From the NCBI GenBank assembly GCA_021647885.1, contig JAKITV010000005.1:23069-87068 (forward strand): a stretch of 64,000 bases of DNA. The letters are read 5' to 3'. The stretch's first letter is position 1. Every line of letters begins with the position of its first letter. The notes beneath the pieces were generated by a model, which worked only from the letters and a program-made list of their open reading frames with translations, had not been told where the DNA came from and did no database searches. The DNA is from Flavobacteriaceae bacterium (lineage in GTDB: Bacteria > Bacteroidota > Bacteroidia > Flavobacteriales > Flavobacteriaceae). Below, one piece after another: positions 1 through 64,000 of this stretch. The position numbers and the translations under genes were made by a program.

Positions 1-487
1 CAACGCAATCATACCAAGGCTCAATATCTTTATATCTAACTGGCCAGTCTACAGCAATACCTTCTTTTTTATTGGCGCTAAAATCAATATCGCTCAACCG
101 ATAACTTTGTCTTCCCCAAGTTAAAGAACGACCACCAACATGATATCCTCTAATCCAATCAAAACGACGATCTTCATTATAAGGATGCTTCAAGTCGTCT
201 ACAAAAAAATGCTGGTGTGCTTCAGAAGTGACATAACCAGTACGATGTTGCTTTGGTTTGCGCTCTCTTGTTTCTCGAGAGGCTGTTCCTCCATTAGGTA
301 AATCCCAAGGATCAAGAGTTGCTGTAGGATAATCTTCTCCGTGTTTAATCATTCTTCCTCGTTCAAGAACAAGAGTTTTTAATCCATTTTCGCAAAGTTC
401 TTTAGCTGCCCACCCACCAGAGATTCCTGTGCCCACAACAATAGCATCATATTCTTCATCTATAGCACTTAAATAGTTATTGTTCAT
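1..487 (-). CDS. GMC family oxidoreductase, N-terminal part (runs off window start)
   Basis: Reverse-strand translation MNNNYLSAIDEEYDAIVVGTGISGGWAAKELCENGLKTLVLERGRMIKHGEDYPTATLDPWDLPNGG..., a GxGxxGG FAD-binding motif followed by GMC-like sequence; not in the ORF track because it is truncated. Confidence 0.85.
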   Translation of the reverse strand, partial: MNNNYLSAIDEEYDAIVVGTGISGGWAAKELCENGLKTLVLERGRMIKHGEDYPTATLDPWDLPNGGTASRETRERKPKQHRTGYVTSEAHQHFFVDDLKHPYNEDRRFDWIRGYHVGGRSLTWGRQSYRLSDIDFSANKKEGIAVDWPVRYKDIEPWYDCV

Positions 488-566
488 CAGATATTATTTT
501 TGATAAATTCTTTCATTTCTTGCCAAATTAATTAATTTGCATAATAATAATGTTCAATTTTTTTCA

Positions 567-1586
567 GTGAAGATAAATATACAAAAAATCACACCCTTTG
601 AAGCTGATGGAATTGTTTATCATGCTGATACTTGTTTACCCCTAGTTGATGCAGTTAATAGAAAAAAATTAAAATTTAAAGCCCTTGCAAGATATACATA
701 TCCTGGAGATCGTTTAACCGAAGACACTATTGGGTTAAATAGCGTAGGATATTGGGATGCTAACGAGCCACAAGACTGGGGTTTAGATTGGCATAGGAAT
801 GAGGGCATCGAAATTCATTTTTTAGAATCAGGATCTATGCCTTATTCGCAAGAAAATGCAGAAATGAAACTATTCCCAAATTGTTTAACAATTACTCGTC
901 CATGGGAAGCTCATAAAGTTGGAAATCCTTTTATTGGTGTGGGAAAATTTTATTGGGTGATTTTAGATTTAAACGTACGAAGACCGCATCAAAATTGGGT
1001 GTGGCCAGATTGGATTATTTTAGCACCAAAAGACCTTGATAGGCTTACCACTATATTAAGGCAAAATGAAAAAGTACTTTGGAAAGCCGATAAGCGCATT
1101 CGTGATTGTTTTCAACGCATTGGAAAGGCTGTGGATTCAGATAATAGTGGAAGTAATTCTTCAAAAATTAGATTATTGATTAATAATCTTTTGATTTTAT
1201 TACTAGATTTATTTAATGAGGAAGAAGTAGAACTTAATGAGCAACTTACAGATAGTTCTCGCAGTGTTAAATTGTTTTTAAAAGAACTGGAAAAAAATAT
1301 TTCTGAAGCATGGACCATAGATAAAATGGCACAATCCGCTGGAGTTGGTTTAACTAGATTTACACATCATTGTAAAAGATTAACGAATCTCACACCTATG
1401 AGATATTTAATGATGAAGAGGTTAGAATTATCAAAAACCATTTTAATAGAGAACGAATGTTTGAGTGTAGCTGAAGTTGCATTTAGTTGTGGGTTTTCTA
1501 CAAGTCAATACTTTTCTACAGTATTTAAAAAACATGAAAAATGCACACCAATAGAATACCGTCAAGAAAACATGATAACTGTATGA
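567..1586 (+). CDS. AraC family transcriptional regulator
   Basis: C-terminal double HTH (WTIDKMAQSAGVGLTRFTHHCKRLTNLTPMRYLMMKRLELSKTIL...SVAEVAFSCGFSTSQYFSTVFKKHEKCTPIEYR). ORF track starts at 537; GTG at 567 (VKINIQK) is a more likely start. Confidence 0.85.
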   Translation: MKINIQKITPFEADGIVYHADTCLPLVDAVNRKKLKFKALARYTYPGDRLTEDTIGLNSVGYWDANEPQDWGLDWHRNEGIEIHFLESGSMPYSQENAEMKLFPNCLTITRPWEAHKVGNPFIGVGKFYWVILDLNVRRPHQNWVWPDWIILAPKDLDRLTTILRQNEKVLWKADKRIRDCFQRIGKAVDSDNSGSNSSKIRLLINNLLILLLDLFNEEEVELNEQLTDSSRSVKLFLKELEKNISEAWTIDKMAQSAGVGLTRFTHHCKRLTNLTPMRYLMMKRLELSKTILIENECLSVAEVAFSCGFSTSQYFSTVFKKHEKCTPIEYRQENMITV

Positions 1587-1718
1587 TTTATTGGGCTGTT
1601 TGATTCGTTCTTAAAGTTGTTTTTTTGTTCAATTTTTTTCAGTGAATAAAAATAAACAAGATTCGTAGTTTAATTTTTTATTTTCACCTTAATATAATTC
1701 AATTTAAAATAGAATTCT

Positions 1719-2711
1719 ATGAGATACAATAAACTTATAAGTAAGGTTGTTAAAACAAGTTTATTAATTTTTTTATTAAGTTTTTTTGCTTGTGGTAACG
1801 GTCTTAAAAAAGAAAAAACGAATGAAAAAGAAACTACGCAATCTGAACCATTTTTTAAAATATCTTTAGCACAATGGTCTTTCAATAAACAAATAAGAAG
1901 TGGGGAAATGAGTCCGTTGGATTTTGCTCAAAAAGCCAGTGAACTAGGGTTTGAAGGTATAGAATATGTTAGTCAGCTTTATACAAACGAATTAAAAAAG
2001 AATGATAATCCAAAAGTAGCTATGCAGATGCTTTTAGAAACATTAAAACAAAAAAGTGAAACCCATGGCGTACTTAATCTATTAATAATGGTTGATGGTG
2101 AAGGTGATTTAGCTTCAATTAAAGAAAATGAACGCGACCAAGCTGTCGAAAATCACAAAAAATGGGTTGATGCCGCTGCATTTTTAGGATGTCATTCTAT
2201 TAGAGTAAATCTTTTTGGAACAAATAATCCTGAAATTTGGAAAAAAACCGCTGTTGATGGTCTTTCAAAACTAGCTGCCTATGCAGTAAATAAAAATATA
2301 AATATAATAGTGGAGAATCATGGTTATTTATCTTCTAATGCAGAATTGCTTGTTGAAGTTGTCAATGAAGTAAATGCTCCTAATTGTGGAGTTCTCCCTG
2401 ATTTTGGAAATTTTTGTTTAAAACGTGAAGATGGAAAACGTTGGCAAGCTAAATGTATTGAAGAATATGATAAATATAAAGGTGTAACAGAGATGATGCC
2501 AGTAGCTAAGGCAGTTAGTGCCAAGTCTTATGACTTTAACCAAAATGGAGAAGAAACAACTATAGATTATGTTAGAATGCTACAAATTGTAAAAGATGCA
2601 GGTTATACAGGTTTTATTGGTGTAGAATATGAAGGAAGTCGATTAAGTGAGGAAGAAGGTGTTGTGGCAACTAAGAAATTATTAATTGCAGCTGCTAAAA
2701 AATTAAACTAA
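1719..2711 (+). CDS. Sugar phosphate isomerase/epimerase-like TIM-barrel lipoprotein (hydroxypyruvate isomerase-like)
   Basis: Lipobox-like LLSFFACGNG; SLAQWSFNK, GFEGIEYVSQLY, NIIVENHGYLSSN, GVEYEGSR typical of the AP-endonuclease-2-like TIM family. Confidence 0.8.
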   Translation: MRYNKLISKVVKTSLLIFLLSFFACGNGLKKEKTNEKETTQSEPFFKISLAQWSFNKQIRSGEMSPLDFAQKASELGFEGIEYVSQLYTNELKKNDNPKVAMQMLLETLKQKSETHGVLNLLIMVDGEGDLASIKENERDQAVENHKKWVDAAAFLGCHSIRVNLFGTNNPEIWKKTAVDGLSKLAAYAVNKNINIIVENHGYLSSNAELLVEVVNEVNAPNCGVLPDFGNFCLKREDGKRWQAKCIEEYDKYKGVTEMMPVAKAVSAKSYDFNQNGEETTIDYVRMLQIVKDAGYTGFIGVEYEGSRLSEEEGVVATKKLLIAAAKKLN

Positions 2712-2727
2712 CTAACTTTATATACTG

Positions 2728-3957
2728 ATGAAGACTAAAACTCAAATTCAATTGTCATTTATGATGTTTCTCGAATTTTTTATTTGGGGAGGATGGTTCG
2801 TGACTTTGGGGACTTTTTTAGGAACAAATCTAGGTGCTACAGGAGCTGAAACAGGGATGGCGTTTTCAACTCAATCTTGGGGCGCAATTATAGCACCTTT
2901 TATTATTGGATTAATTGCTGACAGGTATTTTAATGCCGAAAAAATTCTGGGAATTTTACATTTAATAGGTGCCGTTTTAATGTATCAAATGTCACAAGTT
3001 TCAGACTTTAATGCGTTTTATCCTTATGTTTTAGGGTATATGATTGCCTATATGCCTACTCTGGCTTTAGTGAATTCAGTATCATTTAATCAAATGAAGG
3101 ATCCAGCAAAAGAATTTTCATATATACGAGTTTGGGGTACTATTGGATGGATTTGTGCAGGATTAGGTATTAGTTATGTATTTCATTGGGACTCTGTACA
3201 AGGAATGAAAGAAGGCTTACTCCAAAACACCTTTTTAATGACCGCAATTGTTTCGGCAATATTAGGATTGTTTAGTTTTACACTTCCAAAAACACCTCCA
3301 AAAGTTAGTAAAGAAGAAAAAGTAAAAATTTCAGATATATTAGGATTAGAGGCGATTAAACTTCTTTATAATAGAAACTTCTTAATCTTCTTTTTATCAT
3401 CTATTTTAATATGTATTCCATTAGCATTTTATTATCAAAATGCGAATCCGTTTTTAACAGAAATAGGTGTTGCTAATCCTACAGGAAAGATGACTATTGG
3501 TCAAATTTCAGAAGTGTTATTCATGCTACTGTTACCAATTTTCTTTAAAAAATTTGGATTCAAAAAAACGCTATTAATTGGCATGTTAGCTTGGGCAGTA
3601 AGATATCTGTTATTTGCTTATGGTAATTCGGGTGAACTTGCATTCATGTTATTGACAGGAATTGCATTACACGGAATTTGTTATGATTTCTTTTTTGTAT
3701 CAGGACAAATTTATACTAATTCTAAAGCAGGAGAAAAGATTAAGAGTGCAGCTCAAGGACTTATTACTTTGGGAACTTATGGTGTAGGTATGTTAGTTGG
3801 TTTTTGGATTGCAGGGCAAATTACAGATAAATATCTTATTAGTGAAGGCATGCATAATTGGAAGGATATATGGGTGTTTCCAGCAGTTTTCGCAATTGTA
3901 GTAATGATATTGTTTGCTATTTTCTTTAAAGATGAAAAAATAGAATATAAAGCTTAA
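2728..3957 (+). CDS. MFS transporter, nucleoside:H+ symporter (NupG/XapB)-like family
   Basis: MKTKTQIQLSFMMFLEFFIWGGWFVTLGTFL, about 12 hydrophobic segments, NSVSFNQMKDPAKEFSYIRVWGTIGWI. Confidence 0.8.
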   Translation: MKTKTQIQLSFMMFLEFFIWGGWFVTLGTFLGTNLGATGAETGMAFSTQSWGAIIAPFIIGLIADRYFNAEKILGILHLIGAVLMYQMSQVSDFNAFYPYVLGYMIAYMPTLALVNSVSFNQMKDPAKEFSYIRVWGTIGWICAGLGISYVFHWDSVQGMKEGLLQNTFLMTAIVSAILGLFSFTLPKTPPKVSKEEKVKISDILGLEAIKLLYNRNFLIFFLSSILICIPLAFYYQNANPFLTEIGVANPTGKMTIGQISEVLFMLLLPIFFKKFGFKKTLLIGMLAWAVRYLLFAYGNSGELAFMLLTGIALHGICYDFFFVSGQIYTNSKAGEKIKSAAQGLITLGTYGVGMLVGFWIAGQITDKYLISEGMHNWKDIWVFPAVFAIVVMILFAIFFKDEKIEYKA

Positions 3958-3977
3958 TGAACCCATAAAATAGATTA

Positions 3978-5117
3978 ATGAGCTCAAAAATTAGATTAGG
4001 AATTTTAGGAGGCGGAGGTGATTCTCTTATAGGTGTTTTGCATAGGGTTGCATCGGCAATGTATGACCAATATCAAATTGTTGGCGGCGTATTCAATCCT
4101 ATTTGGAAAGAAAACATTGGCTTTGTTGAAAACATTGGATTGCCAACTAATAGAGTGTATAAAGATTTTGACACCCTTATTGAAGAGGAATTAAAACTTC
4201 CTGAAACAAAAAGGATGCAAGTAGTATCTATACTTACGCCTAATTTCCTGCATTTTCCAATGGCTAAAAAACTATTAGAAAATGGTTTTAATGTGATTTG
4301 TGAAAAACCAATGACCACTTCGTATGAAGAGGCTAAAATATTGGAAAACACACTTCAAAAAGCAGGAACTATATTTGCGGTTACATATACCTATACAGGA
4401 TATCCAATGGTGCGTCAAATGAGGGAAATGATAGCCAATGGAGTTATAGGGAAAGTTCAAAAAATTGATTCGCAATATTATCAAGGATGGATAAATCCAA
4501 TCATTCATGATAAAGAAAAAAGAGCAAATATTTGGCGATTAAATCCTGAAAAAGGAGGTATTAGTTGTTGTATTGGAGACATAGGCACACATGCTTTCGA
4601 TATGATTGAATATATTACTCAACTTAAGGTTAATAGGGTTCTGGCCGATTTAAATTATGTCTATAGTGATAACAAAATGGATGTAGATGGCACTGTTTTA
4701 ATACGGTGTTCAAATAATGCAAAAGGAGTTATTCGTACAAGTCAAATTGCAACTGGTGAAGAAAACAGTTTTACGGTTCAAATTTACGGTGAAAAAGCTG
4801 GTTTAAAATGGGAACAGGAAAACCCTAATTATTTATACTTATTAGAAGATGGCAAACCCTTAAGAGTCTTAAAGCCAGGACATCCTTATAATAGTGAATT
4901 ATCTCTTGATGGTACAAAATTACCACCTGGACATCCTGAAGGTATTTTTGATTCAATGGGCAATATTTATAAAGGAATAGCAAAAGCAATTAAAAAAGAA
5001 CCTTATAATCAAGGAGAATTCCCTACAATAACTGATGGAGTTAGAGGAATGAATTTTATTGAACGGGTTGTAGAATCTCATCAAAACGGAAACGTTTGGA
5101 TTAATTTAGATGAATAA
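3978..5117 (+). CDS. Gfo/Idh/MocA family oxidoreductase
   Basis: N-terminal GILGGGGDSLIG, NVICEKPMTTSYEEA (EKP motif), GGISCCIGDIGTHAFDM. Confidence 0.9.
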   Translation: MSSKIRLGILGGGGDSLIGVLHRVASAMYDQYQIVGGVFNPIWKENIGFVENIGLPTNRVYKDFDTLIEEELKLPETKRMQVVSILTPNFLHFPMAKKLLENGFNVICEKPMTTSYEEAKILENTLQKAGTIFAVTYTYTGYPMVRQMREMIANGVIGKVQKIDSQYYQGWINPIIHDKEKRANIWRLNPEKGGISCCIGDIGTHAFDMIEYITQLKVNRVLADLNYVYSDNKMDVDGTVLIRCSNNAKGVIRTSQIATGEENSFTVQIYGEKAGLKWEQENPNYLYLLEDGKPLRVLKPGHPYNSELSLDGTKLPPGHPEGIFDSMGNIYKGIAKAIKKEPYNQGEFPTITDGVRGMNFIERVVESHQNGNVWINLDE

Positions 5118-5123
5118 AATTAA

Positions 5124-6176
5124 ATGAAAACGATAAAAGGACCAGCAATATTTTTTGCACAATTTATGGATGATAACCCGCCATTCAATTCTTTGGATGG
5201 TTTATGTAAATGGGCAAGTGATTTAGGATATAAGGGAGTACAGATTCCTACAACAGATCCAAGATTGATAGATTTGGAGAAAGCTGCCGAAAGCCAAACT
5301 TATTGTGATGAATTAAAAGGTAAAATTAACAGTTATGGATTAGAGATTACTGAACTTTCTACACATATTCAAGGACAGTTAGTAGCAGTGCATCCTGCAC
5401 ATGATATTATGTTTGATGCTTTTGCACCTAAACATCTTAAAGGAAATTTCAAAGGAAGAACCCAATGGGCAATCCAACAAATGAAAGATGCAGCAGTTGC
5501 AAGTAGAAGGCTGAATTTAAATGCTCATGCAACGTTTTCAGGATCATTACTTTGGCCAGCTATTCACCCTTGGCCTCAACAACCAAAGGGATTGATTGAA
5601 ATGGGATTTAAAGAATTGGCAAATCGGTGGCTACCTATTTTAAATGTATTTGATGAAAGTGGTGTAGATGTGTGTTATGAAGTGCATCCAGTTGAAGATA
5701 TTCATGATGGAGATACTTTCGAACGTTTTTTAGCAGCTACTGGAAACCATAAACGAGTAAATATCTTATACGATCCTTCACATTTTGTATTACAACAATT
5801 AGATTATATTGAGTATATAGATCATTACCATGAATTTATTAAAGCGTTTCATGTAAAAGATTCCGAATTTAATCCAACAGGAAAAAAAGGAACATTTGGA
5901 GGTTATAATGATTGGAGGAATCGTGCAGGACGTTATCGTTCGCCTGGAGATGGACAAGTAGATTTCAAGACTATTTTTTCTAAATTAACCGAATATGGTT
6001 GCGATGTTTGGGCTGTATTAGAATGGGAATGTGTTATAAAAAGTCCCGAACAGGGAGCAAGAGAAGGTGTTCCTTTTATTCAGCGTCATATTATTGAAGC
6101 CACTCAAAAAGCTTTTGATGATTTTTCAGGTGCTGATGTTGATGATGAACAACTAAAAAATATATTAGGAATTTAA
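5124..6176 (+). CDS. Sugar phosphate isomerase/epimerase (TIM barrel)
   Basis: LGYKGVQIPTTDPR, CYEVHPVEDIHDG, NILYDPSHFVLQQLDYIEYID, FHVKDSEF, VLEWEC. Confidence 0.85.
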   Translation: MKTIKGPAIFFAQFMDDNPPFNSLDGLCKWASDLGYKGVQIPTTDPRLIDLEKAAESQTYCDELKGKINSYGLEITELSTHIQGQLVAVHPAHDIMFDAFAPKHLKGNFKGRTQWAIQQMKDAAVASRRLNLNAHATFSGSLLWPAIHPWPQQPKGLIEMGFKELANRWLPILNVFDESGVDVCYEVHPVEDIHDGDTFERFLAATGNHKRVNILYDPSHFVLQQLDYIEYIDHYHEFIKAFHVKDSEFNPTGKKGTFGGYNDWRNRAGRYRSPGDGQVDFKTIFSKLTEYGCDVWAVLEWECVIKSPEQGAREGVPFIQRHIIEATQKAFDDFSGADVDDEQLKNILGI

Positions 6177-6190
6177 TTAAAAATTTAAAA

Positions 6191-6922
6191 ATGAAAAAAA
6201 TAATAATATTAATTGCTGTTGTGTTTGCAGCCTGCAAACAAACCCCAAAAGAAAAAAATATCGAAACAGAAGCTGTGGAAGAAATACAAGTAAATATAGA
6301 ATCAGAATGGATAAGCCTTTTTGACGGGACATCACTCAAGAATTGGCGTGGTTATTTAGCCGAAGATATATATCCTGAGTGGACTATTGAAAATGGCGTT
6401 ATGGTTTTTACTCCCAGTAATGAAGGAGGCAAAAATATAATTACAAAAGAAAAGTATACAAATTTTGTATTATCGCTTGAATGGATGGTTCCCGAAGCAG
6501 GGAATAGTGGTATTTTTTGGAGTGTTCATGAAGATGAAAAATACACAGAAGCATATCAAACTGGGCCAGAGATTCAGGTTTTAGATAATGAAAAGCATCC
6601 AGATTCAAAAGTTGCAAATGGAACTCATAAAGCTGGATCCTTATATGATATGATTGGTTATCCCGATAAATTTATTAATCCAGCAGGAGAATGGAATTTA
6701 TGTGTTTTAGAGATTAATCATGAAACAAATCAAGGAAAAGTAATTATGAATGGCAAAGAGGCTATAACTTTTCCAGTTCATGGAACTGAATGGGATAATA
6801 TGGTCGCTAATTCAAAATTTAAAGATTGGGAAGGATTTGGAAAATATCAAACAGGTCATATAGGACTGCAAGATCATGGTGATAAAGTCTGGTATCGTAA
6901 TATTAAAATAAAGGAACTTTAA
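6191..6922 (+). CDS. DUF1080 (3-keto-disaccharide hydrolase-like) lipoprotein
   Basis: EWISLFDGTSLKNWRGY...GNSGIFWSVHEDEKYTEAYQTGPEIQVLDNEKHPD...GHIGLQDHGDKVWYRNIKIKEL is characteristic of DUF1080. Confidence 0.9.
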   Translation: MKKIIILIAVVFAACKQTPKEKNIETEAVEEIQVNIESEWISLFDGTSLKNWRGYLAEDIYPEWTIENGVMVFTPSNEGGKNIITKEKYTNFVLSLEWMVPEAGNSGIFWSVHEDEKYTEAYQTGPEIQVLDNEKHPDSKVANGTHKAGSLYDMIGYPDKFINPAGEWNLCVLEINHETNQGKVIMNGKEAITFPVHGTEWDNMVANSKFKDWEGFGKYQTGHIGLQDHGDKVWYRNIKIKEL

Positions 6923-7100
6923 TTAGATTATTTACAATCATATTAAAAAAGACTCTCTTTTACATAGTTCCTTTTTTTTATTAATGGCGATAAAATTGTT
7001 TTTAAATGCATTATTTAAAATAAACACCTCAAATTACATCTATATTAATAATTTTCACAAAAAAGCGCTGATTGTGTGCATGTTAAATAAAAATAAATTG

Positions 7101-7108
7101 TAGGTTTG
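7101..7108 (+). promoter_or_regulatory. Putative Bacteroidetes -7 promoter element (TAGGTTTG) of the arginine operon leader
   Basis: TAnnTTTG consensus 5 nt upstream of the leader ORF ATG; candidate TTG at 7072-7074, but with a spacing (26 nt) longer than usual. Confidence 0.5.
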
Positions 7109-7112
7109 CCTT

Positions 7113-7181
7113 ATGATTATCACAAAAAATAAAATACGTACTACAGTTCCCAGTTTGCGCTTGCGCAATCGCCGTCGCTAA
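7113..7181 (+). CDS. Putative arginine-operon leader peptide MIITKNKIRTTVPSLRLRNRRR*
   Basis: 22-codon ORF with 6 Arg codons, 5 of them in the last 7 codons, between a promoter-like motif and the arg operon; too short for the ORF track. Confidence 0.65.
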   Translation: MIITKNKIRTTVPSLRLRNRRR

Positions 7182-7421
7182 TTCTTCTATTTAGCAACAC
7201 TTTTTATTACGTCATTTTTATTTTTTTCACCTTGTACAAAACCATTTTAATATCAGTTTTTCAAAATTTAGTTATTTCTTTAAATAACATCACTTTTACA
7301 CGCCCTTTTTTCCCGCGTCGCCCTTTGGGTGTACTTCTATTTTAAGAGCTTAGGTGAGTCCGGTTCTGTTTTTCAAAACTTAATTTTTACATTTTTTTAA
7401 TTCAAAATAAAAATCAAAACA

Positions 7422-8039
7422 ATGAAAATTGTTATTGCTGATAAATCACATAGTATTTACGCAGATATTATTTGCGAAACCATATCAAATTCCGCAAATG
7501 TAAGAGGTACTGGCATTGCAAAGCGAACATCAGAGTATATCATTACCAAAATGGAAAATGGTAATGCTGTCATTGCTTTAGATGGCACCTCCTTTGTAGG
7601 TTTCTGTTACATAGAAAAATGGGATCATGGAAAGTTTGTTGCAAATTCTGGGTTGATTGTACATCCAGATTACAGAGGGCAAGGATTAGCAAAAAAAATA
7701 AAACATGTAGTTTTTGAGCATTCTATAACCAAATTCCCAAATGCAAAGGTGTTTAGTATAACTACTGGATTAGCAGTAATGAAAATGAACAGTGATTTAG
7801 GCTATAAACCAGTAACGTTTTCTGAGTTAACCAACGATCAATCATTCTGGAAAGGCTGCCAAACTTGTAAAAATTACGATGTTCTACAACGGACAGAGCA
7901 ACAAATGTGTTTATGTACTGGAATGCTATACGACTCAAATTCAAAAGAAAACAACAATAAAAAACCAATTAAAGCGAAGGTATTTCAAAGACTAAAACGA
8001 ATTAAAGAAACCTTGTATTTAAAAAAGAATAAAAAATGA
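7422..8039 (+). CDS. GNAT family N-acetyltransferase, first gene of the arginine operon
   Basis: VHPDYRGQGLAKKIKH acyl-CoA motif; C-terminal Cys cluster CQTCKNYDVLQRTEQQMCLC; overlaps argG start. Confidence 0.8.
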   Translation: MKIVIADKSHSIYADIICETISNSANVRGTGIAKRTSEYIITKMENGNAVIALDGTSFVGFCYIEKWDHGKFVANSGLIVHPDYRGQGLAKKIKHVVFEHSITKFPNAKVFSITTGLAVMKMNSDLGYKPVTFSELTNDQSFWKGCQTCKNYDVLQRTEQQMCLCTGMLYDSNSKENNNKKPIKAKVFQRLKRIKETLYLKKNKK

Positions 8040-9223
8040 AAAAATTAGTAATAGCATATAGTGGAGGTTTAGATACTTCGTATTGTGCAGTCCATTTGTC
8101 TAAAGATAAAGGATTTGAAGTACATGCAGTAAGTGTGAATACTGGTGGGTTTTCCCAAAAAGAAATTGATACTATTGAAGCAAATGCATATAAAATGGGT
8201 GTTTCAACATATAAGAATATTGATGCTGTAGCAACATTTTATCAAAAAGTAATAAAGTATTTAGTATTTGGAAATGTGCTGAAAAATAACACCTATCCTT
8301 TATCAGTTAGTGCCGAACGTATTGTTCAAGCCATTGAAATAGTAGATTATGCAAAAAGCATTAATGCCGAATATATTGCTCATGGAAGTACAGGAGCAGG
8401 AAATGACCAAGTTAGATTCGATATGATTTTTCAAACTTTAGCACCAAAAATAAAAATTATTACGTCAATAAGAGATAATAATCTCTCAAGAGAAGAGGAG
8501 ATCGATTATTTAAAAAGGAATGGAGTCGATATGTCTTGGGAGAAAGCAAAATATTCTATAAACAAAGGACTTTGGGGAACAAGTGTTGGAGGAGAAGAAA
8601 CCTTAACTTCAGAAAACCCATTACCAGAACATGCATACCCTTCGCAATTAGAAAAAGAAGGTGAAGAAAAAGTAACACTTTCTTTTAATAAAGGAGAATT
8701 GGTTGCTGTAAATGGAAAAGAGAATAGTCCTCAAATTAATATTAAGTTATTGAATGATTTAGCGTCAGCTTATGCCATTGGTAGAGATATTCACGTTGGA
8801 GACACTATTGTAGGGATTAAAGGACGTGTAGGTTTTGAAGCTGCTGCTGCTTTAATCATCATAAAAGCACATCATTTACTTGAGAAACACACACTAACCA
8901 AATGGCAAATGCAGCATAAAGATTATTTGGCAAGTTTTTACGGAATGCATTTACACGAAGGACAATATTTAGATCCTGTAATGCGAAATATTGAAGCCTT
9001 TTTACAAAGTAGTCAAGAGCAAGTTTCAGGCGATGTTTTTGTTACTTTAAAACCATATCATTTTACCCTTGACGGAATTAACTCTGAACATGATTTAATG
9101 AATATCGATTTTGGAAGTTACGGCGAAATAAATAAAAGTTGGACAGCAGATGAAGCAAAAGGATTCATTAAAATTCTTGGCAATCAGAATAAAATTTATC
9201 ATCAAATAAATAAGACATTATGA
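8036..9223 (+). CDS. argG: Argininosuccinate synthase
   Basis: MKKLVIAYSGGLDTSYCAVHLSKDKGFEV...; operon context. Confidence 0.95.
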   Translation: MKKLVIAYSGGLDTSYCAVHLSKDKGFEVHAVSVNTGGFSQKEIDTIEANAYKMGVSTYKNIDAVATFYQKVIKYLVFGNVLKNNTYPLSVSAERIVQAIEIVDYAKSINAEYIAHGSTGAGNDQVRFDMIFQTLAPKIKIITSIRDNNLSREEEIDYLKRNGVDMSWEKAKYSINKGLWGTSVGGEETLTSENPLPEHAYPSQLEKEGEEKVTLSFNKGELVAVNGKENSPQINIKLLNDLASAYAIGRDIHVGDTIVGIKGRVGFEAAAALIIIKAHHLLEKHTLTKWQMQHKDYLASFYGMHLHEGQYLDPVMRNIEAFLQSSQEQVSGDVFVTLKPYHFTLDGINSEHDLMNIDFGSYGEINKSWTADEAKGFIKILGNQNKIYHQINKTL

Positions 9224-10197
9224 TACAAGTAGGAATAATTGGAGGTGCAGGTTATACAGCAGGAGAGTTAATAAGAATTTTGCTTTTTCATTCAAAAGCA
9301 GTCATTAACTTTATCTATAGCACGTCAAATGCAGGCAATAAAGTAAGTAGTGTCCATCAGGATTTGGTTGGATCAACAGATTTGATTTTCACAAATGAAA
9401 TCAACACAGAAGTAAATGTGCTATTCTTGTGTTTAGGTCATGGAAATTCGAAAGCATTTTTAGAAGAGCATTCGTTTTCTAAAAACACTAAAATCATCGA
9501 TTTAAGTAACGATTTTAGATTGAAAGCTGATAAAGTTTTTAATGATAAAACGTTTGTATATGGTTTGCCTGAATTACAAAAAGAAGACATAAGGAGAGCA
9601 AACTATATTGCTAATCCAGGTTGTTTTGCAACTGCCATTCAATTAGCAATTTTACCATTAGCACATCAAAACGTGTTAGATAAAGATGTTCACGTAAATG
9701 CGGTTACTGGAGCAACTGGAGCAGGAACATCTTTATCAAAGACCACACACTTTACGTGGCGAGACAATAACTTTTCCTATTACAAACCATTTATACACCA
9801 ACATTTAGGAGAAATACATCAAACAGTAAAGCAATTACAGGATGATTTTACTTCAGAAATTCTTTTTATTCCAAACAGAGGTAATTTTTCGAGAGGCGTT
9901 TTTGCTATTGTTTATACCAATTTTGACGGTAGTTTATATGACGCGAAAGCGATGTATAAATCGTTTTACAAAGATGCTGAGTTTACATTTGTTTCAGATG
10001 AAGAATTGCATTTAAAACAAGTAGTAAATACCAACAAATGCTTGATTCATTTGTATAAACACAACAATAAATTATTAATTACAAGTATTATAGATAACCT
10101 CCTAAAAGGAGCTTCTGGTCAAGCTGTTCAAAATATGAATTTAATGTTTGGTTTTGCTGAAACAGAAGGATTACAACTTAAAGCAAATTATTTTTAA
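9220..10197 (+). CDS. argC: N-acetyl-gamma-glutamyl-phosphate reductase
   Basis: MIQVGIIGGAGYTAGELIRILLFHS; IANPGCFATAIQLAILPL active-site Cys. Confidence 0.95.
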   Translation: MIQVGIIGGAGYTAGELIRILLFHSKAVINFIYSTSNAGNKVSSVHQDLVGSTDLIFTNEINTEVNVLFLCLGHGNSKAFLEEHSFSKNTKIIDLSNDFRLKADKVFNDKTFVYGLPELQKEDIRRANYIANPGCFATAIQLAILPLAHQNVLDKDVHVNAVTGATGAGTSLSKTTHFTWRDNNFSYYKPFIHQHLGEIHQTVKQLQDDFTSEILFIPNRGNFSRGVFAIVYTNFDGSLYDAKAMYKSFYKDAEFTFVSDEELHLKQVVNTNKCLIHLYKHNNKLLITSIIDNLLKGASGQAVQNMNLMFGFAETEGLQLKANYF

Positions 10198-10205
10198 TTA
10201 AACCA

Positions 10206-10238
10206 AGACCTCACAGGTTTTTAAAACCTGTGAGGTCT
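10206..10238. repeat. 33-bp near-perfect palindrome AGACCTCACAGGTTTT-T-AAAACCTGTGAGGTCT (copy 1)
   Basis: 16-bp arms with 1-nt centre; identical 33-mer at 56325-56357. Confidence 0.95.
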
Positions 10239-10253
10239 AAAAAAAAATAAACT

Positions 10254-11054
10254 ATGAAAATAGCAATTATAGGTACAGGAAATTTAGGATGCTCAATCGC
10301 AAAAGGATTGATTACAGCAAATGCCATTACAACTTTGTATTTAACCAAAAGGAATTTAAGTTCGATTCAAGATTTTGAAGGCTACAAAAATGTTATTATT
10401 ACTTCTAACAATATTGAAGCAGTAAAGAATTCGGATATTTTAATTTTTGCCGTTCAGCCAGCACATTTTGAATCTATTTTAAAAGACATTGCACCTTTTT
10501 TAACAGAAAATCATGTATTAATTTCTACTATTACTGGTTTTGTAATTTCAAAGATTGAAGCTCTTGTTGGTCAGGAGCAATTTATTATTAGAGCCATGCC
10601 AAATACAGCCATAGCAGTTGGAAAATCTATGACCTGTTTATGTAGTAATGAAAATAGTAAAAAACGCATAAAGATTGCCGAAGCTATTTTTAACCGTTTA
10701 GGAACGTCTATTTCTATTCCTGAAGACCAAATGCAAGCTGCAACTGTAGTTTGTGCCAGCGGAATTGCCTTTTGGATGCGTCTTATAAGAGCGACAACAC
10801 AAGCCGCAATTCAATTGGGTTTTGATGCTAAAGAAGCACAAGAGCTCGCCATGCATACTTGTGAAGGCGCAGCCAATTTGTTAATTACAACAGGCAATCA
10901 TCCAGAACAGGAAATTGATAAAGTAACAACACCAAAAGGATGCACCATTGAAGGTTTGAACGAAATGGAACATAAAGGGTTAAGTTCATCTTTAATTCAA
11001 GGTATGGTTACTTCGTTCAATAAAATTAACACTATTAAGACAGAACAATTATGA
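10254..11054 (+). CDS. proC: Pyrroline-5-carboxylate reductase-like protein
   Basis: MKIAIIGTGNLGCSIAKGL; IIRAMPNTAIAVGKSMTCL. Confidence 0.9.
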   Translation: MKIAIIGTGNLGCSIAKGLITANAITTLYLTKRNLSSIQDFEGYKNVIITSNNIEAVKNSDILIFAVQPAHFESILKDIAPFLTENHVLISTITGFVISKIEALVGQEQFIIRAMPNTAIAVGKSMTCLCSNENSKKRIKIAEAIFNRLGTSISIPEDQMQAATVVCASGIAFWMRLIRATTQAAIQLGFDAKEAQELAMHTCEGAANLLITTGNHPEQEIDKVTTPKGCTIEGLNEMEHKGLSSSLIQGMVTSFNKINTIKTEQL

Positions 11055-12175
11055 GCTTATTTAATGTATATCCTTTATTCGACATTACACCTGTAAGAGC
11101 CAAAGATGTATATGTGTTTGACGAAAAAGGAATAAAATATTTGGATCTTTATGGAGGTCATGCTGTGATTTCTATTGGACATTCGCATCCTGAATATATA
11201 ACAAAAATAAGTGAACAGTTAAATACAATTGGGTTTTATAGCAACTCGATTCAGAATCCTTTGCAAGTTGAATTGGTTGAAAAACTAGGACAACTTTCTG
11301 GTTGTGAAAACTACCAATTGTTTTTATGTAATTCTGGAGCCGAAGCTAATGAAAATGCATTGAAGTTAGCATCGTTTCATACAAACAAAAAAAAGGTGCT
11401 GTCATTTAAAAATTCGTTTCATGGCAGAACTTCGGCAGCAGTTGCTGTAACTGATAATCCTAAAATTGTAGCGCCAATTAATGCCCAGCAAAACGTTGAG
11501 TTTGTAGCATTGGGTGATTTAGAAGCTGTAGAAAAAGTGTTGTATAACAATGATATTTGTGCAGTAATTGTTGAGGTTATTCAGGGCATTGGAGGTTTGG
11601 ATGAAAGCACTTCAGAATTTTATCAAGGCTTAAAGAAATTATGTAAAAAACACAATACACTTTTAATTGTAGATGAGGTGCAATCTGGCTTTGGAAGAAC
11701 AGGCGATTTCTTTGCGTTTCAAAAACATAATATTGAGCCTGATATTATTTCTATGGCAAAAGGTATGGGAAATGGTTTCCCAATTGGAGGAATTTTAATT
11801 CATCCAGATATTAAAGCATCTTTTGGGTTATTAGGAACAACATTTGGTGGCAATCATTTGGCTTGTGCAGCATCACTGTCAGTGTTAAAGGTGTTAGAGA
11901 GCGAACAATTAATGCAAAACGCAAAAGATGTTTCAGAATATTTTATTAAAAAAGCACAATCTATACCAGAAGTAAAAGCAGTTAAAGGAAGAGGTTTAAT
12001 GTTAGGATTAGAGTTTGATTTTAATATTTCAGAATTACGAAAAAAACTCATTTTCGAGCATCATATTTTTACAGGAAGTGCAAAAAATCCAAATTTATTG
12101 AGAATACTTCCTCCATTAACTATTCAAAAGCACCATATCGATGTGTTTTTTGAAGCATTACGGCAGGAATTGTGA
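11051..12175 (+). CDS. argD: Acetylornithine/succinylornithine aminotransferase (class III)
   Basis: CNSGAEANENALKLA, SFKNSFHGRTSAAVAVT, LLIVDEVQSGFGRTG, ISMAKGMGNGFPIGG. Confidence 0.93.
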   Translation: MSLFNVYPLFDITPVRAKDVYVFDEKGIKYLDLYGGHAVISIGHSHPEYITKISEQLNTIGFYSNSIQNPLQVELVEKLGQLSGCENYQLFLCNSGAEANENALKLASFHTNKKKVLSFKNSFHGRTSAAVAVTDNPKIVAPINAQQNVEFVALGDLEAVEKVLYNNDICAVIVEVIQGIGGLDESTSEFYQGLKKLCKKHNTLLIVDEVQSGFGRTGDFFAFQKHNIEPDIISMAKGMGNGFPIGGILIHPDIKASFGLLGTTFGGNHLACAASLSVLKVLESEQLMQNAKDVSEYFIKKAQSIPEVKAVKGRGLMLGLEFDFNISELRKKLIFEHHIFTGSAKNPNLLRILPPLTIQKHHIDVFFEALRQEL

Positions 12176-12180
12176 AATAT

Positions 12181-12207
12181 CCTGCAAGGTTTTTGAAACC
12201 TTGTAGG
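12181..12207. repeat. Degenerate relative of the palindrome (CCTGCAAGGTTTTTGAAACCTTGTAGG)
   Basis: 12-bp arms with one mismatch, intergenic argD/argF'. Confidence 0.7.
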
Positions 12208-12237
12208 TTTAAAATTAAATAGAAGTTCAATTAAAAA

Positions 12238-12259
12238 GATTCCCACTTTCGTGAGAAAT
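12238..12259 (+). repeat. Start-codon-proximal hairpin, GATTCCCACTTTCGTGAGAAAT
   Basis: Same 22-nt architecture at 15234-15255 and 29846-29867. Confidence 0.7.
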
Positions 12260-12263
12260 GAAT

Positions 12264-13199
12264 ATGAAAAAATATACAGACATAAAAGACATAGCAAATC
12301 TCTCTGAAACCATTCAAGAAGCCATTCAATTGAAACAAAATCCATTTCAATTTGAATATTTAGGAAAGCACAAAACCTTGGTCATGTTATTTTTCAACTC
12401 TAGTTTAAGAACACGATTAAGTACCGAAAAAGCAGCAAAAAATTTGGGGATGCAAGTCATGGTTTTAAACGTAACAGATGCCTGGAATTTAGAGTTTGAA
12501 GATGGAACAATTATGAATTTAAACACTTCCGAACACATCAAAGAAGCTGCTCAAGTTATTTCGCAATATGCCGATATTATTGCTGTGAGAGCATTCCCTA
12601 GTTTGATAAATAAGCAAAAAGATGAGTTAGAAATTGTGCTCAGTGGCTTTATAAATTATGCTTCTGTGCCAATTATAAATATGGAAAGTTCAATGGCACA
12701 TCCTTTACAAGCATTAACAGATGGCATTACCATAGAAGAGTTAAAAACTAATAAAAACCCAAAAGTAGTATTGTCTTGGGCACCACATCCAAAAGCATTG
12801 CCGCATGCTGTGGCAAATTCGTTTGTAAAAATGATGCAAGAGCTAGAAGTGGATTTTAGTATTACCCATCCTGAAGGCTATGAGTTGAGTAGAGAAATAA
12901 CAAAAGGCACACCAATTAATTACAATCAGAAAGAGGCTTTAAAGGACGCCGATTTTGTGTATGTGAAGAATTGGAGTAGTTATAATGATTATGGGAAAGT
13001 TTTAAATGAAGATACAAATTGGATGATGACACAAGAGAAGCTTGGGAAAGCCAAGTTTATGCATTGTTTGCCAGTACGACGAAATGTGGTTGTTGAGGAT
13101 GCTATTTTAGATAGTGAGCAATCTATAGTGATTCAACAAGCCAATAATAGAACGTTTGCAGCACAAATTGTTTTAAAGAAAATATTAGAAAATTTATAA
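12264..13199 (+). CDS. argF': N-acetylornithine/N-succinylornithine carbamoyltransferase
   Basis: NSSLRTRLSTEKAAKNLG carbamoyl-phosphate motif, NMESSMAHPLQALTD, FMHCLPVRRN; Bacteroidetes arg operon context. ORF track starts at 12258; the ATG at 12264 avoids overlap with the hairpin. Confidence 0.9.
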   Translation: MKKYTDIKDIANLSETIQEAIQLKQNPFQFEYLGKHKTLVMLFFNSSLRTRLSTEKAAKNLGMQVMVLNVTDAWNLEFEDGTIMNLNTSEHIKEAAQVISQYADIIAVRAFPSLINKQKDELEIVLSGFINYASVPIINMESSMAHPLQALTDGITIEELKTNKNPKVVLSWAPHPKALPHAVANSFVKMMQELEVDFSITHPEGYELSREITKGTPINYNQKEALKDADFVYVKNWSSYNDYGKVLNEDTNWMMTQEKLGKAKFMHCLPVRRNVVVEDAILDSEQSIVIQQANNRTFAAQIVLKKILENL

Positions 13200-13246
13200 T
13201 AAAATGTCAGGTTGAGCGCAGTCGAAACCTATTTAAGTATAAAATT

Positions 13247-14026
13247 ATGAAGACACTAAAAATCATAAAAATAGGAGGAAACATTATTGATAACGAAGAT
13301 GCGTTACACTCTTTTTTAAAAGAGTTTTCTAAGCTAAAAGGATCTAAAATTCTAGTTCATGGCGGCGGGAAATTAGCAACCCAATTAGCTAATAAAATGA
13401 ATGTTGAAGTTAAAATGAGTAATGGCAGACGTATTACTGATGTAGAAACATTAGACATAATTACTATGGTTTACGCAGGAAAAATCAATAAAACAATTGT
13501 TGCAAAATTACAGGCACAGCAATGTAATGCAGTTGGATTTTCGGGTGCAGACGGCAATACTATTGTGTCTGTAAAGCGACATGTAAAAGAGGTAGATTTC
13601 GGATATGTTGGAGATGTTGTTATGGTGAATATTTCAGTATTGAAAACCCTTTTAAAAACTAATTGTACACCAGTTTTTTGTGCTATTACGCACGATGAAA
13701 ATGGACAATTACTAAACACAAATGCTGATACTATAGCTAGTGAATTGGCAATTGCTTTTGCAGAAGTGTATAAAACAGAGTTATACTACTGTTTTGAGAA
13801 GAGTGGAGTACTTGAAAATGTTGATGACAATGCTTCAGTGATTGAAGATATAACTACCGAAAATTTTCAAACTTTGAAAGATCAAGGCACTATAGCCGAT
13901 GGTATGTTACCAAAATTAGACAACTGCTTTCATGCAATAGCACACAATGTAAGCAAAGTATGTATTGGGAAACCAGAATTGCTTTTTAATTCAAAATCAA
14001 AATTCACAACAATTACAGCTAAATGA
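13247..14026 (+). CDS. argB: N-acetylglutamate kinase
   Basis: LKIIKIGGNIIDNEDAL, ILVHGGGKLATQL, DGMLPKLDNCFHAI. Confidence 0.95.
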   Translation: MKTLKIIKIGGNIIDNEDALHSFLKEFSKLKGSKILVHGGGKLATQLANKMNVEVKMSNGRRITDVETLDIITMVYAGKINKTIVAKLQAQQCNAVGFSGADGNTIVSVKRHVKEVDFGYVGDVVMVNISVLKTLLKTNCTPVFCAITHDENGQLLNTNADTIASELAIAFAEVYKTELYYCFEKSGVLENVDDNASVIEDITTENFQTLKDQGTIADGMLPKLDNCFHAIAHNVSKVCIGKPELLFNSKSKFTTITAK

Positions 14027-15090
14027 TACAAGAACGATTAATAACAAATGCGATAACCTTACTCAAAAACCTAATTGAGACGCCTTCTTTTTCTTCTCAA
14101 GAAGAAAAAACAGCTACGCTTATTGAGAACTGGTTCAAACAGCAAAATATCCCTTTTAATAGAACGATTAATAATGTATGGGCAACCAATGCATATTTTG
14201 ACGACACTAAACCAACACTGTTGCTCAATTCGCATCACGATACGGTAAAACCTAATAATGCTTACACTAAAGATCCTTTTAAGGCTGTAGTTGAAAACGG
14301 AAAATTATTCGGTTTAGGCAGCAATGATGCAGGTGGTTGTTTGGTGTCTTTATTGGCAACGTTTATCCGTTTTTATAATGAAAAGCATCTGAAATATAAC
14401 TTGGTTTTTGTGGCTTCTGCCGAAGAAGAAAGTAGTGGCAAAAACGGATTGAATAGTATGCTAAATGTCATTCCAAAGGTTGATGTCGCTATTGTTGGCG
14501 AACCAACACTTATGAATTTAGCTGTAGCTGAAAAAGGGCTGGTGGTTTTTGATGCTATTGTAAAAGGAACACCAAGTCATGCAGCACATACTAACGCCGA
14601 TAATGCAATTTATAATACGATTAATGTATTGAAATGGTTTAAAGACTTTCAATTTAAAAAGAGTTCAGAAACATTAGGTAATGTAAAAATGACAGTCACA
14701 CAAATCAATGCTGGGAAGCAACATAATGCAGTTCCAGATGAGGTAAAATTGGTGATAGATGTTCGTGTAAATGACGCATATACTAATCAAGAGATAACAG
14801 AATTATTGGTTAACAATGCACCTTGCGATAGTATTGTGCCGAGAAGCTTAAGGTTAAATTCCTCAGCAATTCCAATAAATCACGAATTAGTGCAAGCTGG
14901 ATTAGCAATAGGAAGAACAACTTATGGCTCGCCAACCTTATCAGATCAAGCAGTATTGAGTTGTCCATCCCTAAAATTAGGACCTGGAGATAGCACACGT
15001 TCACATTCGGCAGATGAATTTATTTACATCAATGAAATTGAAGAAGGAATACAAATTTATGTTGATTTATTGAAGAAGGTAATTGTATAG
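14023..15090 (+). CDS. argE: M20 family deacylase (acetylornithine deacetylase type)
   Basis: LLLNSHHDTVKP, LGSNDAGGCLVSLL, SAEEESSGKNG. Confidence 0.92.
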   Translation: MIQERLITNAITLLKNLIETPSFSSQEEKTATLIENWFKQQNIPFNRTINNVWATNAYFDDTKPTLLLNSHHDTVKPNNAYTKDPFKAVVENGKLFGLGSNDAGGCLVSLLATFIRFYNEKHLKYNLVFVASAEEESSGKNGLNSMLNVIPKVDVAIVGEPTLMNLAVAEKGLVVFDAIVKGTPSHAAHTNADNAIYNTINVLKWFKDFQFKKSSETLGNVKMTVTQINAGKQHNAVPDEVKLVIDVRVNDAYTNQEITELLVNNAPCDSIVPRSLRLNSSAIPINHELVQAGLAIGRTTYGSPTLSDQAVLSCPSLKLGPGDSTRSHSADEFIYINEIEEGIQIYVDLLKKVIV

Positions 15091-15091
15091 T

Positions 15092-15188
15092 GTCATAACG
15101 AGGGGTGAAGCTAAGCCAGTACTGAGCGTAGTCGAAGTATGGTTACTTATAATTATTAAACAGATTGCTTCATTTCATTCGCAATGAC
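15092..15188. repeat. Composite dispersed repeat GTCATAACGAGGGGTGAAGC...CGCAATGAC with a nested ACTGAGCGTAGTCGAAGTAT unit
   Basis: Terminal inverted GTCAT.../...ATGAC, and an internal ACTGAGCGnAGTCGAAGTAT-like module related to 13204-13230. Confidence 0.75.
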
Positions 15189-15233
15189 GTATTTAATGAT
15201 AAAATTAGAAAATAACTTAAAAAAGGAAGTAGA

Positions 15234-15255
15234 GATTTCTGCTTTCGCAGAAAAT
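15234..15255 (+). repeat. Start-codon-proximal hairpin, GATTTCTGCTTTCGCAGAAAAT
   Basis: TTTCTGC-TTTC-GCAGAAA stem directly 5' of the argH ATG at 15257. Confidence 0.75.
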
Positions 15256-15256
15256 T

Positions 15257-16531
15257 ATGAAACTCTGGGACAAAGGAATATCAATCGATAAAAAAATAGA
15301 ACTATTTACCGTTGGCAACGACAGAGAAATAGACTTGCATATTGCAAAATACGACGTGCAAGCCTCTTTGGCACATGCTAAAATGTTGAATAAAATTAAG
15401 ATTATTTCTGCGGAAGAATTGCAACAACTTGAAGAAGGGTTAAATACATTGCAACAACAAATTGAAAACAATACGTTTGCAATCGAGCCTCAATTTGAAG
15501 ATGTGCATTCAAAAATTGAATTCGAACTCACAAAAAAATATGGAAACGTTGGAAAAAAAATCCATACAGCACGTTCCAGAAACGATCAGGTGTTGGTGGC
15601 TTTGCATTTATTCTATAAAGACAACTTAAAACTGGTTTATGATAAAACTAAAGTTCTATTTAATACACTGCTACAACTAGCCGATACGCATAAAGATAGT
15701 TTGCTTCCAGGATATACACATTTGCAAGTGGCAATGCCATCATCATTTGGGTTGTGGTTTTCAGCCTATGCCGAATTATTGATAGACGATGTATATCTGT
15801 TACATGCAGCGTTAAAAACCGTAGATCAAAATCCGTTGGGTTCAGCAGCTGGTTATGGAAGTTCGTTTCCTATTGACAGAGAATTTACAACACAAGAATT
15901 GAAGTTTTCAACCTTAAAATACAATGTTGTTGCTGCACAAATGAGTCGTGGTAAAAGCGAACGCACCATTGCCGCATCTTTAGGAAGTTTGTGCAATACC
16001 TTGGGACGATTTGCAATGGACATTTGTTTATATATGAGCCAGAATTTTGATTTTATTTCGTTTCCAGATGCGCTCACCACAGGAAGTAGCATTATGCCGC
16101 ATAAAAAAAACCCAGATGTGTTTGAATTAATTAGAGGCAAGTGTAATAAGATTCAAGCCTTGCATACAGAAATGCTGTTAATTACCAACAATTTACCTAG
16201 TGGTTACCATCGCGATTTTCAGCTATTAAAGGAAAATATGATTACTGCTTTTGAAGACGTGAATGATATTTTAGACATTTTTAATTATGCCATCCAGCAA
16301 GTAATTGTAAAGGAAATCGATCTAAAAGATGAAAAATATAAACATCTTTTTACAGTAGATAGTATTAATAATTTGGTAGTTGAGGGCTTATCGTTTAGAG
16401 AGGCATACCAACAAATTGGAGAGGAAGTAAAAACAGGAACTTACAAACCAGAACCTTCAAAGCAGCATACACATATTGGCAGTATTCATAATTTATGTTT
16501 GGATAAGATTAGAGAGAAGTTTCCAGATTAG
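15257..16531 (+). CDS. argH: Argininosuccinate lyase
   Basis: TGSSIMPHKKNPDVFELIRGKCNK signature; MKLWDKGISIDKKIELFTVGNDREIDLHIAKYDVQASLAHAKML. Confidence 0.95.
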   Translation: MKLWDKGISIDKKIELFTVGNDREIDLHIAKYDVQASLAHAKMLNKIKIISAEELQQLEEGLNTLQQQIENNTFAIEPQFEDVHSKIEFELTKKYGNVGKKIHTARSRNDQVLVALHLFYKDNLKLVYDKTKVLFNTLLQLADTHKDSLLPGYTHLQVAMPSSFGLWFSAYAELLIDDVYLLHAALKTVDQNPLGSAAGYGSSFPIDREFTTQELKFSTLKYNVVAAQMSRGKSERTIAASLGSLCNTLGRFAMDICLYMSQNFDFISFPDALTTGSSIMPHKKNPDVFELIRGKCNKIQALHTEMLLITNNLPSGYHRDFQLLKENMITAFEDVNDILDIFNYAIQQVIVKEIDLKDEKYKHLFTVDSINNLVVEGLSFREAYQQIGEEVKTGTYKPEPSKQHTHIGSIHNLCLDKIREKFPD

Positions 16532-16624
16532 TTGACTTTGTGAGAAAAACAGTCGAACTTCGTTTAACAGTTGCTAATAAGAATTAAAACTCTGATTTGC
16601 TTAATATTAAACGAAACTTAAAAT
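16532..16624 (+). repeat. About 90-bp dispersed repeat downstream of argH (copy A)
   Basis: TTGACTTTGTGAGAAAAACAG..AACTTCGTTTAACAGTTG...ATATTAAACGAA..CTTAAAA; inverted copy at 37298-37394. Confidence 0.8.
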
Positions 16625-16630
16625 TCATAA

Positions 16631-16658
16631 AAAAAGAGCATGATTAAATGCTCTTTTT
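16631..16658 (+). terminator. Rho-independent-like terminator of the arg operon (AAAAAGAGCAT-N6-ATGCTCTTTTT)
   Basis: 11-bp perfect stem with T-tract. Confidence 0.75.
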
Positions 16659-16689
16659 AGAATCCACGAATAATAACGAACTAACAACT

Positions 16690-16987
16690 AAATAATAGTT
16701 GACTGCCCTAAATGTATGTTTGTAAAGTTAAGGTTACTATCATTTGGGTTGTTTATAACATCTTCAATAAAATCACCCACTTTTGTTGTGGTAATATTAT
16801 CGTATTTTGTATTTATATCTGGAGTTGTGATATGAAGTTTTAACGATTTTTCAACTGCATTTTTAATTAATTGAGCTTCTTCAAACAATTCAAAATGATC
16901 TAATAACATAGCAACCGATAAAATGGAAGCTATTGGGTTGGCAATACCTTTGCCTTTGGCTTGAGGATACGACCCATGAATGGGCTT
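16690..16987 (-). pseudogene. leuB': Truncated second copy of the leuB 3' end
   Basis: Encodes ...KPIHGSYPQAKGKGIANPIASILSVAMLLDHFELFEEAQLIKNAVEKSLKLHITTPDINTKYDNITTTKVGDFIEDVINNPNDSNLNFTNIHLGQSTII, nearly identical to the C-terminus of intact LeuB; similarity ends abruptly near 16987. Confidence 0.9.
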
Positions 16988-17001
16988 TTAAAAACTGACT
17001 A

Positions 17002-17097
17002 CCTACTAAACTTAATGAACCAAAACACATTCAGTTTGAGGAATTGTATATCCGCCCAGAACCACATTGTGTAAGTTGTGACATATTAGGCAAATAA
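17002..17097 (+). pseudogene. Possible 3' remnant of an unrelated CDS (...PTKLNEPKHIQFEELYIRPEPHCVSCDILGK*)
   Basis: Protein-like open frame with no start, directly after the leuB' breakpoint, ending TAA at 17095-17097. Confidence 0.4.
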
Positions 17098-17156
17098 CTC
17101 CTTAAAATTATCTTTATTTTTTGTTAACTATTACTATAAAGTAACTATCTTAGCTT

Positions 17157-17831
17157 ATGATGTGTAAAGAGAATATTATAGTTTTTGGAGGGTCAGATCA
17201 TTCAAGATTAACACTTGATATTATTAAGCATGAAAATAAATTCAATGTTATAGGAATAATTGATGATGGATTAGAGACAAATGAAGTTGTTTCAGGATTA
17301 AAAGTACTGGGAAAAACCGAAGATCTTTACTCTATTCTTTTATCCTTGAAAGATGTTAATAAAGGAATTATAGCAATTGGAGATAATCATTCTAGGCTAC
17401 TCATTGCTAATAAAATTAAAAATGTTAATAAAAATTTCTCATTCGTTTCAACTTTACATCCATCATCTTTAATAGGTTCAGATGTGACTATTGGCGAAGG
17501 GACTATAATTGCTGCAGGTGTAATAATAAATAATGACGCTTCCATTGGGAAACATTGTTATTTAGCCACGAAAGCTTCAATTTCACACGACTCTATTTTA
17601 GGTGATTTTTCAAGTCTGGGTCCAGGAGTAACTACTGGTGGAAATGTGCATATAGGCTCTTGTACAACTATAGGACTTGGTGCTAATATTTTAAATGATA
17701 AAGTTATTGGAAATCATACAATAATTGGATCTGGATGCCTAGTGGTTACAGATTTTGAAGATTATGTGGTAGCCTATGGAGTACCTGCCAAAGTTATTCG
17801 AAAACGTGAAAAAGGGGAAAAATATCTTTAA
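17157..17831 (+). CDS. NeuD/PglD-like sugar O-acyltransferase (left-handed beta-helix)
   Basis: N-terminal IIVFGGSDHSRLTLDIIK; hexapeptide repeats (IGEGTIIAAGVIINNDASIGKHCYLATKASISHDSILGDFSSLGPGVTTGGNVHIGSCTTIGLGA). Confidence 0.85.
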   Translation: MMCKENIIVFGGSDHSRLTLDIIKHENKFNVIGIIDDGLETNEVVSGLKVLGKTEDLYSILLSLKDVNKGIIAIGDNHSRLLIANKIKNVNKNFSFVSTLHPSSLIGSDVTIGEGTIIAAGVIINNDASIGKHCYLATKASISHDSILGDFSSLGPGVTTGGNVHIGSCTTIGLGANILNDKVIGNHTIIGSGCLVVTDFEDYVVAYGVPAKVIRKREKGEKYL

Positions 17832-18035
17832 TGGATTAATATTTACCAATAATTTTAATGTCGTTTGTTGGGAATTTATCGAAATAAGCTTTACGCTTAC
17901 AAACCCTAATTAGAAAAGCTAGCTAGTCCTGCAATGCATAGGTAGATTAATCTATTTCTTGTAACATTGATAATGTGAATCTGGATTGTGAGCCTTTATT
18001 TTATAATAATTCTTTAAAATAACTAAAATAACCAA

Positions 18036-19154
18036 CTAAATTATGGTGGATTGACCTAAATGTATGTTTGTGAAGTTAAGGTTGCTATCATTTGGGTTAT
18101 TAATAACATCTTCAATAAAATCGCCAACTTTACTGGTTGTAATATTATCGTATTTTGTATTTATATCTGGAGTTGTGATATGAAGTTTTAAAGACTTTTC
18201 AACTGCGTTTTTAATTAATTGAGCTTCTTTAAACAATTTAAAATGATCTAACAACATCGCTGCCGATAATATGGAAGCTATTGGGTTGGCAATACCTTTG
18301 CCTTTGGCTTGCGGAAACGAGCCATGAATAGGCTCGAACATAGCGTATTTGTCTCCAATAGATGCCGAAGCCAATAAACCAATAGAACCTCCAATAACAC
18401 TAGCTTCGTCACTTATAATATCACCAAACATATTTTCGGTAAGAATCACATCAAACTGTTTTGGATTCAATATCATTTGCATTGCTGCATTATCTACAAA
18501 CAAGAAATCTAAAGTAACATTTGGATATTGTGTTGCCATTTCGGTAACCACTTTACGCCATAGTCTAGAGCTTTCTAAAACATTAGCTTTATCAACTAAA
18601 GTTACTTTGTTATTTCTAGTTTCAGCCGCTTTAAATGCTAAATGCGCGATGCGTTCAATTTCGTGTTTAGAATATTCACATAGGTCTGAAGCCGTATTGC
18701 CATCAGCACTTATGTTTTTTTCTCCAAAATAAATACCTCCTGTGAGTTCACGGTAAATACTAATATCTGTGCCTTCGATAATTTTTTTCTTCAAGGGCGA
18801 TTTACTTAGCAGTGTTTCGTAGGCTTTAACAGGACGTATGTTAGCAAATAAACCTAATTCTTTACGCAGTTTTAAAAGCCCTTGTTCTGGACGGACTTTG
18901 GCTGAAGGGTCGTTATCGTACTTTGGGTCACCAATAGCACCAAATAAAATGGCATCACTAGATTTACAAATGTTTAGAGTGCTTTCTGGTAAAGGACTGT
19001 CATGTTCATCAATAGCTATTGCACCAACTGAAGCATAATTATAAATAAACTCATGATTAAATTCTGTGGCAATAGCGTTTAATACTTTTATTGCTTGATC
19101 TGTAACTTCTGGACCAATACCATCACCTGGTAAAACAGCAATGTTTAATTTCAT
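18036..19154 (-). CDS. leuB: 3-isopropylmalate dehydrogenase
   Basis: MKLNIAVLPGDGIGPEVTDQAIKVL; LTENMFGDIISDEASVIGGSIGLLASAS. Confidence 0.96.
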   Translation of the reverse strand: MKLNIAVLPGDGIGPEVTDQAIKVLNAIATEFNHEFIYNYASVGAIAIDEHDSPLPESTLNICKSSDAILFGAIGDPKYDNDPSAKVRPEQGLLKLRKELGLFANIRPVKAYETLLSKSPLKKKIIEGTDISIYRELTGGIYFGEKNISADGNTASDLCEYSKHEIERIAHLAFKAAETRNNKVTLVDKANVLESSRLWRKVVTEMATQYPNVTLDFLFVDNAAMQMILNPKQFDVILTENMFGDIISDEASVIGGSIGLLASASIGDKYAMFEPIHGSFPQAKGKGIANPIASILSAAMLLDHFKLFKEAQLIKNAVEKSLKLHITTPDINTKYDNITTSKVGDFIEDVINNPNDSNLNFTNIHLGQSTII

Positions 19155-19218
19155 AGCAAAAATGATTTTAGGGTTTCAATAGTTTTTTTTGATTCACTTA
19201 AAATCAACATTTTCTTCA

Positions 19219-20394
19219 TTATGCTGATGCGATTTGCCTATATACTTTACTGGTTTCAATGATTTGATGAATATCAGTATCATTGATTTCTTTCTTTTTA
19301 TCGGCAAAATTCAGAAAGTTTATATAGACTTCGTCAAGCTGAAGTTTTGTTAATTCGTAACCTACATTTTTTGCTCTGTAAGCTAAGGCCGCGCGACCGC
19401 TTCTAGCTGTAAGCACAATAGCCGATTCGGTAACGCCAACATCTTTTGGGTCGATAATCTCGTAAGTTTCGCGATGTTTAATCACACCATCTTGATGAAT
19501 CCCTGAACTATGTGCAAAAGCATTAGCACCAACAATGGCTTTATTGGGTTGGGTATATATTCCCATATGGTCAGATACTAACTGACTAATGCCATAAAGC
19601 ATAGACGTTTCAATATTTGTGTCTAAATTTAAGTATGGATGTTGTTTCAATATCATGACAACTTCTTCTAAAGCAGTGTTTCCAGCACGTTCGCCAATAC
19701 CATTTATAGTACATTCAATTTGGCGAGCACCATTAATCACACCTTCAATAGAATTGGCAGTTGCTAAGCCCAAATCGTTATGGCAATGGCAAGATAAAAT
19801 TACATTTTCAATACCTTTTACATGTTCTTTAAGGTATTTCATTTTTGCTCCATATTCACTAGGTAAACAATAACCAGTAGTATCTGGAATATTTAAAACC
19901 GTTGCGCCAGCTTTTATGGCAGCTTCGCAAACTCTTGCTAAATATTCGTTATCTGTTCGTCCAGCATCTTCGGCATAAAACTCAACATCTTCAACAAACG
20001 ATTTGGCATATTTAACAGCAGCAAAAGCACGTTCTAAAACATCTTCCTGTGTAGTTTTAAATTTGAATTTTATATGAGAATCAGAAGTTCCTATTCCAGT
20101 ATGTATTCTTGGTCTTTTTGCATATTGTAAAGCTTCAGCAGCTATTTTAATATCATTTTTTACAGATCTTGAAAGACCACAAACCGTAGCATTTTTTACA
20201 ATTTTTGAAATTTCTTGAACCGATTTAAAATCTCCTGGACTAGAGACTGGGAAACCTGCTTCAATAATATCAACACCAAGATTATCTAACTGTTTAGCAA
20301 TAATTAATTTTTGTTCAGTATTTAATTTGCAGCCAGGAACTTGTTCGCCATCACGAAGTGTTGTGTCAAAAATTTGTACGTTTGAATTAGCCAT
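19219..20394 (-). CDS. leuA: 2-isopropylmalate synthase
   Basis: [64 protein letters not shown]. Confidence 0.95.
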
Positions 20395-20541
20395 TTATCA
20401 AAATAATTTTCTTAATGTTATACGAATTTATATTTTGGTTTACTCAAAAGAATGCTCGTCATTAAAGTTTTACGATGTTTAACTAATTTAGTAAGGCGTT
20501 AAGTAGTTGATAAACAGGAGTATAATGCTAATTACCACATT

Positions 20542-22104
20542 ATGACTAAAGATCAAAAAGATAATTTATTTGTATTAGTAAAGTCGCTATCAAAGTCCGA
20601 AAAGAGACAGTTTAAACTTTATGTTGGGCGATTGGGTGTTAATGAAGATTCGAAATTTTTACTCCTTTTTAATATTCTTGAAAAATTATCGTCTTATGAT
20701 GAAGCTGCAATTCTTAAGAAGGGCATTGTAAAAAAACAGCAGTTATCTAACTTAAAAGCACATCTCTATAAACAAATTCTTATTAGTTTAAGATTAAACC
20801 CTTCGCATCAAAATGTGAGAATACAAATTAGAGAGCAACTGGATTTTGCAACCATTTTATATCATAAAGGATTGTATAAACAAAGTTTAAAAATATTAGA
20901 TAAGGCCAAAACTGTAGCTATTGCTAATGAAGAAAAAAATATAGCTTACGAAATTATTGAACTTGAAAAAGTAATTGAATCTCAATATATAACCAGAAGT
21001 ATTAGTAGCAGAGCAGATGAGTTAACAATACAAGCCAAAGAAATGAGTCAGCAAAACGTTTTGGCAAGTAAATTATCGAATTTATCATTACAATTGTATG
21101 GCTTATTTTTAAAAACAGGTTATGTAAAAAACGACGAAGAAAATAAAAATATTACAAAATATTTTAACGATAGACTACCAAAACATGACATTAATACAAT
21201 GGGGTTTAGAGAAAAACTTTGGCTTTATAAATCCTATTTGTGGTTTAGTTTTTTAACCCAAGATTTTTTATCCTGTTATAAATATTCCAAGAAATGGGTA
21301 GATTTATTTTACGATAATCCTAACATGATAAAGCTGAATCCAGTATTTTTTTTAAGAGGAAATCAGTATTTATTAGAAGCCTTATTTTTTATTAGGCATT
21401 ATGAAAAATTTAGAGAGACATTATCTAATTTGGAACATATTACAAATGAAAAATGGTTTCCTAAAGATGATAACGTTGAGGGGCTAACATTTTTGCATGT
21501 ATATACCAATAAGTTTAATTTACACTTCATGGAAGGTAGTTTTCATGAAGGATTACCTATGATAAAAGATGTTTTAGAGGGTTTAAAAAAACACCAAAAT
21601 AGAATAGATGAGCATCATGTTATGGTGTTCTATTACAAAATCGCAAGTTTATATTTTGGTATTGGAGAGTATAAAAAATGCATAGCTTTTTTAGAAAAAA
21701 TTATTTCAAACAAAACTTTGCAAATGCGCGAAGATTTATTATGTTTTTCTCGAATTTTAAATTTAGTTGCACACTATGAAGCCGGATTAGATTATAATTT
21801 AGACACCTTAATTAAAAGCACCTTTAAGTTTTTGATTAAAATGGAAGATTTGTACGAAGTGCAAAAAGAAATGATTAAATTTTTAAAAGGGCTAGGCGAT
21901 ATTTATCCTCACGAATTAAAAGGAGCCTTTATTAAAATTCTCGAAAAACTTAAAACCTACGAAAATCATCCATACGAGCGGCGAGCATTCTTATATTTAG
22001 ACATTATTTCTTGGTTAGAAAGTAAGATTGAAAACAAGGACGTTAGTGAGATTATTAGGGATAAATATTTGGCTCAAATAGCTAAATTAAAAGTTAAAAA
22101 ATAA
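20542..22104 (+). CDS. Conserved hypothetical protein (helical, TPR-like)
   Basis: 520-aa ORF, helix-rich repeats, divergent from leuA. Confidence 0.7.
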   Translation: MTKDQKDNLFVLVKSLSKSEKRQFKLYVGRLGVNEDSKFLLLFNILEKLSSYDEAAILKKGIVKKQQLSNLKAHLYKQILISLRLNPSHQNVRIQIREQLDFATILYHKGLYKQSLKILDKAKTVAIANEEKNIAYEIIELEKVIESQYITRSISSRADELTIQAKEMSQQNVLASKLSNLSLQLYGLFLKTGYVKNDEENKNITKYFNDRLPKHDINTMGFREKLWLYKSYLWFSFLTQDFLSCYKYSKKWVDLFYDNPNMIKLNPVFFLRGNQYLLEALFFIRHYEKFRETLSNLEHITNEKWFPKDDNVEGLTFLHVYTNKFNLHFMEGSFHEGLPMIKDVLEGLKKHQNRIDEHHVMVFYYKIASLYFGIGEYKKCIAFLEKIISNKTLQMREDLLCFSRILNLVAHYEAGLDYNLDTLIKSTFKFLIKMEDLYEVQKEMIKFLKGLGDIYPHELKGAFIKILEKLKTYENHPYERRAFLYLDIISWLESKIENKDVSEIIRDKYLAQIAKLKVKK

Positions 22105-22182
22105 AAAAGTGAATAAATATTTGGTTTTTAAATTTTTCTGACTGAATATTTGTATTCACAAAGTTCAAAGACTTATTGAGAT

Positions 22183-22301
22183 GTTATCAAGAAAGGTGGA
22201 GGGATTAGACCCCGTGAAACCTTAGCAACCCTTTATTAGTAAAGAAGGTGCTAAATTCTACCCAGTTCTGAACTCGTTTCAGGATTTTATGGATAGATAA
22301 C
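22183..22301 (+). ncRNA. SAM-I (S-box) riboswitch upstream of the metX-like gene
   Basis: GTTATCAAGAAAGGTGGAGGGATTAGACCCCGTGAAACCTTAGCAACCC...AAGGTGCTAAATTC...GATAAC; P1 GTTATC/GATAAC. Confidence 0.93.
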
Positions 22302-22404
22302 TAAGCGAAATTGCTTTCTGTGATTTCTATTTTTTCTTCATAACATTTTCTATTAAGCATGTCAATTTTGACGCATTTGGCTTTGGTTTTAATTAAAATA
22401 AATA

Positions 22405-23400
22405 ATGAAAAAGCTTCAATATATAAATATTGATAATTATGAAACAGCAAATGGTAGTCGTTTGGATATCAATTTGTCATATCAAACATTTGGCAAGAAC
22501 TTAAATGAAGCTCCAATTGTGCTTGTTAATCATGCCTTAACAGGAAATTCCAACGTATGTGGTCAAAATGGTTGGTGGCAAGATTTAATTGGAAAGGATA
22601 AATGTATAGACACCAGCACTTATGCAGTATTGGCATTTAACATTCCAGGTAATGGTTATGATGGTATTACTGAAAACTTAATAGATAATTATAAAGATTT
22701 TAACACAAGAGATATTGCTAAAATATTTGCTTTAGGATTAGAACAATTAAATATCAGTCATCTTTTTGCTGTAATTGGAGGCTCTGTTGGTGGAGGAATA
22801 GCTTGGGAATTAGCTGCTTTGAAACCAGATCTAATTGAGTATGTTATCCCAATTGCTGCCGATTGGAAATCTACAGATTGGCTCATTGCAAATTGCTACA
22901 TACAAGATAATATTTTAAACAATTCTAATATGCCATTATCTGATGCGAGAATTCATGCCATGACATTATATAGAACACCAGAATCTCTCGCTGCAAAGTT
23001 TGGTCGCACAAAAAAAGATGTGCAATTGTTTAATGTAGAGAGTTGGTTGCATCATCATGGAAAAGTGTTAAATAAACGTTTTCAGTTGACAGCTTACAAA
23101 ATGATGAATCAAGTATTGCGAACCATAGATATTTTATATAATAGAGGTGATTTTTTAGAAGTAGCTTCAGCCATAAAATCTCATATTCATATCATTACTA
23201 TTAATTCGGATTTGTTTTTTAAATCTGAAGAAAACTGGAATACATATGTAGCTTTAAAAAGCATAAAGGAAAATGTAACCATTGGAGAAATTAAATCTAT
23301 TCATGGTCATGATGGTTTTTTAATTGAATATGAACAATTGTCAAAATTGTTAGATCCTGTTTTTCAATTCAAAACAGACAAACTAAAAGTAACTGCATAA
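22405..23400 (+). CDS. metX: Homoserine O-acetyltransferase-like alpha/beta hydrolase
   Basis: VNHALTGNSNVCG, VIGGSVGGGIAWELAALKPD, C-terminal SIHGHDGFLIEYEQL; SAM riboswitch upstream. Confidence 0.85.
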   Translation: MKKLQYINIDNYETANGSRLDINLSYQTFGKNLNEAPIVLVNHALTGNSNVCGQNGWWQDLIGKDKCIDTSTYAVLAFNIPGNGYDGITENLIDNYKDFNTRDIAKIFALGLEQLNISHLFAVIGGSVGGGIAWELAALKPDLIEYVIPIAADWKSTDWLIANCYIQDNILNNSNMPLSDARIHAMTLYRTPESLAAKFGRTKKDVQLFNVESWLHHHGKVLNKRFQLTAYKMMNQVLRTIDILYNRGDFLEVASAIKSHIHIITINSDLFFKSEENWNTYVALKSIKENVTIGEIKSIHGHDGFLIEYEQLSKLLDPVFQFKTDKLKVTA

Positions 23401-23402
23401 TT

Positions 23403-24575
23403 ATGAAAGGGAATAATAAACATATTGAAACTAAAGCCATTCGTACCCAAATAGAACGCACTCAATTTTTGGAACACTCAAATCCATTATATCTTACGTC
23501 GAGTTATATTTTTGAAGATGCTGAAGATATGAGAGCATCTTTTGCCGAGGAAAAAGAACGCAATATTTATAGCCGATTTACAAATCCTAATACATCAGAA
23601 TTTGTAGATAAAATTTGCCTATTAGAAGGTGCCGAAAATGGCTATGCTTTTGCAACAGGAATGTCTGCTGTGTTTTCGACCTTTGCAGCATTATTAAACT
23701 CTGGAGATCATATTGTGTCTGCACAATCGGTATTTGGCTCAACACATACATTGTTTACTAAATACTTGCCCAAATGGAATATTACAACAAGCTATTTTAA
23801 AGTGAATGAAGTAGATACAATTGAAAATTTAATTCAACCTAACACAAAGATTTTATATGCTGAATCACCTACAAATCCTGCTGTAGATATTTTGGATTTA
23901 GAACTTTTAGGTAAGATTGCAAAAAAGCATAATCTATTGTTAGTAATAGACAATTGCTTTGCAACGCCTTATCTACAAAACCCCATTCAATTTGGTGCAG
24001 ATTTAGTAATACATTCTGCTACAAAATTAATAGATGGACAAGGAAGAGTGCTTGGTGGCGTAACTGTTGGAAAAGCAAATTTAATTAGAGAAATTTACCT
24101 GTTTTCAAGAAATACAGGGCCAGCACTTTCACCATTTAATGCTTGGATTCTATCTAAAAGTTTAGAAACACTTGCAGTTAGAGTAGATAGGCATTGTGAA
24201 AACGCTCTAAAAGTGGCCGAATTTTTAGAACAACATAAAAATGTAAGTCTTGTAAAATATCCATTTTTAAAATCACATCCACAATATGAAGTGGCCAAAA
24301 AGCAAATGAAACAAGGTGGCAATATTGTTGCTTTCGAAATAAAAGGTGGTGTAGAAGCAGGACGTAAATTTCTGGATGCCATACAACTGTGTTCGCTTTC
24401 AGCCAATTTAGGAGATACAAGAACAATAGTAACACATCCAGCGTCAACCACACATAGTAAATTATCTAAAGAAGATAGATTAGAAGTAAGTATTACAGAT
24501 GGTTTGGTTAGAGTTTCAGTTGGTTTAGAACATATAAATGATATTATTAACGATTTAAAACAAGCATTACAATGA
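23403..24575 (+). CDS. metZ: Cys/Met metabolism PLP enzyme (O-acyl-homoserine sulfhydrylase / cystathionine gamma-synthase type)
   Basis: YSRFTNPNTSEFVDKICLLEGAENGYAFATGMSAVF; DLVIHSATKLIDGQGRVLGG. Confidence 0.88.
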   Translation: MKGNNKHIETKAIRTQIERTQFLEHSNPLYLTSSYIFEDAEDMRASFAEEKERNIYSRFTNPNTSEFVDKICLLEGAENGYAFATGMSAVFSTFAALLNSGDHIVSAQSVFGSTHTLFTKYLPKWNITTSYFKVNEVDTIENLIQPNTKILYAESPTNPAVDILDLELLGKIAKKHNLLLVIDNCFATPYLQNPIQFGADLVIHSATKLIDGQGRVLGGVTVGKANLIREIYLFSRNTGPALSPFNAWILSKSLETLAVRVDRHCENALKVAEFLEQHKNVSLVKYPFLKSHPQYEVAKKQMKQGGNIVAFEIKGGVEAGRKFLDAIQLCSLSANLGDTRTIVTHPASTTHSKLSKEDRLEVSITDGLVRVSVGLEHINDIINDLKQALQ

Positions 24576-24588
24576 ATATTAAAATAAG

Positions 24589-24596
24589 TATCTTTG
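24589..24596 (+). promoter_or_regulatory. -7-type promoter motif TATCTTTG before the Rrf2 gene
   Basis: TAnnTTTG 5 nt before ATG, implying a very short or absent 5' UTR. Confidence 0.5.
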
Positions 24597-24600
24597 TTAA

Positions 24601-25008
24601 ATGCTTTCTAAAAAGACAAAATATGGGTTAAAAGCACTAACATTTATTGCTAGAAGAATTGACAATAAACCTGTTCCAATTGCAACCATTGCAAAAAATG
24701 AAAATATTTCTCAAAAATTTTTAGAAAGTATTTTATTAACACTTCGGAAAAGCGGATTTTTAGGTTCAAAAAAAGGCAAAGGAGGCGGTTATTATCTTTT
24801 AAAAGACCCTAAAGAGATTAATATGTCTTCAGTAATGAGGATATTAGAAGGTCCAATAGCAATGGTATCTTGTGTGAGTTTAAATTTCTATGAAAAATGC
24901 GATGACTGCCCAGACGAAAATACTTGTTCAGTTTACAAATTAATGAAAGAAATAAGAGACGGCAACTTAAAAATCTATAATAATAAATCGTTGTCTGATT
25001 TGTTTTAA
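24601..25008 (+). CDS. Rrf2 family transcriptional regulator
   Basis: MLSKKTKYGLKALTFIARR; KGGGYYLLKDPKEINMSSVMRILEGPIA; CxxC Cys cluster CDDCPDENTC. Confidence 0.92.
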   Translation: MLSKKTKYGLKALTFIARRIDNKPVPIATIAKNENISQKFLESILLTLRKSGFLGSKKGKGGGYYLLKDPKEINMSSVMRILEGPIAMVSCVSLNFYEKCDDCPDENTCSVYKLMKEIRDGNLKIYNNKSLSDLF

Positions 25009-25098
25009 CAAATTATTTAATAAAATAAGTTTGGACTATTTAATAGAAATATAATATTTTAGCATAATAATCTATCATTCCGATAGGATAAATATTTA

Positions 25099-25728
25099 AT
25101 GAAAAAAATTAAGGGTTTAAATTTAGAAGAATTAAACAAAGAATTAAGGCACAAAACACCTGACGAAATAATAGATTGGGCTTTGCCTTTAACTAAAAAG
25201 AAAATTGTAACAACAAGTTTTGGTGTTTATTCGGCTGTGCTATTGAGCACTTTCTTTCGTAAGGATAAAAATATAGATGTTATTTGGTGTGATACAGGCT
25301 ATAATACACCTGAAACACATGAACATGCTAAAAATATAATTGAAAAATATCAATTAAATATCCATGTTTACCAACCACTTCAAAGTAGGGCAGTTATAGA
25401 TTCTACTTTAGGGCTGCCAGAAGTTACAAATCCAAAACATGAAGCGTTTACCGAAATTGTAAAACTGGAACCCTTCAGAAGAGCCTTAAAAGAGCATAAG
25501 CCAGAAATATGGTTTACAAATATAAGGGTAAGACAAACCCAATACAGGAACTCCCAAGGTATATTAAGCATGAGCAAAGATGGAATTCTAAAAATAAGCC
25601 CATTTTATTATTGGACAGATGGAGATTTAGATAATTATATTGAAGCTCATAATTTACCAAAAAACGAATCTTATTTTGATGTGACAAAAGTGTTGGCAAA
25701 CAGAGAATGCGGTATCCACCTTCAATAG
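25099..25728 (+). CDS. cysH: PAPS/APS reductase family protein
   Basis: KKKIVTTSFGVYSAVLLSTFF...VIWCDTGYNTPETHEHA; C-terminal ECGIHL. Confidence 0.85.
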   Translation: MKKIKGLNLEELNKELRHKTPDEIIDWALPLTKKKIVTTSFGVYSAVLLSTFFRKDKNIDVIWCDTGYNTPETHEHAKNIIEKYQLNIHVYQPLQSRAVIDSTLGLPEVTNPKHEAFTEIVKLEPFRRALKEHKPEIWFTNIRVRQTQYRNSQGILSMSKDGILKISPFYYWTDGDLDNYIEAHNLPKNESYFDVTKVLANRECGIHLQ

Positions 25729-25835
25729 TTAAAAAAAATGAGGAGTTTTAGAACTACATATTTTTTCAGCCTTAAAATTGTGTAAACAAAAAATTAATTC
25801 CTTTATTTGTACACAAGTTCAAAAACATATTGATT

Positions 25836-25975
25836 GTTATCACGAAAGGTGGAGGGAAAAGACCCTATGAAACCTTAGCAACCCTTTTACATTAAAGAAG
25901 GTGCTACATTCTTCCTTGTCCTGAACTTGTTTTCAGGATCTTTTAGTCTAATACTAAAAGTTTAAGACAGATAAC
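25836..25975 (+). ncRNA. SAM-I riboswitch upstream of metH
   Basis: GTTATCACGAAAGGTGGAGGGAAAAGACCCTATGAAACCTTAGCAACCC...AAGGTGCTACATTC...GATAAC; P1 GTTATC/GATAAC. Confidence 0.93.
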
Positions 25976-26001
25976 CAGAGTAATTTTTTCTTACTTTCCT
26001 G

Positions 26002-27030
26002 ATGACATATAGATATAAATTATCAAACATGTCAAAAATTTATCAAGCCATACAAAAACGCATTTTAGTACTCGATGGTGCTATGGGAACCATGCTTCAG
26101 CGTTATGATTTTTCTGAAGAAGATTTCAGAGGAGAGCGTTTTAAAGACTATCCAACATCTTTAAAAGGGAATAACGATTTGTTATCGCTTACACAACCTA
26201 AAGCAATTGCCGAAATACATCGCAAATACTTTGAAGCTGGAGCAGATATTGTAGAGACCAATACATTTTCTGGAACTTCCATAGCAATGGCAGATTATAA
26301 CATGGAAGATTTAGTTTATGAGCTAAACTACGAATCTGCAAAAATCGCAAAACAAGTAGCAGATGAATTTACTAATCTAAATCCTGACCAACCTCGTTTT
26401 GTTGCTGGAAGTATTGGGCCAACAAATAAAACAGCAAGTTTATCGCCAGATGTAAATAAACCTGAATATCGTGCAATTACTTTTGAAGAGTTGCGAGTAG
26501 CATACAAACAACAAACCGAAGCTTTAATAGATGGAGGTGTAGATGTATTGTTAGTAGAAACCATTTTCGATACACTTAATGCAAAAGCGGCTTTATTTGC
26601 AATAGATGAGCTTAAAGAAGAGCGAAATATTGAGATTCCAATTATGGTATCAGGTACAATAACGGATGCTTCAGGGAGAACACTTTCCGGGCAAACGGTC
26701 GAAGCCTTTTTAGCATCAATTTCTCATATTCCATTATTAAGTGTTGGCTTTAATTGTGCACTTGGTGCTGAACAATTAAAACCTTATATGCAGCGATTAT
26801 CTTATGAAACAGAGTCTTTCACTTCTGCACATCCAAATGCTGGATTACCAAATGCTTTTGGAGAATATGAGCAGACACCAAAAGAAATGCAACTATTAAT
26901 TGAAGACTATTTAAAAGAGGGTTTAATAAATATTATTGGAGGTTGTTGTGGCACAAATCCAGAACATATTAAAGCAATTGCCGAAGTCGCTAAAAATTAT
27001 GAACCTCGTAAAATTGTCATTCCTGCGTAG
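26002..27030 (+). CDS. metH: Methionine synthase N-terminal (homocysteine methyltransferase) subunit of a split MetH
   Basis: [49 protein letters not shown] at 26029 (MSKIYQAIQ) is a plausible alternative start. Confidence 0.93.
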
Positions 27031-27042
27031 GCAGGAATCTCA
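27016..27042. repeat. Dispersed palindrome GTCATTCCTGCGTAGGCAGGAATCTCA overlapping the metH-N stop
   Basis: ATTCCTGC-GTAG-GCAGGAAT stem; supplies the last codons VIPA* of the ORF. Confidence 0.85.
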
Positions 27043-27056
27043 TAATTGAGAAAGGA

Positions 27057-29786
27057 ATGTTAAAAAATCAAAATAAATATCTAACACTTTCAGGATTAGA
27101 ACCATTGGTTGTAACACCAGAAAGCAATTTTATAAATGTTGGTGAAAGAACAAACGTTACAGGGTCACGCAAGTTTTTAAGGTTAATCAAAGAAGAAAAA
27201 TTTGATGAAGCACTCGAAGTTGCAAGACACCAAGTAGAAGGCGGAGCACAAATCATCGATGTTAATATGGACGAAGGTATGCTAGATGGTGTTGAAGCTA
27301 TGACTACCTTCTTAAATCTTATTGCTTCCGAACCTGATATTTCTCGTGTGCCAATTATGATAGATAGCTCCAAATGGGAAATTATAGAAGCAGGTTTGCA
27401 AGTAGTTCAAGGGAAATGCGTGGTCAATTCTATTAGTTTAAAAGAAGGCGAAGCAGAATTTATCCGACAAGCAAAACTAGTAAAACGTTATGGAGCTGCT
27501 GTAATTGTTATGGCGTTTGACGAAAAGGGTCAAGCAGACACCTACCAAAGACGAATAGATATTTGTAAACGTTCTTATGATATTTTAGTTAATCAAGTCA
27601 ATTTTAAACCTCAAGACATTATTTTCGATCCTAATATATTCCCAGTAGCAACAGGAATGGATGAGCATCGTAAGAATGCATTAGATTTTTTCAATGCTAC
27701 AAAATGGATTCGGGAGAATCTACCTTACGCTAATGTTTCAGGAGGCGTGAGTAATGTGTCGTTTTCCTTTAGAGGAAATGATATTGTTCGTGAAGCAATG
27801 CATTCGGCATTTTTATTTCATGCTATTCAAAATGGGATGAATCTTGGTATTGTTAATCCAGCAATGCTGGAGATTTACGACGAAATCCCAAAAGATTTAT
27901 TGGATTGTGTAGAAGATGTTTTATTCGATAAAAGAGACGATGCAACCGAACGCTTATTAGAGTTTGCCGAAACTGTAAAGGGTCAAAAGAAACAAGAAGA
28001 TTCTGTTATTCAAGAATGGAGAAATGGTACAATACAAGAGCGAATAACACATGCATTAGTAAAAGGGATTGATGCTTTTATTGTTGAAGATGTTGAAGAA
28101 GCAAGACAATCGGTTTTAAGGCCAATTGAAGTTATTGAAGGTCATTTAATGATTGGTATGAATGTGGTTGGAGATCTTTTCGGAAGCGGAAAAATGTTTT
28201 TACCGCAAGTGGTAAAGTCTGCACGAGTAATGAAAAAAGCTGTTGCTTATTTGCAACCTTATATTGAAGCCGAGAAAGGCGGCAAAGTAGAATTTGCTGG
28301 AAAAATATTAATGGCAACAGTTAAAGGTGATGTGCATGATATTGGAAAAAATATTGTGAGTGTAGTTTTAGGCTGCAATAATTACGAGATTATCGATTTA
28401 GGTGTTATGGTACCACCTGAAAAAATTATAGAAGCAGCAAAAAAAGAACAAGTAGATGTTATTGGATTAAGCGGTCTGATTACACCTTCATTAGACGAAA
28501 TGGTGTATGTGTCCAAAGAAATGGAAAGGCAAGATTTCAATATTCCATTAATGATTGGAGGAGCCACAACATCAAGAGCACATTCAGCAGTAAAAATCGC
28601 ACCTAATTATAATCATACAGTTATTCATGTCAACGATGCATCAAGAGCAGTTGCTGTTGTTAGTAATTTGTTAAATAAAGATAATAAGGTTTATAAAGAA
28701 CAAATTAGAGAAGAGTATGATGCATTTAGGGAACAGTTTTTAAATCGCTCAAAAAAGAAAATATATATATCAATAGAAGCTGCTCGAAAAAATAAATACA
28801 AAATTGATTGGAATACTACTGAAATTGTTAAGCCGAAGCAATTAGGTATTCAAACCATAAATGATTTTGATATTTCAAAATTGGAAACATATATAGATTG
28901 GTCACCATTTTTTAGAAGTTGGGATTTACATGGCAAATATCCAAATGTTTTAAAAGATAAAGTTGTTGGAGAACAAGCAACAGAATTGTTTAAAGACGCA
29001 CAAATTTTACTAAAACGAATTTTTGACGAAAAATTACTTCAAGCAAAAGCAGTCTTTGGATTATTTCCTGCAAACTCAATAAATGATGATATTGAGGTTA
29101 AGGTTTCGTCTGTCATTTCGAGCCTTTCGACTTCGCCCAAGACAAGTTCTGTCGAGAACAAAGACGAAGAAAAAATGTTTAAATTCTTGACCCTTCGTCA
29201 GCAACTAAAGAAAAGAGAAGGTTCTCCAAATTTTGCATTAGCCGACTTTATTGCACCAAAAGAATCAGGAGTAAAAGATTATATTGGTTGTTTTTGTGTG
29301 TCCACAGGTTTTGGAACACAAGAATTAGCTCAACAATTTGAAGAAGCACATGACGATTATAATTCCATAATGATAAAAGCTTTGGCAGATCGATTAGCAG
29401 AAGCCTTCGCAGAATATTTACATGAACACGTGAGAAAAGATGTTTGGACTTATGATTCGACAGAGGATTTTTCGAATGAAGAATTAATAAAAGAATCTTA
29501 TAAAGGGATTCGTCCAGCTCCTGGTTATCCAGCATGTCCAGACCATTTAGAAAAGAATACTATTTGGGATTTGCTTAATGTAGAAAAAGAAATAGGAGTA
29601 AAGCTAACCGAAAGTCTGGCAATGTGGCCTGCAGCAAGTGTGAGTGGTTATTATTTTGCAAATAAAGAAGCAAAGTATTTTGGTCTAGGTAAAATAACAG
29701 AAGATCAGTTAATAGATTATAGTAAAAGAAGGAATATAAATATTGATGAAGCTAGGAAATGGTTGAGTCCAAATTTGACTGAGTAA
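27057..29786 (+). CDS. metH: Methionine synthase C-terminal part (pterin, cobalamin and activation domains)
   Basis: [39 protein letters not shown] (cobalamin DxHxxG); [14 protein letters not shown] activation domain. Confidence 0.95.
29112..29160. repeat. In-frame dispersed-repeat-like insertion inside metH
   Basis: GTCATTTCGAGCCTTTCGACTTCGCCCAAGACAAGTTCTGTCGAGAAC, translated [16 protein letters not shown] in a low-complexity linker. Confidence 0.75.
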
Positions 29787-29792
29787 TTAGTT

Positions 29793-29820
29793 GTCATACT
29801 GAACTTGTTTCAGTATCTCA
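29793..29820. repeat. Dispersed repeat GTCATACTGAACTTGTTTCAGTATCTCA
   Basis: Intergenic metH/metF; ATACTGAAC-TT-GTTTCAGTAT stem. Confidence 0.85.
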
Positions 29821-29845
29821 TAGAGTAAAAATTAACATTAATTAA

Positions 29846-29867
29846 GATTCCTGCTTTCGCAGGAAAT
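29846..29867 (+). repeat. Start-codon-proximal hairpin, GATTCCTGCTTTCGCAGGAAAT
   Basis: TTCCTGC-TTTC-GCAGGAA stem, 4 nt before the metF ATG. Confidence 0.8.
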
Positions 29868-29871
29868 AAAT

Positions 29872-30828
29872 ATGAAAGTAACAGAACATATAAAAAACGC
29901 AAACGGAAAAACACAGTTTTCTTTCGAGATATTACCTCCTTTAAAAGGACAACATATTCAATCTATTTTTGATAATATTGATCCATTAATGGAATTTAAG
30001 CCACCTTTTATTGATGTCACTTATCATCGAGAAGAATATGTGTTTAAAGAGCAGGAAAATGGGCTGTTAAAAAAGCAAGTGGTGAAAAAACGACCAGGAA
30101 CTGTTGGTATTTGTGCGGCAATTCAAAATAAATATAAGGTAGATGCCATTCCGCATATTTTGTGTGGTGGATTTACAATAGAGGACACCGAAAATTTCTT
30201 GATAGATTTAGATTTTCTGGATATTGATAATGTTATGGCTTTACGAGGAGATGCTGTTAAAAGTGAAACGTATTTTAAGCCAGAAAAAGAAGGGCATGTT
30301 TTTGCAAGTGATTTAGTTTCTCAGATTGAAGATTTAAACAAAGGAATTTATCTCGATGAAGATTTACAAAACACCTCTACGACCAATTTTTGTATTGGTG
30401 TGGCTGCATATCCCGAAAAGCATATGGAAGCACCTAGTTTAGATAGCGATATTCATTTTTTGAAGAAAAAAATAAAAAAAGGAGCTACATATATTGTAAC
30501 TCAAATGTTTTTCGACAATCAAAAATATTTCGATTTTGTGGACAAATGTAGAAATGAAGGAATTACAGTGCCAATTGTCCCTGGCTTAAAACCTATTGCA
30601 ACAAAAAAACAACTGAATTTAATTCCGCATCGTTTTCATGTAGATTTACCAGAGGAATTAATTATGGAAGTTGTAAAATGTAAAGACAATGCCTCTGTTC
30701 GAGAAGTTGGTATAGAATGGTGTATTCAACAATCAAAGGAACTGCAAAAAGCGGGAATCCCTGTGTTACATTATTACTCGATGGGGAAAAGCGATAATAT
30801 AAAAGCTATTGCCTCACAGATATTTTAA
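29872..30828 (+). CDS. metF: Methylenetetrahydrofolate reductase
   Basis: FSFEILPPLKGQ, IDVTYHREEYVF, DNVMALRGDAVK, TYIVTQMFFDNQKYFDFVD. Confidence 0.95.
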   Translation: MKVTEHIKNANGKTQFSFEILPPLKGQHIQSIFDNIDPLMEFKPPFIDVTYHREEYVFKEQENGLLKKQVVKKRPGTVGICAAIQNKYKVDAIPHILCGGFTIEDTENFLIDLDFLDIDNVMALRGDAVKSETYFKPEKEGHVFASDLVSQIEDLNKGIYLDEDLQNTSTTNFCIGVAAYPEKHMEAPSLDSDIHFLKKKIKKGATYIVTQMFFDNQKYFDFVDKCRNEGITVPIVPGLKPIATKKQLNLIPHRFHVDLPEELIMEVVKCKDNASVREVGIEWCIQQSKELQKAGIPVLHYYSMGKSDNIKAIASQIF

Positions 30829-30862
30829 TTATTCTGTTACTTTTGCTTCACAAATAAATTAA

Positions 30863-31960
30863 ATGAAGCAAAGTTTAACCTACATTTTATGTTTATTTTT
30901 TAGTGTTGTTCTTTCACAAGAAAAGCAAACTTCCTCTTCATATATCGATGTTAACTATTTTACTGGAAATATTGCCTTACATAATAATGATATTCTACAC
31001 TTAATTAAAGGTCATCCAGAAGGATTTATTTTAGGTTGGAACAAAAAAACTTTTGGGCACCAAGATTGGGAACAACGTTTTAATTATCCAGATTATGGAT
31101 TGTCATTTAGTTATCAAGATTTAAAAAATGATGTTCTGGGAAATAACTATGCGATTTATGGACATTATAATTTTTACTTTTTTAAACGCAATTTTATGTT
31201 CAGGATTGGTCAAGGATTGGCTTTTACTACAAATCCTTATGATAAAATAAATAATCATAAAAATTTAGCTTTTGGATCCAAATTTATGAGTAGCACTTAT
31301 GTGATGCTTAATTATAAAAAAGAACGAATAATTGATAGGTTTGGTTTACAAGCAGGATTGTCTCTAATTCATTATTCTAATGCAAATGTTAAAGCACCAA
31401 ATACAAGTGTAAATACAATTACCTTAAATGTTGGAGTCATTTATAATTTAGATGAAGAACAGCCAGAATATATAAACACAATATCTAAAGAAGAAAAATT
31501 CACACAACCCATAAAGTACAATTTTGTGTTTAGAAGCGGTATTAATGAAAGCGATGTTATAGATAGTGGACAATTTCCGTTTTATATTTTTTCTGCCTAT
31601 GCAGATAAAAGATTTAGTCGTAAAAGTGCTTTGCAATTAGGGACAGATGTATTTTTTTCAAACTTTTTAAAAGAATATATAAAATATAATGCTGTTGCTT
31701 TTCCTGAACGCAATGAAGATGGGAAAGCCGATTATAAACGTGTTGGAATATTTATTGGCCATGAGTTGTTTATTAATAAAATATCTTTGGTCACCCAAGT
31801 TGGTTATTACGTGTATTATCCTTACGATTTTGAAGGCAGAACGTATTTTAGAATAGGGCTTAAACGTTATTTTGGAGATAAATGGTTTGGAGCACTTACT
31901 TTAAAAGCACATGGAGCAGCAGCTGAAGCCGTTGAATTTGGAATAGGAATTAGACTTTAA
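30863..31960 (+). CDS. Acyloxyacyl hydrolase (PagL-like lipid A deacylase family) outer-membrane protein
   Basis: Signal peptide; SYIDVNYFTGNIALHNNDILHLIKGHPEGF; beta-barrel-like; TACTTTTG promoter motif at 30838-30845. Confidence 0.65.
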   Translation: MKQSLTYILCLFFSVVLSQEKQTSSSYIDVNYFTGNIALHNNDILHLIKGHPEGFILGWNKKTFGHQDWEQRFNYPDYGLSFSYQDLKNDVLGNNYAIYGHYNFYFFKRNFMFRIGQGLAFTTNPYDKINNHKNLAFGSKFMSSTYVMLNYKKERIIDRFGLQAGLSLIHYSNANVKAPNTSVNTITLNVGVIYNLDEEQPEYINTISKEEKFTQPIKYNFVFRSGINESDVIDSGQFPFYIFSAYADKRFSRKSALQLGTDVFFSNFLKEYIKYNAVAFPERNEDGKADYKRVGIFIGHELFINKISLVTQVGYYVYYPYDFEGRTYFRIGLKRYFGDKWFGALTLKAHGAAAEAVEFGIGIRL

Positions 31961-32013
31961 ATAAAGTTCATTTAATTTTTAAAAGCATTAATTTTGCATA
32001 TTATAAATTTTAA

Positions 32014-32952
32014 ATGGAACAAACCACAAATACGATACTAATGATTCGCCCTATAAATTTTAGGATGAACGAACAAACTGCTGTAAATAATTATTATCAA
32101 AAAATTTTAGAGAATATTTTGCCGGAAACGGTTAATGCCAAGGCGCAACAAGAGTTCGATATCTTTGTAGAAAAGTTGCTCGATATTGGTGTTAATGTTA
32201 TTGTGGTAAGCGATACAAATGAAAATGATACACCAGATTCTATTTTTCCTAATAATTGGATATCATTCCATGAAAATGCTACAGTTGGGTTGTACCCAAT
32301 GTTTGCAAAGAATAGACGATTAGAACGTCGCGAAGATGTATTACAACAATTGGAAACACAAGGATATATAATCAATAATATTATGGATTATACAAGAGCT
32401 GAAGAAGAAAATATTTTTCTTGAAGGTACAGGAAGTTTAGTTTTAGATCGTGTAAACCGAAATGCATATTGTGCCTTATCTCAAAGAGCAGATGAGAGAT
32501 TGTTAATAGAGTTTTGTGAAGATTTTGAATATACTCCAATAATATTTTCAGCAAATCAAACCGTTAATGGAGAACGTTTGGCTATTTACCACACCAATGT
32601 AATGATGTGTCTTGGAGAGACTTTTGCAGTAATATGTTTAAACAGTATTGACAATAAAGCTGAACAAAAAAATGTAGTTGAACATTTAAAATCCACCAAT
32701 AAAGAAATTATAGATATTACCGAAAGTCAAGTAAATACATTTGCAGGCAATATGTTACAAGTTAAAGGCAAAGACGATGCATCCTATATTGTTATGAGCC
32801 AAGCAGCTTATAATTCGTTGGGCAATAACCAAATTACTATTTTAGAAAAGCACGGAAAAATCTTGTATAGTTCTTTAGATACAATTGAAGCTTGTGGAGG
32901 CGGAAGTGCGCGCTGTATGATGGCAGAAGTTTTTTTGCCTAAAACAAATTAA
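32014..32952 (+). CDS. ctlX: Citrulline utilization hydrolase (CtlX) / amidinotransferase-fold protein
   Basis: ILMIRPINFRMNEQTAVNNYYQ; SIFPNNWISFHENATVGLYPMFAKNRRLERR; ACGGGSARCMMAEVFLP. Confidence 0.88.
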   Translation: MEQTTNTILMIRPINFRMNEQTAVNNYYQKILENILPETVNAKAQQEFDIFVEKLLDIGVNVIVVSDTNENDTPDSIFPNNWISFHENATVGLYPMFAKNRRLERREDVLQQLETQGYIINNIMDYTRAEEENIFLEGTGSLVLDRVNRNAYCALSQRADERLLIEFCEDFEYTPIIFSANQTVNGERLAIYHTNVMMCLGETFAVICLNSIDNKAEQKNVVEHLKSTNKEIIDITESQVNTFAGNMLQVKGKDDASYIVMSQAAYNSLGNNQITILEKHGKILYSSLDTIEACGGGSARCMMAEVFLPKTN

Positions 32953-32957
32953 TGCTG

Positions 32958-35009
32958 TTACGATACAGGTTTTATTTTTGGCAATTCAACAAAGAATTTG
33001 CTGCCTAGATTAGGTTCGCTTTCAACCCAAATAGTTCCATTATTAAGTTCTACAAGTTCCTTGCAAATAGAAAGTCCTAAGCCAGTGCCTTTTTCTTCAT
33101 TAGTCCCTCTGGTAGTAAAACCACTATTTTCAAATAGCTTCTTTTGGTTTTCTTTAGAAATACCAACGCCAGTATCTTCTATACAAATAAGAACGTTGTT
33201 ATTACGTTCTCTATTAGAAATGGTAATAACATCTCCTATTTTAGAAAATTTCACAGCATTAGCAAGTAGGTTTTGAATAACAATTTCTATCATGCTTCTA
33301 TCTGCAAAAACAAAATCTTTAATAGATTCGTCTAAAAGAACAATTCGTTTTTGTTCAACTTTTTTCTGAATTAAACTCATTTTTTCTTTAAAGACTTCCT
33401 TAATGTTAAATAACTCAGGTTTTGGCTCTAAGTTTTGCATTTGAGACTTAGACCAATTCAGTAAATTTAATAACAAAGCCGAAGCATTATCTGCATTATC
33501 ACTTAATTCAGGAATTAATTCATGAAATTCTTCTTGAGAAATACTATCTTCTTTAAGGAGGTCTAAAAAGGCTTTTATTGAAGTAATCGAATCTTTTAAA
33601 TCGTGAGACACAATAGAAAACAACCTGTCCTTAACTTGATTTATGTCTTCCAAATGCTTAATCTGCTCTAAAATAGCTTCTTTTTCGAGTTTAAATTCCT
33701 CATTTCTTTCTTCAAGCTGGTTAATAGAATTGCTTTTACTCTTTTTGCTTATTATAATGCTAATTAAAATAATACCTAAAATAATTAGGGCAATTATTAG
33801 CCCATAAACAATAAGCTTTAAATTTTTTGCGAAGGTGTTATCACTAACTGTTGTTTTTTGAGAGGTTGTTGCACTATCAAAAGCAGTATCTATATTTGGA
33901 GGTTCTTCAAACGTAATTGGAACAACATTTGCTTTTTCAATTTTAGCTTTTAAAGCATGATATTCTCTTTGCCAATTAAAAGCGTTCTTATAATCTTTTT
34001 TTATTGAATCTATAGCGACTCTTAACCTATAATTCTCTAATAACTCTTCATCATTACCAACTTTATTTGTAAGTGTATAAGCTTCATTTAATTGAAACTC
34101 TGCTAGTCTTACTTTATTAAGTTTTAAATTGAGATTAGCTAAATTATTTAGCGATATTAAGACTCCATTATTGTTTTTTATAGACCTATTAAGTCTTAAG
34201 CCATCTAACAAATAGGTTGTCGCTTTTTCAAAATCGTTAAATTGTAAATATTCTCTGCCTATTCTTGGTAAAATGTCTCCACGAACATTCTTATCTTTTT
34301 GGGTGTCAAGATAATTTAATGTTTTTTCGTAATATTCTATAGCTTTTCTATGCTCTTTACGCATAGAATAAAGCTGGGCAATTTTATTTGTCGATGAAAT
34401 AATTCCTGTGGTATCCTGTAATTGCTCTCTAACGTGTAGAGCTTTAGAGTTAAATTCTAATGCTTTATCAAATTGTTTAGTGTTAAAGTAGGCTTCAGAT
34501 AGATTATTATAAGCTGAACTTAATTCGTTCTTCAAATTTTTTCTTTCAAAAATATCTATAGCAGATAAAGAAAATCGAAGCCCTTTATTATAATTCCCAC
34601 GTTTAATTTCAATAAGTCCAATGCTATTGTTCACTTTGGCAATTCCTAAAGAATCATTTAATTGTTTGAACAGTTCTCCCGATTTGTTATAATTGTCTAA
34701 TGCATTATAATAGTCATCTTTTTGAGTGTATATAAGTGCTTTGTAATATCTAATCTCAGCAGTACCTTTATCATATTTTAGCGTAGATGCTAACCTTTCA
34801 CTTTGATTAATATATAATAAAGCCTTTTTAAATTTGTTTGCGTGGTAAAGTGATTTAATGAGTTCTAATGAAGTGTCAACCTTTGCAGAATCTTGTTTTT
34901 GATATGCTAACAATAAGGTAAGACTATCCTGCTCATTAGTTTGTGAGTAACTGGAGCATATAGTTAATAAAATTGCAGTTAAGGTAATTAACTGTTTCAT
35001 AAACCGCAC
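32958..35009 (-). CDS. TPR-containing sensor histidine kinase
   Basis: TPR repeats, TM near aa 400, LFSIVSHDLKDSITSIKAFLDLL H-box, NLLANAVKFS, GTGLGLSICKELVELNNG. Confidence 0.92.
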   Translation of the reverse strand: MRFMKQLITLTAILLTICSSYSQTNEQDSLTLLLAYQKQDSAKVDTSLELIKSLYHANKFKKALLYINQSERLASTLKYDKGTAEIRYYKALIYTQKDDYYNALDNYNKSGELFKQLNDSLGIAKVNNSIGLIEIKRGNYNKGLRFSLSAIDIFERKNLKNELSSAYNNLSEAYFNTKQFDKALEFNSKALHVREQLQDTTGIISSTNKIAQLYSMRKEHRKAIEYYEKTLNYLDTQKDKNVRGDILPRIGREYLQFNDFEKATTYLLDGLRLNRSIKNNNGVLISLNNLANLNLKLNKVRLAEFQLNEAYTLTNKVGNDEELLENYRLRVAIDSIKKDYKNAFNWQREYHALKAKIEKANVVPITFEEPPNIDTAFDSATTSQKTTVSDNTFAKNLKLIVYGLIIALIILGIILISIIISKKSKSNSINQLEERNEEFKLEKEAILEQIKHLEDINQVKDRLFSIVSHDLKDSITSIKAFLDLLKEDSISQEEFHELIPELSDNADNASALLLNLLNWSKSQMQNLEPKPELFNIKEVFKEKMSLIQKKVEQKRIVLLDESIKDFVFADRSMIEIVIQNLLANAVKFSKIGDVITISNRERNNNVLICIEDTGVGISKENQKKLFENSGFTTRGTNEEKGTGLGLSICKELVELNNGTIWVESEPNLGSKFFVELPKIKPVS

Positions 35010-35468
35010 GAGGTATTAGGTACTACACAATGAGCATAACCTAAACTTGCCTTGAGGGAGAGGAAAATTAAGCATACACTATAAAGCAATAAATTTGCCT
35101 TAATACAAATAGTAGGCGTTATTTTCATTTGGGCTGTGATTAATAGCATTGTAAAAATTGTCAAAAGGAATTAAAAAGCCTAATTTCTGCGTTTTAATAC
35201 CAAAAAATTAGATGAAAGGAATGTTATTTTTTTTTGAAAATTCTATCTATCGATGAAAGGCAAAAATCATAGAAAAACAGCACTTTCATCGACGAAATGC
35301 ATATTATACGTAATGTATTGATGGTTAATTTGTTAACAAAATATTAATATAAATTATAGGTTGCTAAATTCTACACTATTAATCAGTCTTAATTTATCAT
35401 TTTTTTTCTTTAGGTTAACAAGAAACAGTTTACTGCTTTTCTACTCTAAATAGCTTTAAGAAAAGTTC

Positions 35469-35476
35469 TATCTTTG
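35469..35476 (+). promoter_or_regulatory. -7-type promoter motif TATCTTTG upstream of argS
   Basis: TAnnTTTG consensus 22 nt before ATG. Confidence 0.6.
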
Positions 35477-35497
35477 CATCTTAATTTTTAGTTTAAA

Positions 35498-37297
35498 ATG
35501 AGCATTCAAAAAACTTTAGCACATCATATAAAAAAAGCTTTTATATCGCTATATAATTTGGAGTTGGGAACGATAGAATTTCAAGCAACTCGTAAAGAAT
35601 TTGAAGGCGATATAACCGTTGTTATATTTCCTATGTTGCGATTGATTAAAATGAATCCAGCACAACTTGGTGAAGATTTAGGAAATTATTTGGTTAAAAA
35701 TGTTGATGAAGTTAAAGGTTTTAATGTTGTTAAAGGGTTTTTGAATATCGTGATTGCTGATGCTTTTTTCCTAAACTTTTTTAATGAAATAAAAGAGGAA
35801 GAAAAGTTTGGTTTTGTTGAGCCTCAACCCAATGATAAGGCAATTATGGTTGAGTATTCTTCTCCTAACACAAATAAACCATTGCATTTAGGACATATAA
35901 GAAACAACCTGTTAGGTTATAGTGTTGCCGAAATTTTAAAAGCTGCTGGCAATAAAGTTTACAAGACTCAAATTATAAACGACAGAGGCATACATATTTG
36001 TAAAAGTATGTTGGCTTGGCAACGATTTGGAAATGGAGAAACTCCAGAAAGCACAGGATTAAAAGGCGATAAGTTGGTTGGTAATTATTATGTAAAGTTT
36101 GACCAAGAATATAAAAAAGAAATTCAGGAACTAATAACTGAAGGTAAAACAGAAGAACAAGCCAAAAAAGAAGCTTCAATTTTATTAGAAGCCCAAGAAA
36201 TGCTTCTTAAATGGGAAGCTGGAGATGAAGAAGTTGTATCACTTTGGAAAAAAATGAACCAATGGGTTTATGATGGCTTTGATATTACATATAAAAATCT
36301 TGGAGTTGATTTTGATGTGCTTTATTACGAAAGTGATACCTACCTTCTTGGTAAAGACTTTGTTGCCCAAGGTTTAAAAACAGGAGTGTTCTTTAAAAAG
36401 GAAGACGGTTCTGTTTGGTGTGACTTAACCGACGATGGACTGGATGAAAAAATCGTTTTACGTAGCGATGGCACAGCAGTATATATGACACAAGATATTG
36501 GTACAGCCATACAACGTATTAAAGATTATCCAGATGTTGGAGGCATGGTTTATACAGTTGGTAACGAACAAGATTACCACTTTAAAGTATTGTTTTTAAT
36601 ACTTAAAAAATTAGGATTCGATTGGGCAAAAAACCTGTTCCATTTAAGTTACGGAATGGTAGATTTACCAAGTGGGAAAATGAAGAGTAGAGAAGGAACT
36701 GTTGTTGATGCAGACGATTTAATAACAGAAATGGCTACAACTGCAAAAGAGATTTCTCAAGAACTAGGAAAACTTGAAGAATATAATGAAACCGAAAAAC
36801 AAACCATTTATAATACGATTGGTTTAGGTGCTTTAAAGTATTTTATTTTAAAGGTCGATCCTAAAAAACGCATACTATTCGACCCAGCAGCATCTGTAGA
36901 TTTTCAAGGTAATACAGGACCTTTTATACAATATACTTACGCAAGAATTCAAGCTATATTACGTAAAGCAAATTTTGATGATGATGTCACGTTGAGCGCT
37001 TCCGATAGTTATCGGAACGAAGCATCTCTTCATCCTAAAGAAAAAGAACTCATCAAGCAATTACAACTGTTCCCTGAAGTGATTCAAAATGCTGCACATA
37101 ATCATAGTCCAGCATTAATAGCGAATTATACTTACGATTTGGTAAAAGGCTTTAATTCATTCTACCAAAGTGTCTCTATTCTTGGTGCCGAAAAAGACAG
37201 TGAAAAAATCTTTAGAGTACAACTATCTCAAGTAGTATCCAATACTATTAAAAATGCTTTGAGTTTATTAGGTATTAATGTGCCAGAACGAATGTAA
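35498..37297 (+). CDS. argS: Arginyl-tRNA synthetase
   Basis: VEYSSPNTNKPLHLGHIRNNLLG (HxGH); GMVDLPSGKMKSREGTVVDADDLI. Confidence 0.96.
   Translation: MSIQKTLAHHIKKAFISLYNLELGTIEFQATRKEFEGDITVVIFPMLRLIKMNPAQLGEDLGNYLVKNVDEVKGFNVVKGFLNIVIADAFFLNFFNEIKEEEKFGFVEPQPNDKAIMVEYSSPNTNKPLHLGHIRNNLLGYSVAEILKAAGNKVYKTQIINDRGIHICKSMLAWQRFGNGETPESTGLKGDKLVGNYYVKFDQEYKKEIQELITEGKTEEQAKKEASILLEAQEMLLKWEAGDEEVVSLWKKMNQWVYDGFDITYKNLGVDFDVLYYESDTYLLGKDFVAQGLKTGVFFKKEDGSVWCDLTDDGLDEKIVLRSDGTAVYMTQDIGTAIQRIKDYPDVGGMVYTVGNEQDYHFKVLFLILKKLGFDWAKNLFHLSYGMVDLPSGKMKSREGTVVDADDLITEMATTAKEISQELGKLEEYNETEKQTIYNTIGLGALKYFILKVDPKKRILFDPAASVDFQGNTGPFIQYTYARIQAILRKANFDDDVTLSASDSYRNEASLHPKEKELIKQLQLFPEVIQNAAHNHSPALIANYTYDLVKGFNSFYQSVSILGAEKDSEKIFRVQLSQVVSNTIKNALSLLGINVPERM
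36986..37028. repeat. In-frame dispersed-repeat-like insertion inside argS
   Basis: GTCACGTTGAGCGCTTCCGATAGTTATCGGAACGAAGCATCTC; core TCCGATAGTTATCGGA matches the CCCGATAGTTATCGGG palindrome near 53670-53700. Confidence 0.8.
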
Positions 37298-37394
37298 TTT
37301 TTAAGTGTTCGTTTAATATCAAGATAAAAAACGTTTAAATGTTTTTTATCAACTGTTAAACGAAGTTAGCTGTTTTCTCTTACAAAGTCAAATT
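37298..37394 (-). repeat. About 90-bp dispersed repeat downstream of argS (copy B, inverted)
   Basis: Reverse complement AATTTGACTTTGTAAGAGAAAACAGCTAACTTCGTTTAACAGTTG...GATATTAAACGAACACTTAAAAA matches copy A; contains hairpin GATAAAAAAC-N8-GTTTTTTATC. Confidence 0.8.
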
Positions 37395-37402
37395 AATTAC
37401 TT

Positions 37403-37579
37403 CTAAAAGAGCTCTTTAATGTCATCCTCATCATCGTCATTTTCTTTAGTATCTAGATGCTCTATAAGGTATTTAGGTGAATTGTCTTTCTTGGCAAAGG
37501 TTATTGGTACAGGTATAATACTTGCCATAGCTATTATAACTGCCAATGCTAAAAGGCGTAAAAATCTTTTTAGTGTCAT
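37403..37579 (-). CDS. Small acidic-tailed exported/membrane protein (58 aa)
   Basis: MTLKRFLRLLALAVIIAMASIIPVPITFAKKDNSPKYLIEHLDTKENDDDEDDIKELF*; below the track's size cutoff. Confidence 0.55.
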   Translation of the reverse strand: MTLKRFLRLLALAVIIAMASIIPVPITFAKKDNSPKYLIEHLDTKENDDDEDDIKELF

Positions 37580-37643
37580 AAATTAAGTAATGATGCTTAG
37601 TTAAAAGCGTAGTTATTAAATAGGATTAAAAAATGAAGAAAGG

Positions 37644-37994
37644 TTATCCTATATAATCTCTGGAAGTGTTACTTGGCGTAAGTTGCCAATAATTAAGGTC
37701 GTAAGGCAAATTAGTGGTTAAAGAGCGTTTAAGTTGGGTATGCTCTTTTAGTTTTATATTTGAATTTTCAAATTGAAGAAACGTACTGAAATCAAAAGCA
37801 AATAATTTTTCAAGCGATTTAACTTGTTTGCTATAAGTTGTAAAATAAGCATTATGGCTAGTTTTACTTTGTACAACTAACTCTGTTTGATTAGGAGTAT
37901 ATACAGATTGATAAGCAACAACACCATGCACTGATGTTAAACTTAATACTAGCGTAATGCTAAATAACCATTTATGTAATGTTTTTATTGACAT
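37644..37994 (-). CDS. Hypothetical exported protein
   Basis: 116-aa ORF with signal-like N-terminus. Confidence 0.55.
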   Translation of the reverse strand: MSIKTLHKWLFSITLVLSLTSVHGVVAYQSVYTPNQTELVVQSKTSHNAYFTTYSKQVKSLEKLFAFDFSTFLQFENSNIKLKEHTQLKRSLTTNLPYDLNYWQLTPSNTSRDYIG

Positions 37995-38069
37995 CGCATT
38001 GCAAAGATAAGCTTTATTAATTGATGGGTAAAAGTTAGTGGTAATGTTTATTTAAGCAAAGTTAAGCCA

Positions 38070-40388
38070 TTAAAACTCCACTCGAAAACTAACATTTGGT
38101 GTAATACCAAGCGATTGGTTTTCTACTTTTAAAATATTGTCGTTGTCGTCAATAGTATAATAAGCATTTACAATATTGGTTTTATTTAAAATATTCCAAA
38201 GTGAAAAACCTATAATTGCATCAGAAGTATTTCCAATTTTAAACTTATAAGTGCCAGAAATATCTGCTCTTAAATAGTCTTGCAAATTACTACTGTTTGG
38301 CGCATTATAATTAATGCGGTTATCAGCAGTTAAAGGTGTTTGGGCATTATACTCTGTAATAGGTTTTCCTGTGTGCCAATTTACACCAAGAGCAAATTTA
38401 AATTTGTTAAGTGTATAGGTTCCTCCATATGCAAAAACGTGTTGTGTATCGGCATTGTTAGGGAACGGATTGCCAAAATTTAAATCTTTAAAAGTGTAGT
38501 CATTTTTACTATAAGAATAACTCAACCATGTACTTATGTTGCTAAATTGTTTATTAATTAAAAAGTCAACACCTTTAATACGATAACTTCCTATAGCATT
38601 TACAAATTGAAATTGATTTTGAAACCCTTGACTTCTTGTGGTAATACCTTCAACATCTTTTAGATAAGCTTCTGCACTAATAAGAAATTTATTTTTGTTG
38701 AAATGAATCCCAGCAGAAATTTGCTTGCTTTTAATTATTGGTATGTCACTATTGTTGGACAAAACCCATCGTCGTTTTTCGACTCCTAAAAAATCGTTTT
38801 GCAAATCTATGATTTGTGATGTTGTTTGACTTTTAAATTCGCCAAGAATTTCCAAACGAAAATGTTGTAAAAAGCGTTGACTAAAACTTAATCGTGGTTC
38901 TATCAAAAATTCACCAAATTTTTCTATGCGATTTGCTCTTAACCCAATACGAACATTAGTATTTCTTGAAGGCGATGCGTATTGTAGTTCGTTAAAAACA
39001 GAATGTGTTATAATCACTTCTTTTATAAAGCGTCTAAAAAATGGGTTATTAACTTCTTCGAGATTACTTATACCTACTTCGGTAAGTTGGTAGCCTCCAA
39101 ACCATGATAAATTGTCGTTAAATAGATAATTAAAATGAAGCTTTAATCCACCATCGTAAACTTCATTTTCTTGCCTTAAACTTTGGTTGTTAATAACATC
39201 AAAATTTGTAGCATCTAAATCGTAATTGGACAAATATATTTGTGCGCTTATAGAGAATTTAGAATTCCAATCTCTTGAATACTCAATGCTAACACCAAGG
39301 TTGTGTTGCGTAAGTTTGCTATTTAAAGCTTCGCTTACATTATTAATTGTAGATTGTTCTTGATAATTTAAATTGTTGTCAACATTTAAAAAATTAAAGC
39401 GTAGTTTATCTTTTTGTGAGAGATTGTACAAGAATTTTGCCGTAATATCGTAAAAGTAAAACCGCTCGTTTGTAGAAATAGCATTAGTTTCTTGATTATT
39501 TGTAAAGTCGGTATCTTGAAAAACACGTTTAAAATATTGATCGTAAGTTGGAGTAACTAATAAATCGGTAACCGAACGTCTGGCAGATAGCTGTAATTCG
39601 GTTTTTTTTCCTAACGGAATTTTTGCAAAAGCATCAACATTAATCATATTAAGTCCTGCTCCTCCCGAAAATTCATCATCAATAGTATTAGAAGACTGCA
39701 TATCGATAACACTCGAAACACCATCTCCATACATTGCGCTTGTACCATTTTTAGAAACTAAAACATTTTCGGTTAAATATGGGCTAAATGCCGAGATTAA
39801 TCCAAAAAAGTGACCAGATTGATACATTTTAATTCCATCCCAAAGCATTAGGTTTTGATCATGAGTCCCACCTCTAACGTTAATATTAGAAACCCGCTCA
39901 TCTACACTACTAATACCAGGAAGGGCCTTTATGGTTTGTAAAACATCGGGTTCAATTAAACCAGGTAAAACACCAAATTGTTGTGGTTTTATTCTTATGC
40001 TTCCATCGTTGTTCACCGAAATTCCTTTTGTAAGATATTCGGTAATTATAACCTCTTCCAGAAGTTGAGTATTAATAATTTTTTTTTGAAAGATGCTTCT
40101 TATAACAATAGTGGTATCGTTAAGCTTTTCGAAAGTTAAAGTAGTGTTCTTTTCTAAATAATTAAGAACTTCATCAAGTAATAAGTCTTTAGAAGGAGCA
40201 ACAATGGTTTTATCGATTATATTAGCATCAGCATAAGAAAAAGTAATATTATACTGTAATTCAATTTGCTTTAAAACGGTAATGAGAGGTTGTTTTTCTA
40301 CTGCCTCTTTACTTGTTTGCGCTTCTGAAGGCAAAAAGATAAAGAAAAACAAAATAAAATATTGAAAAATTAAAATTGCTCTACTCAC
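38070..40388 (-). CDS. TonB-dependent receptor with N-terminal STN (secretin/TonB) signalling domain
   Basis: STN-like QPLITVLKQIELQYNITFSYADANIIDKTI; plug LPGLIEPDVLQTIKALPGISSVDERVSNINVRGGTHDQNLMLWDGI. Confidence 0.92.
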   Translation of the reverse strand: MSRAILIFQYFILFFFIFLPSEAQTSKEAVEKQPLITVLKQIELQYNITFSYADANIIDKTIVAPSKDLLLDEVLNYLEKNTTLTFEKLNDTTIVIRSIFQKKIINTQLLEEVIITEYLTKGISVNNDGSIRIKPQQFGVLPGLIEPDVLQTIKALPGISSVDERVSNINVRGGTHDQNLMLWDGIKMYQSGHFFGLISAFSPYLTENVLVSKNGTSAMYGDGVSSVIDMQSSNTIDDEFSGGAGLNMINVDAFAKIPLGKKTELQLSARRSVTDLLVTPTYDQYFKRVFQDTDFTNNQETNAISTNERFYFYDITAKFLYNLSQKDKLRFNFLNVDNNLNYQEQSTINNVSEALNSKLTQHNLGVSIEYSRDWNSKFSISAQIYLSNYDLDATNFDVINNQSLRQENEVYDGGLKLHFNYLFNDNLSWFGGYQLTEVGISNLEEVNNPFFRRFIKEVIITHSVFNELQYASPSRNTNVRIGLRANRIEKFGEFLIEPRLSFSQRFLQHFRLEILGEFKSQTTSQIIDLQNDFLGVEKRRWVLSNNSDIPIIKSKQISAGIHFNKNKFLISAEAYLKDVEGITTRSQGFQNQFQFVNAIGSYRIKGVDFLINKQFSNISTWLSYSYSKNDYTFKDLNFGNPFPNNADTQHVFAYGGTYTLNKFKFALGVNWHTGKPITEYNAQTPLTADNRINYNAPNSSNLQDYLRADISGTYKFKIGNTSDAIIGFSLWNILNKTNIVNAYYTIDDNDNILKVENQSLGITPNVSFRVEF

Positions 40389-41295
40389 GTTTTAATACAA
40401 TAGAAGCATCGTTTTGTATGCTATACTTTAAATTTAGAGGTAAAGTTAAAGATTTTAGCGCCAATTCTCTATTATTATGAACGAAACTACCAGTAAATAA
40501 TTGTTCAATATTTATACTTTCTGAATTAATACTAACATTATATTGTCTTTCAAACTCTTGTAACACATACGAGAAAGGCATACTTTTAAAATAGCTTTCG
40601 TTATTAATCCATGAAGGATTTAGTTTGGTTTCTTTTTCTTTAGCAATAAATTTCCCATCTATTATTAAAAAGCTATCTCCAGGTTTTAAAGTTAAAGTTT
40701 GAGTAGTAGATTTGTGAGTGACACCAACCGAACCTTCATAACAAATAACTTCAAAATAGTCTTCACGATTTTTCACATTAAATTGTGTGCCTAAAACTGT
40801 TACTGTTCCGGTTGAGGTTTTTACATTAAATGTGGATCCTTTGGCAACCTTAAAAAAGGCTTCACCATTAAGTTCTACATCGCGTTCTTTTTTCCAGTTT
40901 TTTTTATTGTAGGTTAAGGTAGATTTGGAATTAAGGTAAACACTGGAAGCATCTGGCAGTTCTATAGTTGTTTTTTGTGATGCTAAGGTTGTAATATTTG
41001 TATCTAAAGTTGTGGTATAATAATAGACACTAAAACTAATTGCAAAAACAGCTGCAACACGTAGTAGTGGTTTTAGCCAATTATTAGAAAGCTGTTTAGT
41101 GGTTTTAATAGAATTCAATACACTATTAAGCCCTTCTTGAGCATTATACTCTGGAGCTTTAAAGCGTTTTAGGCTGTGAGATAATTTTGTTAAAGCCTCA
41201 TAATCTTCAAGCTGTTTAAAAGCTTTAAGCTCTTGAGTATTTAGCTCGTTATCCAGCCATTTTTTTATTAAATAATCTTTTTCCATTTGTGTCAT
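40381..41295 (-). CDS. FecR-family anti-sigma factor
   Basis: FecR core QKTTIELPDASSVYLNSKSTLTYNKKNWKKERDVELNGEAFFKVAKGSTFNVKTSTGTVTVLGTQFNV. Confidence 0.92.
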   Translation of the reverse strand: MTQMEKDYLIKKWLDNELNTQELKAFKQLEDYEALTKLSHSLKRFKAPEYNAQEGLNSVLNSIKTTKQLSNNWLKPLLRVAAVFAISFSVYYYTTTLDTNITTLASQKTTIELPDASSVYLNSKSTLTYNKKNWKKERDVELNGEAFFKVAKGSTFNVKTSTGTVTVLGTQFNVKNREDYFEVICYEGSVGVTHKSTTQTLTLKPGDSFLIIDGKFIAKEKETKLNPSWINNESYFKSMPFSYVLQEFERQYNVSINSESINIEQLFTGSFVHNNRELALKSLTLPLNLKYSIQNDASIVLKRE

Positions 41296-41391
41296 TTCAA
41301 ATATAAAACAATCTTAACCTAAAAACTCCTACCTATATTATTTAAATAAATCCCAAATCCCATAATTTGTAATATTCTAACAACTAACAAC

Positions 41392-41907
41392 TCATAACTC
41401 ATCAATATCTTCTCTTAATTTTTTTAGTGCACCATATATTCTTTTTTCAACAGCTTTGGTAGAGATGTTTAAAAGCTCTGCAATTTCTTTATGTTTTTTA
41501 CCTTCAACTCTATTTAATAAAAAAGCGGTTCGTTGCCCTTCTGTTAAATTAGAGATGGCATTTTGTAACTTTTTCATGTATTCATTTTCTTCCAGCAAAA
41601 ATTCAGGGTTTTCGTTAGTGTAATCTTTAGGTTTGGTTTTTTGAAACTTTAAAACTACTTTTTGATGAGCAGCTTCGTTTAACATTAAGTTATTACCAAT
41701 AGTAAATAAATAAGATTTCGCTTTACTTGGAGTTACTTTTGCACAGTTTTCCCATAACTTAATAAAAGCATCTTGCACTTTGTCTTTAGGATTAAATGAC
41801 TCACCAAACTTATAATACAAAAAATTGTGAAGATCTTTGGAGTATTTACTAAATACTGAAGAGAAGATACTTTCATTACATACATTATCATTTATATCTT
41901 TATTCAT
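41392..41907 (-). CDS. ECF RNA polymerase sigma-70 factor
   Basis: DKVQDAFIKLWEN; LTEGQRTAFLLNRVEGKKHKEIAELLNISTKAVEKRIYGALKKLRE. Confidence 0.93.
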   Translation of the reverse strand: MNKDINDNVCNESIFSSVFSKYSKDLHNFLYYKFGESFNPKDKVQDAFIKLWENCAKVTPSKAKSYLFTIGNNLMLNEAAHQKVVLKFQKTKPKDYTNENPEFLLEENEYMKKLQNAISNLTEGQRTAFLLNRVEGKKHKEIAELLNISTKAVEKRIYGALKKLREDIDEL

Positions 41908-42024
41908 TTATTGTAGTTTGGAACTATAATTAAATTTGGTATAAATATAAAAAAAAGAAGTTTGAGGGTAGGAGTTTTTTAAGTTGAGTTGTTTTATATA
42001 TATAAATAAATTAAAACCTATGCC

Positions 42025-44019
42025 ATGAAATTACTATTTAAGTTTTTAACAATTACCTTTTTTGCACTTTTATTTTTTACTTCCTGTCAAGACGAAGTAA
42101 TAGAAAGCACTCAAATTAATGAACAACAACTTTTAGTTGCTAATTCTGCTTTGGCAGGCCTTGTACAAGCAACTTCTGCTAGAGATGGTAGTGTAGATAA
42201 TATATTAGACAATGCTAATTGTTTATCAATTAATTTGCCTGTAACAGTTATTGTAAATGATATTACTATTACAATAAATACTTTAGAAGATTTAGAATTA
42301 ATAGAAGATATTTTTGAAGAGTTCGAAAACGATGATGATGTATTGGAGCTTCTTTTCCCAATAACCATTGTTCTTAACAATCATGAAGAAATTGTAATTA
42401 ATAATCAAAACGAATTAGATGCATTTATTGATCAATGTACAGACGATTCTGATGATGATATAGAATGCATAGATTTCCTTTACCCAATTTCGTTTTCTAT
42501 TTTTAATTCAGATTTTCAAATTATCGAAACTGTAGTTATAGAAAATGATAGTCAGTTATACGAATTTTTAGAAAATTTAGAAGATAATAATTCTGGTGCT
42601 ATTCTCGCAAGCTTGAATTTTCCAGTAACTATGGTTTATGCAAATGGAGAAACTGTAGAAGTAAATAGCAATCAAGAATTAGAAGAAGTACTAAACGATG
42701 CAAATGTAGATTGTGAAGACGAAGAAGCATGTAGCGAAGAAGTTGTAAAAATGTACTTGCAAGAATGTTATTGGAATATTGAGTCTTATAACGACAATAA
42801 TGATTTAGAACATTACGATCTTTATTTTTTTGAAGATGGATTATTTAAAGTTAAAGAGGACGGAACAATAGTTGCTACTGGTACTTGGAATACTAGTTTA
42901 GGAGATTCAGGTGTTATTTTACATATTTCTGAATTAACAACACCTTTAGTAGATGTTTTAAGCGGAGATTGGTTAGTAGTAGAATGTGATGATGATGAAT
43001 TCGAACTTGAAAAATTAGCAACAAGTGCTAATGAAGCTATTCATATAGTAATAGAACAAGAATGCGACGACGATTTAGATTGTAGTGCACAAGAAGTGAA
43101 ATCATTTCTTGAAGAATGTCAATGGTATGCAGATTCAAATTTATTTAGTAATATACCAGTTGGAGCATTCTATTTTGAAGATGACAATGTTTTAATTGTA
43201 GAAGACTCTAATACTAATGAAGAAGTAGAAGGTACTTGGGATGTTGAACTTACCGACGAAGGGATATTTCTTGTAATAGATTTACCAGAGCCTTTTGATA
43301 TTATTTCTTTAAGATGGAAAGTTTATGAATGTGGAGAACACAGAATAAAAGTAATTAATGGAGACAGCTATATTATATTTGAGAGAGAATGTCCATTTGA
43401 ATGTTTTGAATATGCAACTCTTACTGAATGTGATGGAGAAACAGACGATGATAGTGCGATATTCGATTTAACTACAGCTTTTGAAGATTGCGCTGTTCCT
43501 GCAATATATTCGTTAACATATTATGAAAGTAGCGAAGATGCAGCAAATGGAGTGAATCAAATAGAAAATCCATCTGAATATGCAAATACTTCCAATCCAC
43601 AAACTGTATATCTAAAAATAGAAAATATTAATAATGGAAACTTCGAATTGTTTGAAATTCAATTAGAAGTAGAATATTGTAACCAAAACTGTACCGAACA
43701 AGAAGTGGATGCCTATTTGTTAGAATGTATTTGGAATGTTGTTAGTTTTAATGGAGATGATCATTTAATGGGTTATGATTTAGAATTTAACATTAATGAA
43801 GAAATAACCATAACAGATTCAGTTACAACTGATACATTTACAGGGTTTTGGTCAACATCACAAACAAACGAAGGCGTTTTAATACAATTTGCAAATATTA
43901 ATGGACCAAATATTCAAGCATTAAATGGTGATTGGATTGTTGTAAGCTGTGAAAGTGGTAGATTAGAATTGCAAAACAATTCTAATGAAACCATGATATT
44001 AGAACAAGATTGCGATTAA
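42025..44019 (+). CDS. Acidic, modular, Cys-containing lipoprotein divergent from the ECF sigma gene
   Basis: Lipobox FFTSCQDE; repeated LxFPxTxxxxNxExxxxNxxEL units and repeated CxxxxVxxYLxECxWN units. Confidence 0.8.
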   Translation: MKLLFKFLTITFFALLFFTSCQDEVIESTQINEQQLLVANSALAGLVQATSARDGSVDNILDNANCLSINLPVTVIVNDITITINTLEDLELIEDIFEEFENDDDVLELLFPITIVLNNHEEIVINNQNELDAFIDQCTDDSDDDIECIDFLYPISFSIFNSDFQIIETVVIENDSQLYEFLENLEDNNSGAILASLNFPVTMVYANGETVEVNSNQELEEVLNDANVDCEDEEACSEEVVKMYLQECYWNIESYNDNNDLEHYDLYFFEDGLFKVKEDGTIVATGTWNTSLGDSGVILHISELTTPLVDVLSGDWLVVECDDDEFELEKLATSANEAIHIVIEQECDDDLDCSAQEVKSFLEECQWYADSNLFSNIPVGAFYFEDDNVLIVEDSNTNEEVEGTWDVELTDEGIFLVIDLPEPFDIISLRWKVYECGEHRIKVINGDSYIIFERECPFECFEYATLTECDGETDDDSAIFDLTTAFEDCAVPAIYSLTYYESSEDAANGVNQIENPSEYANTSNPQTVYLKIENINNGNFELFEIQLEVEYCNQNCTEQEVDAYLLECIWNVVSFNGDDHLMGYDLEFNINEEITITDSVTTDTFTGFWSTSQTNEGVLIQFANINGPNIQALNGDWIVVSCESGRLELQNNSNETMILEQDCD

Positions 44020-44082
44020 TAAATACGACAAACAACTTCCTCTTGAACTATAGTTGTTTTTTTAGTTGTTAGTTAAGTTGAA

Positions 44083-44112
44083 AGAGCTGTATAAAATGCA
44101 GCTCTTTTTTTT
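44083..44112 (+). terminator. Terminator AGAGCTG-N9-CAGCTCTTTTTTTTT
   Basis: 7-bp GC-containing stem followed by T-tract. Confidence 0.75.
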
Positions 44113-44222
44113 TGTCCTTTTTTAAGAAGCATAACTTTAATTATACACTTCAATTTGTTAATTTTGCAACTTCAATATTCATCAGGCATTAGCATAGATG
44201 AACTTTAAATTTGAAGTAGAAT

Positions 44223-45551
44223 ATGTTTAATAATTTAAGCGATAAGTTAGATAAAGCCCTTCATGTACTAAAAGGTCATGGAAGTATTACAGAAGTTAAT
44301 GTTGCCGAAACCTTAAAAGAAGTGCGTCGTGCATTATTGGATGCAGATGTAAATTTTAAAATTGCCAAAGAATTTACCAATAGAGTAAAAGAAAAAGCAC
44401 TTGGGCAAAATGTACTTACCAATTTACATCCAGGTCAACTTATGGTTAAGATTGTTAAGGACGAACTTACCCAACTTATGGGAGGAGATGCCGAAGGTTT
44501 AGACTTGTCTGGCAATCCAACCATAATTTTAATGTCTGGATTACAAGGTTCAGGTAAAACCACGTTTTCTGGGAAACTTGCCAACTATTTAAAAAACAAG
44601 AAAACAAAGAAACCATTATTGGTTGCTTGTGATGTATATCGTCCTGCAGCAATCGATCAATTACATATAGTTGGCGAGCAAATTAACGTTGAGGTTTATA
44701 GTGACAAGGGGAATAATGATCCAGTGGCAATTGCAAAAGCTGGTGTTGCACATGCAAAAGCCAATGGTTATAATGTGGTAATTGTAGATACTGCTGGTCG
44801 TTTAGCTGTGGATGAAGTGATGATGAATGAAATTTCTAACATTCATAAAGCAATCCAACCACAAGAGACCTTGTTTGTTGTAGATTCTATGACTGGACAA
44901 GATGCTGTAAATACTGCAAAAGCTTTTAACGATATACTTAATTTTGAAGGTGTAATTCTTACAAAATTAGATGGTGATACTCGAGGTGGAGCAGCAATTT
45001 CCATTAAATCTGTAGTTAATAAACCTATTAAGTTTATTGGTACTGGCGAAAAGATGGAAGCTATAGACGTGTTCTATCCTTCACGTATGGCAGATCGTAT
45101 TCTTGGAATGGGAGATGTTGTATCTTTAGTAGAAAGAGCACAAGAACAGTTTGATGAAGAAGAAGCGCGTAAAATTCAAAAGAAAATTGCTAAAAATCAA
45201 TTTGGGTTTGATGATTTCTTAAAACAGATTCAGCAGGTCAAAAAAATGGGAAACATGAAAGACCTAATGGGCATGATTCCTGGAGCTGGAAAAATGATGA
45301 AAGACATCGATATTGATGACGATGCGTTTAAGGGCATTGAAGCCATAATCCATTCTATGACGCCAAAAGAACGCACAAATCCTTCAGTTTTAAATGCAAG
45401 CAGGAAAAAACGTATTAGTAAAGGATCTGGAACTTCGGTTCAAGAAGTGAATCAGCTTTTAAAACAGTTCAACCAAATGAGCAAGATGATGAAAATGATG
45501 CAAGGTGGAGGCGGGAAAAAAATGATGCAGATGATGCAGAATATGAGGTAG
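44223..45551 (+). CDS. ffh: Signal recognition particle protein Ffh
   Basis: LMSGLQGSGKTTFSGKLANYLK, VDTAGRLAVDEVMMNE, Met-rich C-terminal M domain. Confidence 0.97.
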   Translation: MFNNLSDKLDKALHVLKGHGSITEVNVAETLKEVRRALLDADVNFKIAKEFTNRVKEKALGQNVLTNLHPGQLMVKIVKDELTQLMGGDAEGLDLSGNPTIILMSGLQGSGKTTFSGKLANYLKNKKTKKPLLVACDVYRPAAIDQLHIVGEQINVEVYSDKGNNDPVAIAKAGVAHAKANGYNVVIVDTAGRLAVDEVMMNEISNIHKAIQPQETLFVVDSMTGQDAVNTAKAFNDILNFEGVILTKLDGDTRGGAAISIKSVVNKPIKFIGTGEKMEAIDVFYPSRMADRILGMGDVVSLVERAQEQFDEEEARKIQKKIAKNQFGFDDFLKQIQQVKKMGNMKDLMGMIPGAGKMMKDIDIDDDAFKGIEAIIHSMTPKERTNPSVLNASRKKRISKGSGTSVQEVNQLLKQFNQMSKMMKMMQGGGGKKMMQMMQNMR

Positions 45552-45558
45552 TTTTAGT

Positions 45559-45582
45559 AAACAGTCGCAGTCGCAGTTTTTA
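45559..45582. repeat. Left flank of the four-helix-bundle cassette: AAACAGTCGCAGTCGCAGTTTTTA
   Basis: Inverted relative to AACTGCGACTGAAAACTGTGACTGAAAACT at 45981-46010; 11-bp exact IR AACTGCGACTG. Confidence 0.8.
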
Positions 45583-45620
45583 GTAGCTACTTTTTTAAAA
45601 TTTAGAAATAATTAATATAA

Positions 45621-45992
45621 ATGGATTTCAAAAAACTATTAGCATATCAAAAGTCATTTGATTTGGCTATGTCTATTTTTGAAATTTCTAAATCATTCCC
45701 AAAGGAAGAAACCTATTCTTTAACAGATCAAATTAGAAGAAGTTCACGTTCTGTTTCTGCAAATATAGCTGAGTCTTATAGAAAAAGAAGGTACCCAAAA
45801 CACTTTATTAGCAAGCTTACCGATGCAGATGGAGAAAATTCTGAAACTTCTACTTGGTTAGATTATGCTCTGGCTTGTAACTATATTAAGAAAGAGGATT
45901 ACATTAAATGTGAAAATAAAGGAAAAGAAATAGGAAAATTAATAAATTTTATGATTAACAATCCAGATAAGTTCGGAGCTAACTGCGACTGA
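45621..45992 (+). CDS. Four-helix bundle protein (S23/23S rRNA-IVP-like, TIGR02436 type)
   Basis: [88 protein letters not shown]. Confidence 0.92.
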
Positions 45993-46010
45993 AAACTGTG
46001 ACTGAAAACT
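45981..46010. repeat. Right flank of the cassette AACTGCGACTGAAAACTGTGACTGAAAACT
   Basis: Encodes the terminal NCD* codons of the four-helix protein. Confidence 0.8.
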
Positions 46011-46018
46011 TTAAAAAC

Positions 46019-46897
46019 ATGACAATTTTAGACGGAAAGAAAACAAGCAACGACATTAAAGACGAAATTGCTGAAGCAGTAAAAGCATTAAAATCCAAAA
46101 GTAAAAAAACACCACACTTGGCTGCAGTTCTTGTCGGTACAGATGGAGCAAGTATGACTTACGTAAATGCAAAAGTAAAAGCTTGTGAACGCATTGGTTT
46201 TAATTCTACATTAATCGATTTACCTGAAAATACTTCAGAAGAGAATTTATTGGAAAATATTGAAAAACTCAACAATGATAACGATATCGATGGTTTTATA
46301 GTGCAACTTCCATTACCAAAACATATTGACGAACAAAAAGTTTTAATGGCTGTTAATCCAGACAAAGACGTGGATGGATTCCATCCAATAAATGTTGGTA
46401 AAATGACATTGGATTTACCTTGCTTTTTATCTGCAACTCCATTCGGGATTTTAGAATTGTTAGAACGCTATAAAGTGGAAACATCTGGAGCTAATGTTGT
46501 TGTTATAGGTAGAAGCCACATAGTTGGTCGACCTTTGAGTATTTTAATGAGCCAGAAACGAAAAGCTGGAAATGCAACAGTAACAGTTGCGCATAGTCGT
46601 ACTAAAAACTTATCTGAAATAACACAAAAAGCTGATATCATTGTTGCAGCTCTTGGTATTCCAGAATTTTTAACTGGAGATATGGTAAAAGAAGGTGTCA
46701 CAATTATTGATGTTGGAATTACTCGTGTACCTGACGAAACAAAACCTAGAGGTTATCGCCTTGCAGGAGATGTACATTTTGAAAGTGTAGGCAAAAAAGC
46801 TTCATTTATAACTCCTGTTCCAGGTGGTGTTGGACCAATGACAATTGCCATGCTACTAAAAAACACCTTGTTGGCTTGCCAAAGAAATAACAATTAA
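46019..46897 (+). CDS. folD: Methylenetetrahydrofolate dehydrogenase/cyclohydrolase
   Basis: [52 protein letters not shown] 46019 (MTILDGKK) preferred over the track start 45998, which lies in the repeat. Confidence 0.95.
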
Positions 46898-46919
46898 AGT
46901 GCACCAAAAATTTCCCCAT

Positions 46920-47011
46920 AGAACGCTGATGACACTGATTTTTTATGATTTGGCACAGATTTTTTTGATAAAATCTGCGAATATCAGTTTAATCTGCGTT
47001 ATCTGTGTTCC
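46920..47011. repeat. Intergenic ACGCTGATGACACTGATTTTT...AATCTGCGTTATCTGTGTTCCA repeat
   Basis: Alternating CTGATnACACTGATT / AATCTGCG-like modules between convergent genes; resembles intergenic repeats familiar from Bacteroidota genomes. Confidence 0.55.
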
Positions 47012-47017
47012 AAATAA

Positions 47018-47449
47018 TCAATTGGCAAATAACTGATTGATGTCTTTAAAGGCTTTAAACTCCAGGGCATTGCCAGAAGGATCTTTAAAAAACATAGTAG
47101 CTTGCTCTCCAACTTGTCCTTCAAATCTTATATAGGGTTCAATGATAAAGTCGATGTTTTTTCGCTTTAGTTGAATTGACAAATCATGAAAAGTATCCCA
47201 AGGTAAAACAACACCAAAATGCGGAACGGGAACATCTTTACCATCTACAGGGTTGGTGTGTAAATCTTCGTTTTCTTCTTTGGGTTTATAATGAATAACC
47301 AATTGATGACCATAAAAATTAAAATCAACCCAAAGATCGCTACTTCTACCTTCTTTGCAATTTAAGATATCTCGATAAAAAACTCTGCATAATTCAAGAT
47401 TATAAACCGGGATAGCAAGATGAAATGGAGGAATTGTTGACATATTCAT
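47018..47449 (-). CDS. VOC family (glyoxalase/dioxygenase-like) protein
   Basis: [43 protein letters not shown]. Confidence 0.85.
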
Positions 47450-48195
47450 TATTCTTTATAAGTTGAAGGATTATAATTTTTCGTAGAATCTTCAATTAAA
47501 AGATTAAGTGCAGCGAGTTCATTTTTAGTAAGCTCACGATATTCGCCAACAGGAATATCTAATTTGATATTCATGATACGAGTGCGTTTTAAATGTGTTA
47601 CTTCATAATTCAAATATTCGCACATTCGTCTTATTTGCCGATTTAAACCTTGAGTTAAAATAATTTTAAATTTCAGCGTGCTTAATTTTTCAACTTTACA
47701 TTTTTTTGTCACTTTGTCAAGAATAGGAATTCCGTTAGCCATGCGCTCAACAAACATTTGAGAAATTGGTTTATCGACCGTTACAACATATTCTTTTTCA
47801 TGATTATTACTTGCTCTAAGTATTTTGTTAACGATATCGCCATCATCAGTCAGCAAAATTAAACCTTCACTCGGCTTATCTAAACGACCAATTGGGAAGA
47901 TGCGTTTTGGGTAATTTATATAATCTATGATGTTGTCTTTTTCAACGCGTGTATCTGTTGTGCAAACAATACCAATTGGTTTGTTAAAGGCTAAATAAAT
48001 ATGATCTTGTTTCCTTTTTGAAATTAGTTTGCCATCAACTTCAACAATATCTTTTGGAGATACTTTAGTTCCCATTTCTGGAACTTTTCCGTTAATGGTA
48101 ACACGGCCTGCATCAATAAGTTTGTCTGCTGCACGACGTGAGCAATAACCAACTTCGCTCAAATATTTATTAAGACGTGTAAGTTTTTCTGTCAT
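47449..48195 (-). CDS. rluF: 23S rRNA pseudouridine synthase RluF-type
   Basis: S4 domain [53 protein letters not shown]. Confidence 0.92.
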
Positions 48196-48217
48196 AATTA
48201 CAAAAGTACAATAATCT

Positions 48218-49045
48218 TTAGCTTTTTATAAAGTCAGTAATATGACTCTCAACCTCATTATTATTAAGAGAATGTCCAAGATTTTGAGTTGTTATTAATT
48301 TTGACTTTTCAAAGCTATTTTTTATTAAAGTTGAATCACTATATGGAATAATAGAATCTTTTTTATCATGAACAATCAAACCTTCAAAAGGAGCTTCTTC
48401 AAGAAATTTTGCAGTTGAATAATCTTTAGGATATTTACCAAAACGCTCAAAAGCTAAATTGTTTATTTGCCTTTCGATACTTTTATTATAACTCATCATA
48501 TCTACATACCTTTTAAAAACATCTGTTAATTCTGAAGGAGTACCAAGCAAAACCATTTTTTTAATAGTTGCAAATTTATACTTGTGATAAGAAAAAACAG
48601 TTGCCATGCCACCAACTGAATGACCTATAAAAATGCTTGGGTTGAATTTTTTTACGACTACATTTATAAATTCGGCGTACAAAAGTGCATTAAAAGATTT
48701 GCTTCCAGAGTTGCCATGTGCTGGAGCATCTAATGCAATGATATTAAAATTAAGTTGTTGAAATGTTTTAATGATGTTTTTCCAACGTGCCGAATTACTT
48801 TCCCAACCGTGAGCTAGTAAAATAGTTTGTTTTTCTCCAGACCAACGATAGGTCATTATAGTGTTTTGGTTGTGTGACAATTCTTCTTTAAAGGCAGTGT
48901 CTAAAAAATTGGATTGAACTTCAGATATTTTACCTTTTCTAGGTGTAGAAAATAAGTTTAGGGCTTTTTTTGCTGCATACTTTGAAGAAAAAACACTTAA
49001 TAGGTTAAAATAAAAACCAATGAGTTTAACAATAAAACGCTTCAT
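48218..49045 (-). CDS. Alpha/beta hydrolase
   Basis: [32 protein letters not shown] (GHSxGG). Confidence 0.88.
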
Positions 49046-49408
49046 TTAATCTTCTCTATTAACGGCATCAATAGAAAATGCAGGTAAACAAATGGCTAAA
49101 TATTCACAAGGCTCAACAAAAGGATTAGAATATTGTACTCTTGTGTTTTTTTCTATTTTAATAGATTGTCCAGCTTCTAAAATAATAGTGTCACCATCTA
49201 TAATAAATTGCTTTTTTCCTTTAATGATATAGGTGTATTCATCAAACTCTGGAGTTTGAAAAGGCTCGCTCCAGCCAGGAGGTGCAATCATGTGAGCGAT
49301 ACTTACTTGTGAATTGCCGTTAGTTGCTTGACCAAAATGTTCTTCAATTAATTTGCCGTCGGTTGTAGGAACTACAAATGGTGATTTTTGAATGGTGTAT
49401 TTTTTCAT
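49046..49408 (-). CDS. Cupin domain protein
   Basis: FDEYTYIIKGKKQFIIDGDTIILEAGQSIKIEKNTRVQYSNP. Confidence 0.85.
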   Translation of the reverse strand: MKKYTIQKSPFVVPTTDGKLIEEHFGQATNGNSQVSIAHMIAPPGWSEPFQTPEFDEYTYIIKGKKQFIIDGDTIILEAGQSIKIEKNTRVQYSNPFVEPCEYLAICLPAFSIDAVNRED

Positions 49409-49423
49409 TGAAAATTATTTTTC

Positions 49424-49474
49424 ATTTCCACGAATTCCGATAGCTCCCGATAATTATCGGGACGGAAGGAAATC
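49424..49474 (-). repeat. Start-proximal palindromic repeat (GATTTCC...CCCGATAATTATCGGG...GGAAAT) upstream of the cupin gene
   Basis: Outer ATTTCC/GGAAAT and nested 16-bp CCCGATAATTATCGGG palindrome, 16 nt from ATG. Confidence 0.75.
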
Positions 49475-49479
49475 TATTA

Positions 49480-50037
49480 TTAGTCTCTCCAGTAAAGATA
49501 AAAGCCATTTATTTTTGCTTCTTCTGGAATTTGAATGGCTTCAATTTTCAAATTCATATCAAAACGCATATTTGCTGGAAGCTCTTTTTTATCTATGGTA
49601 AAATAAGCATTAATTTCATTTACGGAAATAATAATATTTCGTAGTGAATTTTGAATATTCGAAATTTTATAATTATTCGTAATATCTTTAAAAGTACTAG
49701 TTTGCGATAAGCCTTTTGCTGTTGCAAAGCGAGGATCAACAACTCTTACTGTTCTAATAGTCGCTGTAGAATCTAGAGATTGCGAAGGCGAAAGCACTAA
49801 AAGTGGCGCACCTCCTTTTTCATAAATTTCTATATCGTTAATGTTTCCGGTAAATTCGTCACCACTCACATATTTAACAATAGAGTCATTAATGAATACA
49901 GATTCTAATTCTTTTACTTGAGTTGAATCGGTTAAATGCCCAATATTATGTTTTGAAATTAAAAAGGGGTTTATTTCTTTTTTGCATGAACTGCAGAATG
50001 AAATTATTACAAGTAGTATTAAGATGTTTTTTTTCAT
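49480..50037 (-). CDS. Hypothetical lipoprotein
   Basis: MKKNILILLVIISFCSSCKKEINPF lipobox; the track start at 50055 would place repeat-adjacent sequence in the ORF. Confidence 0.65.
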   Translation of the reverse strand: MKKNILILLVIISFCSSCKKEINPFLISKHNIGHLTDSTQVKELESVFINDSIVKYVSGDEFTGNINDIEIYEKGGAPLLVLSPSQSLDSTATIRTVRVVDPRFATAKGLSQTSTFKDITNNYKISNIQNSLRNIIISVNEINAYFTIDKKELPANMRFDMNLKIEAIQIPEEAKINGFYLYWRD

Positions 50038-50053
50038 TGAATATTTTTTTATC

Positions 50054-50073
50054 ATTCCTTCACAGAAGGGAAT
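50054..50073 (-). repeat. Start-proximal palindrome ATTCCTTCACAGAAGGGAAT
   Basis: About 16 nt 5' of the ATG at 50037. Confidence 0.65.
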
Positions 50074-50105
50074 TACTTGTTTTTTTTAATTTTTAAGTTA
50101 TTTTT

Positions 50106-50144
50106 CAATCGTCAATCGTCAATCGTCAATCGTCAATCGTCAAT
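50106..50144. repeat. Tandem heptanucleotide (CAATCGT)x5 + CAAT
   Basis: Five perfect 7-bp units. Confidence 0.97.
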
Positions 50145-50148
50145 TGGA

Positions 50149-51666
50149 TTATTTCATTGCCTTTTTAAGAATCCCAAAAACAGCTCTTATAAAGGTTGCG
50201 CTTGTAAGCACTTTTACAATTGGATTTTGACGTGTACTTCGTCTTGAAGTTGTACGACTTTTAGTTTTTCGTTTCTCTAGTCGAGCATCTTCTTTAATTT
50301 TAAGAGCTTCGGCTTTTTTAATTTTTTCATTAAGTTTTTCGTAAGCACTTTCGCGATCGATGTCTTCGTTATACTTCATTACCAATTTAGAATCGTCGTA
50401 AAGTGCATTAAGTTCTTGTTTTGTTAAAACATCCATTCTGCTCATTGGAGCGCGCATCATTGTGGCTGCCAATGGTGTTGGTCGCCCTTTTTCGTCAAGT
50501 GCAGAAACAAGTGCTTCACCAATTCCTAGAGAGGTTAATATTTCGGCAGTATCGTAATATTCGGTGTCTGGATAGTTTTGTGCTGTGAGTTTAATGGCTT
50601 TTCGGTCTTTGGCTGTAAATGCACGTAAAGCATGTTGTACTTTTAAGCCTAATTGACTTAACACAGCTTCGGGAACATCAGTCGGATTTTGAGTCACAAA
50701 ATAAAGACCAACGCCTTTACTTCTAATTAATTTTACGATGCTTTCTATTTGATTTAACAATGCTTTTGAAGCTTCTCTGAAAATTAAATGTGCTTCATCG
50801 ATAAACATAATAAGTTCTGGTCGTCCAGAATCACCTTGCTCGGGAAAAGTTTCATAAATCTCCGCTAATAAACTCAGCATAAATGTTGAAAACAATTTTG
50901 GTCTATCCTGTATATCTGTTAAACGAATAATGTTTATATAACCACGACCATCACGAGTAGTTCTTAGCAAATCTTCTACATCAAAACTTTTTTCACCAAA
51001 AAACAAATCGGCACCTTGTTGCTCGAGTTCTACAATTTTTCGCAATATAGCTCCAGTTGAAGCTGTGGAAATCCTACCATATGCTTCTTCAAACTCTCCT
51101 TTGCCATGTTTAGTTGCGTATTGTAATACCTTTTTAAAATCCTTTAAATCTAAAAGCGGTAATTTATTATCGTCACAATATTTAAAAACAACGGCAACCA
51201 CTCCAGATTGGGCTTGTGATAAATCAAGAATTCGAGATAATAAAACAGGGCCAAATTCGCTTACGGTTGCTCGAAGCCTAACTCCATCTTCTTCAGAAAG
51301 TGACATTAGTTCTATGGGAAAATCTTTCGCTTCAAAAGGCAATCCAATTTTTTCATGGCGTTCATCTATTTTTGGATGCCCAGGACTGGGTTTTGCTAAA
51401 CCACTTAAATCACCTTTAATATCCATGAGCAGCACAGGGATTCCTTTTTCGCTTAAATTTTCGGCTAAAACCTGAAGCGTTTTTGTTTTTCCAGTTCCTG
51501 TTGCGCCAGCAATTAAACCATGACGATTCATGGTTTTTAGTGGTACTTTTACAAATGCTTCTTTTATGGTTTCACCATCTAACATCGCAGATCCTAGAGT
51601 GATAAAATCTCCTTTAAATGTATTTCCTTCTTTTATATGATTAAAGAATTCTTCGGTTCTGCTCAT
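50149..51666 (-). CDS. HerA-like/DUF853 ATP-binding protein
   Basis: LIAGATGTGKTKTLQVLAENL Walker A; LIMFIDEAHLIFREASKALL Walker B. ATG 51666 (MSRTEEFFNHI) preferred over 51729. Confidence 0.88.
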   Translation of the reverse strand: MSRTEEFFNHIKEGNTFKGDFITLGSAMLDGETIKEAFVKVPLKTMNRHGLIAGATGTGKTKTLQVLAENLSEKGIPVLLMDIKGDLSGLAKPSPGHPKIDERHEKIGLPFEAKDFPIELMSLSEEDGVRLRATVSEFGPVLLSRILDLSQAQSGVVAVVFKYCDDNKLPLLDLKDFKKVLQYATKHGKGEFEEAYGRISTASTGAILRKIVELEQQGADLFFGEKSFDVEDLLRTTRDGRGYINIIRLTDIQDRPKLFSTFMLSLLAEIYETFPEQGDSGRPELIMFIDEAHLIFREASKALLNQIESIVKLIRSKGVGLYFVTQNPTDVPEAVLSQLGLKVQHALRAFTAKDRKAIKLTAQNYPDTEYYDTAEILTSLGIGEALVSALDEKGRPTPLAATMMRAPMSRMDVLTKQELNALYDDSKLVMKYNEDIDRESAYEKLNEKIKKAEALKIKEDARLEKRKTKSRTTSRRSTRQNPIVKVLTSATFIRAVFGILKKAMK

Positions 51667-51749
51667 GGTTTTGAAAATTTGTATAAAAATACTAATCTTG
51701 AAGCAATCCTTATTAATTATTTTCAGCATTATTTATATAGAACTTAAAA

Positions 51750-51779
51750 ACTGAAGACTGAAGACTGCGACTGTAAACT
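51750..51779. repeat. Solo ACTGAAGACTGAAGACTGCGACTGTAAACT repeat
   Basis: Shares the ACTGCGACTG core with the repeats flanking the four-helix-bundle gene. Confidence 0.8.
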
Positions 51780-51786
51780 AATTATC

Positions 51787-51794
51787 TATCTTTG
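51787..51794 (+). promoter_or_regulatory. -7-type promoter motif TATCTTTG for queE
   Basis: TAnnTTTG 6 nt before the likely ATG at 51801. Confidence 0.55.
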
Positions 51795-51800
51795 CTTTCT

Positions 51801-52430
51801 ATGGACAATGAGATTAAAGAGCGCGTTGAAAAAGGCGAAATGATGCCGTTAATGGAAGCCTTTTATACCATTCAAGGAGAGGGTTTTTATAAAGGGACAG
51901 CAGCTTATTTTGTGAGAATTGGTGGTTGCGATGTTGGTTGCCATTGGTGTGATGTTAAAGAAAGCTGGAATGCCGATTTGCATCCTCCTACAGAAACTTC
52001 TAAAATAGTAGAGGATGCTTCAAAATATAGTGATGTTGTTGTGGTTACAGGAGGAGAACCTTTAACTTGGGATATGACTAAATTAACTCAAGGATTTAAA
52101 AATAAAGGACTAAGCGTTCATATTGAAACTTCAGGCGCATATAAATTAACAGGAACTTGGGATTGGATTTGTCTTTCGCCAAAAAAGATAAAATTACCTA
52201 TCGAAGAAGTTTACAAAAAAGCCAATGAGCTTAAAGTGATTGTTTACAATAAAGATGATTTTCGCTTCGCAGAAGAACAAGCTAAAAAAGTTAGTAGAGA
52301 TTGCATTTTATATTTACAACCAGAGTGGAGTAAACGCGATAAAGTAATTCCTTTAATTGTAGATTATGTGATGAGCAACCCTAAATGGAAAGTATCATTA
52401 CAAACACATAAATATTTGAATATACCTTAA
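51801..52430 (+). CDS. queE: 7-carboxy-7-deazaguanine synthase
   Basis: FYTIQGEGFYKGTAAYFVRIGGCDVGCHWCDVKESW radical SAM motif; VVVTGGEPLTWD. Confidence 0.94.
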   Translation: MDNEIKERVEKGEMMPLMEAFYTIQGEGFYKGTAAYFVRIGGCDVGCHWCDVKESWNADLHPPTETSKIVEDASKYSDVVVVTGGEPLTWDMTKLTQGFKNKGLSVHIETSGAYKLTGTWDWICLSPKKIKLPIEEVYKKANELKVIVYNKDDFRFAEEQAKKVSRDCILYLQPEWSKRDKVIPLIVDYVMSNPKWKVSLQTHKYLNIP

Positions 52431-52443
52431 AATCAATTTGTTC

Positions 52444-52490
52444 AATCAAGAGAATTCCTCGAAGCAGAGCTTTGAGGAATTCTCTTGATT
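52444..52490. terminator. Long inverted repeat AATCAAGAGAATTCCTC-N13-GAGGAATTCTCTTGATT after queE
   Basis: 17-bp perfect arms; repeat-derived terminator candidate. Confidence 0.8.
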
Positions 52491-52701
52491 AATAAATAAC
52501 AAAAGTAAAAATAACTCTCTAATAAGCTGATAGACAGATAAATAAGTTTAAAGTTTTGTTTATTAAATAAATTATTGCTAAATTGCATCATGACCTTTAT
52601 CCTAAAAAAATAAAAAGAGTTCTTGTCATTTTATTAGGATAGTGTCTTTTCAAAATCATTCACAAGTTATAAGGAACAACAGCCTTTTAAGACACCGTAT
52701 T

Positions 52702-53628
52702 ATGAAAAAAATTACACTTATTTTAACATTGTTTATTACAAGTTACCTGCAAGCACAAATAGTAAACATACCAGACGCTAATTTTAAAAACTATTTGATT
52801 GCTAATACTGCCATTAACACCAATGGAGATATCGAAATACAAGTAAGCGAAGCAACCGCTTTTACAGGTACTATTGATGTAAATAGTTTGTCTATTTCAG
52901 ATTTAACAGGTATTGAGGCTTTTACGGCTTTAACTATTTTGGCTTGTCAAAATAATTCCTTCAGCACATTAGATGTATCTCAAAATACGGCTTTAACTGA
53001 ATTGAGATGTCAAAATAATTCCCTCAGCACATTAGATGTAACACAAAATACGGCTTTAACTATTTTGTGGTGTGATAGTAATTCCCTCAGCACATTAGAT
53101 GTATCTCAAAATACGGCTTTAACTATTTTGGCTTGTGGAAATAATTCCCTCATCACATTAGATGTATCTCAAAATACGGCTTTAACTATTTTGTGGAGTC
53201 ACAATAATTCACTAACATCTCTAAATGTAGCCAATGGTAATAATACCAATATTACTAACGCAAATTTTTGGGCAACAAACAACCCAAGCCTTACTTGTAT
53301 AGAAGTTGATGATGTAACGTATAGTGATAATAATTGGACAAATATAGATGCAACCGCAAGTTTTAGTACAAATTGTAGCCTTTCAGTTGGTGAGTTTGGC
53401 TTAAAAAATATTTCTATTTACCCAAATCCTACAAAAAATGAGTTTATAATTACAGGGTTACAAGAAGACTCACTATTAGAAATTTATGGCTTAACAGGTC
53501 AGTTGGTTTTAAAGCAAGTTAATTATAATGGAGAGAATGTAGATGTTTCAAACCTATCATCATCCGTTTATTTTGCAAAACTCTCTAACAAAAATGGTAC
53601 AAGTGTGAAACGATTGATAATTGAATAA
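52702..53628 (+). CDS. Secreted Cys-ladder LRR protein with T9SS C-terminal sorting domain
   Basis: Five 21-aa NTALTxLxCxxNSLSTLDVSQ repeats; C-terminal SIYPNPTKNEFIITG...VYFAKLSNKNGTSVKRLIIE. Confidence 0.88.
   Translation: MKKITLILTLFITSYLQAQIVNIPDANFKNYLIANTAINTNGDIEIQVSEATAFTGTIDVNSLSISDLTGIEAFTALTILACQNNSFSTLDVSQNTALTELRCQNNSLSTLDVTQNTALTILWCDSNSLSTLDVSQNTALTILACGNNSLITLDVSQNTALTILWSHNNSLTSLNVANGNNTNITNANFWATNNPSLTCIEVDDVTYSDNNWTNIDATASFSTNCSLSVGEFGLKNISIYPNPTKNEFIITGLQEDSLLEIYGLTGQLVLKQVNYNGENVDVSNLSSSVYFAKLSNKNGTSVKRLIIE
52924..53238 (+). repeat. Five tandem 63-bp units encoding LRRs
   Basis: Units start at 52924, 52987, 53050, 53113, 53176; first four nearly identical outside about 5 codons. 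Confidence 0.95.
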
Positions 53629-53724
53629 TAAATATTTTGTGATAGGGTTTTATAATTAGATAAAAAGCACCTTGTCCCGATAGTTATCGGGATTCAAGGC
53701 GTTTTTATTTAAATTTAGTTGTTT

Positions 53725-54258
53725 TTATTTCATTGTCACAGCAACTCTTACAGTTCCCCAGCCAAGATGCATAGTTCCTTCGTCATCAAAAGCAATAGAG
53801 AATGCTTCTAAAGATTTTTCTCCAGTAGTAGCAGGAACTCTTATTCTCGCAACATCATTAGCTTCATTATAAAAATAAGCTCCCCAAACATTGAGATCAG
53901 AACTTAATATTATTGTCCATTCCTTTTCACCAGGAATAGTAGATAAGGTATAAGTCCCAGCTTTTACATCTGTTCCAGCTACGTTCATGTCCTTGTAAAA
54001 AGTGATTTCGGCAGCTTCGTTTGCTCCAGTTCTCCATTGTTTTCCGTTGGGAGCAAGTTCGCTTAAAGCACGACCATTTAACTGAGGCCTGCTGTAAACT
54101 ATTTTTACAGTTTTGTCAGAAATTTTATAATCACTAGGAAAAGAAGCGGCATCCATAGGGCTTTTGTCAAGCTTGCTAAATTTTTGCGCATTTGCATTAA
54201 ATGATAATAGCATGATAAATACAAAAGCAATGGTTGTAATAAATGTTGATTTTTTCAT
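53725..54258 (-). CDS. DUF2911 domain protein
   Basis: VKIVYSRPQLNGRALSELAPNGKQWRTGANEAAEITFYKDMNVAG...AGTYTLSTIPGEKEWTIIL. Confidence 0.9.
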   Translation of the reverse strand: MKKSTFITTIAFVFIMLLSFNANAQKFSKLDKSPMDAASFPSDYKISDKTVKIVYSRPQLNGRALSELAPNGKQWRTGANEAAEITFYKDMNVAGTDVKAGTYTLSTIPGEKEWTIILSSDLNVWGAYFYNEANDVARIRVPATTGEKSLEAFSIAFDDEGTMHLGWGTVRVAVTMK

Positions 54259-54273
54259 TGAAAATTGTTTTTC

Positions 54274-54325
54274 ATTTCCACGACTTTGTTCAACATAGCT
54301 TTAGCGTAGTTGAGAGGAGGAAATC
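54274..54325 (-). repeat. Start-proximal palindromic repeat upstream of the DUF2911 gene
   Basis: GATTTCC...GGAAATGAAAAACAATTTTCAATG arrangement as for the cupin gene. Confidence 0.7.
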
Positions 54326-54569
54326 GGTTATTTTTATAATTTTAATTTGTTAAAGATAAGCACTAATTGTCTTAAGGTTTTATTAAAAGTCGAAAATAGA
54401 TGTTAAACTTTACAAATCATTTTATTTAATTCAAATTCAAGATTTTTAACTATCATATATGTGTTAATGTTAGTTATAAAGTTATAATATGTAAGTGTAA
54501 TTGAATTTTATATTTATAAATAGTAACGTTTATTTAATATTTGCTTTATAATATAAAAGAATAAAGATT

Positions 54570-56234
54570 ATGTGCGGAATAGTATGTGTTTTCGATTTAA
54601 AGCAGAAATCAGATAAATTAAGACCTCAAATACTTGAAATGTCTAAAAAAATTAGACATCGAGGACCAGATTGGAGCGGGATTTATAGTGATGATAAAGC
54701 CATTATGGCTCACGAACGTTTGGCAATTGTAGATCCAGCGTCTGGGAAACAACCTTTATTTACTGAAGGCAAAAAATTAATATTAGCGGCTAATGGAGAA
54801 ATTTACAATCATAGAGAATTGCGCAAACAGTTTGAAGGAAAATATAATTTTCAAACCGAATCGGATTGCGAAGTCATTTTAGCATTATACCAAGAAAAAG
54901 GAGTAAGTTTTTTAGACGAAATGAATGGTATTTTCGGTTTTGCAATTTATGATGTAGAAAAAGACGAGTATTTTGTAGCGCGTGATCATATGGGAATTAT
55001 TCCGCTGTACATTGGTTGGGATCAACACGGAACATTTTATGTAGCTTCTGAATTGAAAGCATTAGAAGGCGTTTGCACAAAAATCGAACTCTTTCCTCCA
55101 GGACATTATATGAGCAGCAAAGATGGGAAGTTTGTAAAATGGTATCATCGAGATTGGACAGATTATGATGCTGTAAAAGACAATCAGACAAGCATAAATG
55201 AAATTAAAGAAGTGCTTGAAGCTGCTGTACACAGACAATTAATGAGCGATGTACCTTATGGTGTTTTATTGTCAGGTGGATTAGATTCTTCAGTAATTTC
55301 AGCTATTGCCAAAAAATATTCGCATAAACGTGTAGAGTCTGATGATAAAAAAGAAGCTTGGTATCCACAATTGCACTCGTTTGCAGTTGGTTTAGATGGC
55401 TCTCCAGATTTAGCTGCTGCTCAAAAAGTAGCTGACCATATTGGAACAATTCATCACGAAATAAAATTTACTATTCAAGAAGGATTAGATGCAATTCGCG
55501 ATGTAATTTATAATTTAGAAACTTATGATATCACAACTATTCGAGCATCAACACCAATGTATTTAATGGCAAGAGTGATTAAATCTATGGGAATGAAAAT
55601 GGTGCTTTCTGGTGAAGGAGCCGACGAACTTTTTGGAGGTTATTTATATTTTCATAAAGCACCAAATGCGAGAGAGTTTCATGAGGAAACCGTTCGGAAA
55701 TTGGATAAGCTACACATGTACGATTGTCTTCGTGCTAACAAAAGTTTAGCAGCTTGGGGAATTGAAGGTCGTGTGCCATTTCTCGATAAAGAATTTATGG
55801 ATGTTGCAATGCGAATAAATCCGCAAGATAAAATGATAAATGGTGAGCGTATGGAAAAATGGGTAGTAAGAAAAGCATTTGAAGATATGCTACCGGAAAG
55901 TGTGGCTTGGAGACAAAAAGAACAGTTTAGTGATGGCGTAGGTTATAGTTGGATTGATACACTTAAAGAAGTGGTTGATGCTGAAATTACTAATGAACAA
56001 TTAGCAAATGCTAAATTCAAATTCCCATTACAAACACCAACAAGCAAAGAAGAGTTTTACTATCGTTCTATTTTTGCAGAACATTTTCCTAGCGATGCAG
56101 CAGCTTTATGTGTGCCACAAGAACCAAGCGTTGCTTGTAGTACAAAAATTGCTTTAGAATGGGATGAAACGTTTAAAAACATGAATGACCCAAGCGGAAG
56201 AGCAGTTGCAAATGTGCATGATGACGCTTATTAA
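54570..56234 (+). CDS. asnB: Asparagine synthase B (glutamine-hydrolysing)
   Basis: MCGIVCVFDL Ntn; LLSGGLDSSVISAIAKKYS PP-loop. Confidence 0.96.
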   Translation: MCGIVCVFDLKQKSDKLRPQILEMSKKIRHRGPDWSGIYSDDKAIMAHERLAIVDPASGKQPLFTEGKKLILAANGEIYNHRELRKQFEGKYNFQTESDCEVILALYQEKGVSFLDEMNGIFGFAIYDVEKDEYFVARDHMGIIPLYIGWDQHGTFYVASELKALEGVCTKIELFPPGHYMSSKDGKFVKWYHRDWTDYDAVKDNQTSINEIKEVLEAAVHRQLMSDVPYGVLLSGGLDSSVISAIAKKYSHKRVESDDKKEAWYPQLHSFAVGLDGSPDLAAAQKVADHIGTIHHEIKFTIQEGLDAIRDVIYNLETYDITTIRASTPMYLMARVIKSMGMKMVLSGEGADELFGGYLYFHKAPNAREFHEETVRKLDKLHMYDCLRANKSLAAWGIEGRVPFLDKEFMDVAMRINPQDKMINGERMEKWVVRKAFEDMLPESVAWRQKEQFSDGVGYSWIDTLKEVVDAEITNEQLANAKFKFPLQTPTSKEEFYYRSIFAEHFPSDAAALCVPQEPSVACSTKIALEWDETFKNMNDPSGRAVANVHDDAY

Positions 56235-56324
56235 TGAAACTCCATTTTAAAAAACTCGAAGAGTGTATTAAAAGTGGTTAGTAGAATTAATGCCGTTACA
56301 GAACGGCATCTTTATGAATTTTAT

Positions 56325-56357
56325 AGACCTCACAGGTTTTTAAAACCTGTGAGGTCT
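56325..56357. repeat. 33-bp palindrome AGACCTCACAGGTTTTTAAAACCTGTGAGGTCT (copy 2)
   Basis: Identical to 10206-10238; lies between convergent asnB and the LuxR regulator. Confidence 0.95.
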
Positions 56358-56367
56358 TGTTTTTATG

Positions 56368-57000
56368 CTAACTCAAAAGACCTTTAGTAAACGCTTCTTT
56401 GATAAGTCCAGCAGTATTACGAACACCAAATTTTTGATGCAAATTTTTCCGATGGCTTTCTACAGTTTTTATACTAATAAAAAGTTTTTCAGCAATTTCA
56501 GTATTTGTTAACTCTTCAGCAATACAAGTTAAAATTTCATTTTCTCTTCGTGTGAGTTTTGGGATAAATGTAGATGATTGCACGCCAAAACTTTCGTTTA
56601 ATAATTTTTCTTTTAAAATAATGGGAAGATAGGTTTCTCCATAATTAACTGCTTTAATAGCTTTTATAAGCTCGTCTTTGGTAGTGTTTTTTAGTAAATA
56701 ACCTTTGGCGCCATTGCGAATCATATTTTTTATAAAACCAGTATCACTAAAATTAGACAAACCAATTATATTGATTTGAGGGTATAAATTAGTTATGGTT
56801 TTACAAAGATCTATACCATTGCTGTTAGGCAAATTAATATCGAGCAGTATTATACTTGGTATTTCAGTTTTTAAAAAGTTTAGTAAATCAATACCACGAC
56901 TAAAGGTGTTGGTTACTAGAATATTTTGCTGACTGTTTAGCATAGACTGAAGCCCTTCTAAAACCATTAAATGATCATCTAAAATCACAACATTTACCAT
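56368..57000 (-). CDS. LuxR/NarL-family response regulator
   Basis: VNVVILDDHLMVLEGLQSML; LTRRENEILTCIAEELTNTEIAEKLFISIKTVESHRKNLHQKFGV. Confidence 0.95.
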   Translation of the reverse strand: MVNVVILDDHLMVLEGLQSMLNSQQNILVTNTFSRGIDLLNFLKTEIPSIILLDINLPNSNGIDLCKTITNLYPQINIIGLSNFSDTGFIKNMIRNGAKGYLLKNTTKDELIKAIKAVNYGETYLPIILKEKLLNESFGVQSSTFIPKLTRRENEILTCIAEELTNTEIAEKLFISIKTVESHRKNLHQKFGVRNTAGLIKEAFTKGLLS

Positions 57001-57007
57001 AACTAAA

Positions 57008-58840
57008 TTAGTTTAAATCTATGTTAATTTGTATTGATGTTCCTGTATCGTTAGAGTCTATTGCAAGTTCGCCTTTTAATAGTTCCACACGAGAACGAAT
57101 ATTTTTTAATCCTAACCCTTTATAATTGTTATTTACATTAAACCCAATGCCATTATCTTCAATGGTAATGTGTAAGTTGTTATCATGGTTATTAATTTGT
57201 ACTAATGCTTCTGTAGCTTTTGAGTGTTTTACAATATTATTAAGAGCTTCTTGAATAATTCTATAAATGGCTGTTTCAGTGTCTTTGTTTAAGGTAAGCA
57301 ATTCACCATAGCTTTGAAAATTAATTTTTAAACTATTTGATGCTGCAATTTTATTACAATATTGTTGAATGGCTTCAATTAAATTAAAATTTTGAAGTGA
57401 TGGAGGAGCAAGATTATGTGAAATATGACGTACTTGCTCAATGGTATTATCCAACATAGACACTGCTTGTTCAAACCCTTCTTTTTCTTTGGACTCAAAT
57501 TGATTTTGATTTACCGAGGTTATTTTATATTTAATAACCGATAGGTCTCCATTAATGCCATCGTGTAGATCTTGTGCAATACGTTTGCGTTCTTTTTCTT
57601 CACCTTCAATAAGTGCACTTAATTTATTTAATTCTTTTTGCGCTTTTAAAGCTTCTATTTCTTTATTTTTTAACTTTTGGCGTTGTGTATAAAACAGCCA
57701 AATACCCAAACTTGTAATTAAAAAGATGATACCAGAAAATAATGCAATCCGAAAGGCGTTTTTCTTTTTAAGAATTTCAGTTTCATTTTGTTTTAATAAT
57801 AATTGTTGTGCAGTAATTTCCTTGTCTTTTTTTTCGGTTTCAAATTTTTGAATAGCTTCAGTAAGATTTTTATCTTTTTCAGTATTGAAAATAGAATCTT
57901 TAATGGTATTGAATTCATTAAAGAGTTTTAAGCCAGAAGCATATTGTTTATTAACTTCATAGGCTTTTATTAAATCTGGCATCATAGCGTAACGATTTTC
58001 AAAAAAATCTGAATTATTATATCTATTATAAGCACGTTTTAAAAAATGTAATGCTTTTTTATTATTACCTCTTGCTAAGTTTGAGTTTCCTAATCCTCTA
58101 AGTATAGCACCATGACTAAAAACCTCTTTTAGTGTATCTATTTTAGGTAAAAGTTCATTATAGAGTTTAGTCGCTTTTTTAAAGTCTTTAAGGTCTGTAT
58201 AAGTATTGGCTAAATTTATAGAAATAGGTATTATGTATTGTAATTGATTTGTTGTTTTTATATCACTAACGGCTTGTTCCATGTATTCTTTAGCTAAATT
58301 AAGATCATTACGGTCTTTATAAATATTACCAATATTATTTAATGCTAAAGCACTACGTCTTAAATCATCTCTCGATTTGCTTATTTGTTGAGATTGTTTA
58401 TAATATCTTAGAGATAAAGAATCATTACCAAAATTTTGGTAAGCAACACCAATTCCATTTAGTACTGAACTAAGACGAGAAGAATCTTTAACAGTTTCAA
58501 AATATTTAGCAGCTTTTAAATATTGTGTTAATGCAATTTCATAATCATTTTGTACTACAAAAGAGTTTCCTAAATAAAAATCACCAAGTGCGATATAAAA
58601 AGAGTCTTGACGTTTTTTAGCAGTTTCAAGAAATTTTTTGGTATAGTGTTGCGATATTTTAGGATTAGTATAATAGGTAATGCGACGCAATTTATTATAC
58701 GTATGCATTATTACAGAATCATTTTTTGATGTTTTAATTATAGTTTCTAGGCTATCAATTTCTGAAGAATTTTGAGAGAAACTCCAATAACATGAAACAA
58801 GAAACAGTATGACCAAATAATTTTTCAAAGTGTAAAACAT
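57008..58840 (-). CDS. TPR sensor histidine kinase (HisKA_3/NarX type)
   Basis: ERKRIAQDLHDGINGDLSVIKYKI; NNIVKHSKATEALVQI; GLGLKNIRSRVELLKGEL. Confidence 0.95.
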   Translation of the reverse strand: MFYTLKNYLVILFLVSCYWSFSQNSSEIDSLETIIKTSKNDSVIMHTYNKLRRITYYTNPKISQHYTKKFLETAKKRQDSFYIALGDFYLGNSFVVQNDYEIALTQYLKAAKYFETVKDSSRLSSVLNGIGVAYQNFGNDSLSLRYYKQSQQISKSRDDLRRSALALNNIGNIYKDRNDLNLAKEYMEQAVSDIKTTNQLQYIIPISINLANTYTDLKDFKKATKLYNELLPKIDTLKEVFSHGAILRGLGNSNLARGNNKKALHFLKRAYNRYNNSDFFENRYAMMPDLIKAYEVNKQYASGLKLFNEFNTIKDSIFNTEKDKNLTEAIQKFETEKKDKEITAQQLLLKQNETEILKKKNAFRIALFSGIIFLITSLGIWLFYTQRQKLKNKEIEALKAQKELNKLSALIEGEEKERKRIAQDLHDGINGDLSVIKYKITSVNQNQFESKEKEGFEQAVSMLDNTIEQVRHISHNLAPPSLQNFNLIEAIQQYCNKIAASNSLKINFQSYGELLTLNKDTETAIYRIIQEALNNIVKHSKATEALVQINNHDNNLHITIEDNGIGFNVNNNYKGLGLKNIRSRVELLKGELAIDSNDTGTSIQINIDLN

Positions 58841-58953
58841 TTGTTAACCCTTACAAGATATACATTTTGATAAGAAAACAATGTGATTTGATTAATAGCA
58901 TTATTGGTTTCCATGTTATTTGCCATACTGTTTTAATATTATATTGAAAGCAT

Positions 58954-61512
58954 TTATTCAACGATCAATTTTTTAACAACAGTTTTTTGATTTGCTGTTA
59001 TAGATACAAAATACAACCCAGTTGGTAATTGACTCACATCAATTGTATTTGATAGAGAAGACATTGTAATTTTTTTACCCGAAGCATCAAATATATGCAC
59101 TTTGGAGATTTCCAAACTTTGTGAGGTTTTAATATGTAAAACATCTGTAACAGGATTAGGATACAATGTTAATTTTATAGTTTGTTTTACATTGTCGAGT
59201 CCTAAAGTGGCACAATCTACACTGTAAACCGTTTGCACATCTTTATTAATCCAATTGGCATTAGAGTATGCCTCATTATCTACATTTATGCAGCTAAGGC
59301 TTGGATTATTTGTTGCGTTAAAAAATTGATTAATAATATTTACGTTATTTCCATTTTTTATATCAAAGCTTGTGAGTTGATTTGTATTGCAATTAACATT
59401 AGTTAATGCAGTATTGTTTGTAAGATCTAATGAGTTTAATTGATTATTATTACAAATAATAGCCTCTAAAAGAGTATTGGAAGAAAGGTCTAGATTAGTA
59501 AGTAAGTTATCATAACACGCTAAGGTTATTAGTGAAAGATTATTGGATACGTTAAGCGAAATAAGTTGATTGGTATTACATAGCAATGTCTCTAGTGCAG
59601 TAAAATCTTCAATTCCAGTTAAATCAGAAATGTTTTTATTCTGAACATTTAGTGAAAGAATACCATTAATACTATTAGTTGGAACAAAGCCATTTAATGG
59701 CGCGGTATCTATTCCTATATCTATAAGAGCTTGTTCAAAATTAGAATCAGGTATTTGTGTTTGTGGTGTGCTACAATCTACACTAAAACTGGTTTGCGCA
59801 TCAATATTTGTCCAATTAGTTGTAGAATAGTTTACATCATCCACAGAGATGCATAATAAGCTTGTATTGTTAGTTGTGTTAAATGTAACAACATTTGTAT
59901 TGTTTCCATTTCTTACATCTAAATTGGTAAGTTGGTTGTTGTTACAAATCAGTTCTGCTAAACTTAGGTTTTGAGAAAGGTCTAAACTTGTTATTTGATT
60001 ATCTCTACACCACAGTTCTACTAAAGAAGTGTTTTGAGAAACATCTACACTTGTTAACAAATTTACTTGACATCGTAATTCATTCAAAACTGTATTTTGG
60101 GTTACATCTAAGGTTGTTAATGAATTTGTACTGCAATACAATTGTGATAGAACTGTATTTTGAGAAACATCTAAACTTGAAAGTTGATTATTATGACACC
60201 ATAACTGTGTTAAAGCCGTATTTTGAGTTACATCTAAATTTGCTAATTGGTTATTGTTACATTTTAAATTAGTTAAAGCAGTATTATTACTAACATCAAG
60301 ACTTGTTAATTGACTATTAGAACAATTTAAGATTCTTAAAGCAGTAAGGTTATTAATATTAAATGTTGTGCTTTGTGAAATTGAGTTTTGACTTATATTA
60401 AGGTTTTCTAAAGCTCCAAAAGCCTCAATACCTGTAAAATCAAATATATTTTTTGATGATAGATTTAAAGTTGTTATTGCACTGATGCTCGACTTTAAAA
60501 CAAAATCATCTAATGGACCAACATCGTAGCCTAAATCTATTAAGGCTTGTTCAAAATTATCGTCTGGTACAAATACTGTACAGGTTAAATCATAGATTGT
60601 TTGAGGATCTTTATTAAACCAAGTCGAGTTAGAATAGCTCACATTGTCAACAGTAACACATAATAAATTAGGATTATTACTTATGTTAAAGGATACATTA
60701 TTTATTTGAGAATTATTTCCATTTTTTACATCTAGACTTGTAAGTTGATTGTTTTGACATAAAATTGAGGTTAACACATTATTGTTAGAAACATCTAGAC
60801 TTGTAAGTTGATTATTATTACAAACCAAACTTTCTAATACACCATTACTAGAAACATTTAAATTACTAAGTAAATTTGTTCCTAAATCTAGCGACGTTAT
60901 TAGTGTGTTATTTGTTAATGATATGCCTGTAAGTTGATTATTACTAGCATCAACACTTGTCAATGCTGTATTATTAGACAAATTTAAGGATGCTAACTGA
61001 TTAGCACTACAATCTAAATCAAATAATAATGTATTATTAGATATATCCAAACTTGTTAGATTATTTCCATTACAATCTAAAACTAGCAATGAAGTAGTAT
61101 TGGGTAGATTTAAACCAGTTAAACTATTATTATTACAGCTTATGTTTGTTAAAGCCGTATTGTTTGATAAATCTAAAGAGGTTATAAAATTTGCAGTACA
61201 CAATAAACTTTCTAATAAGGTGTTTTGACTTACATCTAAACTTGTAAGCTGATTTGTGTTGCAAACAAGTGTAGTTAAAGCAGCAAAATCTTCAATACCT
61301 GTTAAGTCACTAATGTTTTTGTTAGACACATTTAAAGAAGTAACAGTATTAATATCATTAGTAAGTACAGAACCATCTAAAATGCCAGTACTATCAATAT
61401 TTAAATCTATAAGTGCTTGTTCAAAATTGGCGTCTGGTATGGCTGTAATTTGTGCTTTAAGTATCGTAGTTGTAAAACAACAAAAAATAAAAATAAGTAT
61501 AATTTTTTTCAT
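58954..61512 (-). CDS. Large Cys-ladder LRR surface protein with T9SS C-terminal sorting domain
   Basis: Three IPDxNFEQALIDLxxD-initiated LRR blocks; C-terminal LTLYPNPVTDVLHIKT...GLYFVSITANQKTVVKKLIVE. Confidence 0.9.
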   Translation of the reverse strand: MKKIILIFIFCCFTTTILKAQITAIPDANFEQALIDLNIDSTGILDGSVLTNDINTVTSLNVSNKNISDLTGIEDFAALTTLVCNTNQLTSLDVSQNTLLESLLCTANFITSLDLSNNTALTNISCNNNSLTGLNLPNTTSLLVLDCNGNNLTSLDISNNTLLFDLDCSANQLASLNLSNNTALTSVDASNNQLTGISLTNNTLITSLDLGTNLLSNLNVSSNGVLESLVCNNNQLTSLDVSNNNVLTSILCQNNQLTSLDVKNGNNSQINNVSFNISNNPNLLCVTVDNVSYSNSTWFNKDPQTIYDLTCTVFVPDDNFEQALIDLGYDVGPLDDFVLKSSISAITTLNLSSKNIFDFTGIEAFGALENLNISQNSISQSTTFNINNLTALRILNCSNSQLTSLDVSNNTALTNLKCNNNQLANLDVTQNTALTQLWCHNNQLSSLDVSQNTVLSQLYCSTNSLTTLDVTQNTVLNELRCQVNLLTSVDVSQNTSLVELWCRDNQITSLDLSQNLSLAELICNNNQLTNLDVRNGNNTNVVTFNTTNNTSLLCISVDDVNYSTTNWTNIDAQTSFSVDCSTPQTQIPDSNFEQALIDIGIDTAPLNGFVPTNSINGILSLNVQNKNISDLTGIEDFTALETLLCNTNQLISLNVSNNLSLITLACYDNLLTNLDLSSNTLLEAIICNNNQLNSLDLTNNTALTNVNCNTNQLTSFDIKNGNNVNIINQFFNATNNPSLSCINVDNEAYSNANWINKDVQTVYSVDCATLGLDNVKQTIKLTLYPNPVTDVLHIKTSQSLEISKVHIFDASGKKITMSSLSNTIDVSQLPTGLYFVSITANQKTVVKKLIVE

Positions 61513-61602
61513 AGTATATATATTAAGAAATTAGAGTAATAAAATCTATTGCTAAACTCTACAATATTTTAAAGCGAAACATCAGGTGTTTTCCTAGTTT
61601 TT

Positions 61603-61628
61603 AAAACCTAGGGTTTTCCCTAGGTTTT
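61603..61628. terminator. Hairpin AAAACCTAGGG-TTTT-CCCTAGGTTTT
   Basis: 11-bp perfect stem between two minus-strand genes. Confidence 0.75.
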
Positions 61629-61670
61629 AAGTTGTGGAGATTACTTTAAAATAAAACTTATGAATGCTTA

Positions 61671-62120
61671 CTACTCATCTTCATGTACCCAATCCATTTG
61701 TTTAACATACATTTTAAAACGAGATGACATAGCGTCTTGTGTATAACCAGGATACTTTTTTTGTGCTGTAGCCACCAGTTTTTTTGGTAATGCTTTCCCG
61801 CCTTTGCCTTGTAGTATGGCGTTTTCAAGATTTTTTACAGCACTAATTTGTCGTTGTTTTGGATTTAGTTTGTCGTTGTTTGTATTCCATGGATCAATAA
61901 CTTTTCTGCATTGAATAGAAGATACATCAATCCAAGGGTTACAATTCTCAAGGTTTTTAGATACTTGAACCATATTGTTTTTAAAGGTGTTTGTTACACT
62001 CTCATCTTTATTTAAAATATCCCAAATTAATTGTTTGTTGCTTTTTTTTGTTTGTGATAAGGCTGTAAATGGCATAATAAAGCAAAATGCCATAATTAAA
62101 ATAATGTTTGATTTTTTCAT
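61671..62120 (-). CDS. Hypothetical exported protein
   Basis: Signal peptide MKKSNIILIMAFCFIMPFTALSQ. Confidence 0.65.
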   Translation of the reverse strand: MKKSNIILIMAFCFIMPFTALSQTKKSNKQLIWDILNKDESVTNTFKNNMVQVSKNLENCNPWIDVSSIQCRKVIDPWNTNNDKLNPKQRQISAVKNLENAILQGKGGKALPKKLVATAQKKYPGYTQDAMSSRFKMYVKQMDWVHEDE

Positions 62121-62194
62121 GATTTAAAGATTTTAATTGTTAATATTTGAAGTTATTATATGATGATAATTTTGTTTCATTCTATAGATTTACA

Positions 62195-62698
62195 TTAGTT
62201 TTCAGCTTTAAACTTTTCGCCCAATTCTTCAGCAAAAAAATAATTATTATTATATAAGAGACCAGTTAATATTTTGCCAATGGGACACTCTTCCCAAATG
62301 GATTTATTTTTAAAAACTAACCTTATAGAGACTTTGTTCTCTGTATCAAAAACTGTAATGGTATAATCTGGTGTAGATTTTAAAAAATTAAATGCTTTGC
62401 CATGTGTTATTACTTTGGCATTGATAATGCTGCCATTTATATAAGTTTCTTTTCGACTATTAACTTTAGTAGTTACTTTTTTTATCATAAAAAAAGCACC
62501 AATAGCAATTGCAATAAATATAAAACCTGGAAAAAACATTTTAAATTTAAATATTGCTATTGTTATTAAAAAAATGCTTCCTATTAAAAAAAAGTAACCA
62601 AAAAAGCGATATAGTTTTAAACCTTTAGAAAAGGAAGATGTAAATAAAATTATATCTCTAGGAGTTTTTTGGTCTATAATAATGTTTTGAAAACTCAT
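62195..62698 (-). CDS. Hypothetical membrane protein (two TM)
   Basis: FFLIGSIFLITIAIFKFKMFFPGFIFIAIAIGAFFMI. Confidence 0.6.
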   Translation of the reverse strand: MSFQNIIIDQKTPRDIILFTSSFSKGLKLYRFFGYFFLIGSIFLITIAIFKFKMFFPGFIFIAIAIGAFFMIKKVTTKVNSRKETYINGSIINAKVITHGKAFNFLKSTPDYTITVFDTENKVSIRLVFKNKSIWEECPIGKILTGLLYNNNYFFAEELGEKFKAEN

Positions 62699-62710
62699 TT
62701 TATAAATCTC

Positions 62711-63394
62711 TTATTCAAAGATTCTAAAACCTACAATCTCGTCTTTGCCAACAGCCATATCTACGGCTACAGAATAAGTAATTTTCTTGCCACTTACAAA
62801 TGTAAAATATCCTATATATCGTGCCATTGTTCTTTTATTGCCTTTTACTTCGTCTAATCCAAAGAGTTTATATGTTGTTATTCTTCCGTGACTTTTATTG
62901 AGTTTACTGGTATAATCACTTAAAAATTGAGCAAGATTTTGTGGTAAATCGTTTTTGTTTTTAAAGTTTTCTATGTCTTGAAAAGTTCCGTTTTTTATAC
63001 CTTCTGAAAAAATTGTAAACCCTTTTGTTTTAGGTAAAAGAGTTTTCATTAACGATACAGGAAACGTATATCCAAGAGTGTCTTGTTTAGAGTTAATAAA
63101 TTCTGTGTAAATTTCTGTATAACTGTTTTTTTCGTCATCATTAAAATTTTTAAATACAGTAAGTGCAATATTGGCCGAGGTTTCCCATATAGGAAGACTG
63201 TCTAATAATTTACTGTCGGATAGTTTTACATTAAATCGCTTTACTGTTTTTTTTCCTAGTGATGAGCTAAATCCTTTAGAATACGAAACTTTTGCATCAT
63301 AAATTTCTGCAACTTCATCCAATCCTTTTTGCTGTGTTTCAGAAGCACAACCAGCCATTAAAATGACAATAAGTAATAAAATAGTTAATCTCAT
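62711..63394 (-). CDS. Hypothetical lipoprotein
   Basis: MRLTILLLIVILMAGCASETQQ lipobox. Confidence 0.65.
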   Translation of the reverse strand: MRLTILLLIVILMAGCASETQQKGLDEVAEIYDAKVSYSKGFSSSLGKKTVKRFNVKLSDSKLLDSLPIWETSANIALTVFKNFNDDEKNSYTEIYTEFINSKQDTLGYTFPVSLMKTLLPKTKGFTIFSEGIKNGTFQDIENFKNKNDLPQNLAQFLSDYTSKLNKSHGRITTYKLFGLDEVKGNKRTMARYIGYFTFVSGKKITYSVAVDMAVGKDEIVGFRIFE

Positions 63395-63415
63395 ATATTA
63401 AAAATTTAACGGTTA

Positions 63416-63766
63416 TTATTCAATTATTAATTCTTTATAATTCTCTTTAATGAACTGTGCTACTTCTTTTTCAACAACTTTCATTTTTTTATGAAATACT
63501 AAAAAGTAAACTAAAATTGGAATTACAAACCCTAAAAGCACAACAAGAAGAGTAAAAATAATTTGCGCTTTCATAGTTGAAAAGTTTCCATTTACAAGAA
63601 TGCTATTTTTGCGAACCATAACGATACAGCCTATTATTTTGGTTTTAGCAACTACAATCATGTGTTTCCCTCTATAAGAAAGATTGTACTTATCATTTAA
63701 TTTTTCTGATAGTGTTCTCTTTAACTCATCCCGAGTTAATACGTTTTCTTTAATTTTTATTTTCAT
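63416..63766 (-). CDS. Hypothetical membrane protein
   Basis: C-terminal TM IIFTLLVVLLGFVIPILVYFLVF. Confidence 0.6.
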   Translation of the reverse strand: MKIKIKENVLTRDELKRTLSEKLNDKYNLSYRGKHMIVVAKTKIIGCIVMVRKNSILVNGNFSTMKAQIIFTLLVVLLGFVIPILVYFLVFHKKMKVVEKEVAQFIKENYKELIIE

Positions 63767-63906
63767 TTGTTTTTATCTAGATTTTGTTGAAATAACTAAT
63801 TTAAATTCGTCTTCATTTAACCCATTGCACCAATAATTCCTACTACCATTTGGTAAGGTCTATTTATGGCAACAAGTAATATTATTTTTGATTTTATAGG
63901 TTTATT

Positions 63907-64000
63907 TTATTGTTTTTCTTTTGGGATTGTACATCCTTTACCATTCCACGGAAATTGTCCTGCAGGTAGTGCTTCTTCAATAGTTATTAGTGGTAAAAAT
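63907..64000 (-). CDS. C-terminal fragment of an unidentified ORF (runs off window end)
   Basis: Reverse-strand FLPLITIEEALPAGQFPWNGKGCTIPKEKQ*. Confidence 0.4.
   Translation of the reverse strand, partial: FLPLITIEEALPAGQFPWNGKGCTIPKEKQ

Follow-up and report, generated by a model that had tools for sequence, protein, structure and literature searches.

A probable ribosome-read, arginine-sensing leader RNA with two leader reading frames ahead of the Flavobacteriaceae arg operon

How does a flavobacterium adjust the expression of its arginine biosynthesis operon, and what part is played by the RNA that precedes the first gene? The question is raised by a 64,000-nucleotide stretch of DNA (the window), in which a short, arginine-rich open reading frame follows a promoter motif upstream of the arg genes. 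A preliminary description had read this arrangement as ribosome-mediated attenuation of classic architecture: a 22-codon ORF with six Arg codons behind a TAnnTTTG motif, followed by about 240 nt of untranslated sequence. Comparative analysis leads us to a different layout, and we consider it probable that positions 7113-7421 form a ribosome-read, arginine-sensing leader RNA of a two-stage type that controls the arg operon. The elements that frame the problem are the following.

7101-7108, plus strand: sigma-A -7 box TAGGTTTG, 4 nt 5' of the ORF1 ATG
7113-7181, plus strand: ORF1, the Arg-rich leader of 22 codons (ATG 7113-7115, TAA 7179-7181), product MIITKNKIRTTVPSLRLRNRRR
7422-8039, plus strand: first gene of the operon, a GNAT acyltransferase (PF00583 and PF13508 above cut-off)
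8036-16531, plus strand: the remaining arg operon from argG (8036) to argH, comprising argG, argC, proC-like, argD, carbamoyltransferase, argB, argE-like and argH genes

ArgG and the carbamoyltransferase of the operon were identified by search; the other names were assigned by inspection of the translations. Given the succinylated arginine pathway of Bacteroidetes (PMC7311316), the GNAT enzyme is probably an N-succinylglutamate synthase. Just upstream of the leader, at 537-6922, lie genes for an AraC-like regulator, sugar isomerase-like and transporter-like proteins and a 3-keto-disaccharide hydrolase (PF06439), all named by inspection except the hydrolase. The window also contains two SAM riboswitches (RF00162) on the plus strand, at 22181-22303 and 25834-25957, both above gathering score; no tRNA or tmRNA was found in it.

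The coordinates and codon counts of ORF1 were confirmed. Five of its six Arg codons fall within the last seven codons; the lone Arg is codon 9 (7137-7139), and the Arg run occupies codons 16-22. The preliminary description had suggested an alignment with other Flavobacteriaceae, and this comparison bears out an Arg leader ORF ahead of the arginine operon as a trait conserved in the family. A GNAT search of 201 family genomes and an ArgG search of a genome collection together yielded 110 loci, of which the 101 with GNAT present and upstream sequence served as the denominator. In 91 of these 101 relatives, an Arg-rich ORF starts 3-6 nt past a TAnnTTT(G/A) box, in most cases some 300 nt upstream of GNAT. 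Box and ORF are separated by 4 nt in 71 of them and by 5 nt in 18; 89 of the ORFs start with ATG and two with GTG. Conservation is specific to the reading frame, which is open in 91/91 relatives (0/91 and 3/91 for the remaining two frames), and pN/pS of close pairs is lowest in frame 0 (0.53 versus 1.12 and 1.18). No further Arg-rich short ORF directly after a promoter box was found in the 64,000-nt window.

The spacing between box and ORF1 bears on the 5' end of the mRNA. In Flavobacterium psychrophilum, the sigma-A box TAnnTTTG is placed at -12 to -5 relative to the transcription start site, and leaderless transcripts make up just 5.5% of mRNAs (PMC9723704). Together with the 4-nt gap, this placement predicts the A of the ORF1 ATG (7113) as position +1. 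Because ORF1 stands at a near-fixed distance from the box in its relatives, the arg leader mRNA is probably leaderless or nearly so, which agrees with the earlier suggestion of leaderless or near-leaderless translation. The fate of the fold proposed for the Arg region itself (TTGCGC-TT-GCGCAA) was mixed: the hairpin is present in the window, but it is missing from many relatives, where it is replaced by other sequence, e.g. CCCGTGCGCAGT, and was rejected as a conserved element.

The 240 nt described as untranslated contain another conserved ORF along with conserved RNA hairpins, and further helices connect or lie within the two ORFs.

7124-7140, plus strand: 5' strand of helix P0, within ORF1 codons 4-10
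7208-7226, plus strand: 3' strand of helix P0, directly ahead of the ORF2 start
7232-7345, plus strand: ORF2, the second leader (start TTG, Arg-Arg-Pro codons 7316-7324, TAA 7343-7345)
7271-7288, plus strand: hairpin inside ORF2 (GTTATTT...AAATAAC)
7319-7331, plus strand: hairpin P2, CGCCC-TTT-GGGTG, spanning the end of the Arg-Arg-Pro codons
7346-7366, plus strand: hairpin P3, with covarying arms and an invariant core AGGTGAGTCC at 7352-7361

When the ORF2 frame is defined from an ATG, GTG or TTG 27-31 codons upstream of the P2 Arg codon, it is open in 94/94 anchored relatives, compared with 2/94 for each other frame and 13% expected from shuffled sequence. An anchor that is independent of frame, the first ATG, GTG or TTG past the T run, leads to the same frame in 83/83 cases. 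The stop codons interchange among the 94 relatives (TAA 73, TAG 18, TGA 3), the ending Arg-Arg-Pro occurs in 77 of them, and pN/pS of close pairs is again lowest in frame 0 (0.56). In the window, ORF2 continues for six codons past Pro (PLGVLLF), so that its stop lies outside the P2 loop. From this frame conservation we infer that both ORF1 and ORF2 are translated. If the short ORFs encoded small proteins with a function of their own, unrelated to the RNA elements, the kept reading frames would be explained; the peptides vary widely among relatives outside their Arg-rich ends, however, Pfam and NCBIfam searches of them gave no match, and pN/pS of both ORFs is only moderately below 1, with a weaker signal at wider distances. 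We therefore regard this explanation as scarcely credible. ORF2, P2 and P3 together apparently represent the more widely conserved, older-looking part of a leader device, a part that the preliminary description had missed.

Both leaders favour the Arg codons CGC and CGU, against genomic usage. CGC makes up 56% of the Arg codons in ORF1 and 44% in ORF2, versus 6-7% in the genes of the window and in the argG genes of relatives; AGA accounts for 7-8% in the leaders versus 43-44% in the same two gene sets. This bias fits the sensing of one tRNA-Arg isoacceptor, and for ORF2 the pairing within P2 could be part of the explanation.

Hairpin P2 is nearly invariant across 55 aligned relatives, with compensatory forms in three (L122, L123 and L136), and in most relatives its loop carries the ORF2 stop. 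The P3 stem consists of six pairs, each of which is changed on both sides among relatives; its covariation score is 0.314 versus 0.132 ± 0.018, and 0 of 500 shuffles scored as high. Within this freely varying stem the core AGGUGNGUCC showed no change across the 55 relatives that were aligned on P2; later sets, gathered by the core itself, provide no test of its invariance. The core has a single match in the window versus 0.03 expected. It has been lost in a few relatives, e.g. L024 and L081, in which ORF1 is retained upstream of GNAT and P2 and P3 have decayed, a natural case of loss. In single-sequence folds, P3 has a UGNGU loop on two G-C pairs, with a bulged A beneath them. The core is also nearly complementary to the 3' tail of 16S rRNA (GGAUCACCU), which is odd for a phylum that makes no use of Shine-Dalgarno pairing and may be a coincidence.

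Could P3 be the binding site of a regulatory protein? A search for the arginine repressor ArgR (PF01316) gave no match in any of 121 family genomes, but did give matches in nine control genomes, one of them a Bacteroides; one further family genome (G178) gave a weak match. An inverted repeat ahead of a biosynthetic operon might be a DNA operator for a repressor, but the P3 arms change in sequence with pairing retained, which points to an RNA rather than a DNA element, and with ArgR not found we give this reading almost no weight. A better candidate, albeit still an unlikely one, is an RNA operator for an arginine-sensing protein, with the leader ORFs merely setting timing or ribosome coverage. 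The missing ArgR and the invariant core within a variable stem speak for it, as does the bulged A that the folds place two pairs beneath the loop, reminiscent of hairpins bound by proteins. Such an operator leaves the conserved Arg codons, the unusual codon choice and the stop codon in P2 unexplained, and comes without a candidate protein.

The two leader ORFs are joined by helix P0; between the end of its 3' strand and the ORF2 start codon downstream lies a median of 4 nt (85 relatives). In a test on 22 non-redundant relatives, in which relatedness is only partly controlled, cognate P0 strands gave a mean duplex energy of -10.5 kcal/mol versus -7.5 ± 0.5 kcal/mol for permuted strands, and 0 of 20000 permutations were as low. 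RNAalifold on the full leader had missed P0 because the U-rich strand was misregistered; the comparison of cognate with permuted duplexes recovered it. In Flavobacterium johnsoniae, folding of the region just before the start codon depresses initiation (PMC6847099). Among relatives with two ORFs the hairpin inside ORF2 covaries as well, each of its six pairs being double-changed in at least one sequence. By sequence, the 5' arm of P2 (CGCC) could alternatively pair with the P3 core (AGGUG), a possibility that was considered and set aside: the core is invariant, so that covariation offers no test, and L136 has no partner for it. No conserved competing pairing among the leader structures was demonstrated, while P0, P2 and P3 themselves are supported.

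A covariance model of P2-P3 matched 71 of the 121 family genomes, at one site each except in G076, where a weak second match (C10, 800373-800415, E 0.002) lies away from the arg operon. The motif accompanies the GNAT gene, being present in 70 of 75 GNAT-bearing genomes versus 1 of 46 without GNAT; five GNAT-bearing genomes had no match. In the lone GNAT-less genome with the motif (G085), both leaders and P2-P3 are kept ahead of argG, but a gene for a different protein has taken the place of GNAT at the head of the arg operon (locus L155, 1220-3056). Across 297 genomes of the class, all matches below E = 1e-3 fell within Flavobacteriaceae, and two marginal matches lay outside the family. Rfam 15 gave no match at gathering score over the leader in the window or over those of five relatives, and only chance-level matches at the leader below that score. 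In one relative a Flavo-1 RNA (RF01705; L032, 6189-6271) is located downstream of argG. P2-P3 is thus absent from Rfam, occurs essentially once per genome and is found with confidence only ahead of Flavobacteriaceae arg operons.

A conserved structured RNA ahead of one pathway only might suggest a riboswitch aptamer, formed by P2-P3, whose direct ligand would be arginine or an intermediate of the pathway. P2-P3 is very small for an aptamer, however, coincides in part with a coding region including the stop codon, has no Rfam relative and is accompanied by Arg-codon leaders in every form seen, so that a riboswitch appears very improbable.

These forms differ in the number of leader ORFs. In other Flavobacteriaceae a one-ORF form is found, in which ORF2 starts 6-7 nt past a TACATTTG-like box and ends in RRRP-stop, without ORF1. 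On the GNAT tree, with classes assigned by script and weak support for the deep branches, the two-ORF form comprises essentially one large clade, and the one-ORF form its sister and deeper branches. Some one-ORF calls inside the two-ORF clade (L021, L028, L037, L107) reflect a missed or truncated ORF1, and L172/L143 represent a separate two-ORF case. From this placement, ORF2-P2-P3 looks ancestral and ORF1-P0 a later addition. A divergent form was seen in Aestuariibaculum (L062, L064, L071, L073), with one ATG-started leader ending in ARRFRRPLRV and a P2-like hairpin far upstream of GNAT.

Is the leader then a classical attenuator, with ORF1 as the only arginine sensor and a terminator/antiterminator pair within 7182-7421 governing elongation? 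As in attenuators of the trp/his type, a putative leader ORF in which codons for the amino acid of the pathway form a run stands directly ahead of the arg operon, and the window has one weak terminator-like site, namely P2 with its T-rich tail. Among 63 non-redundant relatives, however, no conserved intrinsic terminator was found after P2 or P3, as runs of at least five U follow P2 in only 11 and P3 in only six. Since no conserved U tract lies past either hairpin, the leader does not qualify as a classical attenuator; with the TTGCGC hairpin not conserved either, the proposed classic architecture does not hold. Classical attenuation also leaves ORF2 and P3 unexplained, as well as the relatives that lack ORF1 altogether, and we consider it improbable.

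We return to the two-stage leader RNA. The retention of ORF1 in about 90 relatives, the second leader and the conserved hairpin suggest that the cell probably gauges arginine by the movement of ribosomes. When charged tRNA-Arg of the isoacceptor reading CGU and CGC is scarce, ribosomes would slow on the Arg codons of the leaders. A ribosome on ORF1 codons 4-10, Arg9 included, would open P0 and expose the ORF2 start; a second one, stalled at Arg-Arg of ORF2, would cover the 5' arm of P2, and the resulting RNA state would let expression pass into the arg operon. With plentiful arginine, ribosomes would pass quickly and the operon would be turned down. Besides the conserved parts themselves, the P0 coevolution, the codon bias, the close association of P2-P3 with this operon and the missing ArgR speak for this reading; the only moderately low pN/pS, the lack of a conserved intrinsic terminator, the ORF2 stop outside the P2 loop in the window, the partial control of relatedness in the P0 test and the five GNAT-bearing genomes with no P2-P3 match speak against it. 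Candidate output steps are Rho termination, RNA polymerase pausing, mRNA decay or a protein acting on P3. The complete scheme, in which a leaderless ORF1 gates the ORF2 start through P0, the ORF2 ribosome sets the hairpin over its own stop, the family-specific P3 reads the output without an intrinsic terminator and the whole device stands in for ArgR, is offered tentatively and is appreciably less secure than arginine sensing by a leader RNA as such.

In the searchable literature, essentially the main texts of open-access papers, neither an arginine leader of Flavobacteriaceae nor such tandem leaders nor P3 was found described. Already known are leaderless leader ORFs (PMC7298713, PMC11857589) and the suspicion, voiced for F. 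psychrophilum, of leader-peptide attenuation ahead of amino-acid operons (PMC9723704). The present analysis provides a concrete arginine control element for a family in which ArgR was not found and translation is independent of Shine-Dalgarno pairing, contributes a conserved RNA hairpin that Rfam does not contain and describes a leader device that was seemingly extended during evolution by a second, leaderless sensing ORF.

Several known systems share single traits with this leader. Like the trp, his and leu attenuators, it has a leader ORF rich in codons for its own amino acid, near the predicted transcription start and before a biosynthetic operon; it differs in that no conserved intrinsic terminator was found, in its two P0-joined leader ORFs and in P3 with its invariant core. 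The leader ORFs of Sinorhizobium meliloti trpL (PMC7298713) and Corynebacterium glutamicum ilvBNC (PMC11857589) are located, or treated as located, at the mRNA 5' end, as is predicted here, but concern tryptophan and branched-chain amino acids, respectively, with a single leader ORF and in other phyla. Within the same family, structured 5' regions were described in F. psychrophilum, of which the pheA and hisG elements are conserved and absent from Rfam; the main text of that study names no arginine operon (PMC9723704). The closest parallel is the Salmonella orf34-speF leader, where folding and stability of the mRNA depend on a pair of consecutive Arg codons and Rho is countered when orf34 (SpeFL) is translated (PMC6386406). 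Consecutive Arg codons in a short leader ORF are present here too, as Arg-Arg before Pro/stop in ORF2 and as the Arg run of ORF1, and arginine sensing, tested in speF, is proposed here. ORF1, ORF2 and two relatives' ORF2 gave no Pfam match at E up to 1, and so none to DUF2618 (PF10940), the family of the SpeFL peptide, in a search whose power is limited by the very short queries. In speF the position of the ribosome decides downstream folding, including that of a hairpin near the ORF stop, comparable to P2, and Rho termination and mRNA decay take part (PMC6386406). The speF leader differs in controlling an ornithine decarboxylase, in its Shine-Dalgarno start and in its ornithine-sensing arrest peptide (PMC6386406), whereas the leader described here has two leader ORFs and P3.

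Follow-up and report, generated by a model that had tools for sequence, protein, structure and literature searches.

RAYTs are HUH transposases that act on REP hairpins. Structures of S23/IVP proteins have been available since 2006-2007, and we know of no function and no catalytic site for these proteins. An open reading frame (ORF) of the S23p family occurs within the 23S rRNA intervening sequence (IVS) of Coxiella (PMC4990558), and a passage of that paper that cites the structure paper describes the homologue 2gsc as a pentamer. Over-representation or dispersal of heptameric repeats has been described for Xanthomonas and Nostoc (PMC4692102), for Beggiatoaceae (TAACTGA; PMC4679880), and for Geobacter (PMC2700814), each time with a function or binding protein that was unknown. 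The excess in the first two genera concerns GGGAATC and GGGGA(C/T)T, respectively, and Xanthomonas carries 70-75 convergent inverted GGGAATC pairs per genome (PMC4692102). A term search of the text of that paper returned no mention of S23 or four-helix proteins, and no paper linking heptamer repeats to S23/IVP proteins was found in the open-access literature searched, which does not prove that such a link is new.

Here, the IVP family is paired with heptad repeats and each of its clades is given a predicted target word. This joins two open questions, the function of S23/IVP proteins and the puzzling heptamer repeats, and because a word is predicted for each clade, both become directly testable.

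An IVP gene between inverted repeats at ffh-folD

The window, that is, the whole 64,000-nucleotide stretch of DNA analyzed, comes from a Flavobacteriaceae genome of 2.59 Mb in 67 contigs (87% complete). It carries an IVP gene between ffh and folD, bracketed by a repeat arm and its inverse (Table 1). The first-pass annotation had located both arms, as well as a gene-less copy of the repeat some distance away, and its coordinates and sequences for all three are correct; its reading that the right arm encodes the C-terminal NCD and the stop codon agrees with the translation of the gene. The window arms are degenerate, with units that mix 6- and 7-mers. When the element was folded as RNA, the two arrays paired in a long-range stem whose loop contains the ORF (z -3.3). 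No promoter or terminator was found within the element beyond chance.

Table 1 Features of the IVP element and its surroundings in the window
Feature	Position	Strand	Description
ffh	44223..45551	+	Codirectional neighbour, upstream side of the IVP gene
Upstream (5') repeat arm, CAGTCGCAGTCGCAGT type	45559..45582	-	Degenerate array of the ACTG word, read on the - strand
IVP gene encoding a 123-aa four-helix bundle	45621..45992	+	PF05635/TIGR02436 profiles; AlphaFold2 model
Downstream (3') repeat arm ACTGCGACTGAAAACTGTGACTGAAAACT	45981..46010	+	Upstream arm inverted; covers the final codons and the stop
folD	46019..46897	+	Codirectional neighbour, downstream side; starts 8 nt past the downstream arm
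Gene-less solo array, same word as the IVP arms	51750..51779	+	Upstream of a queE-like radical SAM gene

The repeat motif exceeds chance in the window and across the genome, so that the observation on which the earlier annotation was built stands. ACTGCGACTG with at most one mismatch occurs 5 times in the window versus 0.93 expected, a count reached in 1 of 100 shuffles, and 8 exact copies are present genome-wide, versus 0 for the reversed control. Two other heptad arrays were seen in the window: a near-perfect (CAATCGT)x6 array between two genes at 50098-50149, with a word different from that of the ACTG arrays, and a short array, AACAACTAACAACTCATAACTCATCAAT, at 41375-41406. No IVP gene with the CAATCGT word was identified in the window's genome.

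Profile matches of 117.5 bits to PF05635 (cut-off 33.8) and 111.3 bits to TIGR02436 (cut-off 24) bear out the S23 family assignment made in the first pass. An AlphaFold2 model of the protein (pLDDT 97) has XCC0516 (2gsc) as its best PDB match (2gsc_B; TM 0.88, rmsd 1.1) and also matches 2rld and, more distantly, Avd of diversity-generating retroelement (DGR) ribonucleoproteins (4dwl, 8ub7, 8ub8). The window protein therefore belongs to PF05635/TIGR02436 both by profile scores above the curated cut-offs and by its 2gsc/2rld four-helix fold. DGR Avd profiles remained below their cut-offs (bAvd, 34.7 versus 40; DivGenRetAVD, 29.3 versus 80), and PHROG Avd gave a weak sequence match. The protein, a four-helix bundle, matched no transposase (including HUH/Y1) by profile or fold, and no defence-system family in PADLOC.

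The genome holds four PF05635 genes, and the other three lack ACTG arrays; each has inverted or palindromic flanks of its own, built from its own words. The idea that one ACTGCGACTG terminal repeat is common to TIGR02436 genes is thus wrong already within this genome, and for the genus it was rejected on 30 PF05635 genes from five genomes, whose many words include TAAGACG, GATGACC, AACTAGA, GGTAAAG, GGAGACA, and AATAGAA. The first-pass annotation had named the absence of repeats from other TIGR02436 genes as evidence that would count against it; this absence is literally the case for the ACTG word and is not the case for the architecture. Elsewhere in the genome, a gene-less inverted ACTG pair fills the gap between two codirectional genes (L009, 1389-1510). 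What appears to be the equivalent site in other genera (L150, L158, and L171) has full IVP elements of another clade with another word. Across 464 kb sampled from the genome, lag 7 was enriched (14 versus 5), but so was lag 12 (16 versus 3).

A common architecture with gene-specific repeat words

The same layout, each time with its own repeat word, was found in most of the relatives examined, from flavobacteria to cyanobacteria and Xanthomonas. Two gene sets were used: 142 Flavobacteriaceae IVP genes from about 75 genera, and 77 genes drawn more widely from many phyla in GTDB with XCC0516 as the query. In a word-free test, the upstream flank of each gene was aligned to that gene's own downstream flank, reverse-complemented, with mismatched partners for comparison. 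Own flanks scored 26.6 versus 16.3 for mismatched ones in the 142-gene set (p 4e-59), with 85 of the 142 IVP genes above the mismatched 95th percentile compared to 14 of 293 control ORFs; in the GTDB set, the scores were 30.5 and 15.8.

Autocorrelation of the flanks had its maxima at 7, 14, and 21 nt in both gene sets. Period-7 arrays over a fixed threshold were present upstream of 114 and downstream of 111 of the 219 genes, versus 32 of the 293 control ORFs, and there was a period-8 minority (21 upstream and 22 downstream arrays); at the threshold used, about half of the flanks have no strong heptad array. Arms consist of about 4-5 units (medians 4.4-6.9). Upstream arms contained more G than C in 96 cases and less in 13, and downstream arms more C than G in 101 and less in 10, a bias which gives the element a fixed polarity. 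The arrays end a median of 13-15 nt before the start codon.

IVP elements are inserted in the sense orientation between codirectional genes. The IVP gene pointed the same way as both neighbours in 131 of 138 cases (p 2e-21) against a baseline of 0.60, defined as the 60% of gene triplets that are codirectional in sampled DNA of the window's genome, and in 53 of 71 cases in the wider GTDB set. The search for a phage origin gave one weak match only, without obvious arrays. On cyanobacterial plasmids (L179, L181, L183, and L186), IVP genes often adjoin integrase/tyrosine recombinase genes, and the IVP gene of a Pseudanabaena plasmid (L187), which has long AAAAGCT/AAAAGCC arrays, stands between cas6 and cas4.

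Repeat words follow protein clades

Words track the protein clade, including at unrelated sites. Many clades keep one site across genera, such as the clade with 18 genes in the largest site cluster, and descent in place accordingly accounts for part of the correspondence. The portion that vertical descent does not explain is captured by 9,419 gene pairs that share no homologous neighbour. Among these different-site pairs, flank similarity rose with protein identity, from ~19.4 below 50% to 23.1 at 50-60% and 26.2 at 60-80%, while an antisense control stayed flat. The two arms co-vary across unrelated sites, and the correlation of word similarity with protein identity at different sites was significant but small (Mantel r 0.115; 0 of 2,000 permutations). 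Cyanobacterial relatives that share 53% identity with the window protein have not kept the ACTG word and carry AGCAGGGG-type or other words.

Scattered through the genomes are gene-less copies of the word that belongs to the resident clade, both inverted pairs and solo arrays. A window-clade gene was present in 20 genomes, 16 of which had ACTGNNN arrays, and absent from 81, 23 of which had them (Fisher p 5e-5; medians 5.5 and 0), so that repeat copy number goes with presence of the gene, as the first-pass annotation had suggested it might; the reversed control pattern was also mildly associated with the clade (p 0.006), and the ACTG test is therefore not clean by itself. A cleaner case comes from the xanthomonads. 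GGGAATC heptads bracket the relatives of XCC0516, whose neighbours on the two sides read as the biotin carboxyl carrier and biotin carboxylase genes. Ten xanthomonad genomes with this clade, each with one or two PF05635 genes, contained 170, 276, 176, 77, 88, 103, 137, 72, 17, and 7 matches to three-unit GGGAATN arrays, whereas 13 genomes whose IVP genes belong to other clades contained 0-2 and the reversed control gave 0. One of the ten, Dokdonella fugitiva, has 19 array places, of which 14 are inverted pairs without a gene; all of these have the G-arm first, and the arms, usually of 4 units each, are 22-187 nt apart.

Presence, loss, and replacement at sites

Presence of the elements is sporadic, with empty, scarred, and remnant sites. 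Of 61 genomes sampled across the family, 9 had a window-clade gene at ffh-folD, as did one further congener; in other genera, the spacer is mostly 10-100 nt. The spacing comparison proposed in the first pass thus came out in favor of sporadic presence, and synteny of the gene at ffh-folD throughout the family was rejected. Only the 3' end of the IVP gene is left in the spacer of one congener (G002, L272), where an unrelated, long hairpin, TCATTCCTGCGAAGGCAGGAATCC...GATTCCTGCCTTCGCAGGAATGA, is attached to the remnant. In another (G001, L273), the place upstream of folD has no gene and arrays of other words, namely, four TTAAGAG and two CCAAATA units.

Elements are lost and replaced at their sites. 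The atpA-atpG site holds a full element in the window's genome and a 30-nt scar of array halves in one congener; other congeners carry another word there, in full or pseudogene copies, and gene-less heptad hairpins were seen in four other genera. A single site can hold different words and clades among related genera. No clean insertion boundary or target-site duplication was recognized at ffh-folD or atpA-atpG, where the relatives are scarred, remnant, or diverged, and no different-site IVP pair was more than 80% identical; every pair above 80% shares its site.

Elements within ribosomal RNA genes

One IVP gene of Azospirillum (L188) is located within 23S rRNA, with Rfam RF02541 spanning the locus, and has AGAGGAC/GGATGAC-type heptad arms on both sides. 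GACAGAT heptamers precede the S23p ORF of the Coxiella IVS (PMC4990558). Given these arms and heptamers, ribosomal IVSs and free-standing elements appear to be of one kind.

Interpretation and alternatives

We lean, without strong conviction, toward reading the window locus as a gene-bearing copy of a widespread element class in which protein and repeat form a RAYT/REPIN-like partnership, the protein being a pentameric non-transposase and ribosomal IVSs being one form of the element. The architecture itself, from a G-rich heptad arm through the IVP gene to an inverse C-rich heptad arm, is shown by the flank comparisons above. The IVP pentamer would bind arrays of its own word, perhaps with about one heptad per subunit, and would act in trans on array pairs as a RAYT does on REPINs, so that gene-less pairs could multiply or be maintained. 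Pairing of the arms in transcripts would place the ORF in a loop, which could make insertion into operons, or even rRNA, tolerable, as is known for ribosomal IVSs. Because the IVP protein has no catalytic site that we know of, copying or moving of arrays would need a host enzyme. We infer both the binding and propagation by the IVP protein and an RNA processing of the element. The Xanthomonas repeats lie in unusually stable contexts (PMC4692102), which fits maintenance better than active spread.

A broader form of this proposal is more tentative, and we put it forward as a possibility short of an expectation. IVP pentamers may be sequence-specific readers of tandem heptads, with ~one unit per subunit, and, aided by host enzymes, may generate, multiply, and maintain their own word genome-wide. 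The result would be a self-propagating repeat class that includes ribosomal IVSs, Xanthomonas GGGAATC, the Geobacter paired sites, and perhaps TAACTGA and the cyanobacterial STRR. If the propagation reading is true, these repeats spread without a transposase.

The main rival is a TRAP-like RNA regulon, which we consider rather unlikely. Here, the IVP pentamer would wrap array RNA, controlling its own mRNA via the arms and other transcripts via dispersed arrays, and the arrays would be kept by selection, not by selfish spread. Sense-only placement inside operons and the persistence of the same sites over genera fit a regulator well, and the fixed strand polarity, the arms of about 4-5 units, and the short distance from array end to start codon also speak for it, as does the proposal of the Geobacter authors that their four-/five-unit paired repeats are bound by a global regulator (PMC2700814). 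Sporadic loss and word replacement fit it poorly: presence is patchy, pseudogenes, scars, and remnants occupy the same sites, and one site has different words and clades in related genera. Moreover, the neighbouring genes in the published repeat sets have no common function (PMC4679880, PMC4692102).

The first-pass annotation had favored a transposon-like cassette in which the gene and its terminal inverted repeats jump together and gene-less copies are MITEs. Part of this was supported, since the gene makes up one unit with its inverted flanks, presence is sporadic, and gene-less derivatives exist; inverted ends, empty sites, and the several IVP copies of many genomes (4-16 in richer ones) would likewise suit a cassette. 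Active jumping was not supported. The protein has no transposase fold, recent gene copies at new sites are missing at the 80% identity level, target-site duplications were not recognized at sites that are scarred, remnant, or diverged in the relatives, and each xanthomonad genome has one or two genes against many gene-less arrays, and we regard this reading as improbable.

Retromobility like that of DGRs, with the IVP protein working as Avd alongside a reverse transcriptase on element RNA, would draw on the fold match to Avd in DGR ribonucleoproteins, the weak sequence matches to bAvd and PHROG Avd, and sense-only insertion. Of 24 genomes that bear IVP genes, 17 have no RVT_1 match, the window's own (87% complete) among them, which makes a reverse-transcriptase partner unlikely as a rule; a reverse transcriptase as the general mechanism is largely refuted, and we give this reading very little credence. 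Least credible of all are passive microsatellites, with heptamers made by polymerase slippage (a published proposal for heptamer excess, as reported in PMC4679880 and PMC4692102) and IVP genes there by coincidence: arms matched to each other, the word-clade link, fixed polarity and placement, and control ORFs mostly free of arrays refute slippage for the arrays beside IVP genes, although it could still hold for some solo arrays.

Comparison with known systems

The 23S rRNA IVSs with an S23p ORF in Coxiella and Leptospira share with the window element the protein family, a size of about 430 nt, inverted flanks that pair as a stem and leave the ORF in its loop, and heptamers (GACAGAT) that adjoin the ORF (PMC4990558). 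The window copy has such inverted flanks pairing around its ORF; unlike the IVSs, it and almost all others lie between protein genes and not in rRNA. None of the papers found reports dispersed gene-less pairs or clade-specific words for IVSs.

As in RAYT/REPIN systems (PMC3116915, PMC8049555), one trans-acting gene is flanked by and matched to its own repeat class, and many gene-less inverted pairs are present in the genome. Dispersed inverted pairs alongside a rare, near-single-copy gene were found for the GGGAATC clade and in part for ACTG, and a repeat class matched to the protein clade is seen in both the different-site Mantel result and the GGGAATN counts. The difference lies in the IVP protein, a four-helix bundle with no catalytic site known to us, and in the repeats, which are short tandem heptads. 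Avd of DGRs has the same fold and a related sequence, whereas most IVP genomes examined have no reverse transcriptase.

The GGGAATC word described in Xanthomonas (PMC4692102) is the same word that flanks IVP genes of the XCC0516 clade. G-quadruplexes were proposed for the heptamers in that study, whereas many other IVP words have no G-tracts, and the G-quadruplex was rejected as a general principle. TAACTGA repeats (PMC4679880) are likewise tandem units, and their word fits the ACTGNNN class. The four-heptad/octad paired sites of Geobacter (PMC2700814) also consist of tandem units, with 4-5 units in inverted pairs. We propose that the Nostoc, TAACTGA, and Geobacter repeats may be linked to IVP proteins.
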